A DNA stretch of 46,154 nucleotides, from assembly GCA_028282925.1 (NCBI GenBank), contig JANQGV010000240.1, positions 1 to 46,154 of the forward strand, given 5' to 3'. This document shows positions 1 through 46,154 of this stretch, one piece after another (position 1 is the first letter of the stretch; each line of letters opens with the position of its first letter). Under the pieces are notes generated by a model. The model was not told where the DNA came from, made no database searches, and saw only the letters and a program-made list of their open reading frames with translations. This stretch comes from Thermodesulfobacteriota bacterium (GTDB lineage Bacteria > Desulfobacterota > WTBG01 > CAIYCZ01 > CAIRTM01). Both the position numbers and the translations under genes were made by a program.

Positions 1-1
1 C

Positions 2-493
2 GGCACGGACATGATCTATGATGATGAGTTCGGCTGGGACGGCCACATCCTGCGCAATACCTATAAATATATCGGCAAAAAAGAGCTGCTGTGCTCCCGA
101 ACCCTGGACCACGCCAAGCTGGAGCGTCAACCGGGGCAGTCGATACCCAGCGGTATCCAGCGCGAGCGCCTGCAGACAATCGTAGTGGAGGTCAAGAACG
201 AAGACCCCAACTACATTTACGGTAAGCGGGTATGGTATCTGGACCCTGAAACGTACCTGATGCAGTGGACCGAGCTGTATGACGACCTGGACCGCTTCTG
301 GAAATGCTTTGAGATGCTGACCACCGATTTCAAGACCGAGCAGGGTGAAATGCGGCAGATGCCATCGGGCGTAGTCCTGATGGATTTCCAGCGCACCCAT
401 TCATCGCTGCCGCTGCACACTATCTACGAGGTCGGTCTGGAAAAGGTCGACAAGAGAATGTTTACCATCAGTAATCTGCAGAAGTCATACTAG
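2..493 (+). CDS. DUF1329 family protein, C-terminal part
   Basis: The frame is open to the left edge, so this is the C-terminal ~163 residues of a longer gene. It carries the pattern typical of the end of DUF1329 proteins, which are exported, LolA/LolB-like beta-rich proteins of the Gram-negative envelope: a WYLDPETYLMQW segment followed by YDDLDRFWKCFE. DUF1329 members are usually 400-460 residues, so roughly the first 60% lies outside the window. Their biochemical role is not established; an envelope lipid or hydrophobic-ligand function is often suggested from fold. A perfect hairpin follows 32 bases after the stop, so transcription probably ends before the next gene. Confidence 0.75.
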   Translation, partial: GTDMIYDDEFGWDGHILRNTYKYIGKKELLCSRTLDHAKLERQPGQSIPSGIQRERLQTIVVEVKNEDPNYIYGKRVWYLDPETYLMQWTELYDDLDRFWKCFEMLTTDFKTEQGEMRQMPSGVVLMDFQRTHSSLPLHTIYEVGLEKVDKRMFTISNLQKSY

Positions 494-524
494 TTACGCA
501 GATTACATTGTAACGGCGAGCAAA

Positions 525-563
525 CGAAGGGGCATATATGTGCTAACCATATATGCCCCTTCG
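525..563 (+). terminator. Perfect 16-bp hairpin after the DUF1329 gene
   Basis: Two 16-base arms (525-540 and 548-563) are perfectly complementary around a 7-base loop. There is no following T-run, so it could be a factor-dependent terminator, an mRNA-stabilising 3' end, or a processing site. It separates the DUF1329 gene from the bilin-reductase-like pair. Confidence 0.55.
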
Positions 564-645
564 ATGTCCATACACGAGGCAGGGCGGTATGCATCCGAAG
601 TAACGGATAGTGTAAAAAGGTGGTGTAGTCTCAGGGAGACCCGTT

Positions 646-1452
646 ATGGTTATTATCAGATATTCTGTTATTGTGCTGCTGGTGCTCATTATCCTGGCTG
701 CGGTTGTGGGTACCCCGTTGATTGTGAAAGCACGGGGCGAGGGTGAGCGGATGTATGCACAATACAATTCCTACACACGCAAGGTGCTGGCGGAACGAGT
801 AGCTTTGCAGCCCCATATTGTCAAGGCCGAATATCGGATCGTGCATCCCTGGAAGGCACTGAAGCTGTTCAGGATCGCCATCGACAGCAACCAAGGGGAA
901 AAATTCAGGAGACTGAATATCCTGGATGCGAACATGTTTTTGTTTATGAAAATGTTCACCTTTTTTATTCTCCCCAACTACAACTACAACCTGCCCATGC
1001 TTTCAGTTGATATTATTTTTATCGGGGGAAAGCGGGTGTTTGTCATTGAAGTGATTGACCCAGCCCGCATCGAAGATGAAAACCTGTTAAAGCATTATGA
1101 AAAACTGCGGGCCTGGAAACCCCAGGTGGATACGCTGGAGCATGCAGCTGTTGATATGGAATGGTGTAAGGATATCGTGACCGACTTCAGCATCCACAGT
1201 AAAGCCGACCGCTCCGACGACGAACTGTTGTTTTCCATATATACATCTTTTTTGAATACCTATCTTGATATGGCTGAGCATGCCCAGGTGTTACCCCCTG
1301 AAAAGAGTAAAAAAGTACAGGAGGGCATGGAGGGGTATGTCAATGCACTGCTTGCTAAAGGCGGCCCGGCTGTAGATGTCTTCAAGTTTTTGATCGGACC
1401 CGATAAGCAGCAGGAGTATGTTCGAACGGTTATGTTCGGTGTGGATCAGTAA
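646..1452 (+). CDS. Membrane-anchored homologue of ferredoxin-dependent bilin reductases (PcyA/HY2 family)
   Basis: This 268-residue protein has an uncleaved-looking hydrophobic segment at residues 6-26. The rest can be lined up by eye with cyanobacterial PcyA: FRRLNILDANMF and LPNYNYNLPMLSVDIIF match the PcyA central sheet, the following VIEVIDPA matches its DLSP stretch, and the last residues (YVRTVMFGVDQ) match the PcyA C-terminal helix. In this alignment PcyA Asp105 is kept (D122), but Glu76 and His88 are replaced by L93 and T105. Family members reduce biliverdin-type bilins with ferredoxin or flavodoxin; whether this one binds a bilin is unknown. The start is supported by AGGGAG 7 bases upstream. 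A divergent homologue follows directly. The membrane anchor is unusual for the family. Confidence 0.6.
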   Translation: MVIIRYSVIVLLVLIILAAVVGTPLIVKARGEGERMYAQYNSYTRKVLAERVALQPHIVKAEYRIVHPWKALKLFRIAIDSNQGEKFRRLNILDANMFLFMKMFTFFILPNYNYNLPMLSVDIIFIGGKRVFVIEVIDPARIEDENLLKHYEKLRAWKPQVDTLEHAAVDMEWCKDIVTDFSIHSKADRSDDELLFSIYTSFLNTYLDMAEHAQVLPPEKSKKVQEGMEGYVNALLAKGGPAVDVFKFLIGPDKQQEYVRTVMFGVDQ

Positions 1453-1524
1453 CCGCCATGTGTACCGGCATGGCGTAACAAAATAATACGTGGTTTATAA
1501 GCCAAAAATCAACAGGAGGATATG

Positions 1525-2262
1525 ATGAGTGCCACATCATTACCGGAATTTTGTTTCGAGACGTTATCAAAAGAAATCTCTTTGCAGCGTATTGAGGGCC
1601 TTGACGAAATAGAAAACGTCAAGCTTCTCAGCGGTGAGGACGGCGGGGGTATTAAAGTATATACCGGTGAAAGAGACACCAAGGTTACCCTGGTAGACTT
1701 CAAGCTGGGGGACGGGGTGCCGGTGCCTCATCACGATAACCGCCTGTGTGTGGGAGCTGAAATATTTCAGATTGTGCCCGACCTCAGCTATAAAATGCCT
1801 ACTTGGGGTATCAACTCAGTCATTATGAAAGACGGGTTTTATTATTTTGATACCGACTTTTCTTTCGGGTTCGATCTGGTGTTTGAATATGAGTATGTGA
1901 AGAAGTACATAGCCCCTTTCAATGATGTGTATCAGGAGTTCACGAAAAATCCTGATTTTAAAATGGTAACGTTTTATGAGTCGACCCCATGGGTACGAAC
2001 GTATATCTCACCGCTCTTTTTCTCGGCCATAGCAAAAACAGATAAGCTCGATCCGGTCTTTAAACTTGCCGAAGCGCTGATCGAGGTATGGCTGAAAATG
2101 TATCGCGATGCGGAGAAAGGCGATGATGCCTTGAAACAGCGCCAGCAGGAGCGCTTGAAAGCCCGCAGTGCCGGGTCCAAAGATTCCGACCGCATGGGAA
2201 AGGTTCTGTTCGGTGCGTACGGCCAGGAAACGTTTACAAAGTTCTTCAAGGCCATGACATAA
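1525..2262 (+). CDS. Second, more divergent bilin-reductase-fold protein
   Basis: This 245-residue soluble protein has no signal peptide. It shows the same fold signature as the upstream gene: a Y-K-M-P-T-W-G-I-N stretch aligns with the PcyA segment holding Asp105, followed by an aromatic sheet strand, and the end (DRMGKVLFGAYGQETFTKFF) aligns with the PcyA C-terminal DKTRRVLEKAFG...Y region. At the key positions it has N97 for Asp105 and I80 for His88, so bilin reduction by the known mechanism looks unlikely; it may bind a ligand or partner with the upstream protein. AGGAGG lies 5 bases before this ATG; an ATG three bases earlier would leave only 2 bases. Assignment rests on motif order, not on a search. 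Confidence 0.5.
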   Translation: MSATSLPEFCFETLSKEISLQRIEGLDEIENVKLLSGEDGGGIKVYTGERDTKVTLVDFKLGDGVPVPHHDNRLCVGAEIFQIVPDLSYKMPTWGINSVIMKDGFYYFDTDFSFGFDLVFEYEYVKKYIAPFNDVYQEFTKNPDFKMVTFYESTPWVRTYISPLFFSAIAKTDKLDPVFKLAEALIEVWLKMYRDAEKGDDALKQRQQERLKARSAGSKDSDRMGKVLFGAYGQETFTKFFKAMT

Positions 2263-2733
2263 CGGCGCAGGTGTTGGTGCATAGAGGAATGATCCTATAT
2301 GAGGCTTTCATCAGCTCCTTTGTTGCCGATACGAATATGCAGAATTGCTCTTAAGGGAATATTTATTTACTATATTGCCGGTGTTCTGATCAGCCCTCCG
2401 GTTGATCTGCACCGGCTTAATCCCGATTTTCACATTTATTTTGGTAAAAGCCCCATCCAGCATTATTCTTCCGGAGCTTTTGATTTACCCCTGATCGACA
2501 ACTTTACCGTCTCGGAATTGCTTGCCCAGGAACGCTCCTCTGTGCCGGACATAACGGCACCTGCAGGTTTTACAACACGATGCCCGGCTTCGGCAACCCC
2601 CGCACTGTGCTTAATAAGCACCACCCGCCTTCTTCTGTGAGTGTTAAGCGTCCTTTCGAACATATTGTTTTCAACTAGATCTATTTGCATTTTGACCTAT
2701 CATTTCAAAGATACAGAAAACAGGAGGACGGTT
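2263..2733. other. 471-bp gap without a supported gene
   Basis: An open frame at 2299-2640 has no convincing ribosome site and a protein-unlike composition (Ser/Pro/Leu/Arg rich, no conserved motif). I see no gene here. The last 15 bases hold the AGGAGG ribosome site of the flavodoxin-domain gene. Confidence 0.5.
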
Positions 2734-3813
2734 ATGAAATCCAACGCGAGAAAAGTTTTAGGCATCTGTTTGTTATTTTTCTTATTCGTACCCCAGGGTG
2801 CCGGGGCAGCCGGCAAAAAGGGCCTGCTGGTACATAACTCAGTTTACGGTTCAACCATTGAAACCGCTTACTGGGTCAAGGCTCTTATCGGCTATGAAAA
2901 CAAACTCGATGTCATGGCGCTGCCACAGGTCATCACTATCGAACCCTATGATTACGTTATCATAGGCAGCTTGACCCGGGACGAGAAGCCCACTGAAGAT
3001 GTGTATGCCTTTGTTGAACGTTTCAGAAAAGAGCTTTCTCAGAAGCAGGTTTGCTATTACCTGACCTGCGGTGATACCGACGAAACCATGATATTGAATA
3101 TTCCGGGAAAGAAGGCTCATCTTATCGGCGGCAGAAATTATCTTTTTGATATTCTGGAAACCATTCCTGAGGTCAAACCGGTGGTTATCGGCGGGTTCGG
3201 CGGCCGCCAGGTGATGCCGACCCTGAACACCTCCGATTCGTTCCGGGTCTGGCTGGTCGGCAAGCTGGCAAAAGAGGGTGCAGCCTGGGAGGGACTTGAT
3301 ATATGGGAGTCGCTGGTGCCGCAAAGGGTTGAAGCCTTTGCAAACGAGGTCAGGGGAAAAATACTGGGTCTCGGGCCCCGCGAAGATGCCGAGCAGTTTC
3401 GCCATTTCTGGCAAACATTGCAGCCTGCATCGCTGGATGATCCTGCAAAGAAGAAATACAACCCCCGGAAGTATACGGAGCATCACAGTACCGACAAGAT
3501 ACTTTACGTCCGGAGTCGCATGCCAGGAGATCTGGCCGCAGGGAAAGCGTTAATAGAAACGTGGTCAAAAGTGCACGGTTTCAGCTTGAAAGAACAGAAG
3601 TCGACTTTCTATAACACATACTATCATGCCGTTAAAAAATATGATGCCGGAGAGTTGGCCCTTCATGTTGTTGCGGCAACTCTGCCCGAAGATCCGGGAA
3701 ACGTCCATTTCTCGTTTCGCAATTATGACAAGCCGGACAAGCGTGAAAAACTTGAGAAGGACCTTCAGAAAGCACGGGAACGTATTAATGCATCGGGAAC
3801 TGTTGCTGAATAG
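2734..3813 (+). CDS. Exported flavodoxin-domain protein (HemG-like N-terminal half)
   Basis: The 359-residue protein starts with a cleavable signal peptide (residues 1-26, ending GAGAAG). A flavodoxin fold follows: the phosphate-binding loop reads VHNSVYGSTIETA (about 33-45), and YDYVIIGSLTRDEKP (about 75-90) corresponds to the second conserved strand of flavodoxin/HemG-type protoporphyrinogen oxidases. The C-terminal ~180 residues are not recognised and are rich in charged residues and Tyr. An exported flavodoxin is unusual, since FMN flavodoxins normally act in the cytoplasm. Its place after two bilin-reductase homologues suggests an electron donor or a tetrapyrrole-related role, but that is inference. 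The ATG has AGGAGG 7 bases upstream; an upstream in-frame start would bury the signal peptide. Confidence 0.6.
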   Translation: MKSNARKVLGICLLFFLFVPQGAGAAGKKGLLVHNSVYGSTIETAYWVKALIGYENKLDVMALPQVITIEPYDYVIIGSLTRDEKPTEDVYAFVERFRKELSQKQVCYYLTCGDTDETMILNIPGKKAHLIGGRNYLFDILETIPEVKPVVIGGFGGRQVMPTLNTSDSFRVWLVGKLAKEGAAWEGLDIWESLVPQRVEAFANEVRGKILGLGPREDAEQFRHFWQTLQPASLDDPAKKKYNPRKYTEHHSTDKILYVRSRMPGDLAAGKALIETWSKVHGFSLKEQKSTFYNTYYHAVKKYDAGELALHVVAATLPEDPGNVHFSFRNYDKPDKREKLEKDLQKARERINASGTVAE

Positions 3814-3853
3814 CGTGTTTCTAAAGAAAGCACGGGATACGCTGTAACTATAC

Positions 3854-3888
3854 GGCAAAGGCCCCGGGATTATCCCGGGGCCTTTGCC
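3854..3888. terminator. Perfect 16-bp GC-rich hairpin between convergent genes
   Basis: Arms 3854-3869 and 3873-3888 are perfectly complementary with a 3-base loop. It sits exactly between the converging flavodoxin-domain gene and response regulator gene, so it can serve both strands as a bidirectional terminator, although the T-run is weak on both sides. Confidence 0.75.
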
Positions 3889-3901
3889 ATTGCGATTCTG
3901 T

Positions 3902-4549
3902 TTACGGCTTCCTGGCCCTTTCCAGTTCGGCATACAGTTTATCCAAGCAGTCAGGACAGAGACCGTGGGTCAGCTCGGCATCGGAAAATTCCAGTATGTA
4001 TTTCTCAACCTGGTGCCAGTATCCCTGGTCGTCGCGGATTTTTTTACAGGACGAACAGATGGGAAGAAGTCCGCTCAGGGTTTTTACTTTGGCAAGGGCT
4101 TCCTGAAGCTCTCCAATAAGCCGTTCGCGTTCTTCCTGGGCTTTCTTCAGTGCTTCTTCGGTATGGAGCTGTTCAATAACTTGGTGTATAACCGAGGGCA
4201 GTAAATCCAGGAAAACCATGTCCTTCACCAAATAATCCCGGGCACCCATTTTCATCATTTCCACGGCCATTTTTTCGTCACCATGACCGGTTATTATGAC
4301 GAAGGGAACTGAGCAGTCTTTTTCGGCAAGGGCCTCCAGTACCTGTCTTCCGTTCATATCCATCAACTTGTAATCAAGCAGCATCAGGGTGCGGGGGGTC
4401 TTTTGTGCAAAAGCAATTGCATCGGCGCCGGTATGGACCCGGACAATGCAAAATCCTTCTGCAGAAAGGTTTTTTTCAATGAGGAGGGAAAGCCCTTCAT
4501 CGTCTTCTACAACAAGTATTGTAAACGTTTTTTCTTCGGTTTTTTTCAT
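3902..4549 (-). CDS. Response regulator with receiver domain and Cys-rich C-terminal tail
   Basis: Residues 9-125 form a CheY-like receiver with the acidic pair D16-D17, phospho-acceptor D59 in LMLLDYKLMD, and the conserved Lys in DYLVKD. A coiled coil follows (about 130-160), then a tail with CSSC (ICSSCKKIRDDQGYW) and CPDC that is common at the end of response regulators and PAS proteins in Desulfobacterota; four Cys suggest a metal-binding knuckle. There is no DNA-binding or enzymatic output domain, so it probably signals by protein contact. No histidine kinase gene is adjacent. Confidence 0.85.
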   Translation of the reverse strand: MKKTEEKTFTILVVEDDEGLSLLIEKNLSAEGFCIVRVHTGADAIAFAQKTPRTLMLLDYKLMDMNGRQVLEALAEKDCSVPFVIITGHGDEKMAVEMMKMGARDYLVKDMVFLDLLPSVIHQVIEQLHTEEALKKAQEERERLIGELQEALAKVKTLSGLLPICSSCKKIRDDQGYWHQVEKYILEFSDAELTHGLCPDCLDKLYAELERARKP

Positions 4550-4755
4550 CAGTATTCCATCCTGTTCGATCGTACCGGATATGTATATTATATCGGGTTA
4601 TTCTCCAAAATACGTTAATTTTATCATACATCCTATTACTATATGCATTTTTCGAAACATCAAAACGTTAAGGCGATGCACACCGCTAATTCTTTTCGAT
4701 GTATCGGCAAACCAAGAAAACAGACGCACAGGCAAACTGAAGTGCATTGAGGGAA

Positions 4756-4786
4756 AGAGGCGGCCGGTTTGCAACCGGCCGCCTCT
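4756..4786 (-). terminator. 14-bp perfect hairpin downstream of the heme/PNPOx operon
   Basis: Arms 4756-4769 and 4773-4786 pair perfectly around 3 bases. It lies 50 bases past the stop of the small membrane protein gene on the minus strand and probably ends that two-gene transcript. The following bases on the minus strand are only weakly T-rich. Confidence 0.6.
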
Positions 4787-4836
4787 GTTAGGGGAGCAAC
4801 AAATTATACCTGCCGAAGGGGGGGGAGCAGATATAA

Positions 4837-4980
4837 TTATGAAGGCAATGATATGTTAGTGAAATGTCCTCCTCCGGAGCCGCCTTTCTTGCCGGTTTCT
4901 TTCAACGGGATAATTACAATTGCGGCAGGAAAAAGAGCCGCAGCCATGAAAATAAACCCGGACATGGGTGATACGGTCAT
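4837..4980 (-). CDS. Small 47-residue membrane protein with Gly-rich tail
   Basis: Reading the minus strand from ATG at 4980 gives a 47-residue protein: a short polar start, one hydrophobic helix of about 18 residues (GFIFMAAALFPAAIVIIPL) and a tail KETGKKGGSGGGH followed by a few residues. It begins 3 bases after the TAG stop of the heme/PNPOx gene, an arrangement typical of translational coupling, and is followed by a hairpin. There is no strong ribosome site of its own. Family not recognised. The glycine-rich basic tail and tight linkage suggest a small subunit or anchor for the neighbouring exported heme protein; that is inference. Confidence 0.55.
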   Translation of the reverse strand: MTVSPMSGFIFMAAALFPAAIVIIPLKETGKKGGSGGGHFTNISLPS

Positions 4981-4983
4981 TGT

Positions 4984-5763
4984 CTACTTGCGCACCCAGC
5001 GCTGATAGATTCTATACCCGTCGTGGGTGAACGCATAGTTTGCCATGGTGATTTGATCTATGGTTATTTTGCTGATAACCATATACGACTTTATAGTGTC
5101 CCGGAACTGCTTGGGGGTCATTTTCTTTTTTTTGGCCCCTTCTTCATAGTCAAGAACGTCGATTAATATTTTTTCGTAGCGGGGGTCGGTGCCTTCAATA
5201 ATTTCAGCCCGGCCGAGAATCTGAATACAACGGTAGTCGTTAAAGGTTTCAAATTCTTTGTGCCAGTTCAGGCTCACCTTGGGATTCTTTTGTATATGCA
5301 GCAACTTCTGGGTGCCCTGCTCATGCAGACCGTAGAGTATTTTTTCTTCGGGGTCCAGAGACCACTCGGCTGTGGTGGACAGGGGAGTGTTATTGAGGCA
5401 GGTAGCCAGAATATAGGTGCGCATTTTGTCTTTTTTCTTGCCGAGGGACGCGACAATGGCCTCCCACAGTTTGTTTTCCGGCAGGATGCCTTCACCCTTG
5501 CTCCATTTGAGGTAATCGTCGGTCAGCCAGGCCTGCGTTGCGCTTGAGTTTGCATCCAGCTTGATTTCATGGCAGTCATTGCAGGTAATACCTTCCTCAA
5601 CTTCAGGATGGGTGCTGCCAAGATCGGCGTCTATGGCAATGGCTTTTGCGCCCTGCTCAGGTGCGGTCTTGTTTGCCGTGTCGGCTGCCGCGGCGGCACT
5701 GTATGCCATTATCACCATGAGCATGCAGAGTACTGCGGAAAAAAGAGCTTGTACCTGTTTCAT
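4984..5763 (-). CDS. Exported protein with one c-type heme site and a PNPOx-like split barrel
   Basis: The 259-residue protein has a signal peptide (residues 1-27, ending YSAAAAADT), a single CxxCH heme c attachment site at 61-65 (CNDCH), and a region from about 85 onward resembling pyridoxamine 5'-phosphate oxidase-like split barrels: MRTYILATCLNNTPLSTTAEW, then KILYGLHEQGTQKLLHIQKNPKVSLNW and IQILGRAEII. Split-barrel proteins bind FMN, F420 or heme, and some (the HugZ group) degrade heme. Here the heme c could pass electrons to or from a bound flavin in the periplasm. The start at 5763 has GGAGG 9 bases upstream. A sigma70-like promoter lies at 5838-5866, and a small membrane protein gene follows. 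Confidence 0.7.
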   Translation of the reverse strand: MKQVQALFSAVLCMLMVIMAYSAAAAADTANKTAPEQGAKAIAIDADLGSTHPEVEEGITCNDCHEIKLDANSSATQAWLTDDYLKWSKGEGILPENKLWEAIVASLGKKKDKMRTYILATCLNNTPLSTTAEWSLDPEEKILYGLHEQGTQKLLHIQKNPKVSLNWHKEFETFNDYRCIQILGRAEIIEGTDPRYEKILIDVLDYEEGAKKKKMTPKQFRDTIKSYMVISKITIDQITMANYAFTHDGYRIYQRWVRK

Positions 5764-5837
5764 TGTTCTGTATCCTCCGTGAATTGATTTTAACAATATA
5801 GTCTTTCACAATGTATTTGCTTGAGATATATTTTAAT

Positions 5838-5866
5838 AGAATAATACTAACGACTGCTAATGTCAA
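5838..5866 (-). promoter_or_regulatory. Sigma70-like promoter of the heme/PNPOx gene
   Basis: On the minus strand TTGACA (5866-5861) is followed after 17 bases by TATTCT (5843-5838), placing transcription start about 65 bases before the ATG. Overlapping its -10 region is a 15-base AT-rich string (5826-5840) that is also found in the leader of the PorD-like gene at 15849-15863. Confidence 0.5.
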
Positions 5867-6009
5867 GGCAAAGGTGTAGTTGATTGACCGCGAAGTGCAT
5901 GCGGCAGGGTAGCCGGGGAGCTGCGGTGTCGGCTCTAAAGTAAAGCTATTACAGATAGTTAAGCGTCTAGGGGGCTTTTCTTTGTCGGTAGATCTCTGGA
6001 TCTGTGTGC

Positions 6010-6453
6010 CTACGAGGAGGTCAGGTTTTTTCCTTCGGTCAGGATGTTGAGAGCGTTGAGCAGCTGTTTAATTTCACTTTTTTTGTCCGGAGGGAGGTTC
6101 AGTGCTTCGATTTTTTCGTTAATCAGGGTGATAATCATGTGAACCGGTTTTATCAGACGGGTTGCGACTACAAAGGTATTCAGAATGCCGAATGCAAGTG
6201 CAAACAGGATTACCGCCGTAATGATGCCGGTGTAATCACTCATAACGGCATGGACGGCTTCGGACAGACTGTGATAGTTTTGGGAGATGTTTGCAGTTGC
6301 TTCCGGAGTGAATGCGCTCTGGTTGCTTGCCAGGGTTGTTTTTATTTTTCCATAACTCACTATGCATACCGCCCCGGTAAGGCATACCGACACAACAATG
6401 AAGAACATTGCAAACAGGAAAAATTTCGTTCTCAGGCTCATTCCTTTTTTCAT
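6010..6453 (-). CDS. Small two-helix membrane protein with HAMP-like linker
   Basis: The ~147-residue protein has two hydrophobic helices flanking a ~45-residue periplasmic loop. After the second helix comes a HAMP-like stretch (ATRLIKPVHMIITLINEKI), the pattern found in methyl-accepting chemotaxis proteins and sensor kinases, followed by a short amphipathic coil. No output domain is present, so it resembles a sensor truncated after HAMP. The ATG at 6453 has AGGGAG about 11 bases upstream; an ATG further upstream at 6495 would give a longer version. Function unknown; it may be a regulator of a partner signalling protein or a decayed receptor. Confidence 0.55.
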   Translation of the reverse strand: MKKGMSLRTKFFLFAMFFIVVSVCLTGAVCIVSYGKIKTTLASNQSAFTPEATANISQNYHSLSEAVHAVMSDYTGIITAVILFALAFGILNTFVVATRLIKPVHMIITLINEKIEALNLPPDKKSEIKQLLNALNILTEGKNLTSS

Positions 6454-6631
6454 TCCTACGATGCTCCCTTTTCCATTATTTGATAAAGCAAACATCCTAC
6501 CATGAATTGCGTCTCAGCACCATCTTTCTCTTGTGTGCTTTGGTGTGGTTTGCCGGGACAAGCATCATGGATATTCTGAATTGCACTTGTGCGGGCCTTC
6601 CAGAAACTTTTCCGGTATTGAAAGGACCAGC

Positions 6632-7294
6632 TCAGTTTATTGTTTCCTTATGAAAAATCATGACGTCGCTGCCGATGAACGTCAGCTTCGCCTGCCATGC
6701 TTCAGCCAGCCATGAAAAAGTCTCGCGGGAAAAAAAGCACACGTGGGTGGGGTCGTGTATGTAATGCCATCCGGCAAACGCGTCCCGGTTCTTTACGAGT
6801 TTTGTCATGATTCCCAGATATCCTTGCGGCTTCAGGCATCCCCACAGTTTTTCCAGGACCATGCGAGGGTTGTGCAGGTGTTCGACTACCTCGGAAGCGG
6901 TAATGAAATCGTAGTGTGCGTTGAGTACAGTGCTGTCGGGGGCGTAAAAATGGTCGTAGAGCTTCATGGTATGACCGGCCTCTTGAAACAACACCGAGAG
7001 TGTCGGGCCGGGGCCGGAACCGAAATCAAGGCCGCAGCTTCCAGGTTTTAGGCGCTCGTGCAGCGGGGCAAACAGGCGGCTTAAAAAAAGCCGATACCCG
7101 GAATCATCGGAAGAGTTGCTGTGCAGGTCATATCGGGTTTTTTCATCTTCGGCTGAGAGGTGCTGCTCCGGCGGTATGAACACCAGGCCGCATTGTCGGC
7201 AGCGATAGTAGCGGCGCCTGTTGTCGCGGTGGAACACAGGTGCTCCCAGCGTCAGGCAAAGAGGACAAGGTGTGTGTATGGTATCGATTTTCAA
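6632..7294 (-). CDS. SAM-dependent methyltransferase with N-terminal zinc ribbon
   Basis: The 220-residue protein begins with a four-Cys zinc-ribbon (CPLC at 10-13, CRQC at 32-35) and continues with a class I Rossmann methyltransferase: motif I reads LDFGSGPG, then an acidic strand end, and FITASEVVEHL corresponds to the post-II motif. This arrangement is common in the methyltransferase type 11/12 family and is often annotated as a 2-polyprenyl-3-methyl-5-hydroxy-6-metoxy-1,4-benzoquinol methylase-like protein. The substrate cannot be deduced. It is the last gene in a minus-strand run with the YkgJ-like and DUF1456 genes, separated by short gaps. Confidence 0.8.
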   Translation of the reverse strand: MKIDTIHTPCPLCLTLGAPVFHRDNRRRYYRCRQCGLVFIPPEQHLSAEDEKTRYDLHSNSSDDSGYRLFLSRLFAPLHERLKPGSCGLDFGSGPGPTLSVLFQEAGHTMKLYDHFYAPDSTVLNAHYDFITASEVVEHLHNPRMVLEKLWGCLKPQGYLGIMTKLVKNRDAFAGWHYIHDPTHVCFFSRETFSWLAEAWQAKLTFIGSDVMIFHKETIN

Positions 7295-7353
7295 TGGTAA
7301 TATAAATAGTTAGGGTTACTGCTCTTCTCGTAGACAAGAAACGCCCTTTGGCT

Positions 7354-7719
7354 TCAGGCGGCTTTGCGCTGGGATGGTTTCTTCTTGTGTTTGAGATAGG
7401 CTTCCAGCTCATCAGGGGTCGAGATCATGACATCGTACCACTTGCCGGTTGCCTCGCAGTTTTCTGAGGCATGGTCCCGGCAGATGGCGGGGCGTCTGTC
7501 GTATATTGTGCACAGGTGGTTTTCCGACAGGTACATGCATTTGCCTTCGACCAGTATATACCAGCGCCGGCTCTGGATAAACACCCGCACCGTGTCATAT
7601 TGCAGGTGCCACTTGAGATAATCGATTTCGCTCCGGTTCCTGGGGCGGGTAGTCGGTATGGCCAGGTTGTGGCAACAGTCTGCTTTGCATTTTTCGCAGG
7701 TTGTTTTTTTTGGTGCCAT
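7354..7719 (-). CDS. YkgJ-type cysteine cluster protein
   Basis: This 121-residue cytoplasmic protein has the Cys pattern of the YkgJ (CxxCxxxCC) family: C8, C11 and C15-C16 at the start, then KCMYL...HLCTIYDRRPAICR and a further Cys in the C-terminal part. The family is thought to bind zinc or an Fe-S cluster; function is not established. The C-terminus is basic (KHKKKPSQRKAA). Confidence 0.8.
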   Translation of the reverse strand: MAPKKTTCEKCKADCCHNLAIPTTRPRNRSEIDYLKWHLQYDTVRVFIQSRRWYILVEGKCMYLSENHLCTIYDRRPAICRDHASENCEATGKWYDVMISTPDELEAYLKHKKKPSQRKAA

Positions 7720-7794
7720 AGTGCTCCTTTGCTGAAGGCGGCGTGTTGATAAAGTCAGGCTGCCGTGTGTAATGATACGCGGTTGTGCAGTGCT

Positions 7795-8076
7795 TCATTC
7801 ATCGGCCGGTTTTATGCGCACTCTTCTGCGAGGGCGCTTTTTTGTATCCTGTCGGGATTCCCGGGGACCGCGCATTTTAACAATCAGGCCGTCGAGGAAC
7901 CGCCGCAGGAGCTGGTCTCCGCACTCCTTGTAGTTCCTGTGTCCCGGGTTTCTGAAAAGCGCGTTCAATTCGGTTTTGCTGATATCAAGACCCGCACATT
8001 TTAAAATCTCAATTATATCCGTGTCCTTGAGAGAAAGGGCTATTCTCAATTTTTTTAAAATGTCGTTGTTTGTCAT
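7795..8076 (-). CDS. DUF1456 (YehS-like) protein with basic tail
   Basis: The 93-residue protein matches one DUF1456 repeat: MTNNDILKKLRIALSL...DIIEILKCAGLDISKTELNALF, then a CGDQLLRRFLDGLIV segment. DUF1456 proteins such as YehS normally hold two copies (about 150-160 residues); here only one is present, followed by an Arg/Lys-rich tail (RQDTKKRPRRRVRIKP) that could contact nucleic acid. Function unknown. Confidence 0.75.
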   Translation of the reverse strand: MTNNDILKKLRIALSLKDTDIIEILKCAGLDISKTELNALFRNPGHRNYKECGDQLLRRFLDGLIVKMRGPRESRQDTKKRPRRRVRIKPADE

Positions 8077-8194
8077 GTTTTTTCAGCAGCCATCAAACAG
8101 GTTATGGGTATTACAGTGAAGAACGATACCATATTTCTGCACGGCAGGCCACATTTAAGCGGCTTGTATGGAAGATACGGTGCCGGTTAGGCCT

Positions 8195-9850
8195 TCAGTG
8201 CCCCGGGTGTTCTGTATCCGGCAGCGGCCGTGCCAAACGGTACATTCGATAGTGTAATCTCCCGTTTCGATCATGGGCCACGCTGTCGGGTATATAATTG
8301 CTGTTGATGAGTTGTTGTAATCGCGGAAAGTTTTTCACGGGATATTTGCCGAAAAAGCCTTTGTTGGAAGGGGTTGCATCAATAAGAAACTTCGGCCTGT
8401 TTTCCCGGAGTTCACGAAGCATGATATCCATGGTGCCGGGCACGGCCCAATGGGCGGTGGGGATGCCGGGATCTTTGTTGACCCAGGGGATGAGCCCGGT
8501 TATGAAGGTGCAGTAGATAAAGCGGGATGCCGGCATCCTGTCCGAGAGTACATACAGTTCGGGGTTGAATCCCCAGACGAACAGTCTGTCCTCCGGGGTG
8601 CTGTTTTGATTGATGTATGAGGCCACCTCAAGCTCTGTTTTCCGGAGAGGATTGCCGAAGCGCTTAATGGTCGGAATAAGCGACTCCAGGGACAGCACGC
8701 CGGGAATGGCTATAAAAAACAGGGCGATAGCGGCAACGCCGAATCGCCTCTTATAGTGTGCGAAGGAACGGGGCAGGGGAAGTGTACCAAGAGCGGCAAT
8801 CATACCCTCAAAAGCCATTCCGGCCAGGATGCAGAAGGGAGGAAAAATCTGGATGAAATAGTGCCCAAAAACACGCCCGGACAGGGAAGCCCCGATACAT
8901 GAACTGACGGCCCAGAACGGAAAAAAGAGCTTCAGGATGTGCCGTTTCTGTTCATCCCGGCCTTTGTTACGTGATGCCGCAACGTTCAAGACCGTGAAAA
9001 GCATACCCAGCACAGTGAGGAAACCGATGTTCATGGGTGTGCATGCCATTTTAAGGCCGAGCAGCAGACCGGTGATCCTGCGGGGTATTGTCATGGCGGC
9101 CATGTAATAGTCGGTATTATAGGTCCAGGCGTAAAAAATGAAGTCAGGCAGCGCATCGGCAAAGAAGAAGAAAGCCGTCACCACGGTAAACGGTATCAGG
9201 CATCCCAGCAAAAGAAAGAATGCTGCGGACAGGGTGTTCGGCACAACAGCGCGGATGTTTTTGCTGCAGGACAGAAACAGTAGAAACGCAAGAGCACCGA
9301 GCATGTCGAAAAAAGCGGGCTGCTTGGCAAAACAGGCCAGACCGTACAACCCGCCGCATACAATGAAATTCCCCCGGTGTTTTCTCTGCGCAAGACTGTG
9401 TAAAAGAAGCCAGGCGGCCAGTGTTGTGAGGGGGATGACACACCATTCCGTGTGAAACACAAACGCATCAAGGGGCGAGAAGGCGGTGGTTGTCATGAAT
9501 GCAAAAAGAAAGGCGGAAAGCAGGGCCGCACTGCGGCTGATGTAGTGTGACGCAATGCGGTATATCAGGAGAAGCTGTGCGATCATAAGCAGCGTCAAGG
9601 CACAGCGCATGGCAACGAGATTGTTTTGACCGGTAAATAAGAAAACAAGGGCTTTTACATAATAGGTGAGAGGAGGCCGGTGGTCGACCACGTCCCGGTA
9701 GGGTATGCCGCCGTCGAGAATGATGTCTGCAATAACGGCGGTTTCGGCTTCATCCATGTTCCAGAGGGGCTGAAAAAAGCTGGGAGTGCGCAAAAGAACC
9801 AGGAACGCGATACAAAACACCAGTAGCAGTCTGTTCTCCCTGTGTGTCAT
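8195..9850 (-). CDS. GT39/ArnT-like polytopic membrane glycosyltransferase
   Basis: The 551-residue protein has about ten hydrophobic helices and the first-loop signature of the GT-C superfamily: after helix 1, NMDEAETAVIADIIL with the acidic DE pair, then GIPYRDVVDHRPPLTYY. GT-C enzymes transfer sugars from polyprenyl-phosphate donors to lipids or proteins on the outer face of the inner membrane. The C-terminal soluble part starts after about residue 405. Donor and acceptor are unknown; it stands alone, with no lipid A or protein-mannosylation genes nearby. Confidence 0.75.
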   Translation of the reverse strand: MTHRENRLLLVFCIAFLVLLRTPSFFQPLWNMDEAETAVIADIILDGGIPYRDVVDHRPPLTYYVKALVFLFTGQNNLVAMRCALTLLMIAQLLLIYRIASHYISRSAALLSAFLFAFMTTTAFSPLDAFVFHTEWCVIPLTTLAAWLLLHSLAQRKHRGNFIVCGGLYGLACFAKQPAFFDMLGALAFLLFLSCSKNIRAVVPNTLSAAFFLLLGCLIPFTVVTAFFFFADALPDFIFYAWTYNTDYYMAAMTIPRRITGLLLGLKMACTPMNIGFLTVLGMLFTVLNVAASRNKGRDEQKRHILKLFFPFWAVSSCIGASLSGRVFGHYFIQIFPPFCILAGMAFEGMIAALGTLPLPRSFAHYKRRFGVAAIALFFIAIPGVLSLESLIPTIKRFGNPLRKTELEVASYINQNSTPEDRLFVWGFNPELYVLSDRMPASRFIYCTFITGLIPWVNKDPGIPTAHWAVPGTMDIMLRELRENRPKFLIDATPSNKGFFGKYPVKNFPRLQQLINSNYIPDSVAHDRNGRLHYRMYRLARPLPDTEHPGH

Positions 9851-9988
9851 AAAGGCACCTTTGTCCGTTTCAGGTAGTATAGTAAAAAAAGATTTTATCT
9901 GTCAACAGCCCTGTGTCCGGTAGCGCTGCCGTGCGGATATGAAGCGCAAACGGCAATCCGTCGGGTGAAAATCGACAATAAATGCCTG

Positions 9989-10017
9989 TTGACAAGGATA
10001 CAATAATCGCATACAAC
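9989..10017 (+). promoter_or_regulatory. Sigma70-like promoter of the small exported protein gene
   Basis: TTGACA (9989-9994), a 17-base spacer and TACAAC (10012-10017) fit the sigma70 consensus at 10 of 12 positions. It lies about 80 bases before the ATG at 10100. Confidence 0.5.
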
Positions 10018-10099
10018 TAGAAGCGTTTCAAATCGCCGGAGATATGCCGGACCAATCAAATATCAACACGTCAGCATATGAAAGGAGGAACACGGCACC

Positions 10100-10399
10100 A
10101 TGAAAAAAACAGTTCTCTGTTTCGTGAGCATTTGTATCGTTTCTCTCATTGCGGCATTGCCCGTTCAGGCTCAAACAGGAGGGGCGGCCTGCGACCCGAA
10201 AAAAATTGAAGACTGCTGTGCAAAGATGGATTCGTTGCTGTCTTCAATCGATACGCTACGGGCAAAAGTGGTCAAGATGCAGGCTGAATTAAAAAAGGGT
10301 AATACAAAGATAACACCCGCTCAGCTCGATAAAACGGTGGAAAAAGTCGAGCAAATCGAAAGCGTCATTTCCAGAGATTCCCACATCTGGGATTATTAA
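10100..10399 (+). CDS. Small exported protein, helical, Cys-containing
   Basis: The 99-residue product has a clear signal peptide (MKKTVLCFVSICIVSLIAAL, cleavage after VQAQ). The mature part (~74 residues) has three Cys (CDPKKIEDCCAKM) and is predicted to be mostly helical, with heptad-like spacing in the MDSLLSSIDTLRAKVVKMQAEL stretch. It may form a small periplasmic coiled coil. No family recognised. It has its own strong ribosome site (AAAGGAGG), promoter and terminator, so it is a single-gene unit. Confidence 0.7.
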   Translation: MKKTVLCFVSICIVSLIAALPVQAQTGGAACDPKKIEDCCAKMDSLLSSIDTLRAKVVKMQAELKKGNTKITPAQLDKTVEKVEQIESVISRDSHIWDY

Positions 10400-10408
10400 C
10401 ATCCAGAC

Positions 10409-10436
10409 AGAGGGGCCCGCATGGGCGGACCCCTCT
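10409..10436 (+). terminator. Terminator hairpin after the small exported protein gene
   Basis: A 12-base stem with one mismatch (10409-10420 with 10425-10436, GC-rich, 4-base loop) begins 10 bases after the stop and is followed by a modestly T-rich stretch. Confidence 0.65.
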
Positions 10437-10533
10437 CGTTCTTGTATACGAACATCAATTGCCTACACCTTCTTGATGTGCATGACGGCAGAAGCGCGTT
10501 ACAATAACATCCCGCAAACAACCCCCGTTAAAC

Positions 10534-11994
10534 ATGAAAAAAGCCCGCAAAATCGTTAACGACATATTCCAGGAAATTGAAAAAAGGGCCAATGACCGCC
10601 CCTTCGACGACAGTTTGCTGCAAGAACTGAACGATAAAAGGCGGGCAATTGAAGACCGGATAACTCTCGATTTTTCCCGCAGCGTTCCGGCCGCCTCCAT
10701 TGCCAAAATAAGGGAAACACTGGGCAGCGAGTTGCTGGACTGCCTGGAGCAGGGCAAGCTCGGGGTGCTTGGAAAAAAGGCCAAGGACCGGCTTGTGCGG
10801 GTGTATAAAAAGCTGGCCACCCTGGTGGAGTTTCATCGCTTTTATACAAAAGAGGTTCAGACCGCCGAGTTGCGGATTGCCTGTCTCGAGCACATAAAAA
10901 ATGAGTTGGTCGAATCGCAGGTGGCTCATGTCCATGAGCTGGAACTGCTCGATGAGCGTCTGGTTGAGCATCACCTGCTGGTCAGGATGGTACTGGCACC
11001 GTTTGAAGATGCCGTCAAGCAGTTCCTGCGTTTTCTGGATGCCAAACAGATAGAGGTGTTTCTGTTCGACGACGATAAATTTCTGGCGGCCGAACTGAAA
11101 ACCGACGGTGAGACCTTTCGGTATGACATGGAAGAAGAACACCCTCCGCTGCCGGAAGCCGTGAGTGAGGTCACCCTCCAGGAAGTACAGGAAACCAGCC
11201 TGGATGTGCCCCTGGTGGTGGAAGGAGAACAGATCGGGCACTATCGTATTACCCGCCAGAGCACGGATGGTTTCGACAAGGACGGTTGGAAAAAAACGGT
11301 TGAAAGCGTTACGCCGGTACTGGCACGCATTATTGAGGCCAACAGGAACCGGGTTCAGGCGCGCAAGGTCTATATCGACGACCTAACCCGTCTGTACAAC
11401 AAACGCAAGTTGAACGAGCAGATGGGCAAGCTTTTCAAGCAGTTCAAACGTGGTGAAAAGAAACTGTTTATTGTGATGATGGACATCGATCATTTCAAGG
11501 TATTAAACGACACCTATGGTCACCCGGTAGGCGACCGGGTGCTGCAGCAGACCGCCGCACTGATAAAGAACGCCATTCCCCATGCCTACCGCTATGGCGG
11601 CGAAGAATTCGCCGGCATATTTTACGGGTATACCAAGGAACATACCCTGGAGTTGATTGAAAATGTGCGCCGCACCATTGAAACCACACCTTACGCCATT
11701 AACAAGCAGGAGTATCATATTACCATTTCTGCCGGTGTTGCAGAATTTGAAACCAGCATGAATTCCGTTATGGATGCCATTGACCGGGCCGATCAGGCCC
11801 TGTATGCCAGCAAAGAAGACGGACGCAACCGCTGTACTTTCTACGATGACGTCAAGCACAGGCTCACGGCCGATGCGGCAAAACTGCGCCAGGAAATACT
11901 GCGTCTGAAAGAACAGATGAAACGCATGGCAGATCTTGAGGAGCAGAATAAAAAATTGACCCGGGAGCTGAAGCAGAAAAAACAGCGGAAATAG
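10534..11994 (+). CDS. Diguanylate cyclase (GGDEF) with unassigned N-terminal sensor region
   Basis: The 486-residue soluble protein has a GGDEF domain at about 275-440 with the active-site loop RYGGEEF (GGEEF at 355-359), MMDIDHFKVLNDTYGH for metal binding, and ISAGVAE late in the domain. It should make c-di-GMP. The usual RxxD inhibitory site just before the active loop is absent. The N-terminal ~270 residues are helical with a beta region (LFDDDKFLAAELKTDGETF) of no recognised family, and the last 40 residues form a coiled coil. No membrane helix. The ribosome site is weak. A PilZ-domain c-di-GMP receptor gene follows. Confidence 0.85.
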   Translation: MKKARKIVNDIFQEIEKRANDRPFDDSLLQELNDKRRAIEDRITLDFSRSVPAASIAKIRETLGSELLDCLEQGKLGVLGKKAKDRLVRVYKKLATLVEFHRFYTKEVQTAELRIACLEHIKNELVESQVAHVHELELLDERLVEHHLLVRMVLAPFEDAVKQFLRFLDAKQIEVFLFDDDKFLAAELKTDGETFRYDMEEEHPPLPEAVSEVTLQEVQETSLDVPLVVEGEQIGHYRITRQSTDGFDKDGWKKTVESVTPVLARIIEANRNRVQARKVYIDDLTRLYNKRKLNEQMGKLFKQFKRGEKKLFIVMMDIDHFKVLNDTYGHPVGDRVLQQTAALIKNAIPHAYRYGGEEFAGIFYGYTKEHTLELIENVRRTIETTPYAINKQEYHITISAGVAEFETSMNSVMDAIDRADQALYASKEDGRNRCTFYDDVKHRLTADAAKLRQEILRLKEQMKRMADLEEQNKKLTRELKQKKQRK

Positions 11995-12050
11995 CATTGG
12001 ATGTGCCTCCCCCGGTTCATCTCCGGCAGGATTCTCACTCTGTTTTGTTT

Positions 12051-12079
12051 TTGACAGACAATTAATTATAGTCTATAAG
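12051..12079 (+). promoter_or_regulatory. Strong sigma70-like promoter of the PilZ gene
   Basis: TTGACA (12051-12056), 17 bases, TATAAG (12074-12079): 11 of 12 consensus matches. It lies between the diguanylate cyclase and the PilZ gene, so the latter is not only read through from upstream. Confidence 0.65.
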
Positions 12080-12137
12080 AAAGCCATCATCACAAACCAC
12101 CGGCAAGACTGCGGTAGCATTGAAATGGCGGCACGCT

Positions 12138-12482
12138 ATGACTGAAAAAAGGATTTATAAGAGGCGCCAGCTTATTTATTACATGAAAGTGCTGGAGCGC
12201 GACACATCGGCCCTCATCGGCTACCTGGTCGACCTGACACCCGAAGGGCTTCTGCTTATGTGTGAAACCCGGGTTGATCCGGGCGGCAAGTATAACCTGA
12301 AAATTCAAATGAAGAAGGAAGCCGGTGATAATGATTATCTAACCGTATCCGCCAAATGCAAATGGTGCCATAAGGAAATGTACGCCGACTTTTTCGACGC
12401 CGGTTTTGAAATGACGAACATATCCGGCGATGAGCAGAAAAAGATAGAGCAGATTATCGAGAAACTCTGCTTCAAAGATTAG
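12138..12482 (+). CDS. PilZ-domain protein
   Basis: The 114-residue single-domain protein has both c-di-GMP contact motifs of PilZ: RxxxR (RIYKR at 5-9) and the D-x-S/T-x-x-G motif (DLTPEG). It probably binds c-di-GMP and passes the signal on by protein contact, and the diguanylate cyclase just upstream is a natural partner. The ATG at 12138 is preferred over a TTG 18 bases earlier. Confidence 0.8.
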   Translation: MTEKRIYKRRQLIYYMKVLERDTSALIGYLVDLTPEGLLLMCETRVDPGGKYNLKIQMKKEAGDNDYLTVSAKCKWCHKEMYADFFDAGFEMTNISGDEQKKIEQIIEKLCFKD

Positions 12483-12659
12483 TCCCAAAACAAAAGAAGA
12501 ATTCTGCTGCGGCTGCCGAACTACCCGAATCTACCGACCGTACTCCCTCCAGCCTCATCAACGTACAACAAGTACGATTCTTCGGCTTCCGGTCCGTGCA
12601 GCCGGTATCTCCACGCAGTTCGGTACCCTCGCGACGAATCCTCGTTTGATTTGGGACTA
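12481..12659. repeat. Imperfect inverted-repeat element in a gene-free gap
   Basis: The ends (AGTCCCAAAACAAA near 12481 and a matching inverted GTTTGATTTGGGACT ending at 12659) form terminal inverted repeats of about 14 bases with 1-2 mismatches. A smaller palindrome (CGTAC...GTACG) lies inside. The right end resembles sequence at about 44024-44050. The gap to 12800 also carries a degenerate copy of the 'GCGC-CT-GTATCTGA-CATTTT' string found in the repeats at 42.4-44.2 kb. The left end overlaps the PilZ stop codon. No coding capacity seen. Confidence 0.5.
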
Positions 12660-12800
12660 AAGCGCCTCGCTCCTTAGGGTTTCGCGCGCCTAGTATCTGA
12701 GCATTTTATGCCAGTCTTTTGTTTCAGCAGTGTTTAGATAGACTTATCCTGGCAGGTCGGTTTGCCTTTTTCTCCAACCGTCGAACCTTACTCAGCTTTC

Positions 12801-13193
12801 CTATACGTCCAGCTTGGTGGTAATGTTATCGCGCAGGGATTGCATCAGGGGGGACATTAAATCGAAATTTCTTTTGAGCAGTTTTTTGCCCAGAGGGGTT
12901 ATGGTGTAATACTTGCGCTGGGCGCCCCGTTCGGACGGCTCCATGTGGCTTTTCAGAATGCCGTCGCGTTCAAGGGAACGCAGTTTTTTGTAGAGGTTGT
13001 TGCGGTCGATATCAAACCCGCCGCGGGTCTGTTTAAGGATTTCGGCCTTTATTTCATAGGTGTATTTAGGTCCCTGGTCGATAATGAGCAGCGTTATGAA
13101 TTGCAGAAAAGCCCGTTTTAAATCAAATACAATTTGATCGTGGTATTTCCTGACAACTTCATTTTCATTCATAAAACCGGGTTTCTGCATCAT
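12801..13193 (-). CDS. PadR-type winged-helix transcriptional regulator
   Basis: The 130-residue protein has the PadR fold: IDQGPKYTYEIKAEIL (helix 1-2), GFDIDRNNLYKKLRSLERDGIL (recognition helix) and QRKYYTITPLGKKLL (wing and following helix). The C-terminal dimer helix is short. It is a paralogue of the regulator encoded divergently at 13628, sharing FDIDRNNLYKKLR exactly. PadR proteins are usually repressors relieved by small molecules. Two ATGs lie at the start; an alternative ATG at 13172 is possible. Confidence 0.85.
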   Translation of the reverse strand: MMQKPGFMNENEVVRKYHDQIVFDLKRAFLQFITLLIIDQGPKYTYEIKAEILKQTRGGFDIDRNNLYKKLRSLERDGILKSHMEPSERGAQRKYYTITPLGKKLLKRNFDLMSPLMQSLRDNITTKLDV

Positions 13194-13627
13194 GGGTCCG
13201 TCAATCCTGTTTGAAATATTTGGGTGTTTCCGACAAGGAGGCAGGCTGTTGCTTACCCCTTGACATCAGAAGTCCTCGCTATATCGTCTACAATCATTAC
13301 CGCAAAATGTCGGATTTTTCAACGTATTTATTTTTCGGCACGGTTATTCCGTTTAAGAAGCTTTTTTTTGTTTTTTTTCATCATGATTGTCCCATACCAT
13401 GCGAAACTCTATGGTATACTGACAGTCGGCTGTCCGGATACGTTACGCAAAAGAGGCGAATTTCCCTTGCCGGATAGGCCTTTTTTGTTAGTAAACTAAG
13501 TAAATAATGCACTATTGATATAATACATTTATTTTTTTCTTGACATTTGATTCTGTAAGAAGTAGTCTTTTGGCATATATTCCTTATAACTACTACTATA
13601 AGGCTACCAGGGGAAAGGTATACATCC
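13194..13627. other. Intergenic region between divergent PadR genes
   Basis: The 434-bp region is AT-rich and has no supported gene. It contains a 7-base perfect inverted repeat spaced by 10 bases (ATACCAT at 13394-13400, ATGGTAT at 13411-13417), a candidate regulator site, plus the promoter of the downstream PadR gene. Confidence 0.5.
13540..13568 (+). promoter_or_regulatory. Promoter with overlapping possible PadR half-site
   Basis: TTGACA (13540-13545) followed after 17 bases by TAGTCT (13563-13568). The weak -10 is identical to one arm of the palindrome TAGTCTAACAGACTA at 15832, and AGTAGT/ACTACT form a spaced inverted repeat just downstream. This suggests autoregulation by one of the PadR proteins. 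Confidence 0.4.
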
Positions 13628-14005
13628 GTGAAAAAAACCAAGCAGACTGAACAGCAGATTATTGATAAGCACATCGAACAGCTCCTTTTCGATATCAAAC
13701 GGGGTTTCCTCCAGTTTATAGTCCTGTCGCTCATCGACAAGCAACCCAAGTATGCTTATGAAATAAAATCAGACATATTCCGAATAACCAACGGCACCTT
13801 TGATATAGACCGCAACAACCTCTACAAAAAACTGCGAACACTGGAACAGGAAGGTATTTTAAGGAGTTCCGAAGAACCTTCCGTACAGGGAGCCAACAGG
13901 AAATACTATTCACTTACCCCGTTCGGCAAGAAGTTTTTGAAAGAAATTTCAAAGCTTATGGTTCCCGTGGTTGATTCGTTTTACGGTAATATTCTTAAAA
14001 GTTGA
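13628..14005 (+). CDS. PadR-type winged-helix transcriptional regulator, second copy
   Basis: The 125-residue protein has the same architecture as the divergent paralogue: KQPKYAYEIKSDIF, TFDIDRNNLYKKLRTLEQEGIL and NRKYYSLTPFGKKFL. It starts at GTG, since no ATG is suitably placed, with AGGGGAAAGG upstream. It is followed by the electron-transfer and reductase cluster, which it probably regulates. Confidence 0.85.
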   Translation: MKKTKQTEQQIIDKHIEQLLFDIKRGFLQFIVLSLIDKQPKYAYEIKSDIFRITNGTFDIDRNNLYKKLRTLEQEGILRSSEEPSVQGANRKYYSLTPFGKKFLKEISKLMVPVVDSFYGNILKS

Positions 14006-14347
14006 TGAGAGACCGCCGCAAAACGTACATTCCCTCAGTCATGTAATCCTGCCTCCGCGCCTCCCACCCCGCATTACCTCCTTCTCATGCAACATATCCT
14101 GTATTGGTACGCCCCATGCGGGCAGGGAAGCGCTTACTTATTCAAGGTGCGGCACTCTTTTTTGCTTGACAATAAAGGCACTGTTGATTAAATTTGGTAT
14201 ATAAATAGTATCTTATCGGACTACATCTTACATACTTATATGCTAAGAATATATCTCTTGCAATGACTACGGTGGTATCCGGGGCTGAGCAAGGGGTGTC
14301 TGTTGCGCAAACAAAAAACAGAATCCACATAAAATAGGAGAAACTTC
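14006..14347. other. Leader region of the first GGR-type reductase gene
   Basis: The 342-bp region contains no gene. A promoter-like TTGACA...TAAATT lies at 14166-14194, and downstream is GACTACATCTTA (near 14219-14230), close to the GACTACATCTATTA found in the leader of the PorD-like gene. The remaining sequence shows nothing recognisable. Confidence 0.45.
14166..14194 (+). promoter_or_regulatory. Candidate promoter of the first GGR-type reductase gene
   Basis: TTGACA (14166-14171), a 17-base spacer and TAAATT (14189-14194). TAGT...ACTA half-sites at 14206-14223 resemble the palindrome at 15832-15846 and may be a shared operator. Confidence 0.4.
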
Positions 14348-15673
14348 ATGGCTACACAATACGATCTTATAGTTGTCGGAGGGGGTACCTCAGGGCTTGA
14401 AGCAGCGAAAACAGCCGCGCAAAACGGGTTACGGGTCGCCCTGCTTGAGCGTAAAACCGATCCGTCCAAAATCCAGCGATCGTGCGCCCAGATGTTTCTC
14501 ATGAATATGGACTCTTTTTACAACGAGCGGATGTATTTCTCAACCGAGCAGAAAAAATGGGTCTTTCCGGTTAATAATTTTACCGTTAATTACAGTGGTG
14601 ACTACCGGGAGTTTTATGCGCTGCATTTTGTGGCCCCTAACGCTGAAGACCGGATTGAAATAGGCGATTATGAAGCCAACTCATCAGGCCGGGGAACACC
14701 GGCGGTTGTTTTCGACAAAGGAGCCCTGCTGGGAGGTTTGTACGAAGAGGGTAAACAGGCAGGTGTTGAATACTTCCTGGAACGCAATGTTGTGGATGTC
14801 CGCACATCGGCAAGCGGCGTTGAAATCAAAACGCACGAAGGCGACACCTTCTACGGAACGTTCTGTATTGCGGCCGACGGCGTTAACTCCCGTCTGGCCC
14901 GCAAGCTCGGTTTGAATAAAGACCGGGTATTCATTAATACCGGGCGGGCCAACAGCTATTATATAACCGGTGTGAATTTTGACCGATCCGAGATGATTGC
15001 CCTTGGTCTGGCTTTTGCGCCGCCGCCCCTGGGAACCGTCATGTTCTCAATGCTGCCGGCGGTGTACCGCGAAGACGAGTACTGGCTGTATATCGTGGGG
15101 GAAGAGCGCTTAAAGTTCCTGACCCAGGAAAGCGCCTTTAAGAAATGGTTCAACAACGTTGAAATCACCCACCAGCGCTGTGCCGTCGTCAGCAACTGGG
15201 GCCCGGCAAAAGAACCCTATGTGGACAGGGTGCTTTTTGTGGGTGACAGCTGCTGGTTTGCCGAAGCGGAAAATACCGGAGCCCTTCTTTCGGGCCACAA
15301 GGCAGCCATGTCCGTGAGTAAAGCGCTGCATACCGGCCAGATAAACCGGGAAGGGGTTCTTGATTATATCGAATGGTGGCAGAAAAACTGGGCTGAAACC
15401 CACGATTACAAGGAATTTGTCTGCTATCCGATTTTTAACCGCCTGTTCACCGAGGATGAGCAAAATTACCTCCACAACATTGTCACCGAAAAGCTTCCCT
15501 GGACGATGAACCCGTTTTTAATGTACCGGGGGCTGGTGCGGGGTCTTACTCCCCACATGGAGCGGATCAAGGAGGAACGCCCGGTTATTGCTCAGAAGGT
15601 AGCAATGTTCAAGCCCGAGGCGGCTGCCCGGTTAATGAAACCGGCAAGCAGGATGGGGTTCCCCGGCTATTAA
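14348..15673 (+). CDS. GGR-family FAD-dependent oxidoreductase, copy 1
   Basis: The 441-residue flavoprotein has the Rossmann motif GGGTSGLEAA at 11-20, an acidic strand end (LLERK), and the second FAD motif VLFVGDSCWFAEAENTGAL typical of the geranylgeranyl reductase/p-hydroxybenzoate hydroxylase fold. C46 sits in QRSCAQMF, a position shared by the two other copies in this window (20927, 41037). Family members saturate isoprenoid double bonds, and in some archaea they take electrons from ferredoxin. The substrate here is unknown. AGGAG precedes the ATG. It is followed by the NADH/ferredoxin module, a likely electron source. Confidence 0.75.
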   Translation: MATQYDLIVVGGGTSGLEAAKTAAQNGLRVALLERKTDPSKIQRSCAQMFLMNMDSFYNERMYFSTEQKKWVFPVNNFTVNYSGDYREFYALHFVAPNAEDRIEIGDYEANSSGRGTPAVVFDKGALLGGLYEEGKQAGVEYFLERNVVDVRTSASGVEIKTHEGDTFYGTFCIAADGVNSRLARKLGLNKDRVFINTGRANSYYITGVNFDRSEMIALGLAFAPPPLGTVMFSMLPAVYREDEYWLYIVGEERLKFLTQESAFKKWFNNVEITHQRCAVVSNWGPAKEPYVDRVLFVGDSCWFAEAENTGALLSGHKAAMSVSKALHTGQINREGVLDYIEWWQKNWAETHDYKEFVCYPIFNRLFTEDEQNYLHNIVTEKLPWTMNPFLMYRGLVRGLTPHMERIKEERPVIAQKVAMFKPEAAARLMKPASRMGFPGY

Positions 15674-15796
15674 TACGACAGATCTGATTGAAAAGGCAGG
15701 TGTCTGCAATCTAATAAAGCATTTCCTAAAAGGGTATATGTACCTATAGTGTTTAATGCATTCTTATAGAATAATTTAGATGCAGCATATTTTTAC

Positions 15797-15825
15797 TTGA
15801 CAATCAACGGTCCGTCACGTATTAT
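15797..15825 (+). promoter_or_regulatory. Strong promoter of the electron-transfer cluster
   Basis: TTGACA (15797-15802), 17 bases, TATTAT (15820-15825), 11 of 12 consensus positions. Transcription would start at about 15832, inside the palindrome described next. Confidence 0.65.
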
Positions 15826-15831
15826 TATTAA

Positions 15832-15846
15832 TAGTCTAACAGACTA
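15832..15846. promoter_or_regulatory. Palindromic operator candidate at the transcription start
   Basis: TAGTCT-AAC-AGACTA is a perfect 6-base inverted repeat placed just after the -10 box, a position suited to repression. A matching TAGTCT occurs at the PadR promoter (13563), and the string GACTACATCT recurs upstream of the first GGR-type gene. PadR binding is an inference from neighbourhood. Confidence 0.45.
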
Positions 15847-15890
15847 CATCTATTAAAATATATTTTAAACCATTAATTGCCCGCAAAACC

Positions 15891-16181
15891 ATGAAAAAAG
15901 ACGACATTATTTCATTCGGATCAACAATCCCCATTGCCACCAGGTTCGACACCAATGAAGACTGGCGCTTTGAGCGTCCCGTCTGGAATCAGGAAAAGTG
16001 TATCCAGTGCGGTGTCTGTTTTCTGTCCTGTCCTGACGGCGCCATTCATGAAAATGACGAAGGCTACTATGAGGCTGATTTGCAGTACTGCAAAGGCTGT
16101 GGTGTTTGCATACAGCAGTGCTGGACCGGGTGCATTACGCTTGAACCGACGGTAGAACGCCCCCCATGGTTAATAAAATAA
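15891..16181 (+). CDS. PorD-like 2x[4Fe-4S] ferredoxin
   Basis: The 96-residue protein resembles the delta subunit of pyruvate:ferredoxin oxidoreductase: a ~35-residue lead, then EKCIQCGVCFLSCPDGAIHE and YCKGCGVCIQQCWTGCI. Cluster 1 is a normal CxxCxxCxxxCP; cluster 2 has Trp where Pro is usual, plus an extra Cys. PorD carries electrons from the catalytic subunits to ferredoxin. Here the next gene encodes a PorB-like protein but no PorA or PorC gene is present, so the pair must do something other than pyruvate oxidation. The ribosome site is weak. Confidence 0.75.
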   Translation: MKKDDIISFGSTIPIATRFDTNEDWRFERPVWNQEKCIQCGVCFLSCPDGAIHENDEGYYEADLQYCKGCGVCIQQCWTGCITLEPTVERPPWLIK

Positions 16182-16211
16182 GATGATTCTCTTGAGGAGA
16201 GCATACAGGTA

Positions 16212-17144
16212 ATGGATACTTTTTCAGTCTATGTTCCCAAATTATTATCAAAAAAAGAACAGTTTCTCTCCGGCAGGCGCTCATGCAAAGGCTGCGGCAA
16301 GGCAGCGGCGGCCCGCATTGCTTCCAAGGCGCTGGCACCAACGGCCATAGCTCCGGACCAGGTTTCCGAATCCGTGACGGGTTCGGTACTTCCCGGCCGC
16401 AACTTTGCCCACGATACCATTGCTACCGACGCACTTATCGAAAACCTCCTTGACACCGTAGAGAAAGTAAACGAGGAGGCCGCCCGCGCCTCTCAAACCC
16501 GGCATAAGGCTGTTGAAAAAGCGGTAATCGGCTTTAACCGGCGGATTCTTGAAGACGATTTCACGGCCCTGACACGTGCTCTGAAGAAGGACCAGTCGGC
16601 GCTGTATCTCTGTTTTGATAATGAGGCCTATATTGATGAAATGCTGAGGGAAGCAATTCCGAAACCCTTCATCCTGAAAGAGGATGTACATCCCTACGGC
16701 GAGAAAGAGGTCGCCCGGGTCATACAGGAAAAGCACATGCCGCCGGTGGTGAAAAAATCCGAATTCGACTACATCGCCACCTCCTGCCCCAGCCATCCCT
16801 TCGATCTGATCGAAAAAATCAAGAAGGGTATCGCTGCCGCGGGAAATGCATTCATACTGATACTCACACCGTGTCCGACGGGCTGGATGTTTCCCAACGG
16901 GCAGACCATGCGCATGGGTAAGCTGGCGGTCGCCACCGGGTATTTCCCACTCTACGAAATCGAAGAAGGTACTATTACCATTACCCAGAAAGTGTCAAAG
17001 CGCGAGCCGGTGCAGACATTTTTGGCTCAGCAAAAACGGTTTTTCACACTGCCGCAGCAGCTGATGCCGGTTATCCAGAAGGAAATCGATACGTTTAACG
17101 AAGAACTTGAGAAAGCAGGAAAACTTCATGAAATCTTCAAGTAA
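16212..17144 (+). CDS. PorB-like protein lacking the thiamine-diphosphate site
   Basis: The 310-residue protein resembles PorB (2-oxoacid:ferredoxin oxidoreductase beta subunit) at both ends. Near the start is RRSCKGCGKAAAARIASKAL (C25, C28). The C-terminal half keeps FDYIATSCPSHPFDLIEKIK, ILTPCPTGWMF and LAVATGYFPLYEIEEGTI. The middle is not PorB: the GDG metal/ThDP motif and the NTG motif are absent, only the DNEAY remnant remains, and the third cluster Cys of PorB (TGC) appears as TGS. It is therefore unlikely to use thiamine diphosphate; it may be a structural or electron-transfer adaptor. It overlaps the NuoE gene by 17 bases, and GAGGAG lies upstream. Confidence 0.65.
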   Translation: MDTFSVYVPKLLSKKEQFLSGRRSCKGCGKAAAARIASKALAPTAIAPDQVSESVTGSVLPGRNFAHDTIATDALIENLLDTVEKVNEEAARASQTRHKAVEKAVIGFNRRILEDDFTALTRALKKDQSALYLCFDNEAYIDEMLREAIPKPFILKEDVHPYGEKEVARVIQEKHMPPVVKKSEFDYIATSCPSHPFDLIEKIKKGIAAAGNAFILILTPCPTGWMFPNGQTMRMGKLAVATGYFPLYEIEEGTITITQKVSKREPVQTFLAQQKRFFTLPQQLMPVIQKEIDTFNEELEKAGKLHEIFK

Positions 17145-17604
17145 AGCATCCATTGCAGCTATTTTGAAACAGTATGATTCCGGGCAGGATTCACTCATCT
17201 CCCTGATGCAGGATATCCAGAGCGCATTCGGGTATCTCCCTAAAGAAGCGTTGCAGCAGGCCGGCCGGGAACTGGACATACCGCTCAGCAAATTTTTTGC
17301 CGTTGCCTCTTTCTATAATTCATTCAACCTGGAACCCCAGGGCAAGCATACCATCTCCGTATGTGAGGGGACGGCCTGTCATGTTAAAAATGCCGACAAC
17401 CTGGCCCAGATGGTTGCCAGAGAGCTGGAATTAAACGGTGACGAAGGCACCAGCACCGACCGGCAGTTCACGCTGAAAAAAGTGCGCTGTCTCGGATGCT
17501 GCAGTATGGCTCCGGTCGTCAAAGTCAACGATGATATTCATGGATCCATGACCCAAACAAAAACCGCAACAATATTGAACCAGTATAGAAAAGACAAAAA
17601 GTGA
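17128..17604 (+). CDS. nuoE: NuoE-type [2Fe-2S] thioredoxin-like subunit
   Basis: The 158-residue protein has the NuoE/HoxE layout: a helical lead (LISLMQDIQSAFGYLPKEAL), FFAVASFYNSF, and four cluster Cys in VCEGTACHVKNA and KVRCLGCCSMAPVVKV. It forms the [2Fe-2S] partner of NuoF in soluble NADH dehydrogenase modules. The ATG at 17128 has AGGA about 8 bases upstream and overlaps the previous gene; an ATG at 17107 is less likely. The stop overlaps the start of the NuoF gene, so the two are translationally coupled. Confidence 0.85.
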   Translation: MKSSSKASIAAILKQYDSGQDSLISLMQDIQSAFGYLPKEALQQAGRELDIPLSKFFAVASFYNSFNLEPQGKHTISVCEGTACHVKNADNLAQMVARELELNGDEGTSTDRQFTLKKVRCLGCCSMAPVVKVNDDIHGSMTQTKTATILNQYRKDKK

Positions 17605-19502
17605 TGAAGGGCTCAACTTCCAAACGATTGGCAAAGCTGCAAAAGGAAGGGTTAACAACCCTCTTTCCGGAATCCACAAAAATTATGGTCGGCTCAGCTT
17701 CATGCGGTATTGCAGCCGGTGCAGATGCGGTGTTGCAGGCAATTACTGCTGAGGTCAAAAAGAAAAAGATGGATGCAGTGGTGCAGAAAGTCGGCTGCAT
17801 CGGACTCTGCTATCTTGAGCCCCTGGTCGACATCATCATTCCCGGTCGGCCGCGTCTGACTTACGGCAATGTAACGCCGGAAAAGGCAAAAGAGCTTGTG
17901 GCTGCCGCTAAAAAGGGCAAGGTTCTTGAAGGCGCCCTGGGAAAAATAACGGCGGAACCGTTCCTGATCGAGGGCACGGCCCGGGATTACAACGGAACCG
18001 CTGGGGGCGTTGATGATGTGCCGCTGTATGCGGAACTTCCATTTTACCGCAAGCAGAACCGTATAGCCCTGCGCAACTGCGGTTTTATCGACCCGGAAAA
18101 TATAACCGAATATATCGCCAAGGGCGGGTACCAGAGCCTGGCAAGCGTGCTGGAAAAAAGCAGCCCCGGGCGGATTGCTTCAGACGTTGAACGTGCAGGC
18201 CTGCGCGGACGCGGTGGGGCAGGGTTTCCTACCGGCAGGAAATGGAAAATATGCCTGAGTGCCCGTTCTGATGAAAAGTACCTGATCTGCAACGCCGATG
18301 AGGGCGACCCCGGTGCCTATATGGACCGCAGCATCCTCGAAGGCGACCCCCATGCGGTTATCGAGGGTATGCTCATCGGTGGATACGCCATCGGTGCAAC
18401 CCGCGGTTTTATCTATGTCCGGGATGAGTATCCCCTGGCGATAGAGCGTCTGGAAAAAGCCCTGGAGCAGGTGCGCGAGCACGGCCTGGTGGGCGAAAAG
18501 ATTCTCGGCTCCAGTTTTAATTTTGATATTACCATCAGCCGCGGTGCAGGCGCATTTGTGTGCGGCGAGGAAACCGCCCTGATCAAATCCATTGAAGGCG
18601 ACTGCGGTGAACCCCGCCAGCGGCCCCCGTTTCCGGCTGAAAGCGGTCTGTGGGGCAAACCGACTATTATTAATAATGTAGAAACCCTGGCAACCGTGCC
18701 GGTTATAGCGGCAAAAGGGGCTAAATGGTTTTCATCCATCGGCACCGACGGCAGCAAAGGCTCCAAAGTGTTCTCCCTTGTGGGCAATGTGAACAATATC
18801 GGTTTGGTTGAGGTTCCCATGGGAACAACCCTGCGGGACATTATTTTCGACATCGGCGGCGGCATCCCCAATAACAGGGCCTTCAAGGCCGTGCAGACCG
18901 GTGGTCCGTCGGGCGGCTGCATTCCCGAATCCCTGATAGACCTGCCGGTGGACTATGACGCACTGACAAAATCCGGCTCGATCATGGGTTCCGGCGGTCT
19001 GATCGTTATGGATGAAAAGACCTGTATGGTCGATGTCGCCAAATATTTCCTGGAGTTCCTCGAAAGTGAATCCTGCGGCAAATGCACCCCCTGCCGCGTC
19101 GGTGTGAAACGGATGCGGGAAATTTTGACCGATATCTGCGAGGGGAAAGCCGAGCTTGAAGATCTGACGCGCCTTGAGGATATGGCCGGGCTTATCAATG
19201 ATTCGGCCCTGTGTGCTCTTGGGCGCACCGCCCCCAATCCCGTACTGTCGACCCTGAAGTATTTCAAGGACGAATATCTGGCGCACATCCTCCTAAAAAA
19301 ATGTCCGGCGGGTGTGTGTAAAGACCTGATTACCTTCTCCGTGGACAAAAAGACCTGCATCGGCTGCGGTGCCTGCAAAAAGGCCTGCCCCGCAGATGCG
19401 GTGACCGGCGAGAAGAAAAAGGCCCATAAGATCAATACCAAAAAATGTATAAAATGCGGCGCCTGCCGGGAAGTGTGCCCGGTGAGCGCGGTGCTGACGT
19501 AA
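17604..19502 (+). CDS. nuoF: NuoF/HydB-type NADH-oxidising flavoprotein with extra Fe-S domains
   Basis: The ~632-residue protein has, in order: an N-terminal thioredoxin-like [2Fe-2S] domain (SASCGIAAGA, VGCIGLCYLEP); the FMN/NADH core (LRGRGGAGFPTGRKW, NADEGDPGAYMDRS, GAGAFVCGEETALIKSIEG); a SLBB-like section; the SLBB-following [4Fe-4S] site (ESCGKCTPCRVG...CALG); and a C-terminal 2x[4Fe-4S] ferredoxin domain (TCIGCGACKKACP, KCIKCGACREVCP). This is the form used by electron-bifurcating hydrogenases, formate dehydrogenases and related enzymes rather than complex I. ATG at 17604 overlaps the previous stop (TGATG); a GTG at 17601 is an alternative. It should oxidise NADH or reduce NAD, with Fe-S carriers as partners. 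Confidence 0.9.
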   Translation: MKGSTSKRLAKLQKEGLTTLFPESTKIMVGSASCGIAAGADAVLQAITAEVKKKKMDAVVQKVGCIGLCYLEPLVDIIIPGRPRLTYGNVTPEKAKELVAAAKKGKVLEGALGKITAEPFLIEGTARDYNGTAGGVDDVPLYAELPFYRKQNRIALRNCGFIDPENITEYIAKGGYQSLASVLEKSSPGRIASDVERAGLRGRGGAGFPTGRKWKICLSARSDEKYLICNADEGDPGAYMDRSILEGDPHAVIEGMLIGGYAIGATRGFIYVRDEYPLAIERLEKALEQVREHGLVGEKILGSSFNFDITISRGAGAFVCGEETALIKSIEGDCGEPRQRPPFPAESGLWGKPTIINNVETLATVPVIAAKGAKWFSSIGTDGSKGSKVFSLVGNVNNIGLVEVPMGTTLRDIIFDIGGGIPNNRAFKAVQTGGPSGGCIPESLIDLPVDYDALTKSGSIMGSGGLIVMDEKTCMVDVAKYFLEFLESESCGKCTPCRVGVKRMREILTDICEGKAELEDLTRLEDMAGLINDSALCALGRTAPNPVLSTLKYFKDEYLAHILLKKCPAGVCKDLITFSVDKKTCIGCGACKKACPADAVTGEKKKAHKINTKKCIKCGACREVCPVSAVLT

Positions 19503-19547
19503 ATAACGCGGAAAGAACTTATTGTACGGTAAACAGAGGTACATGCA

Positions 19548-20309
19548 ATGATCACAATAACTATTGATGGTAAAGCGGTTACGGTTCCCGAAGGAACGAC
19601 GATACTGGAAGCTGCACAACAAACAGGCATCTGGATACCGACCCTGTGTCACCACGAATCCCTCACCCCGTACGGCGGCTGCAGGCTGTGTGCGGTTGAA
19701 GTAGCGGGTGATAACGGTACCCAGATCGTGTCCGCCTGTACTTTTGCGGCGGTAAACGGGCTTGTCGTGGAAACCGCAACCGAGCGCGTTCTGAATATCA
19801 GAAAATTCATCATTGAGCTGCTTCTGGCCGAAGCCCCCCAGGCAAAAGTGCTGCAGGACATGGCACAGGCACTGGGAGTTGTTCAGCCCCAGCGTTTTAC
19901 CCCGCGCAATGAGCTGTGTATCGCCTGCGGACAATGCGTCCGGGCCTGCCGCGAAATCGTCGGTGTCAGCGCCGTTGATTTTGCAAACCGCGGCTATGAG
20001 CGCATTGCTGCAGCACCGTTTTTTCAGCGCTCGGAAGACTGCATCGGCTGCGGAACCTGCGTAGCTGTTTGTCCGACCGGCGCAATTACCATGCGCGACA
20101 TTGCCGAAGGGGAAAAGGCAACAGTGCCGGACGGCGAAACACTGGAAGGACCGGCCCGCATTATGGATAACTGGAAGGTCGGCTTCAAAATGAAACGCTG
20201 TACGAAATGCGGAGAACCCTTTGCCCCTGAATTTCAACTTGAGCAGATATCGAAAAAGGTTTCTCTGCCGGACGACTTTTTTGATGTATGTCGGCAGTGC
20301 AGAATGTAA
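19548..20309 (+). CDS. HoxU/NuoG-N-terminus-like Fe-S protein with Cys-pair tail
   Basis: The 253-residue protein starts with a plant-type [2Fe-2S] domain (TLCHHESLTPYGGCRLCAVEV, SACTF), followed by two [4Fe-4S] motifs (CIACGQCVRACREIVG, CIGCGTCVAVCPTGAI). The His-Cys3 [4Fe-4S] site usual between them in HoxU and NuoG is absent: the ELLLAEAPQAKVLQDMA stretch has no His or Cys. The C-terminus adds two Cys pairs (RCTKCGEPF, VCRQC) that look like a zinc ribbon. No hydrogenase domain follows. It probably links NuoEF to another acceptor. Confidence 0.8.
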   Translation: MITITIDGKAVTVPEGTTILEAAQQTGIWIPTLCHHESLTPYGGCRLCAVEVAGDNGTQIVSACTFAAVNGLVVETATERVLNIRKFIIELLLAEAPQAKVLQDMAQALGVVQPQRFTPRNELCIACGQCVRACREIVGVSAVDFANRGYERIAAAPFFQRSEDCIGCGTCVAVCPTGAITMRDIAEGEKATVPDGETLEGPARIMDNWKVGFKMKRCTKCGEPFAPEFQLEQISKKVSLPDDFFDVCRQCRM

Positions 20310-20341
20310 CCAGCTCCGACCTGAACGGAACCGGCAGTATC

Positions 20342-20503
20342 ATGGACGAGAAGAGTATAGACAGTGTTCATGCAAAATGTGCAATGTATAGAGCACTGAA
20401 AGATGAAATAGGGAAACAGCAATCCTGGGAAATGATTGCGGCAGGCTGCCCCGAAGAAATACGGCAACGGCTGCTGCAACAGATAGAAAATCCCGGGCAG
20501 TAA
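20342..20503 (+). CDS. Small hypothetical protein in the electron-transfer cluster
   Basis: A 53-residue protein (71 residues if an earlier ATG at 20288, overlapping the HoxU-like gene, is used) with helical character and two Cys (HAKCAMYRALK, AAGCPEEIRQRLLQQI). No family recognised. It is enclosed between the HoxU-like and ferredoxin genes with short gaps, so it is probably part of the operon. Confidence 0.5.
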   Translation: MDEKSIDSVHAKCAMYRALKDEIGKQQSWEMIAAGCPEEIRQRLLQQIENPGQ

Positions 20504-20533
20504 CCGACATTCATTTCAGATGGAAGAGAATGT

Positions 20534-20770
20534 ATGAGAGTAAATCGAGAAGTATGTGTAGGATGCGGAGCCTGTGTGAATCTCTGCCCGCGGCTTGCCA
20601 TACGGTTTATTGACGACAAATCCTTTATTGACCAGGAATCATGTATCGAATGCGGTACCTGTCGGGCCAGTTGCGGCGTAGACGCCATATACTGCGACTG
20701 CCGCTTCCCGGATGTTATGCTGCTGAACTTTTCCAGTAACCCGTTCGGTGAGTCGGAACCGGGTCAATAA
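20534..20770 (+). CDS. 2x[4Fe-4S] ferredoxin with C-terminal extension
   Basis: The 78-residue protein has two cluster motifs: CVGCGACVNLCPRLAI and CIECGTCRASCGVDAI. In the second, Gly replaces the usual Pro after the last Cys. A ~25-residue extension (after DCRFPDVMLL) is extra to the bacterial ferredoxin core. Closest relative in the window is the 56-residue ferredoxin at 25835. It probably carries electrons from the NADH module to the next gene's flavoprotein. Confidence 0.85.
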   Translation: MRVNREVCVGCGACVNLCPRLAIRFIDDKSFIDQESCIECGTCRASCGVDAIYCDCRFPDVMLLNFSSNPFGESEPGQ

Positions 20771-20926
20771 CAGGGCGACAGGCAATTGCCGTAGAGGCGA
20801 TACCCCATAAGGGTCTGTGAAAAAATATCATTGCTGTGTTCGCCTCTTGCAACCCCCTCCTTTTTTGTGAGAGGCATTCAAAGCATAATTTTCAAAAAAG
20901 TTATATCGTGAGTAGGAGCACTCATA

Positions 20927-22240
20927 ATGAAAAACGCGTATGATTTTGTCGTGATCGGTGCCGGGCCGGCAGGTTTGATGATAGCTAAAGAGCTTTCAGG
21001 CGCCGGTCAGGATGTCCTGCTGGTAGACGTTAAAAGAGATATTCCCAAAATCAACCGCTCATGCTGTACCATGCTGATCAATGAGCCCAACACCCACGGA
21101 GAAACCGTACGGTTTGTCGACAATGATCTCCACTTCGAGAAGACCGGGTTTACCGTAAAATACGGACATCCGTATGTGAAGATGGTTAAAAGTTCGCGTT
21201 TGTCGCCCGGCGGGTACAAGCTCACCATGGGCAATGAAAAAGAGGGCGTGGCACTGCCCTATACCAAGGAAATCATTCTGCGCAACCTGCTGGAAGAGTC
21301 CATGGCCAACGGCTGTGATGTTTTGACCGAAACCGCCGGAATCCGAGCGGAAAACATCGACGGTGGGGTTAAGGTCACCCTGCGCGACAACTATACCCGC
21401 AGCCTTAAAGAGATACGGTGCAAAGCGGCATTTGCCGCCGACGGCGTCAACTCGCAGATTGTTACCGGTCTTGAGTTGTTTAAAACCCGCAAATATATCG
21501 GATCCTTCCGAGTGGCATCGTACTTCCTGGACGAAGTCGACTATCCCTACTGGGATTCCTGGATTACCTGCGTCGGCAAGGGACACACCCCCTGGGGCCG
21601 CGGCCAGGTCTACATGGTGCCCAAATACCTTCCCGATGCCAAGGAGGGCGACAAGCCCATACTGGATGTGTTCTGCGGTACGCCCTGCGGCATGCCGGCC
21701 AAAATGGGACTCGATTGGTTCTTGAACGACGGTCCGTTCAACGAATGGTTCACCAATGCCAAAATCGTACATAAAGCAGCCTGCGTACTCAACTTTTACA
21801 CCTGTATCATGAATCCGGTGGAAGGCAATATCGTAGTGGTGGGTGATGCCGCCGCTTTTATCGAAACCTATTGCCAGTCAGCCCTGATGTACGGCTACCG
21901 CGCAGCCCATGCCGCCCTGAAGGTGCAGGATAAAGGTAAGGGGTATGAAGACTATACCAATTTCTGGCGCGAAAGCTTTGAATACTGCTGGCCGGGCGAA
22001 ATTGAAAAAGCGCTGCAGGGGTTCGGTCTCGGCAACATGCAGGATGAAGAACTGGACTACATTTTCAGCCTGACGGACAACGAGATGTACGAGGGGTATG
22101 TCAGTGAGAATACCGCTCCCTATGTTATGCAGAAGGCCATTATGAGCCATATCGATCAGATCAGGAAAGAGCGCCCCCAGATTGCCGAACTGATAGAGAA
22201 ACACTGGAGTGCATCGGCTGAAGATATCGTTAAAGGATAA
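20927..22240 (+). CDS. GGR-family FAD-dependent oxidoreductase, copy 2
   Basis: The 437-residue flavoprotein has GAGPAGLMIA at 11-20, the strand-end acid of LLVDVK, an AADGVNS motif and IVVVGDAAAFIETYCQSALMYG in the second FAD-binding motif. C46-C47 (NRSCCTML) correspond to the Cys seen in copies 1 and 3. It follows the ferredoxin gene after ~155 bases with its own AGGAG ribosome site. A rho-independent terminator follows. Together with the NADH module it is a plausible reductase endpoint; the substrate is unknown. Confidence 0.75.
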   Translation: MKNAYDFVVIGAGPAGLMIAKELSGAGQDVLLVDVKRDIPKINRSCCTMLINEPNTHGETVRFVDNDLHFEKTGFTVKYGHPYVKMVKSSRLSPGGYKLTMGNEKEGVALPYTKEIILRNLLEESMANGCDVLTETAGIRAENIDGGVKVTLRDNYTRSLKEIRCKAAFAADGVNSQIVTGLELFKTRKYIGSFRVASYFLDEVDYPYWDSWITCVGKGHTPWGRGQVYMVPKYLPDAKEGDKPILDVFCGTPCGMPAKMGLDWFLNDGPFNEWFTNAKIVHKAACVLNFYTCIMNPVEGNIVVVGDAAAFIETYCQSALMYGYRAAHAALKVQDKGKGYEDYTNFWRESFEYCWPGEIEKALQGFGLGNMQDEELDYIFSLTDNEMYEGYVSENTAPYVMQKAIMSHIDQIRKERPQIAELIEKHWSASAEDIVKG

Positions 22241-22283
22241 AAACCGCTTGGCAGGAATGCACGTGGCATAAAACCGTACATGC

Positions 22284-22315
22284 AAAAAACCCTGATAGAA
22301 AAATCAGGGTTTTTT
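22284..22315 (+). terminator. Rho-independent terminator
   Basis: A CCCTGAT/ATCAGGG stem (22290-22296 with 22303-22309) is preceded by six A and followed by six T. This is the clearest intrinsic terminator in the window, ending the GGR-copy-2 transcript. Confidence 0.85.
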
Positions 22316-22476
22316 GTGCAGCGCCCAACCTTCCCCCGGGTCCGAAAAGATGGTATATATAAGAAAGAAGAGCCGTATATATGCCATGGGCGAGCAGGTT
22401 TTTTTGAAAACATGTGTGGGCATGCAGCGGCCAAATACAGGTGCAATATTACCTATATTTCAATAAGGAGGGTACA

Positions 22477-24267
22477 ATGTTACGTAAAAACCGTTTTTTG
22501 TTGTTTGTAAGTTTTGTGTGTTTGCTTTTTCCTGCTTTGATCTTCTCGGGATGCGCGAATAAAGATCCCATTACCTACTGTGGCGAACTGGAAGAAAACG
22601 GCCCCTGGGCCAATTGCAATCCGGACCGGTATGACATTGACGGGCCGGCCGAGCGTCTCCTTGACCAGGGCGTTTCCAAGATCATCATCGCCGATAATAC
22701 CATGGGCGGACCGCGTTTTTCCAAAACGTTTGATGTTGTCCAGATGACCAAACGCGCCATGGTGGCCTGGGAAAAGAAACAGGCCGATGCCTCCAGCCCT
22801 GTGGAGGCGATTGCCGGCAAAATCGGTGTTATCCTCGTTGTACATGGCGGGTTCAAAGAATATACCCCCCTGGACCTGTTTGACGCCAGTGTCAACATGT
22901 TCTCCTATGACCCCAACCATCCGGTGACCATGTTGTATGCGTTCAATAAAAACAACTGGAATCAAATTCTCTCCTCCGGCAATGCGGCCAAAGAGCAGAT
23001 TAAATACGCCTTTGAATATGAACGCCTCGGCGGAGTCGACCCGTTTAATGCAATTACCGCGAGTACCCTGGCTCAACTTTCAGCCGAACTTGATACCCTT
23101 GGAGAAGAAAACAACCTGGAATTTGTTGTGGACTGGGCCTGCTGGATGTGCGGCGGCACCCCTGAGAATTATGCTTTCCCGCGCTATTTATACACCCCCA
23201 ACGATTATGAGTTGAACATCCCGGCCGAGGAACCGGCCACCCCCATTGTATGGATCAACGACGCCTCAGACCTGATGGAACGCACCTACCCTACGGAGCC
23301 GAAGAACTGGACCCGCTCCAAAGGCATGCCGGACACCAACCCGACACCGTCACTCGACAGCGGCATCAACCCCGTTGCCGAAGACCAGGTGATAGCGCAA
23401 CTGCACATGGAGGCCATTGAGGCTTCCCTTTCTTCGACGGTTGCCGACAAGGATACCGGTGTGCTGGTGCTGAACCACGCCATTTGGAGCAACAACGAGA
23501 CATTCGACCCTAAAATAGACGATACCCTTACTATTATTAAAAACATGGAGCAGCTCCTGCTCACCGCCCATCCCGATCTCGACCCCGATAATATTGTGGG
23601 AGCCTATATGGGTGTGAAAGAGGAAAACCCCGAAAACGGCAGAACTGAACGGACCCGTCCCATGCGCGGCGAAAATCTCGGCCATGCATACCTGTATGAA
23701 AGCGACAAACAACTGCCGTCCGGAAAATGGGGCTACCGCTACTGGGACGCCCTTGAATACCTGAAGAACCGGGGTGTAAAGCACATCGTGGTCGGTTTTA
23801 CCCATATCGTTGCCGACTCCGTGCTGAACCTGGTTGAGATCCCGAACCAGATCGGTAAAGAGATCGGCTATAAAAACTGGCTCTACTGGCCCGAAGGGAA
23901 CAATGAAACCTATCCCGGCGTGGGACATCCGTTTACCGACTACTGGGGCAACTGGGTTGAAACCGAATGCGACGGCGAAGAGTGCTGCTTTGAAATGGGC
24001 GGCTGTGAAGACGGAGGGACCTATCCGCCCCCGCGGCAGACACCCCTGTATTCGTCGCGCGGAGATGAGGATCCGTCGCTGGCATACGACGTGTGCGAGT
24101 ACGGCCACCTGGGCTATGATCCCTTGATGGGCGCTCCCGACCCGAATGCGCCGGTGCAGGACCAGTACACCGGGACCTGGGCCATGTACAGACCGCCCAA
24201 CGATGATGTGCGCCTGGCTGAAATGCTGGCGAAGCACGTGCTTACCTATGCGTTGCAGAATGATTAG
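22477..24267 (+). CDS. Lipoprotein with chelatase-superfamily-like features
   Basis: The 596-residue protein has a lipoprotein signal peptide ending IFSGC (lipidated C26). The mature part contains strand-plus-motif segments reminiscent of class II chelatases (CbiX/ferrochelatase fold): GKIGVILVVHGGFKEYTPLD (about 115-134) and RGVKHIVVGFTHIVADSVLN (about 432-451). A Cys-rich loop ECDGEECCFEMGGCEDGG lies near residue 505. If a chelatase fold, it would be an unusual outer-membrane or periplasmic one and may bind rather than insert metal or tetrapyrrole. The assignment is by pattern only and tentative. AAGGAGG lies 5 bases before ATG 22477. Confidence 0.45.
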   Translation: MLRKNRFLLFVSFVCLLFPALIFSGCANKDPITYCGELEENGPWANCNPDRYDIDGPAERLLDQGVSKIIIADNTMGGPRFSKTFDVVQMTKRAMVAWEKKQADASSPVEAIAGKIGVILVVHGGFKEYTPLDLFDASVNMFSYDPNHPVTMLYAFNKNNWNQILSSGNAAKEQIKYAFEYERLGGVDPFNAITASTLAQLSAELDTLGEENNLEFVVDWACWMCGGTPENYAFPRYLYTPNDYELNIPAEEPATPIVWINDASDLMERTYPTEPKNWTRSKGMPDTNPTPSLDSGINPVAEDQVIAQLHMEAIEASLSSTVADKDTGVLVLNHAIWSNNETFDPKIDDTLTIIKNMEQLLLTAHPDLDPDNIVGAYMGVKEENPENGRTERTRPMRGENLGHAYLYESDKQLPSGKWGYRYWDALEYLKNRGVKHIVVGFTHIVADSVLNLVEIPNQIGKEIGYKNWLYWPEGNNETYPGVGHPFTDYWGNWVETECDGEECCFEMGGCEDGGTYPPPRQTPLYSSRGDEDPSLAYDVCEYGHLGYDPLMGAPDPNAPVQDQYTGTWAMYRPPNDDVRLAEMLAKHVLTYALQND

Positions 24268-24316
24268 CCTGACCGGTGTTGAGCGACAAAGCTGAATGAT
24301 AGTATAGTGTGCGTAA

Positions 24317-24358
24317 GCCCATTGCCCCACCGATGGTGGAGAAGTGCGGGTAATGGGC
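24317..24358 (+). terminator. GC-rich hairpin before the Tat gene pair
   Basis: GCCCATTGCCCC (24317-24328) pairs imperfectly with GGGTAATGGGC ending at 24358, and a smaller CCACC-GAT-GGTGG hairpin is nested within it. It may end the lipoprotein transcript; no T-run follows. Confidence 0.45.
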
Positions 24359-24415
24359 CGACCTTATACCGCGTGGAACAACTAAACCATATTTTTAACA
24401 CAGGGGGACTATTTT

Positions 24416-25060
24416 ATGGCTGATGTATCCAGACGCACCTTTGGTAAACGAACGCTGCTGCTCTCGTGCCTGACGGCACTGAGCCTGCCGGGGACCGCCC
24501 GGGCGTTTTTCGACAAAGTGAAAAAAGACACCTTTCTCAAGCGGGACGATGTGGGTAATGCCCTGAAATCGTATTATATGACCTATGACTGCACGTCGCC
24601 CTATCCGCACAAGTTTAATGAAGTGGTCACCAAGCAGCAAATGCGCAGCCTGCAGTTTTACATCGACCACAACATTGAAAAAGAGTATATCCAGCATTAC
24701 CTCGACACCAAAAAGCCCTGGCTGCAGGAACTGCGGCAGTTGGTGGAAAAGGAGGGTGCCGAAAAGGGACTTGTGAGCATGTTCGACGACAATCCCAGCG
24801 CGTATCAGCTTTTTGAGCGTATTGATGCAAAGCCCGGGCAGCGGACCTTTCCGTGCCCCTACAAGGAACTGCTGGTACAGTGTAAAAAATATCTCAAGAC
24901 GTTTACCATAGAATGGAACGATGTTTGTAATAAATGGTGTACCCCCACCTGGAAGGGCGTTGCCGGACAGATCGGCATTGATATTACGGTGGCGCCGGGA
25001 GAAACCTGTTCGGTTACACTCAATCAACCGCAACAATCACAGGGAGGGGAGAAATCATGA
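24416..25060 (+). CDS. Tat-exported Cys-containing protein, copy 1
   Basis: The 214-residue protein has a Tat signal (SRRTFGKR, hydrophobic core LLLSCLTALSLPG). The mature part shares blocks with the next gene: KRDDVGNALK, PYPHKFNEVV, CPYKELL, EWNDVCNKWCTPTWKG and GETCSV. The paired Cys (DVCNKWC) and final Cys could bind a metal or Fe-S cluster, which fits Tat export of a folded protein. The C-terminal pattern is loosely like the L-2-amino-thiazoline-4-carboxylic acid hydrolase/V4R-type folds, but this is weak. It overlaps the next gene by 4 bases (ATGA). Confidence 0.6.
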   Translation: MADVSRRTFGKRTLLLSCLTALSLPGTARAFFDKVKKDTFLKRDDVGNALKSYYMTYDCTSPYPHKFNEVVTKQQMRSLQFYIDHNIEKEYIQHYLDTKKPWLQELRQLVEKEGAEKGLVSMFDDNPSAYQLFERIDAKPGQRTFPCPYKELLVQCKKYLKTFTIEWNDVCNKWCTPTWKGVAGQIGIDITVAPGETCSVTLNQPQQSQGGEKS

Positions 25061-25728
25061 AAACAAATCTGACAGAATCTACGAAAACACCTGAAACAAC
25101 CCCGGTTAACAAAGAGCCGGAGAAAATATACCGCCGGGATTTTGCCAAAACAGCCGTTGCCGCCGGCGTGCTTTCATCTTTATCGCTTTTTACAGCCCCT
25201 GAGGCCGCCCTGGCCTGGATGGACGGCAAGTTCCATGAGCGTGATGACCTGGGAGATGCCTTCAAGGCCCTGGTTAAAACCTACAGCGATGTGGACCCCT
25301 ATCCGCACAAGTTCAGCGACGCCCTGGTAAAAATGCACCTGCGCGACCTTGATTTTGCCATTAAAAAAGGCCTCGACAAAGAGTTTGCCGACCATTTTGT
25401 GCTGACCCTGGGCGTGTTGATCAACCGCTATATTAAAAAGGGTGTTGAGCAATTCGGAAAAGATATATTCCTGTGGGGCATTTTCGAGCGGACCACCTGT
25501 TCCTATCAGTTGTACGACACTATCGATATCAAGAAGGACGTCCGGTCGGTTCCGTGTCCGTATAAACCCATGCTGGATAACATCAACGGCAAGATGGTCA
25601 ACTATGACATCAAGTGGAACGATGTCTGCAATAAGTGGTGCATTCCGGTCTGGAAAGGTTTCGCCGACGTTGCCGGTGTCGGTATTGATGTAAAGACCGG
25701 CATGACCTGTACGGTCCGGGTGGTATAA
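25057..25728 (+). CDS. Tat-exported Cys-containing protein, copy 2
   Basis: The 223-residue paralogue of the preceding gene has a longer N-terminal lead and a Tat motif (YRRDFAKTAV, R26-R27). The conserved blocks are HERDDLGDAFK, PYPHKFSDAL, CPYKPML, KWNDVCNKWCIPVWKG and GMTCTV. Identity between the two mature parts looks about 35-40% by eye. Tandem, overlapping genes of two diverged copies suggest a heterodimer or two subunits of an exported complex. Function unknown. Confidence 0.6.
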   Translation: MKTNLTESTKTPETTPVNKEPEKIYRRDFAKTAVAAGVLSSLSLFTAPEAALAWMDGKFHERDDLGDAFKALVKTYSDVDPYPHKFSDALVKMHLRDLDFAIKKGLDKEFADHFVLTLGVLINRYIKKGVEQFGKDIFLWGIFERTTCSYQLYDTIDIKKDVRSVPCPYKPMLDNINGKMVNYDIKWNDVCNKWCIPVWKGFADVAGVGIDVKTGMTCTVRVV

Positions 25729-25834
25729 GTAATCAGAGCAAGAGTATCCTCCCGGCGCTCCTCTCCTTTTAAAAAGAGGATGTGACCGGTGGGGATCGGA
25801 TTTTAGAATGTTTCATAAGTGAAAGGAACGTATC

Positions 25835-26005
25835 ATGATTAGAGTTGATAGAGAACTCTGTGTAGGCTGCGGCGGATGTGTCGACCTGTGCCCCAGAACA
25901 GCGATCGGATTTGTGAAGGACCGTGCCCATGTTGATTGCAAGCTGTGTCTTGAGTGCAAGACCTGTGTAAAAGTGTGTCCCATGAAGGCTCCCCAGCTCA
26001 TATAA
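25835..26005 (+). CDS. Short 2x[4Fe-4S] ferredoxin
   Basis: The 56-residue ferredoxin reads ELCVGCGGCVDLCPRTAIGF and CKLCLECKTCVKVCPMKAP: two complete CxxCxxCxxxCP motifs. It resembles the N-terminal part of the ferredoxin at 20534, including the opening M-x-R-V. GAAAGGAA lies upstream of the ATG. It follows the Tat pair after ~105 bases, likely in the same transcript, and is a cytoplasmic electron carrier. Confidence 0.85.
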   Translation: MIRVDRELCVGCGGCVDLCPRTAIGFVKDRAHVDCKLCLECKTCVKVCPMKAPQLI

Positions 26006-26482
26006 CCACAACCGACAGGGTGTTCTATGGTATCGGCCAGTCAATGTCCGGCATATCTTGATGCGGTGCATTTCAGACAGCGGCTTTCTTCCGGCCTGAA
26101 GCGGCATGGGAAGACCGCCGTGAGGTTGTTCCATATCGTTTTGTATACGTGCAGCTTCCTGCATATGGTAACCAGCCCGAGTATGGCTGAGGTGCGTCAG
26201 CAGGTTGCCTGCAACCAGGGCAAGCGGATTCAGGTCCGCATTGTCCAGCATCAAGTGCGGGGGACGGGAGTTTCCTCCCTGCCCCTGGCAACCCGACATA
26301 CCCCCCGTATTTACACGGCGGCAGCCTCCGGCAATGCGTTGCAGTGCCTTCAGCCGTCGGCTTCCTTTATTACCCACCTGGCAACAACAGTGCTCCTCCT
26401 ATAATGTAACCGGCGTTACCTGAACCTTTGTGTCGGTATTCATTCGTCGATGTACATTATATCCTAAAAAGGAGGAAGAAAG
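26006..26482. other. 477-bp gap, possible decayed coding sequence
   Basis: A plus-strand open frame at 26027-26404 (125 residues) has no ribosome site or recognised domain. Another plus frame gives RREVVPYRFVYVQLPAYG, protein-like but interrupted by stops at both ends. Coding is not supported; this could be a degraded gene. Confidence 0.3.
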
Positions 26483-27934
26483 ATGTTGAGCATTCTACTC
26501 TATATACTTTTGGGCATCGTTGTATTTTTTATCCTGCTTTTTGTGGGCTTCAAAATCATGTGTAAAATTAAAAACAAGAGGCTTGAGCCCGATTACTATG
26601 AAATTTACAAACAGCAGGACACCGTCCCCACCGGCAAAGTGGGCCTTTTCATCACCGGGCTGATTGTGACCGAAAAAATGAGTCATACGTTTTTTTTCAA
26701 TATAACGAAGAAGATTTTCAACACCATCATCCCCTGGCCGTTCCGTCTTTTCTCGTATATGGATAAGGGCGTGGCACTGCTGGACGAGGTCAAGTATCAC
26801 GAGCACCACGAATTTACGCCCACCAAGCTCGTCGACCCTTACGGCAACGATCGCTACATCGATGGCGAGCCCTATATTGAAAAATACAAACGGGGTGAAG
26901 TGCAGTGGGTTGAGCCGTCAAAACGTATCTGGCTCGATCACGGCTACTTTCTCTACACCGAATGCAAGGCGGGCATACCCTCGCTTACCGGTAAAACCAT
27001 GAACCGGGCCAATCTCTGGTACTATGATAAAGGTATCAAACAGAAAAAAATGCCCCACGAAGAGGGCACGATGGACATCGTCAACGGCGCTATTGCCAAA
27101 GTCAGGGAAAAATATTCCGACATTCCCTGTGAGGCCGAAAACAGTATGTTTTATCATGAAATGCGCATGAAGCTGCACAAGCTGCTGGATGACGGCTGCG
27201 AAACCATTGTGCTGTCGGCCCCCATGGCAATTTATTCCCATTTTGAAGAATTCAACTCCAGCTTCCGGCACTGTTTTGAGTATATCGAGGAGTGGGAGCA
27301 GAAACACAACAAAAAGATTAAAGTCATTATGGCCCCGCCGTTCGGCCATTTCCAGCCTGCGCGCCAGGCATGGCTCGACATGCTGAAAGACCGTCTGGAC
27401 TCCATCCCTGAAGGATCAGACGTTATGGTGGCGGTAACCGTGCACGGCATGCCCTGGGACCACTTTGCCTGGGAAGCTTGGCTGGAACTGGCTCCGCCCT
27501 ATCGCGACACGCTGACCGAAGAAGTAAAAGAACTGGTCGCCTCATACACGTTCAACCGTACCGACGTGCAGGTCTGCCAGGATGAGTTCGCCAACCCGAT
27601 TTGGGACCCAAAGGAAAAGTACCTGTCGACCAACATGGTGTACAAAAAAGGGATCAAAGAGGGCTACGATTATGTCATCGGCCTGCCCATAGAGTTCTTT
27701 GCCGAAAACTCGGACACCCTGTATCATCATGCCATGCAGAATTATCACGGCATTGAAGGCTATGATGTATATGAAGTGCTGGACTACCCGGACTGGTCGG
27801 TGCCCTATGTGAAAGAAATGAAACAGGGAAAAACACACGTTATCTACAACGGTGTGCCGGTGGGCAAATACCAGCCCAACGTCATCGAGGCCCTGTTCCA
27901 GTCAATAGATGAGATACTCAAGAAAAAGAAATAA
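26483..27934 (+). CDS. Membrane-anchored ferrochelatase-like protein
   Basis: The 483-residue protein has one N-terminal membrane helix (residues 4-24). The C-terminal ~270 residues resemble ferrochelatase: TIVLSAPMAIYSHFEEFNSS in place of the LPLYPQYS strand, VAVTVHGMPWDHF with H321 in the position of the catalytic His, PPYRDTLTEEVKELV, and GYDYVIGLPIEFFAENSDTLY where the ferrochelatase acidic residue region lies (E408, D411). Ferrochelatases are ~310-360 residues, so the first ~190 residues are extra. Metal insertion is not proven. AAAGGAGG precedes the ATG. Confidence 0.5.
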   Translation: MLSILLYILLGIVVFFILLFVGFKIMCKIKNKRLEPDYYEIYKQQDTVPTGKVGLFITGLIVTEKMSHTFFFNITKKIFNTIIPWPFRLFSYMDKGVALLDEVKYHEHHEFTPTKLVDPYGNDRYIDGEPYIEKYKRGEVQWVEPSKRIWLDHGYFLYTECKAGIPSLTGKTMNRANLWYYDKGIKQKKMPHEEGTMDIVNGAIAKVREKYSDIPCEAENSMFYHEMRMKLHKLLDDGCETIVLSAPMAIYSHFEEFNSSFRHCFEYIEEWEQKHNKKIKVIMAPPFGHFQPARQAWLDMLKDRLDSIPEGSDVMVAVTVHGMPWDHFAWEAWLELAPPYRDTLTEEVKELVASYTFNRTDVQVCQDEFANPIWDPKEKYLSTNMVYKKGIKEGYDYVIGLPIEFFAENSDTLYHHAMQNYHGIEGYDVYEVLDYPDWSVPYVKEMKQGKTHVIYNGVPVGKYQPNVIEALFQSIDEILKKKK

Positions 27935-27946
27935 TGCATAACCTTA

Positions 27947-27981
27947 GCCGGCACGTATCCCCCACGGGGGTACGGGCCGGC
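27947..27981 (+). terminator. GC-rich hairpin after the ferrochelatase-like gene
   Basis: GCCGGCACGTATCCCCC (27947-27963) pairs with GGGGGTACGGGCCGGC (27966-27981), with small mismatches and a 2-base loop. No T-run. It probably stops or attenuates transcription before the alpha/beta hydrolase. Confidence 0.5.
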
Positions 27982-28008
27982 TACTGCACAATGAAGTGAA
28001 CGTCAAAA

Positions 28009-28917
28009 ATGCTCTATCTCATCGGCGGGGCACTCTTACTTATCTACAGCCTGCTCGTTCTGCTGACCCTGATGCCCAGGGCGGCGCAGCCTGTGCGGGA
28101 TCTTGCAGGCCCGCAGGCCCGCTTTATCAAAATCAACGGCCACACCATCCATTACATACAACAGGGGCAGGGTCAACCTGTTGTGCTGGTGCACGGTTTC
28201 GGCGGGTGGACCTATACCTGGCGAAAACTGATCCCCCTGCTTGCTGAGAACAACACGGTGTATGCCCTTGATCTGCTGGGATTCGGCCTGTCGGACAAGC
28301 CGGCCGGGGGGCCCTACGATTTTGCCTCCCAGGCCCGCCTGGTGGTCGATTTTATGGAAGCCATGCAGCTCCGGTCCGCTACGCTCGCAGGTCACTCCAT
28401 GGGCAGTGTTGTGGCGGCCCAGACCGCCGCCCGGTATCCTGAAAAAATTGATAACCTGGTAATAATTACCGGAATTTTTCACGGCGGGGGCCGACCGGAT
28501 GTTTTGAAAGTACTGCCGTATCCATTCGATCGGCTTTTAGCCCGGGCTTTTTACACCCGTACGCTGCAGAAAAAGACCCTTGCTATCGGCTACCATGACA
28601 AAACGCTGGTGACCCCGGAGGTGGTTGATGCCTATCTGCGGCCCGGACGTACCCCGCAAGCGCTGGCTTCCTTTGCCGCCCTGGTTACCGGCGACGCCCT
28701 TGACATTCCGCCCGGTATCTCCTCCCAGATTAGAGTGCCCACCTGTATTATCTGGGGTGCCGATGATAAGGCAACTCCCCTGGCAAGCGGCCACGCGTTG
28801 CACCGGGAGATTGCAGGGTCGCGTTTCGTCACCATCCCGGATTGCGGTCATTTTGTGCCGGAGGAACAGCCTGAAAAGCTCGCCGCGGCTGTTTTGCGAT
28901 TCATCGGCAGAGATTAA
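28009..28917 (+). CDS. Alpha/beta hydrolase with N-terminal membrane anchor
   Basis: The 302-residue protein has a hydrophobic N-terminus (residues 3-22) and a full alpha/beta hydrolase core: oxyanion loop VHGFGGWTYTW, nucleophile elbow AGHSMGS with S130, acid in IIWGADDKATPL, and catalytic His in PDCGHFVPEEQP. It is related to the haloalkane dehalogenase/epoxide hydrolase/esterase (MhpC-like) group. Substrate unknown. It is the last gene of the plus-strand run after the ferrochelatase-like gene and may be co-transcribed. Confidence 0.8.
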   Translation: MLYLIGGALLLIYSLLVLLTLMPRAAQPVRDLAGPQARFIKINGHTIHYIQQGQGQPVVLVHGFGGWTYTWRKLIPLLAENNTVYALDLLGFGLSDKPAGGPYDFASQARLVVDFMEAMQLRSATLAGHSMGSVVAAQTAARYPEKIDNLVIITGIFHGGGRPDVLKVLPYPFDRLLARAFYTRTLQKKTLAIGYHDKTLVTPEVVDAYLRPGRTPQALASFAALVTGDALDIPPGISSQIRVPTCIIWGADDKATPLASGHALHREIAGSRFVTIPDCGHFVPEEQPEKLAAAVLRFIGRD

Positions 28918-29097
28918 CCCGGCACCAAAGCATACCGGTCCCCCTTCCATGCGTTGCACACGCCATGCGTTTAAGCCTGTGTGTGGCGAACACCGTCATT
29001 TTATATCGAGAACGAGATAAAAAATGCTTGAAAGGTTCAAGGGAAAAGTATATTTTTTAGTGAAAAAGTGCAAATTTTGAAAAACTTTTATAAAGCT

Positions 29098-31338
29098 ATG
29101 AAAAAAAACATTGCTTTCATCTTAGGGGTTATTGTCTGCTGTCTGTGCAGCCATGCCTACGCGCAAGGCAGTCTATATGAAAGCACCCCCCGGTTCGGGC
29201 CGGGAACAACATATTATACCTTTCAGGTAGAAACTCTTTCTGTTCAGGCCAATGCCGAAGCCTACACCCTGCATCTGCGGGATCAGGGGTACCCAGCCTA
29301 TATTGCCGTTCTGAAAACCAGCAAAGGTAAATCACTGTATAAAGTCCGGGTCGGGAAGTTCCTGGATGAAGCCGAAGCGCGGCGGGCTGCGGAAGATTTT
29401 AAAACACGCGCACAGAAACCGGCCTTTCTGGTAATATCCCGTGAAGAGGGCCGGACGGCTGTAAAATCACCGTCATCCGTGTCCGACAGTGTGCCGACCG
29501 GTACTACAGCGGCAGTCAGTGAAAAAGGGTCTGAAACGGTTCCGACTGAGGCTCCGGGCTCCGTAACCGCCGAAAAAATCACTACCTCGGTGCCGCCTGC
29601 CCCGAGCGATCAACCGGCCCGGACTTCGCGGAACGATTTCATTCGGACCGAAACGGTGACTCCCGGCAGCTTTTATTATACGATTCAGACCTGTACCGAG
29701 AAGGTCAAGTCGCTTGCCGACAGCCGCCTGGAGGATTTGCTGAAAAAGGGCTATCCAGCCTATATCGTCGACTACAAAACCAGGAAAGGCAAAACGATTT
29801 ATAAGGTCCGAATGGGCCGCTTCCTGCAGGAGACCGATGCCAGGCGAGCGGCACAGAGGTACCATGCGAAGGAAAAAGAACCTTTTCTGGTGGTGAAATC
29901 AAAGCTGCCTGCCATGCCTCATCCTGAAAGCAGCTTGCGGGAGGCTTTGCCGGAGGCGCACAAGGAACAACCTGTACCACTCCCCGTTGCAACGCTTCCT
30001 GCCGGGGATAGCGGGGCGACCGGTATGCGTCTTGAGGACGTTGCTCCCGGCAAACCGTATTATACGATCCAGACCAGTACGCGACAGGAGAAAGAAAAAG
30101 CCGATCGGCAGCGCAATGCTTTGCGCGAAAAGGGCTATCCGGCCTATGTATTCGATTACAGGACCACCAAGGGTACAACGATTTACAAAGTCCGGATAGG
30201 CCGTTTTCGGCGGGAGGCCGATGCACGGCGAGCGGCACAGAGGTACCATGCGAAGGAAAAAGAGCCCTACCTCGTGGTGAAATCAACGTTGCAGATAATG
30301 ACGGGCGAACCCCAGGCCCCGGCACTCGAAACGGAAGAACCCCCGCAGGCGGTTGAGGTGCCGCAAAAATTGAAGGAACCGGGGGCTGTGCTGCCGGAAA
30401 AAACGGTAGAGGAGCCCGCAAAAACAAAACCGGCGGCCGGGCGTACGGTTTCGGCCTCCCCCGGATTGATGCGTTTTGAGGACATCAACTCGGGCACGCT
30501 GTATTACACTATTCAGGTACATGTTGAAGCGGATAAAGGTAAAGCGGACAAACTGCTCGGGGGCCTGCGCAGTAAGGGCTACCCGGCCTACAGCATTGAT
30601 TACCGTACCTCAAAGGGAAAGGTTCTTTATAAAGTCCGCATAGGTCGTTTTCGGCTCCAGTCTGATGCGATCCGGGCCGCCGAGCAGTATTATGCGCGGG
30701 AAAAAAAACCGTTTCTGGTTGTGCAGTCGGCCATTGTCCTGAATCCTGTGGAAGGCGTATTGGCGGCCGGTACATTTGCGCAGCCGCAGCAGAGTTCCGG
30801 AACGGTTATGGATACTTCCCCTGAGGAAGGGCAGGCATGGCCGCAGAAACTGTCCAAAATATATGCCTACCGGTGGCCCGGCGATGAGCTCAACCTGACC
30901 AACACCTATGAAAAAATACCGCGGCATTTACGGTCTAAAATTGAATATATAGCGGTTTTTCCGGTGCGGTATACGGGCCGGACCGGGGACGCCGGTGCTT
31001 TTCTGTTCGAGATCGAGGGCAAACAGCGCTCAGTACGCCTGGCAGGCGTGAAATTGCCGGATGCCCGGGCGGAGGAGCTTGCCCGTGAATACCTTGGCCG
31101 GACGGTTCTTAAGACACCCCTGCGGATAAAATACGATCCGCGGTCGGCCCCGGCCGAAAGCGACCTGGCAGGCAGGATCTACCTGCAAAACGGAACCTAT
31201 ATAAACCTGGAAATGGTGCGCAAGGGTATCGGGGTGTTTTGCATGGATACGGTTGTGCCCGGCCAGGGAATTGAATTTAAAAAAGCTGCCGCCCTGGCGC
31301 AGGAGGAGAAAAAGGGGATCTGGAAAAAACGTAAATAA
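29098..31338 (+). CDS. Exported protein with four SPOR domains and a nuclease-like C-terminus
   Basis: The 746-residue protein has a signal peptide (MKKNIAFILGVIVCCLCSHAYAQG) and four SPOR repeats, each with the pattern YYT-QV/T...KGYPAY...DYRT-KG-T-YKVRIGRF...ARRAAQRY. SPOR domains bind denuded septal peptidoglycan. The C-terminal ~160 residues resemble the staphylococcal nuclease/thermonuclease fold: RSVRLAGVKLPD, DLAGRIYLQNGTYINLEMVRKG and KKGIW. The Arg in VRLAG and the Arg in AGRIY are kept, but the nuclease Asp40 position is Lys, so catalysis may be lost. ATG 29098 is preferred to a GTG 30 bases earlier, because it places the signal peptide at the start. Four SPORs plus a nuclease-like domain is uncommon. 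Confidence 0.75.
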   Translation: MKKNIAFILGVIVCCLCSHAYAQGSLYESTPRFGPGTTYYTFQVETLSVQANAEAYTLHLRDQGYPAYIAVLKTSKGKSLYKVRVGKFLDEAEARRAAEDFKTRAQKPAFLVISREEGRTAVKSPSSVSDSVPTGTTAAVSEKGSETVPTEAPGSVTAEKITTSVPPAPSDQPARTSRNDFIRTETVTPGSFYYTIQTCTEKVKSLADSRLEDLLKKGYPAYIVDYKTRKGKTIYKVRMGRFLQETDARRAAQRYHAKEKEPFLVVKSKLPAMPHPESSLREALPEAHKEQPVPLPVATLPAGDSGATGMRLEDVAPGKPYYTIQTSTRQEKEKADRQRNALREKGYPAYVFDYRTTKGTTIYKVRIGRFRREADARRAAQRYHAKEKEPYLVVKSTLQIMTGEPQAPALETEEPPQAVEVPQKLKEPGAVLPEKTVEEPAKTKPAAGRTVSASPGLMRFEDINSGTLYYTIQVHVEADKGKADKLLGGLRSKGYPAYSIDYRTSKGKVLYKVRIGRFRLQSDAIRAAEQYYAREKKPFLVVQSAIVLNPVEGVLAAGTFAQPQQSSGTVMDTSPEEGQAWPQKLSKIYAYRWPGDELNLTNTYEKIPRHLRSKIEYIAVFPVRYTGRTGDAGAFLFEIEGKQRSVRLAGVKLPDARAEELAREYLGRTVLKTPLRIKYDPRSAPAESDLAGRIYLQNGTYINLEMVRKGIGVFCMDTVVPGQGIEFKKAAALAQEEKKGIWKKRK
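29843..29879 (+). repeat. 37-bp direct repeat inside SPOR 2
   Basis: An identical 37-base copy lies at 30227-30263 in SPOR 3. The repeats encode RRAAQRYHAKEKE. High nucleotide identity points to a recent duplication or gene conversion between repeat units. Confidence 0.85.
30227..30263 (+). repeat. 37-bp direct repeat inside SPOR 3
   Basis: This is the second copy of the identical 37-base string at 29843-29879; the distance of 384 bases equals 128 codons, so recombination between the two would remove a SPOR unit and keep frame. Confidence 0.85.
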
Positions 31339-31433
31339 TCACTCTAATTTTTCGTCGTACAGCATGCTACACTCTTATAGAATAGAAAATATTCTCCACC
31401 GACCGGACCAGGGGCTCTGGATTTCCTTTTCCA

Positions 31434-31462
31434 TTGACACCTGTAATACCATATCGTAGAGT
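31434..31462 (+). promoter_or_regulatory. Promoter of the HDOD signalling operon
   Basis: TTGACA (31434-31439), 17 bases, TAGAGT (31457-31462): 10 of 12 consensus positions. It lies 37 bases before the HDOD ATG. Confidence 0.5.
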
Positions 31463-31498
31463 ACAGAGGGCTCAGTGCCGGGGCGGTCCTCATGAAAT

Positions 31499-32413
31499 AT
31501 GTTCTTAGTAAAGAAGGGACTCAACGACTTGACACAAGCGGCTTCACATATTCCGCGAGAAATCGAGAACGCCGTTGAAAACATGCCCGCAATTTCGCCG
31601 GTTTTGGGCAAAATTAATAAAATTGCCCAGGAAATGGAGACCTCCCCACGGGATCTGGTAAAAATTATTATGCTTGATCCCATATTGACCGGAAAGGTTC
31701 TTAAACTGGTAAATTCATCCTTTTACGGCCTTACCCAAAAGGTCCAGACCCTGGCCCAGGCCGTGGTGTACCTGGGGGTCAATACCGTTAAAAATCTTGC
31801 AATATCCACAGCCCTGCTCAGTACGGTTTTTGTACGTGAAAAACAGTCCCCCCTTGATCCTGATGAGTTCTGGCGGCACTGTCTGGCTACCGCGCTGGGC
31901 AGCAAGCTTCTGGCCAAACTTATGAAAGTCGATAAAGACGACCTGGAGTCGTATTTTATAGCCGGGTTGCTGCACGATGTGGGTAAGGTTCTGCTGATCA
32001 GGACGGACCCGGCCCGGTACGCCAAGGCGCTTTCAGAAAGCCGGAAGCTGGGAGTTACCCTTGCCTTTGCCGAAGCGGCCCATTTCGGGATCTCGCATAC
32101 CCAGGCCGGCGGGCTGCTGGCCCGGCGCTGGAAGCTGGACCCGTTTCTGATTTCCGTTATTGAAGATCACCACTCACTGGTACTCGATACCGATCGCCGG
32201 GTGCAGAACATGGTAGTCGTGGTCAACAACCTCTGCAAGGCAACCCGGGCCGGAGAGAGCGGTAACTGCGTCGTTGAAGAAATGGCCGACGACATTGTTA
32301 TGATTTCGGGTCTGAATGACGACATGTTGAACACCGCTGCCGACAGCATACCGGAAGAGGTGGAAAAAGCAGCCGATTTTTTAACCCTTATACGGGAGCA
32401 GGGCGACGAGTGA
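31499..32413 (+). CDS. HDOD-domain protein
   Basis: The 304-residue protein matches the HDOD family (a relative of HD-GYP): helical MPAISPVLGKINKIAQEM and DLVKIIMLDPILTGKVLKLVNSSFYG, then SYFIAGLLHDVGKVLL with the HD pair, and later FGISHTQAGGLLARRWKLD. HDOD proteins are regulatory and usually lack phosphodiesterase activity; they act in bacterial signalling and motility control. It is the first gene of a four-gene operon with end overlaps. The start has a weak ribosome site. Confidence 0.85.
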   Translation: MFLVKKGLNDLTQAASHIPREIENAVENMPAISPVLGKINKIAQEMETSPRDLVKIIMLDPILTGKVLKLVNSSFYGLTQKVQTLAQAVVYLGVNTVKNLAISTALLSTVFVREKQSPLDPDEFWRHCLATALGSKLLAKLMKVDKDDLESYFIAGLLHDVGKVLLIRTDPARYAKALSESRKLGVTLAFAEAAHFGISHTQAGGLLARRWKLDPFLISVIEDHHSLVLDTDRRVQNMVVVVNNLCKATRAGESGNCVVEEMADDIVMISGLNDDMLNTAADSIPEEVEKAADFLTLIREQGDE

Positions 32414-33327
32414 AACTGACATTCTGGGGCGTCCGGGGCTCGATACCCATACCCGGAGCGGAAACTGCACGATACGGCGGAAATACCCCCTGCCTTGAAA
32501 TTGAGGGCAGCGGGGGAGAGTGTATTCTCTTTGAGGCCGGGTCCGGCCTGCGGGTTCTGGGACAGGACCTGATGAAACGCGGCACTTCGCTGCCGGCGGT
32601 CAACCTTTTTATTTCGCATACGCACTGGGACCACATCCAGGGGTTTCCCTTTTTTACGCCCTGCTATATCCCCGGTACTAAAATCACCATCAGGGGGCCG
32701 GTGCATTACATGGAGAAGAAAACCCTGCAGGACATTTTTGCAAACCAGATGGAGCATGAGTTTTTCCCCGTATCCAACCAGCAGCTGGCCGCCGATATTG
32801 CCTATGAGGACCTCAGTGAAACAGAGCTGGAAATAGGCGGGGTGAAGATACGGTCGCAGTATATGAACCACTCGATCCGCAGTCTCGGCTACCGCCTGGA
32901 AGAGGCCGGGCGAACCCTCGTCTATACCGGCGACCACGAACCGTATTATAATATGTTTGCCGATGCGGACGGAGACGCGCACGAGGATGACCTCCTGTTT
33001 GAAGGGGTAGACGACACCGTGGACCAGGCCGTTAAGCGTTTTATCGGTTTTGTGGATCAGGCGGATGTGTTTGTGGTCGACTGCCAGTATACCCCGGACG
33101 AGTATCCCTCGCTGAAAAAGGCCTGGGGGCACTCATCCTGGGACTATTGTCTCGATTGGATGCAGCAGGCCGGGGCCGGGCGGATGATATTAACCCATCA
33201 CGATCCCCTGCGAACAGACGAAGCCCTGGACGCCATTTTTCAAGACGTGCAGCGGGCTGCCCGGGAGAAGGGGATTGATCCCGATGCTATTATGATTGCC
33301 CGGGAAGGCATGGAGGTGACCATATGA
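32410..33327 (+). CDS. Metallo-beta-lactamase-fold hydrolase
   Basis: The 305-residue protein starts at GTG, overlapping the HDOD stop by 4 bases (GTGA). It has MKLTFWGVRGSIPIPG and the metal-binding motif SHTHWDHIQGF (H70-H75), with later VYTGDHEP and LTHHDPLRTD segments. This sub-family is related to RNase Z, PhnP and class III-type cyclic-nucleotide phosphodiesterases. Its neighbour encodes a cyclic-nucleotide-binding domain, making a nucleotide second messenger a possible substrate, but that is inference. Confidence 0.85.
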   Translation: MKLTFWGVRGSIPIPGAETARYGGNTPCLEIEGSGGECILFEAGSGLRVLGQDLMKRGTSLPAVNLFISHTHWDHIQGFPFFTPCYIPGTKITIRGPVHYMEKKTLQDIFANQMEHEFFPVSNQQLAADIAYEDLSETELEIGGVKIRSQYMNHSIRSLGYRLEEAGRTLVYTGDHEPYYNMFADADGDAHEDDLLFEGVDDTVDQAVKRFIGFVDQADVFVVDCQYTPDEYPSLKKAWGHSSWDYCLDWMQQAGAGRMILTHHDPLRTDEALDAIFQDVQRAAREKGIDPDAIMIAREGMEVTI

Positions 33328-33971
33328 CCGAAGGACTGGGAAAATACCGCCGGCGCTACAAGGAGGGTGATGTTTTGCTGCGGGAGGGGGAGTCGGGCAG
33401 CGAATTGTACCTGCTTGAAAAGGGGGTGTTCAATATCGTGATCCAGGGAAAAACCGTCGACACCGTAGATGCCTCAAAAACACAGGACTTCCTGGGAGAG
33501 GTGGCGGCCATTCTCGGCACTCCCCGCACGGCAACGGTTGTTGCCGCCACCGACGGAGTTGCCCTGTGCCTGCCCGATATCGAGCTGGAATCCGTGTTGA
33601 AGGGATCTCCCACGCTGGGTATTAAGCTGGTGCGGTCGTTGTGTAAAAAACTGGCCGGAAACGCTTCGGCCCTGGCCGCGGCCCAGGCCCAAAACGATTC
33701 AATCCTGAAATCGGGCAGCACCGATGTTTCCCTACGCAATTATATGAAAGGTGTGCTGGGCCTTATGGAAAAGGCATCAGAACAGGACGCAGGCGGCGTT
33801 ACCGAAGTGCTCGACTATTTTTTGCGGACCAATCCCTGGAGCATACAGCACGGCAATACGGACAGGCTTCTTGATGCCGCTACGCAGGAGCAGACCGGGA
33901 TCGATATGTCCGGAGGGGACCTGGAAGAGATTCTCCGGGCCGATATGCCTCCGGAAGAAGGCAGTGAGTAA
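33324..33971 (+). CDS. Cyclic-nucleotide-binding (CNB) domain protein
   Basis: The 215-residue protein has one CNB domain at about 5-125: YKEGDVLLREGESGSELYLLEKG and the phosphate-binding cassette DFLGEVAAILGTPRTATV, where the Glu and Arg that contact cyclic nucleotide are kept. There is no DNA-binding HTH (unlike CRP/FNR); the C-terminal ~85 residues are helical and not recognised. ATGA overlap with the upstream metallo-hydrolase gene indicates coupled translation. Confidence 0.85.
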   Translation: MTEGLGKYRRRYKEGDVLLREGESGSELYLLEKGVFNIVIQGKTVDTVDASKTQDFLGEVAAILGTPRTATVVAATDGVALCLPDIELESVLKGSPTLGIKLVRSLCKKLAGNASALAAAQAQNDSILKSGSTDVSLRNYMKGVLGLMEKASEQDAGGVTEVLDYFLRTNPWSIQHGNTDRLLDAATQEQTGIDMSGGDLEEILRADMPPEEGSE

Positions 33972-33983
33972 GTGGAGAACGCT

Positions 33984-35645
33984 ATGACGGTTGAAAATAA
34001 AACCACAAAAACCCGTGCCGCTCCCCGGAAAAAAAAGCCTACCTATAAAGAACTGGAGCAACGGGTACGCGAACTGGAAATCGATCTGGCAGGGTTCAAG
34101 CGTGTCGACGCTTTTTTACCCGATGTCGACACTATTTATCGTACCGTATTCGAGCAATCGCGAGACGCCATCTATATAACTACCCGGGGTGGTAAGTTCA
34201 TCGATGCCAATCCCGCCGGTGTTGAGTTGCTGGGCTATGACCGGCAGGAATTGATGCAGTTGCATGTCGGGACGGTCTATGCAAACCTGAAAGATCGACG
34301 GGCCTTTCAGAAAGAGATTGAGGAAAAGGGGTCGGTACAAAACTATTCTGCACGGCTGCGACGCAAAGACGGAACCATACTGGAATGCGAATTGACCGGG
34401 GCGGTGCGCCGGGCGCCTGACGGCAGCGTCAGGGGGTACCAGGGCATTCTGCGGGATGTTACGGCCGAGCGGCAGGCCCGGAGAGAGTTGCAGGAAAGCG
34501 AAGAGCGATACCGGAGACTTTTCGATGCCTCGCCGATTTCCCTGTGGGAATTTGATTTTACCCGGGTGCGGGAATATATAGAAAGCCTGAAAAACAAAGG
34601 AATTAAAAAAGTCCGCTCCTACTTAGGCCGGCATCCCGATGCGTTTCACCACTGTGCTTCACTGGTTGAAATTATCAATGTCAATAAAACCACCCTTGAG
34701 CTGTGTCGGGCCCGTTCGATTTCAGAGTTGCGCAGCAGCCTGGAAAATGTTTTTTTCAGCACATCCTACGAGGTCTTTCGTGAAGGCCTCATAGCACTGG
34801 CCGAAGACAAAGCCCGGGCCGAATCAGAAATGGTCATGCAGAACCTGCACGGTGAAAAACGTAATGTGGTGCTCAGATGGTTTGTTGTTCCGGGTCATGA
34901 GGGCCATACAACCCGGGTGCTGGCATCGTTTATCGACATAACGGACCTTAAAAACCTTGAGCGTGAGCGCAGCAATCTCATTTCCATGCTGGCCCACGAT
35001 ATGAAGTCCTCCCTGATGGTGATCCAGGGATTTGTTATGCGGCTGCTTAATACATCGCTGGATATTGATGTCGAGCACCAGGAAAAGTACCTGGACATCG
35101 TCAAGAACGAGGCCGCAAAGCTTGAAGTGCTGGTGGATGATTTTCTGGAATTTTCACGGCTGCAGACCGGCAAGCTCAATTTGACTTTTGCTCCCACCTC
35201 CCTTGATAAAGAGTTGATGGAGCTGTATGAGGCCTACCAGGGCGCGGCCTCCCAAAAGGGTATCACCCTTAGAATGAAAGCTGTGGATTCGTCGCCGATT
35301 ATCGAGGCCGATGCCCACCGCCTGCGACGGGTGTTCACCAATCTGCTTGATAATGCCCTTAAGTTCAGCCCGAACGAGGGGACCGTCAGCATAGAGACCC
35401 ACGATCGGGGGGGGCATGTGTATGTGCAGATAGCCGACGAGGGTGTGGGAATCGAGCCCGAAGACATGGCTTTTATTTTCGACCCCTTTCATCGCGGCAA
35501 GCTCACCAACAGTCACCACGGGTACGGCATGGGGCTGGCGGCGGTGAAAGCCATTGTGGAAGGACACGGCGGGACGGTGCAGGTTTCCAGTGAGCCGGGC
35601 AAAGGATCGGTTTTTACGGTCAGCCTGCCCAAGGAACCCCGATAA
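33984..35645 (+). CDS. PAS-domain sensor histidine kinase
   Basis: The ~553-residue soluble kinase has a basic, coiled-coil N-terminus, a PAS domain (about 45-165: IYRTVFEQSRDAIYITTRGG, GYQGILRDVTAERQ), a second PAS-like section (about 170-325, ending VLASFIDITDLKNLERE), then HisKA with the phospho-acceptor in MLAHDMKSSLMVIQGF and HATPase_c with N box NLLDNALKF, G1 DEGVGI and G2 GYGMGLAAVKAIVEGHGG. There is no membrane helix, so it senses a cytoplasmic signal. ATG 33984 has GGAG 7 bases upstream; a GTG 12 bases earlier is less likely. No cognate response regulator is adjacent. Confidence 0.9.
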   Translation: MTVENKTTKTRAAPRKKKPTYKELEQRVRELEIDLAGFKRVDAFLPDVDTIYRTVFEQSRDAIYITTRGGKFIDANPAGVELLGYDRQELMQLHVGTVYANLKDRRAFQKEIEEKGSVQNYSARLRRKDGTILECELTGAVRRAPDGSVRGYQGILRDVTAERQARRELQESEERYRRLFDASPISLWEFDFTRVREYIESLKNKGIKKVRSYLGRHPDAFHHCASLVEIINVNKTTLELCRARSISELRSSLENVFFSTSYEVFREGLIALAEDKARAESEMVMQNLHGEKRNVVLRWFVVPGHEGHTTRVLASFIDITDLKNLERERSNLISMLAHDMKSSLMVIQGFVMRLLNTSLDIDVEHQEKYLDIVKNEAAKLEVLVDDFLEFSRLQTGKLNLTFAPTSLDKELMELYEAYQGAASQKGITLRMKAVDSSPIIEADAHRLRRVFTNLLDNALKFSPNEGTVSIETHDRGGHVYVQIADEGVGIEPEDMAFIFDPFHRGKLTNSHHGYGMGLAAVKAIVEGHGGTVQVSSEPGKGSVFTVSLPKEPR

Positions 35646-35702
35646 AAAACGACCGGCACAGCGGGAAATTCCCTCATGCTTATCACATAAACGGATACGG
35701 AT

Positions 35703-36398
35703 ATGACGAAACTGATTATAGCTCCGACCGAATTCGAGCTTTCGGTGTTGACCGCTGTGCTGAAGTGTAAAAAGGCCGGGCCGATTCTTGATTTTGCCGT
35801 ATACCGGACCGGAAGTAAAGGCTCGGAAACGATTGTACTGCGCTGCGGTCCGGGCATGGCCAATGCAGCGGCGGCAACGGCCCTGGCCTTGAATCGTTTC
35901 AAGCCCGACCATGTTTTTCACGTGGGGGTGTGCGGGGTGTACCAGGGCGAGCCGAAACAGTTGACCACGGTTGTGACCGGCACCATGGCGGTGTTTGCCG
36001 ATACCGGCGTTGATCTGGGTGATTCGTTTCTTTCCATGCAGGCAATCGATTTGCCCCTGGCCCGGCTCGATGCCGAACACGGGATGTTCAACAGTATCGA
36101 CCTGCATGACGCGTGTGTTCCGTCCTCCTTTGAGAGGGGCGTTTTTTTTACGGTTGCGGCATCGTCGGGCAGTGTAGACCGCGGCGATTTGTTGCGCGCG
36201 CGTTTTAAAATTGATGGGAGCCAGACGGTTTGTGAAGATATGGAGTCGGCCGCGGTGGCCCTGGTGGCCTTTAAGGCCGGTGTGCCGTGTACCGTCCTGA
36301 GGGGCATATCCAACATGTGCGGCGAGCGGAATTACGAGGCCTGGAAACTGTCCGAGGCGGCTGAAGCGGCCCAGCAGGCACTGTTGAAGTGTTTGTAA
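35703..36398 (+). CDS. mqnB: Futalosine hydrolase MqnB
   Basis: The 231-residue protein is a nucleoside-phosphorylase-fold hydrolase: VLRCGPGMANAAAATAL, HVGVCGVYQG and the late CEDMESAAVALVAFKAGVPCTVLRGISNMCGERN motif typical of MqnB. It cleaves futalosine to dehypoxanthine futalosine in the alternative menaquinone pathway. mqnD lies about 640 bases downstream, with an NTF2-like gene between. mqnA, mqnC and mqnE are not in the window. Confidence 0.85.
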   Translation: MTKLIIAPTEFELSVLTAVLKCKKAGPILDFAVYRTGSKGSETIVLRCGPGMANAAAATALALNRFKPDHVFHVGVCGVYQGEPKQLTTVVTGTMAVFADTGVDLGDSFLSMQAIDLPLARLDAEHGMFNSIDLHDACVPSSFERGVFFTVAASSGSVDRGDLLRARFKIDGSQTVCEDMESAAVALVAFKAGVPCTVLRGISNMCGERNYEAWKLSEAAEAAQQALLKCL

Positions 36399-36466
36399 GT
36401 AGTTGTGCGGCCGGCCGACAACCATGGGAAAATACATTATCGACGGGTACCTTTAGGAGGAGACTT

Positions 36467-36817
36467 ATGACAATCAACAAAGAAGCGTTTGCACGGGAAT
36501 GGATTGATTCATGGAACTCGCATGATCTGGAACGGATATTGGCACACTACAGTGATGATTTTGAAATAACTTCTCCTATGATTGCAGTTGTAACGCGGGC
36601 GGATACCGGAACCCTGAAAGGAAAAGAGCAGGTTCGGAAGTATTGGGAGGCCGCACTGGAGAAATTTCCGGATTTGCACTTTGAGTTGCATGAGGTGGCG
36701 GAAAGCGTCGGATCTGTAGCTCTTTACTATACGTCGGTTCTCGACAAAGAGGCTATTGAAGTAATGTTTTTCAATCAAGAAGGAAAAGTATGCAAAGTAA
36801 TAGCACATTATGCGTAA
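36467..36817 (+). CDS. SnoaL/NTF2-like small protein
   Basis: The 116-residue protein has the SnoaL/NTF2-like fold pattern: WIDSWNSHDLERILAHYSDDFEITSP, then GKEQVRKYWEAALEKFPDLHFEL and the strand-rich end. Such proteins bind or isomerise small hydrophobic compounds. The ATG at 36467 has AGGAGGAG 5-8 bases upstream. Its place between mqnB and mqnD may be coincidental. Confidence 0.8.
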   Translation: MTINKEAFAREWIDSWNSHDLERILAHYSDDFEITSPMIAVVTRADTGTLKGKEQVRKYWEAALEKFPDLHFELHEVAESVGSVALYYTSVLDKEAIEVMFFNQEGKVCKVIAHYA

Positions 36818-37038
36818 TGGGCAGGCGACCCCAAAGCGCTCACCTGCGGTGTTGTGCGCATCGTTCGTCATTGCGACGCACATCACGTACGCCTCATGCA
36901 TCTGAACACTTTTGAATCGCCTTTGAGAGCCGTATTTTTTTTGCTCACACCCGGTGATATGCTAATGTGACTGCTTGCCATCTCCGCCGTTTCTTATTAT
37001 ACTTTCCTGGAAATTAAAAGTTATTCTAAGAGATACTC

Positions 37039-37863
37039 ATGCAGAAGAATCTTTCTCTCGGCATATCAACCTGCCCCAACGACACGTTTATTTTTGATGC
37101 CTGGGTCAACGGCAAGCTGGGCGATGATGTGCCCGGGGTGCAGTGCCGGCTGGAAGACATTGCAACGCTCAACGATCTGGCCCTGGGGGAAGACCTCGAT
37201 GTTGTGAAGGTGTCCTTTTATGCCTACGGGCTGTTGCAGGACCGCTACCGCCTGATCAATGCCGGGGGCGCCATGGGGCGGGGCTGCGGTCCGCTGGTTG
37301 TGGCCCGGTCCGCGGAGATCAATCGGGAGAAGCTTGCCGATCCTGCACAGACGGTTGCCGTGCCGGGGAAGCTGACCACAGCCAATTTGCTGGTATCGCT
37401 GTATCAGCCCGGCATCAGGAACCGGCGTATCATGCGTTTTGACGAAATTATACCCGCGGTTGCGGAAGGTACGGTGGATGCCGGGGTGATTATTCACGAG
37501 GGACGTTTCACCTACGAGGAGTACGGCCTGACCGTAGTTGAAGACCTTGGGATCTGGTGGGAGGTGACCACCGGACTTCCCATTCCCCTGGGGGCAATTA
37601 TTGCAAAGAAGGCCCTGGGAGACGAAACAATCGCCCGGGTGGAATCAGCCGTACGCAGCAGCCTTGAAGCCGCATTTGAAGAGCCCGATGAGCCCCTGGA
37701 GTTTATGAGCCGGTATGCCCAGGATATGGACGACGAAGTGATGCAGCAACATGTTGCCCTGTATGTGAACGAGTATTCCCTCGACTACGGCACAGACGGG
37801 CGATCGGCCATAGCGCGGCTGCTGGCGGCGGCGGAAGAGGCCGGGCTGCTACGAGAGGGGTGA
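37039..37863 (+). CDS. mqnD: 1,4-dihydroxy-6-naphthoate synthase MqnD
   Basis: The 274-residue protein matches MqnD: LGISTCPNDTFIFDAWVNGKL at the start, VVKVSFYAYGLL, AVPGKLTTANLLVSLYQP and GVIIHEGRFTYEEYGL. It converts cyclic dehypoxanthine futalosine to 1,4-dihydroxy-6-naphthoate. Together with mqnB this shows the cell makes menaquinone by the futalosine route, as expected for an anaerobically respiring Desulfobacterota. Confidence 0.9.
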   Translation: MQKNLSLGISTCPNDTFIFDAWVNGKLGDDVPGVQCRLEDIATLNDLALGEDLDVVKVSFYAYGLLQDRYRLINAGGAMGRGCGPLVVARSAEINREKLADPAQTVAVPGKLTTANLLVSLYQPGIRNRRIMRFDEIIPAVAEGTVDAGVIIHEGRFTYEEYGLTVVEDLGIWWEVTTGLPIPLGAIIAKKALGDETIARVESAVRSSLEAAFEEPDEPLEFMSRYAQDMDDEVMQQHVALYVNEYSLDYGTDGRSAIARLLAAAEEAGLLREG

Positions 37864-37923
37864 TTATTTCATGTGTATAAAATCCCGGGCTTTTAAGATG
37901 AGCATAGACAGGTAAGGAGGAGC

Positions 37924-39267
37924 ATGAACGAGCATATTTTCAGGGAGTACGATATTCGGGGGGTTGTCGACAAGGATTTGACCGGGGACGCAGTGCGGGA
38001 TTTAGGCCGGGGGATCGGAACTTTTTTGCTGCGGCACGATGTAAGCGAAATGACCCTGGGCCGGGACTGTCGGCTGTCCTCACCGGGGCTGCGGGATACA
38101 CTGTTGCAGGGCCTGCTTGAAACCGGCATGGATGTTACGGATATCGGTGTTTGCCATACCCCTCTGCTGTATTATTCCCTTTTCCGGCTTGAGAAGGACG
38201 GCGGGGTGATGATTACCGGCAGCCACAATCCACCGGAATTCAACGGATTCAAGATATGCCTGGGAAAAACCACCATACACGGGGAGCAAATCCAGGCGAT
38301 CAAAAAGATTATACAGTCCCGGGAGTTTGAGAAAGGGCAGGGGGCCGTAACAACGGCAGGCCTCATGCCCGCATATCTCGACCATATTGCCGGTTCCATC
38401 TCGATACCAAAATCTCTGAAAGTTGTTGTCGACGCCGGCAACGGCACCGGCGGCCAGGCGGCGGTACCGCTGCTGAAGCGGCTGGGCTGCGAGGTGGTAG
38501 AGCTTTTTTGTGATATGGACGGGACGTTTCCCAATCATCATCCCGACCCGACGGTTCCCGAGTGCCTGCAGGATCTGATTACCGCAGTCAGGCAGCACAG
38601 GGCCGATGTGGGCATTGCCTACGACGGCGACGGCGACCGCATCGGTGCCGTGGACGAGCAGGGGGCCATTGTCTGGGGCGACCTCCTGATGATTATTTTT
38701 GCCCGGGAGATTTTAAAAACAGACCCCGGCGCAACATTCATATCCGAGGTGAAGGGCTCGCAGAATTTTTATAACGACATCGAGGCTCGGGGCGGTACGG
38801 CAATCATGTGGAAGACGGGACACTCCCTTATTAAAGCCAAGATGAAGGAAACCGGGGCGTTGCTGGCGGGCGAGATGAGCGGCCACATGTTTTTTGCCCA
38901 TCGCTATTTCGGCTTTGACGATGCCGTGTATGCAACCTGCAGGCTGCTGGAAATAGTTGCCGCAGGCAGCGGCCCCATGAGCCGCCTTCTGGCCGATGTG
39001 CCCGCAACCTGTACAACGCCCGAGATTCGGGTCGACTGCCCCGACGCAAAAAAGTTCCCGATTATCGAGCGCGTCAAGGGTGCGTTTGGAAAAACGTATG
39101 ACATTATCGACATCGACGGCGCCCGCATCAACATGCCCGGCGGGTGGGGGCTGGTACGCGCCTCCAACACCCAACCGGTCCTGGTGCTGCGGTTCGAGGC
39201 CGATACCGAAAAGCGGCTTGCGGAAATCAGGCAGGAAGTTGAAGCGGTGGTGAACGAGTTGCTGTAA
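37924..39267 (+). CDS. Phosphomannomutase/phosphoglucomutase
   Basis: The 447-residue alpha-D-phosphohexomutase has the phosphoserine loop MITGSHNPPEFNGFK (S100), the metal-binding YDGDGDRIGA, the sugar-binding GEMSGHMFF and the phosphate-binding RASNTQPVLVLRFEA near the end. It interconverts hexose 6- and 1-phosphates. Coupled with the cupin downstream, GDP-mannose or polysaccharide precursor supply is likely; the sugar specificity cannot be told from sequence alone. AAGGAGG lies just before the ATG. Confidence 0.9.
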   Translation: MNEHIFREYDIRGVVDKDLTGDAVRDLGRGIGTFLLRHDVSEMTLGRDCRLSSPGLRDTLLQGLLETGMDVTDIGVCHTPLLYYSLFRLEKDGGVMITGSHNPPEFNGFKICLGKTTIHGEQIQAIKKIIQSREFEKGQGAVTTAGLMPAYLDHIAGSISIPKSLKVVVDAGNGTGGQAAVPLLKRLGCEVVELFCDMDGTFPNHHPDPTVPECLQDLITAVRQHRADVGIAYDGDGDRIGAVDEQGAIVWGDLLMIIFAREILKTDPGATFISEVKGSQNFYNDIEARGGTAIMWKTGHSLIKAKMKETGALLAGEMSGHMFFAHRYFGFDDAVYATCRLLEIVAAGSGPMSRLLADVPATCTTPEIRVDCPDAKKFPIIERVKGAFGKTYDIIDIDGARINMPGGWGLVRASNTQPVLVLRFEADTEKRLAEIRQEVEAVVNELL

Positions 39268-39307
39268 AAGCAGCCTGCAGAAATACGGCAAGAAAGGGAA
39301 GGCAGAC

Positions 39308-39658
39308 ATGAGCAATCAGGAAGATCATCGTCCCTGGGGATACTACCGGGTGCTGGCCGATGAGGATACCTTTAAATGTAAAAAGATCGTTGTTAAAAAC
39401 GGCAAGCGGTTGAGCCTGCAGCGCCACAAACAGCGGGATGAGCACTGGTATGTTGTGTCGGGGACGGCCGTGGTGACGGTGGACGATAAAGATGTGCCCC
39501 TGGGAGCCGGACAGGCAATCGATATCCCCCGCAACGCTTTGCACCGCATTGCAAATACCGGCCCGGACGACCTGGTATTTATTGAGATCCAGACCGGTGA
39601 TTATTTTGGTGAGGATGATATTGAACGCCTGGAGGACGACTTCGGGCGGGAGGATTAA
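39308..39658 (+). CDS. Mannose-6-phosphate isomerase-type cupin
   Basis: The 116-residue cupin matches the C-terminal isomerase domain of ManC/type II phosphomannose isomerases: RPWGYYRVL, VKNGKRLSLQRHKQRDEHWYVVSGTAVVT, and a terminal QTGDYFGEDDIERLEDDFGRE. It stands alone, without the guanylyltransferase domain, and likely forms mannose-6-phosphate from fructose-6-phosphate for the mutase encoded upstream. The gap to the mutase gene is 40 bases. Confidence 0.85.
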   Translation: MSNQEDHRPWGYYRVLADEDTFKCKKIVVKNGKRLSLQRHKQRDEHWYVVSGTAVVTVDDKDVPLGAGQAIDIPRNALHRIANTGPDDLVFIEIQTGDYFGEDDIERLEDDFGRED

Positions 39659-39730
39659 GTCATCTTATGACTTTTGGGAAAGACAGCATTTCTCGGGAAG
39701 AACGGGTTGTTTACCGCTTGATAAATTTAT

Positions 39731-39836
39731 TTTTCTTTGCTCGCTCCAAAGAAAAGTAACAAAAGAAAAGGCGCCCTGCAACTTGTCCCGCCAGAGGCGG
39801 GATGCCCTCGCTTCACGATTCCAGTCGGCGGGACAA
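39731..39836. repeat. Intergenic repeat element with nested palindromes
   Basis: TTTTCTTTG-CTCGCTC-CAAAGAAAA (39731-39755) is followed by AAGTAACAAAAGAAAAGGCGCCC, a string of a type that recurs widely in proteobacterial intergenic regions. TTGTCCCGCC (39783-39792) pairs with GGCGGGACAA (39827-39836), with a smaller CCCGCC/GGCGGG hairpin inside. The gap (39659-40010) has no gene. Confidence 0.6.
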
Positions 39837-40010
39837 CAAACTCGCCCCTGAAGAACGGGGCTCAAACATGTCGACCCTTTTCTCCTCCTGAAATCGTTGC
39901 ACTCGGCTGCGTTGCAACGGGACCTAAAAGCCACATCTCCAAAATTCATATGAAATATCAGGCCTGCTGTTCGCAGGGTGAAAATTTTTTTCAGACATAT
40001 ATTCTTTTAG

Positions 40011-41021
40011 CTATTCTTCCATTTGTTTAAGCACCTGCTGTATGTCGCCGGTGAAGCGCGGGCCGAGGTGGGCGACGACCCGTGACGAGAAGAGGCTCGC
40101 CAGTTGACCGCTTTTTTCCAGTGACAACCCGTTGGTAAGCCCGTACAGCAGCCCGGCGGCATAGGAATCGCCGGCGCCGGTGGTGTCCAGCGGGGTTACG
40201 GTGCAAGGTGCGATGCGCTCGGTCTGTCCTTCAAATTGCAGTACCGAACCGTTGCCCCCATCGGTAACGGCTGCATTGGGACACATTGAGGCGAGGGCTT
40301 TCAGGGCGTTTTCCAGGCCGCTGGCGCCGGTAAGGGCCTCTGCTTCCTGGGCGTTTGCAAACAGCAGGTCGGCATCGTTTTGCAGGATTTTCAGGAAAGT
40401 CTCTTTGTGGCGGTCGATGCAGAAGGCATCCGAGGCGGTAAAGGCAATTTTTACGCCTTCCTTTTCGGCAACCTCTATGGCCTTGAACATGGTGTCGGTT
40501 GCCAGGGGGCTGTCGAACAGGTAGCCTTCCAGGTAGAGGTAGCTGCTGTTGCGCAACAGGTCTTCGTCGATATCGTCGTAGGCGATTTCGCTGGATACAC
40601 CCAGGTGCGTGAGCATGGTACGCTGGGCATCGGCCGAGATCAGCACCACACACGAGCCGGTTATGCCGTCGACCGGGTTGTTGTTGAACGCCACGCCGCT
40701 GTCCTGCATGTGTTTGCTGTAGAGCCCGCCCAGGGTGTCCCGGCCTACCTTACCGCACAGGCCGCTTTTGCCGCCGAGCTGGGCCACGCCGAAAACGGTA
40801 TTGGCGGCGCTGCCGCCGGCCGCGGTTTCCAGTTTGTCGCCGACCCGGTCAAGCTCCAGGGTGTCGGAGCCCACCAGCTTTTTCAACACTTCTTCCTGGC
40901 GGGCCGGTTCGGTCAGGTACATGTTGCCTTTGTCGATGCCAAGCTCGGTGAAGAACCGGTCCTGTACCTGCATCTGTATGTCTACCAGGGCACTGCCGAA
41001 TGCGTATACGTTGAGTTTCAT
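40011..41021 (-). CDS. PfkB-family carbohydrate/adenosine kinase
   Basis: The 336-residue sugar kinase begins MKLNVYAFGSALVDIQMQV and has AAGGSAANTVFGVAQLGG and the C-terminal signature DTTGAGDSYAAGLLYGL with catalytic D285. It is closest in layout to the adenosine-kinase-like branch common in Proteobacteria; ribokinase-type substrates are possible. It is followed on the same strand, 15 bases upstream, by the third GGR-type gene, so the two may be co-transcribed. Confidence 0.85.
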   Translation of the reverse strand: MKLNVYAFGSALVDIQMQVQDRFFTELGIDKGNMYLTEPARQEEVLKKLVGSDTLELDRVGDKLETAAGGSAANTVFGVAQLGGKSGLCGKVGRDTLGGLYSKHMQDSGVAFNNNPVDGITGSCVVLISADAQRTMLTHLGVSSEIAYDDIDEDLLRNSSYLYLEGYLFDSPLATDTMFKAIEVAEKEGVKIAFTASDAFCIDRHKETFLKILQNDADLLFANAQEAEALTGASGLENALKALASMCPNAAVTDGGNGSVLQFEGQTERIAPCTVTPLDTTGAGDSYAAGLLYGLTNGLSLEKSGQLASLFSSRVVAHLGPRFTGDIQQVLKQMEE

Positions 41022-41036
41022 AAAACTTCCCCCCTC

Positions 41037-42320
41037 CTAGTCTTTTTGAAAGGTTTCTCCCAGGGTCATGCCCTGATTGCTGCTGAACTTTGCGTACAGC
41101 TCGGGCTTTTCCGCGGCAATCTTTTCCCGGTGCTCAAGAATGGCATCCCACAGCAGTTTGGGTGCTTTGTATTGCCCGTAGGCGCCGTCCAGCACGCGGT
41201 CTTCCACCAGGGCGAAGAGATAGTCGATTTCATCGTCGGTATACGTGGGCACCAGGGCGTATCCCTGGGCAACCCGCAGGGCCTCCTCGCTGTTGAATTC
41301 AAAAGAGCGTTGCCACCAGCCGGTGTAGTCGTCGAACCCGTTTTCGCCGTTGAGCTCTTTGCACACCGCGTAGGCGCCGTGATAGCCGCACATGAGCGCT
41401 CCCTGCACCTCAACTTCAACATAGGCCGCCGCATCGCCGATCACCAGCACATTGCCCCGGTGGGGCACCATGAGGGAATTGTAGGCCTTCACCGTGCAGC
41501 CGGTGCGCTTGCGAATGGTTGCGCTTTTGTACCGGTCGGCAAGGGGTCCGGTGGTGGTGAAGGCTTTGAATATATCCTCGGGCTTTTGCTGTGCGCTGCC
41601 CATGACCACCAGGTCGGCAATATGGCGGCCCTCGAGGGACGGATCGATAATGACCGGCGCGTAGGAGCCGTAGGCCAGGCCCATATGCCACTTCATGGCC
41701 GTCGGCTCAAACCCTTCAACTCCTTCGAGGGAATAAATGATGCACAGTGCCGTTGCAAAATGCATGCGGTCCTTGTTGAACCCCAGGGACTCTACCGTGC
41801 GTGAGTTGACCCCGTCGGCCGCAATGAGTTTGCGGGCCTGCACCTTTGAGCTCGATCCGTTATGCATGATGTGCAGTTCAACATGGTTGCCCAGGTCTTT
41901 TGTGGAGTAGGCCAGGGTGCTGTTGCGGTATTCAACACCTGCGGCAATGCAGTCGTCAAGCATGCTCTGGAGCAGGTACCCCTTGTCGAATTTTACGGCA
42001 ATGGCATGCTTGTCCGGATAGGAAAAATGGACGGCATGGCCTTTGGGCGAGATAAACCAGGTGTCGGTTATGTTGTGCAGGGGGCCGTCGTAATCCACAC
42101 TGAACCCATTGTCGGGAAAGACGATTTTTCCGGTCTCTACCCGGATGTTTTCGTTCTCATAGTTTTCGTCCATTACAAACTGCTGGCAGCAGGCCCTGCT
42201 TACCGCAGACACGGTATTGAATTTTTCAAGCAGGATTACGTTTCCCCCCTGGGCAGCCGCTGTTTTGGCTGCCATGAGTCCGGCCGGTCCGGCCCCGATT
42301 ATCGCGAGATCATACATCAT
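41037..42320 (-). CDS. GGR-family FAD-dependent oxidoreductase, copy 3
   Basis: The 427-residue flavoprotein has GAGPAGLMAAK at 9-19, LLEKF at the end of strand 2, AADGVNSRTVESLG and VLVIGDAAAYVEVEVQGALMCG. C44-C45 lie in SRACCQQF, matching the Cys of the other copies. Unlike copies 1 and 2 it is remote from the NADH module and pairs with a PfkB kinase. It could use the same carriers in trans. A strong AGGGAG lies 9 bases upstream. The substrate is unknown. Confidence 0.75.
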   Translation of the reverse strand: MMYDLAIIGAGPAGLMAAKTAAAQGGNVILLEKFNTVSAVSRACCQQFVMDENYENENIRVETGKIVFPDNGFSVDYDGPLHNITDTWFISPKGHAVHFSYPDKHAIAVKFDKGYLLQSMLDDCIAAGVEYRNSTLAYSTKDLGNHVELHIMHNGSSSKVQARKLIAADGVNSRTVESLGFNKDRMHFATALCIIYSLEGVEGFEPTAMKWHMGLAYGSYAPVIIDPSLEGRHIADLVVMGSAQQKPEDIFKAFTTTGPLADRYKSATIRKRTGCTVKAYNSLMVPHRGNVLVIGDAAAYVEVEVQGALMCGYHGAYAVCKELNGENGFDDYTGWWQRSFEFNSEEALRVAQGYALVPTYTDDEIDYLFALVEDRVLDGAYGQYKAPKLLWDAILEHREKIAAEKPELYAKFSSNQGMTLGETFQKD

Positions 42321-42427
42321 GGTGCAAAACTCCCTGTAGTGAGGAAAAAATACTGTTTACTCGTGGTTCCAAATTTGGATACTGTAACATAATTACAATA
42401 TTCCACACAATATGAAAAAATTGGCGG

Positions 42428-42550
42428 CAGGCTGCCGGAGAACCTCATCTACTGCGTTGCGCCCAATCTTCGTCGCTGCCGACGCATAAAAATATACGCC
42501 TTACTCCTCAAACTGTCCGCGCCTTGTATCTGAACATTCTCCGACAGCTT
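42428..42550. repeat. MITE-like element with terminal inverted repeats, copy A
   Basis: The left end (CAGGCTGCCGGAGAA) and right end (TTCTCCGACAGCTT) are inverted with two mismatches. The interior holds TACGCCTTACTCC and GCGCCTTGTATCTGAACATTCT, shared with the copies at 43865 and 44050. Confidence 0.6.
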
Positions 42551-42621
42551 CAAATTTTCACCAGATACTCCTCCATACTTCCAGGTCTGCAGGTTTTTTT
42601 AGGAAAACGGCCTGGTGATTT

Positions 42622-42816
42622 TAGAGCAATGCACACAATATATGTAGCCTCCGTATGGCTCAGCGAACGCTGATACGGTAGGATTGCCGGCGGCTATGTG
42701 CTCGCTGGAACATGAAGAACGTGTGTCTTCGATCAACTGCTCACACCGCCGCGGCTGCTCTTACCTCATCAGCGTTTGCAGTATTTGGTAGCTACGGGAA
42801 AGTGTGAAATGCTCTA
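42622..42816. repeat. 195-bp long imperfect palindrome
   Basis: The ends TAGAGCAATGCACAC (42622-42636) and GTGTGAAATGCTCTA (42802-42816) pair with three mismatches. Inside, GTAGC pairs with GCTAC, and GCGAACGCTGAT pairs with ATCAGCGTTTGC. The RNA could fold into one long arm; the DNA could be a mobile-element remnant. Confidence 0.55.
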
Positions 42817-43180
42817 GCCCGAAAGAGTAATACTACCCAATAATACGGCCATTGATACTCTCCGGTGAGGGCATGGCGGTATCGTATTATTGAGTAAACC
42901 AGGATGGTTGATGGGACATTTTTAGAAAAATGTGTTAAAGTTATATCGATTTTTTCCGAAAAATATCTAAAATTACATTATATTGTAAATATATATAATT
43001 TTTACACTCTATGAATGCATTATTTAGTATTTATGGTTTGTTTTTTTATTACGAAATATTTCATTGTAATGGTAAAAAATATTCACTTTAAGCCATAAAT
43101 TCATTGTTTAGATATCAGGTTTTTGGTATACAGTATTAGATTATAACGTTCACCTAATACTTTCTTATGAGCATTTCCCA

Positions 43181-43864
43181 ATGAATGAAAAAGCAGGTTT
43201 TCAACAGATATCAAACATCGTCCTGAAAGGACACACCATTCATATCGTGGGTCCTCACCTGTTGAGCAGCGAAGCGCTCGGAAAAATGATTGAAAACCAG
43301 ACCGGCGCCAAATGCGCCTGTCTAAAAAGTATGGAAGACCTTAATGCCGAAGCCTGCGCGGCAATCGGGCGGGAACTGTTCCTGTGGGACTGTCTCGGCA
43401 AGGACATGGAGGACTTCATGTCCGGGCTTCTGGCCTCTTTCTGTGAAATGACGGATTCGGCTATTGTGGCCCTTTTCAACGTCAAACCGGGACTGGGCAT
43501 TGAAGACAGCTGTATGAGCCACGGTGTGCGTGGTATTTTCTATGAAGACACCAATTCAGACCTTTTCATGAAAGGCCTCATGGCCCTTTATAATGAAGAA
43601 CTCTGGTTTACCCGGGATGTGATGACCCGCTATATCCTGGAAGAGCGTGAAGACGATGTGGCCTCGATGAAAATCCGGAGGATTTTGACCCAGCGCGAAA
43701 TTGAAATACTCTCTCACGTGGCCGTGGGTTGCAAAAATGAAGAAATCGCCGAGAAGCTCTGTGTAAGCCCCCACACCATAAAAACGCACCTCTACAATAT
43801 CTACAAAAAAATAAACGTCACCAATAGGCTTCAAGCCACTCTGTGGGCCGCCAAAAACCTGTAG
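43181..43864 (+). CDS. LuxR-type regulator with degenerate receiver-like domain
   Basis: The 227-residue protein has a C-terminal LuxR/NarL HTH (LTQREIEILSHVAVGCKNEEIAEKLCVSPHTIKTHLYNIYKKI). The N-terminal ~150 residues have a receiver-like order (IHIVGPHLL...LFLWDCLGKD...GVRGIFYEDTNSDLF), but the acidic pair at the first strand is missing and the late conserved Lys is Glu. It resembles CsgD-type regulators in that respect and is likely phosphorylation-independent. It lies close to a PilZ gene and a large surface-protein gene, which it might control. Confidence 0.75.
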   Translation: MNEKAGFQQISNIVLKGHTIHIVGPHLLSSEALGKMIENQTGAKCACLKSMEDLNAEACAAIGRELFLWDCLGKDMEDFMSGLLASFCEMTDSAIVALFNVKPGLGIEDSCMSHGVRGIFYEDTNSDLFMKGLMALYNEELWFTRDVMTRYILEEREDDVASMKIRRILTQREIEILSHVAVGCKNEEIAEKLCVSPHTIKTHLYNIYKKINVTNRLQATLWAAKNL

Positions 43865-43989
43865 CAGGCTGTCGGAAAACGCCCATCTACTGCGTTCCAC
43901 TCACCCTTTGTCATTGCGGCGTATAACCACATACGCCTCACTCCAAAGGCTTTCGTGCGCCTTGTATCTGAACATTTTCCGACAGCCTC
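43865..43989. repeat. MITE-like element, copy B
   Basis: CAGGCTGTCGGAAAAC starts directly after the LuxR-type stop codon; ATTTTCCGACAGCCT (43974-43988) closes it. The 15-base inverted termini are nearly perfect. Inside is a hairpin, GGCGTAT-AACCAC-ATACGCC. It may act as the 3' terminator of the preceding gene. Confidence 0.65.
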
Positions 43990-44049
43990 CTGTTGCAAGG
44001 GCATTGCAGCAGCCTCGCTACGAATCTTCGCTTGATTTGGAACTAGTCG

Positions 44050-44180
44050 CCCGCCGGAAAACGCCCATATATCCCGATTTTATCGGGATTTCACACACCC
44101 TTTGTCGCTACGGAGTATAACCACATACGCCTCATTTCTCATGGTTGCACGCGCCTTGTATCTGAACGCTTTCAAAGGGT
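44050..44180. repeat. MITE-like element, degenerate copy C
   Basis: It shares GCCGGAAAACGCCCAT, TATAACCACATACGCCTCA and GCGCCTTGTATCTGAACG with copy B, but its right end is decayed. A perfect ATCCCGAT/ATCGGGAT hairpin (44071-44089) is inserted. The rest of the gap to 44627 has no supported gene. Confidence 0.5.
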
Positions 44181-44569
44181 AAAACGTATTGAACTCGATT
44201 GATGGAAGGCCTGAAGTGCACTAAGCCGTCTACTACCCTGTTTTAAGCTGTTGCCGTAGAATTGTGTCTGTCTCTGGTGCCGGTAAAAACCCTTAATGTC
44301 TTATATCTAAGTATTTATACCATTGAAACCGGCCTGGACGATGTAGTCTAAATACCGGTATGTCCTCGTAAAACACCTTATCGCCCGGGCTTTTTTTTGT
44401 GCTCTCAACGCCCCTTTGAATGGGGTTGCAGTGTGAAGTACTAATACCGCTTTTGCATAACTAGTACTTTTTTATTAGAAAAATACGGCAAAACAAGAGC
44501 AAAAAATACGAAGGAAAATCATACCTTATGGTGATTGCTTTTTATTTGATATCGATGGTATACTTTTAA

Positions 44570-44594
44570 CCATACCATACCATACCATACCATA
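44570..44594 (+). repeat. (CCATA)5 pentanucleotide repeat before the PilZ gene
   Basis: Five perfect tandem CCATA units end 33 bases before the ATG at 44628. Slippage would change spacing in 5-base steps. Confidence 0.9.
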
Positions 44595-44627
44595 ACAGAT
44601 TAATAATACTTCTTACATATTCAGGGT

Positions 44628-44972
44628 ATGAAGATGAGTCTAAACGGCGAAAACAAGAGGAAGTTCGAGCGCTATTCGGCCAATTTTCCGGCAACCCTTG
44701 CTCTGAATACCGGCATCGGAGACCAGAAGCTGTATACCAAGAATATCAGCGCCGGAGGAGCGCTGTTTCACAGCGAACAGCCCTTTCAGGAGGGCATGAA
44801 AATAACGGTTGAAATTGTTCTGGAAAACGACACATTTGAAAAGCTGACCGGGTATCAGAGCTGTATTAGAGTAACGGGAACCGTGGTGCGCAGTGACCAG
44901 GAAGGAGTGGCGATTCGTTTCGGAGATCACAAAATTATGCCGTTGCGCGGCATGATGAGCACATATAATTAA
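44628..44972 (+). CDS. PilZ-domain protein
   Basis: The 114-residue single PilZ domain has RKFERYS (RxxxR) and KNISAGGALF (N-x-S-x-G-G), the two c-di-GMP-binding motifs. It probably acts as a c-di-GMP receptor. An in-frame ATG two codons later is an alternative start. The gene is preceded by a (CCATA)5 tract and followed after 55 bases by a large surface-protein gene. Confidence 0.8.
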   Translation: MKMSLNGENKRKFERYSANFPATLALNTGIGDQKLYTKNISAGGALFHSEQPFQEGMKITVEIVLENDTFEKLTGYQSCIRVTGTVVRSDQEGVAIRFGDHKIMPLRGMMSTYN

Positions 44973-45027
44973 TAAATACACAAGATATATCGCTTTTTAA
45001 TATTCAAAATCCTTAAAAGGAGGGGTT

Positions 45028-46154
45028 ATGACACGCAAAAAGCTGTTTATCGTTAGTGCTGTTTGTCTGGTATTGTTACTTAGCTTTCTACCTGCCTATG
45101 CTGAGGATATTACTGTATCGGCAACAGATAATGGTTCAGGTATTCTGGATGAAATGCTTGATGACTGGCTGTATGGGTGGCCCTGGGAAGGTGGTTGGGG
45201 CAGTGATGAAGCCGAGGATACCCTGACTGTCCAGACCGGAACCTATGATACCTTTTCCTTAACTCGCGACGGAGAACCAAAACTTACCATACTATTGCAA
45301 AATGTTACTCTCGTGGGCGGCGCTTTCTCCGTAACCGGCAATAATGTTTTCGTCTGTTATGATGATGATGCCGACGGCATACCTAACGGTGACTGTGATG
45401 CCGGAGTTGCCGTTGACTGTGATGATAATAATCCCGCGATTGGACTTCCGGTAGACCTTTTTTACCAAGATGTTGATTCTGACGGTTTCGGAGACAACAG
45501 CTCTGCCAAGGCTTTTTGTCTGGGCGCAGCCGATCCCGGTTATGTAGCCCAGAAGGGCGACTGCGACGATTCCGATAATACAACTTATCCCGGTGCACAG
45601 GAACAGTGCAATAATGTCGACAGCGACTGTAACAAACAGGAAGATGACGGTTGCCGTGCTGTTGACGGCGACACGGTAACGGTAACGGTCGATCCCATCA
45701 ACGGCCCGACCGCTTCGGTATACGGCTCCATTCCTGATGCATTTACCGCGTTATCCGACTTTTCAGGTGACATCCATAAAATAGTAGAGCTTGAAACCGG
45801 CGACTACGACGGATTTACCATCGACCAGACCAACCTGACCGTAAAACGGGCCCTGAATGCAAATCCGATAGTTAACGGCAGTGCGGCAATGGCAATCGAT
45901 GATACCGCCATTCTTATTTCAGCCGATAACGCTTCGGTGCTGGGCCTGACAATCGACATGGATGCCGGCGAATACGACGTGGCTTTTGCGGTCGGCTATG
46001 ATGTTATCAACGCACGGATAAACGCCAATAATATGAATTATACCGTATCGCCCTCCCTGCCGCCATCGGTGCCCACGGGTTGTACGGTGGCCTTGGCAAG
46101 CGTTCCAACAGGAGCTACCGATACGGATTGTGACGGCATAGCCGACGATGGAGA
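45028..46154 (+). CDS. Large exported surface protein with MopE-type repeat, 5' part
   Basis: The frame is open from the ATG to the end of the window (375 codons), so the C-terminus is missing. A signal peptide (MTRKKLFIVSAVCLVLLLSF, cleavage after AYA) is followed by an acidic, Asp/Gly-rich region with a MopE-type repeat: VDSDGFGD...GDCDDSDNTTYPGAQEQC...VDSDCNKQEDDGC. From about residue 215 the sequence suggests a parallel beta-helix. Such proteins are secreted and bind metal (copper in MopE; calcium is likely for the DxDxDG motifs). AAAAGGAGG lies 5 bases before the ATG. Confidence 0.8.
   Translation, partial: MTRKKLFIVSAVCLVLLLSFLPAYAEDITVSATDNGSGILDEMLDDWLYGWPWEGGWGSDEAEDTLTVQTGTYDTFSLTRDGEPKLTILLQNVTLVGGAFSVTGNNVFVCYDDDADGIPNGDCDAGVAVDCDDNNPAIGLPVDLFYQDVDSDGFGDNSSAKAFCLGAADPGYVAQKGDCDDSDNTTYPGAQEQCNNVDSDCNKQEDDGCRAVDGDTVTVTVDPINGPTASVYGSIPDAFTALSDFSGDIHKIVELETGDYDGFTIDQTNLTVKRALNANPIVNGSAAMAIDDTAILISADNASVLGLTIDMDAGEYDVAFAVGYDVINARINANNMNYTVSPSLPPSVPTGCTVALASVPTGATDTDCDGIADDG

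Follow-up and report, generated by a model that had tools for sequence, protein, structure and literature searches.

What do two chelatase-like proteins do at the envelope of a Desulfobacterota bacterium? The window, a stretch of 46,154 nucleotides, encodes a lipoprotein, LIP (22477 to 24267; 596 aa), and a membrane-anchored protein, MEM (26483 to 27934; 483 aa), which a sequence-only reading had taken for chelatase-like proteins lying outside the membrane or anchored to it and belonging to one extracytoplasmic system. Both open reading frames were confirmed as real; all window features described here are on the plus strand. The source organism is uncultured and probably anaerobic.

Fold, active site, and location of the two proteins

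Both proteins are indeed chelatase-like. Structure prediction and Foldseek searches yielded an unrelated fold for neither of them, and structure comparison revealed two Rossmann-like domains in the chelatase arrangement in each. The predicted structure of MEM (pLDDT of 94.7) has the ferrochelatase fold (VIA Z of 25.4; root mean square deviation [rmsd] of 3.6 over 317 residues), and in a Pfam search, MEM matched PF00762 with an E value of 8e-11 and 41.9 bits, passing the gathering cutoff of 27 bits. MEM does not qualify as a HemH equivalog, with 36.5 bits against TIGR00109 (NCBIfam) versus a cutoff of 124.6. The LIP model (pLDDT of 70) superimposed on human ferrochelatase with a VIA Z of 19.3 and an rmsd of 3.9 over 286 residues; its Foldseek E value was 7.5e-4. 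LIP alone stayed under the PF00762 gathering cutoff (E value of 0.18; 11.2 bits) and had no match to TIGR00109, the NCBIfam hemH equivalog; PF00762 was matched by 14 of the 19 LIP family members (E values up to 1; best, 2.9e-4), and a LIP profile found ferrochelatase among PDB sequences at an E value of 0.06. PDB searches with the single sequences of MEM or LIP gave no useful match.

A candidate catalytic His had been proposed in the MEM motif VTVHGMPWDH. This residue, H321 (27443 to 27445), is invariant across 31 homologues, and in an alignment with bona fide HemH, it falls at the position of the catalytic His. In LIP, the fold places H334 (23476 to 23478), which follows the first strand of domain 2 and is invariant in 19 sequences, at the same position. 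Where HemH has D-H-x-E, MEM has E408-N409-S-D411 (27704 to 27715), with E408, N409, and D411 invariant in 31 sequences. The partner catalytic Glu (human E343) is replaced by Asp (D411) in 31/31 MEM family sequences, and the position of human H341 is Asn throughout the family in the HemH alignment. In the equivalent human variant, E343D, the affected step comes after chelation (PMC9133952). LIP bears large insertions in the family alignment.

The order of two LIP segments is swapped relative to that of its paralogues, as revealed by block order in tblastn and blastp searches. Residues 28 to 102 (22558 to 22782) are located after the HGG block in paralogues, in which the VVHGG block, residues 108 to 241 of LIP (22798 to 23199), comes first. 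Assembly error was rejected because the swapped order recurs in a second genus, at a syntenic locus of genome G002, where the identity over the whole protein is 61%. Tree support for a single origin of the swap is weak (0.11). Segment-swapped LIP is an unusual natural example of blocks reordered within one ferrochelatase domain.

The two proteins appear to differ in location. The N terminus of LIP combines an n-region with a hydrophobic stretch and carries a lipobox-like F-S-G-C26, with similar signals in other family members; by this predicted signal, LIP is an exported lipoprotein. MEM has a single N-terminal hydrophobic helix (26483 to 26551), with no positive charges before it and 5 among the next 15 residues (N-terminal flank, 0; C-terminal flank, +5/-2). 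Because of these flanks and the positive-inside rule, the MEM domain probably faces the cytoplasm, not the exterior. Thus, of the location first proposed, the LIP lipobox and the MEM helix stand, and an exterior MEM is doubtful. The accompanying argument, that lipidation is absent from the known class II chelatases, is weak: periplasmic CbiK (2xvx) and FetB (9b86) are among the structure matches, and exported class II chelatases as such are already known. FetB is a lipoprotein.

It is unlikely that MEM is the heme ferrochelatase of this organism, given an AhbD-like gene and five MEM family copies in the genome, which also has five LIP family copies. Because the AhbD-like gene (497.8 bits; cutoff, 500) adjoins a related radical-SAM gene, we infer that heme is probably made via the siroheme route, for which a ferrochelatase is not needed.

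Neighboring genes and bilin reductase relatives

LIP and MEM bracket a pair of paralogous Tat-exported proteins. The first (24416 to 25060; SRRTFGK; 214 aa) has an orthologue at L081:8501-9142 and no Pfam match; the second (25057 to 25728; YRRDFAK; 223 aa) clusters with it and matched no family above the cutoff. A 2x[4Fe-4S] ferredoxin found by family search (20534 to 20770; positional counterpart, L081:4998-5246), which had been counted among the bracketed genes, lies upstream of both LIP and MEM. The LIP-Tat pair-MEM block is conserved in the second genus (L081 of G002), which favors a shared system; the probable cytoplasmic orientation of MEM, and its position on the opposite strand in G002, speak against a single extracytoplasmic one. 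The informative part of the system idea is a wider association with ferredoxin-dependent bilin reductases (FDBRs) and reductases resembling dark protochlorophyllide reductase (DPOR; BchLNB).

Several neighbors have relatives near such genes. An alpha/beta hydrolase identified by family search (28009 to 28917) starts 74 bp downstream of MEM, and its family is also found near bilin reductase or chelatase genes at L123, L091, and L131; its assignment as a pheophytinase failed, the best matches being general hydrolases. A geranylgeranyl-reductase-like FAD oxidoreductase (20927 to 22240; TIGR02032, 4e-20, below the cutoff) has relatives that adjoin bilin reductase-like genes at L121 and L129/L130. 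The window also encodes a probably exported flavodoxin-domain protein (2641 to 3813; PF12724, 3.5e-11) and the C-terminal part of a DUF1329 protein of the Ame-type hydrophobic transport module (2 to 493), which clusters with L081:13636-14901, on which DUF1329 family membership was confirmed.

Two FDBR relatives, each ∼20 kb from the chelatase genes, are present in the window. The first (646 to 1452) has an N-terminal membrane helix and matches PF05996 (E value of 8.1e-18; 65.3 bits; cutoff, 31) and NF009720 (9e-12). The second (1522 to 2262) is divergent, falling short of the PF05996 cutoff (8.9e-4; 19.4 bits), and its G002 counterpart (L081:9872-10615) sits between the Tat pair and MEM. Against the PDB, the FDBR profile matched bilin reductases (1.7e-34) and red chlorophyll catabolite reductase (RCCR; 2e-9). 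The equivalent of PcyA Asp105 is retained in the first protein and many paralogues, is Glu or Asn in others, and is missing from the second; PcyA His88 is not conserved among the FDBR relatives. The genome has 14 FDBR matches, and in two genera, ferredoxin-FDBR fusion genes lie ∼400 bp from MEM genes.

Among 395 genomes of a Desulfobacterota phylum sample, 13 have MEM, all in one class. FDBR matches were found in 13 of 58 genomes, every one MEM positive, with 6 to 17 FDBR relatives per genome; they were absent from the remaining 45, one of which (G004) is MEM positive. The genomes compared are draft assemblies, and a scan of genome contigs gave two named relatives, Zod_Metabat.1117 and PL23a_bin.71. 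Seven of 24 LIP genes lie ≤5 kb from an FDBR gene (upper-bound expectation, 0.81; P about 1e-5), and 7 of 39 MEM genes lie ≤10 kb from one (expectation, 2.6; P = 0.014), a weakly significant linkage; both counts include orthologous loci and so are not fully independent.

Many of the MEM-bearing genomes also encode nitrogenase-like reductases. The DPOR-like set of this genome (BchB best match, 2.3e-50) has DUF1302/DUF1329/MMPL genes as neighbors and includes a B-type subunit with a PCP_red domain (L153:6904-8670; PF08369, 5.8e-15, over the cutoff); in G002 and G013, such a set adjoins FDBR genes. The L-, N-, and B-type proteins missed the NCBIfam DPOR equivalog cutoffs (206 to 213, 60.2, and 171.9 bits versus 345, 420, and 490, respectively).

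A possible oxygen-independent tetrapyrrole-processing system

MEM and LIP co-occur and partly colocate with FDBR-like, DPOR-like, flavodoxin, FAD reductase, alpha/beta hydrolase, and hydrophobic-transport genes, and the tetrapyrrole link of the chelatase neighborhoods is well supported. We give a probability of about 0.5 to the reading that LIP and MEM are part of a clade-specific, oxygen-independent tetrapyrrole-processing system, in which they demetalate or bind pigment; the substrate and the reaction direction (metal removal versus insertion) we infer. Counting against this reading are the Asp at the partner Glu position in all MEM proteins, the weakly significant MEM-FDBR linkage, the ∼20-kb distance of both window FDBR genes from the chelatase genes, the missing Asp105 equivalent in the second of them, and the lack of any above-cutoff match for an anaerobic ring-opening enzyme. 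LIP would meet a hydrophobic metallo-tetrapyrrole (chlorophyll/pheophytin- or heme-like) at the envelope and bind or demetalate it, and MEM-type chelatases may handle the pigment at the inner membrane after uptake. The hydrolase could strip the ester tail, and low-potential electrons from ferredoxin, flavodoxin, and an NADH module would power reduction of the macrocycle, or of linear products, by the FDBR-like and DPOR-like enzymes.

More tentatively, these genes may represent an undescribed anaerobic pathway of this Desulfobacterota class for uptake, demetalation, and reductive dismantling of chlorophyll- or heme-derived tetrapyrroles, carried out by exported chelatases (one permuted), expanded FDBR-like enzymes, and a DPOR-like nitrogenase relative. 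We know of no gene-level explanation for the processing of tetrapyrroles such as chlorophyll in oxygen-free sediments. Literature searches found no link between Desulfobacterota and bilin reductases and nothing specific on anaerobic chlorophyll or porphyrin breakdown. No heme oxygenase was found in the clade, and a HutW/ChuW-type radical SAM ring-opening enzyme gave only subthreshold matches. A heme oxygenase-free lineage with multiplied, co-placed chelatase-fold and FDBR-like genes and a DPOR-like link offers a concrete, testable candidate.

It is unlikely that the chelatases instead serve biosynthesis, supplying the metal (Ni, Co, Fe, or other) of a new reduced tetrapyrrole cofactor built by DPOR-like and FDBR-like enzymes, as in F430 or bacteriochlorophyll synthesis. 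In favor of this reading, the NifH-like proteins match CfbC (F430 synthesis) about as well as NifH, and the DPOR-like cluster of G013 contains two HemH/CbiX/CfbA-like proteins, but the BchN-type proteins are far under the cutoff for true DPOR subunits, and exported lipoproteins, 6 to 17 FDBR copies, hydrolases, and a hydrophobic transporter would be odd for a single-cofactor pathway.

Iron acquisition, with LIP and its relatives as surface heme-binding or dechelating proteins resembling FetB or HmuS and the FDBR-like genes as a separate clade trait, seems improbable as well. The clustering of LIP with FDBR genes and the excess of five copies per family in this genome weigh against it, and neither a TonB receptor nor a heme ABC transporter was noticed among the loci read. 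In its favor are the similarity in structure to FetB (9b86) and periplasmic CbiK (2xvx/2xvz) and a de-chelatase precedent (PMC12583661). Reuse of the fold as a noncatalytic binder of another hydrophobic ligand, with FDBR-like and DPOR-like enzymes also acting on nontetrapyrroles, would fit the E343-to-Asp and H341-to-Asn changes in all MEM proteins, the LIP insertions, and the service of DUF1302/DUF1329/RND modules to terpenes elsewhere (PMC6394551), but is unlikely given that the catalytic His is invariant in both families and that three separate families with tetrapyrrole-acting relatives share neighborhoods.

Comparison with known systems

MEM and LIP share with the HemH/CpfC ferrochelatases (PF00762) the whole two-domain fold, over 286 to 318 aligned residues, and the catalytic His. 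They differ in their low identity (12 to 16%), in the N-terminal membrane helix or lipobox, in the E-N-S-D motif and large insertion (residues about 100 to 190) of MEM, and in the swapped segments of LIP. Periplasmic CbiK of Desulfovibrio vulgaris (2xvx), a sulfate reducer, likewise places a class II chelatase fold in the cell envelope, but it (2xvx/2xvz) is half the size and gives lower structural scores (Z of 15.6 for MEM and 10.8 for LIP). CbiK is not known to be associated with bilin reductases. FetB of Porphyromonas gingivalis (9b86) has the same fold but is about 260 residues long and handles heme or Mn-porphyrin (Z of 15.9 for MEM and 9.6 for LIP). It changes the porphyrin metal, and its products build up at the surface of the outer membrane (PMC13402209).

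The superfamily of FDBR/pre-PcyA and RCCR includes the two window proteins at 646 and 1522, along with about a dozen paralogues. Described members act downstream of oxygen-dependent ring opening (PMC10151467), whereas here, heme oxygenase was not found and the genomes carry 6 to 17 copies. Finally, the families of the Ame-type DUF1302/DUF1329/RND module, which serves hydrophobic monoterpenes in Castellaniella (PMC6394551), here adjoin chelatase or FDBR genes, and the monoterpene link gives way to tetrapyrrole-type enzymes.

Two variants of the class II chelatase fold

The two ORFs that the sequence-only reading had called chelatase-like are present: LIP, a chelatase-fold lipoprotein (22477-24267; 596 aa), and MEM, a membrane-anchored chelatase-fold protein (26483-27934; 483 aa). 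MEM scores 41.9 bits against the Pfam ferrochelatase model (cut-off, 27), and its AlphaFold model, made with 31 relatives, has a mean pLDDT of 94.7. Its top-ranking PDB hits are ferrochelatases without exception (Foldseek E value, 2.5e-10; VIA Z score, 25.4, with 3.6 Å over 317 residues), followed by SirB (Z, 18.8), FetB (15.9), and CbiK (15.6). LIP alone falls below the Pfam cut-off (E value, 0.18), but 14 of its 19 relatives match the model, the best at 2.9e-4. The LIP model is poorer (pLDDT, 69.9), plausibly because just one relative aligns over its swapped block, and ferrochelatases again come out on top (Foldseek E value, 7.5e-4; Z, 19.3 over 286 residues). No fold unrelated to the chelatase superfamily was seen, and the predicted models confirm the class II chelatase assignment for both proteins.

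When MEM is aligned with HemH from its own phylum, H321, earlier proposed as the catalytic His, indeed occupies that position. The HemH motif D-H-x-E-T-L reads E-N-S-D-T-L in MEM and E-N-T-D-T in a second MEM subfamily; H321, E408, N409, and D411 of MEM do not vary across 31 sequences. In human ferrochelatase, all H263 variants studied are inactive, and E343D is defective in a step following chelation (PMC9133952). Together, the invariant residues and the human variants suggest that MEM resembles a chelatase whose active site has changed consistently and conservatively, not one that has decayed. Across 19 sequences of the LIP family, H334 never varies and H123 hardly does.

LIP paralogues share the order VxHGG block, YCGE..TKRA block, and rest, whereas LIP itself has the YCGE..TKRA block ahead of the VxHGG block. 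A protein of compared genome G002 (61% identity across the full length) has this swapped order too, and its locus is syntenic (NADH/FeS module, ferredoxin, FAD oxidoreductase, and Tat pair, with MEM on the other strand). Thus, from this sequence conservation, we conclude that the swap is a real, inherited rearrangement inside one ferrochelatase domain. The two proteins are sisters on a tree, with weak support.

Each of the two families has five copies in the source genome, which also encodes more distant chelatase-like proteins. In the phylum, MEM occurs in 13 of 395 genomes, all from one class; two named relatives come from Deltaproteobacteria bacterium Zod_Metabat.1117 and Thermodesulfobacteriota bacterium PL23a_bin.71. 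Chelatase-like proteins of 610 to 770 aa, weakly related to MEM (E values, 1e-11 to 1e-28), are also found at L086:6991-8847, L094:6856-8688, and L099:7101-9410, one with a lipobox-like N terminus.

Gene order and cellular location

LIP and MEM had been described as bracketing a Tat pair and a ferredoxin. They do enclose the Tat genes (24416 and 25057, the second followed by a 754-bp gap and then MEM), but the ferredoxin (starting at 20534) precedes a FAD oxidoreductase (20927) and LIP and so lies outside the pair. An alpha/beta hydrolase gene (28009) follows MEM. The Tat-exported tandem paralogues (24416-25728) carry C-P-Y and V-C-x-x-W-C motifs and match no family above cut-off. A NuoE/NuoF/NuoG-like NADH-FeS module with ferredoxins (15891-20309), kept in G002, is likely to feed electrons into the system. 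On the minus strand, 4984-5796 encodes an exported fusion protein that combines a single CXXCH heme-c motif (at residue 72) with an FMN split-barrel (PNPOx-like) domain; a relative lies at L121:1-981, near a gene of the ferredoxin-dependent bilin reductase (FDBR) family.

Both chelatase-like proteins had been placed outside, or anchored to, the membrane. LIP begins with MLRKNR, a hydrophobic stretch, and a lipobox-like FSGC26; such cysteines, shared by many relatives, make an envelope location of the family well supported. MEM is anchored by a single N-terminal hydrophobic helix, but its charges (none positive before the helix, five within the next 15 residues) predict, by the positive-inside rule, that the domain should face the cytoplasm. 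Among 22 close relatives, several likewise lack positive charges ahead of the helix, and in nearly all of them three or more follow it. The second MEM subfamily (L016, L017, L097, L098, and others) appears to be exported, and some of its members carry lipobox-type cysteines. Lipidation had been taken as unprecedented; exported class II chelatases, CbiK and FetB, are already known, so it is not new by itself. Several details of the sequence-only reading are thus corrected.

Genomic neighborhoods and a possible tetrapyrrole substrate

FDBR family members are encoded at 646-1452 and 1522-2262. There are 14 matches in the source genome, 6 to 17 in each of twelve relatives, and none in the remaining 45 genomes searched. 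Bilin reductases (1.7e-34) and red chlorophyll catabolite reductase (2e-9) are both matched by a profile built from 31 lineage members. The equivalent of PcyA Asp105 is retained in many lineage FDBRs and His88 is not conserved, a pattern known from pre-PcyA proteins (PMC10151467). Of 24 LIP genes, seven have an FDBR gene no more than 5 kb away (expectation, at most 0.81; P about 1e-5); of 39 MEM genes, seven have one no more than 10 kb away (expectation, 2.6; P = 0.014). Orthologous loci were counted as independent, so the values are indicative. Two genera have a ferredoxin-FDBR fusion gene about 400 bp from MEM. L122:449-3674 holds three tandem FDBR genes (signal-peptide type, soluble type, and 2x[4Fe-4S] ferredoxin fusion). 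A search of the clade found no heme oxygenase.

Two modules recur. Module X comprises DUF1329-DUF1302-MMPL-YCF48, FDBR, FAD oxidoreductase, LIP and/or MEM, flavodoxin, FMN split-barrel, and alpha/beta hydrolase genes. Module Y comprises MarR, two membrane proteins, a tungsten-type aldehyde ferredoxin oxidoreductase, the exported MEM subfamily, an FrhB-like protein, and several exported flavodoxins; it is conserved with its MEM relative in L017, L082, L090, and L095, and also occurs in L096, where a separate search placed the MEM relative. In all five loci (L017:5326-13048, for example), module Y includes a NosR-like membrane protein. Related DUF1302/DUF1329/RND modules of Castellaniella handle apolar monoterpenes (PMC6394551), which by analogy suggests a hydrophobic substrate here too.

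Another contig of the source genome (L153:6901-11656) carries a nitrogenase-like operon (two NifH-like, one NifD-like, and one NifK-like protein) beside DUF1302/DUF1329/MMPL genes. The NifK-like protein best matches BchB (2.3e-50), with a C-terminal PCP_red domain above cut-off; the proteins fall below the cut-offs for true subunits of dark protochlorophyllide reductase (DPOR; BchLNB). In G002, an FDBR gene adjoins the same set; in G013, its neighbors are an FDBR gene and two HemH/CbiX-like genes. This sharing of neighborhoods by three unrelated families with tetrapyrrole-acting relatives is our main argument for a tetrapyrrole substrate.

An AhbD-like gene in the source genome (497.8 bits; cut-off, 500) adjoins a related radical-SAM gene, so the siroheme route, which needs no ferrochelatase, is the probable source of heme. 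We favor anaerobic tetrapyrrole processing as the role of LIP and MEM. Beyond tetrapyrrole binding, we infer every step: LIP would capture or demetalate a tetrapyrrole at the envelope, MEM would handle it further at the inner membrane, the alpha/beta hydrolase would remove esters, and FDBR-like and DPOR-like enzymes would carry out reduction. Alternatively, the proteins may make a new metallotetrapyrrole or scavenge iron, or the chelatase fold may have been reused for another ligand.

The surprise, which can be tested directly, is how these chelatases repeatedly associate with expanded bilin-reductase-like and DPOR-like genes in a lineage where no heme oxygenase was found. LIP and MEM themselves fall within the known class II chelatases and are new as variants of them.
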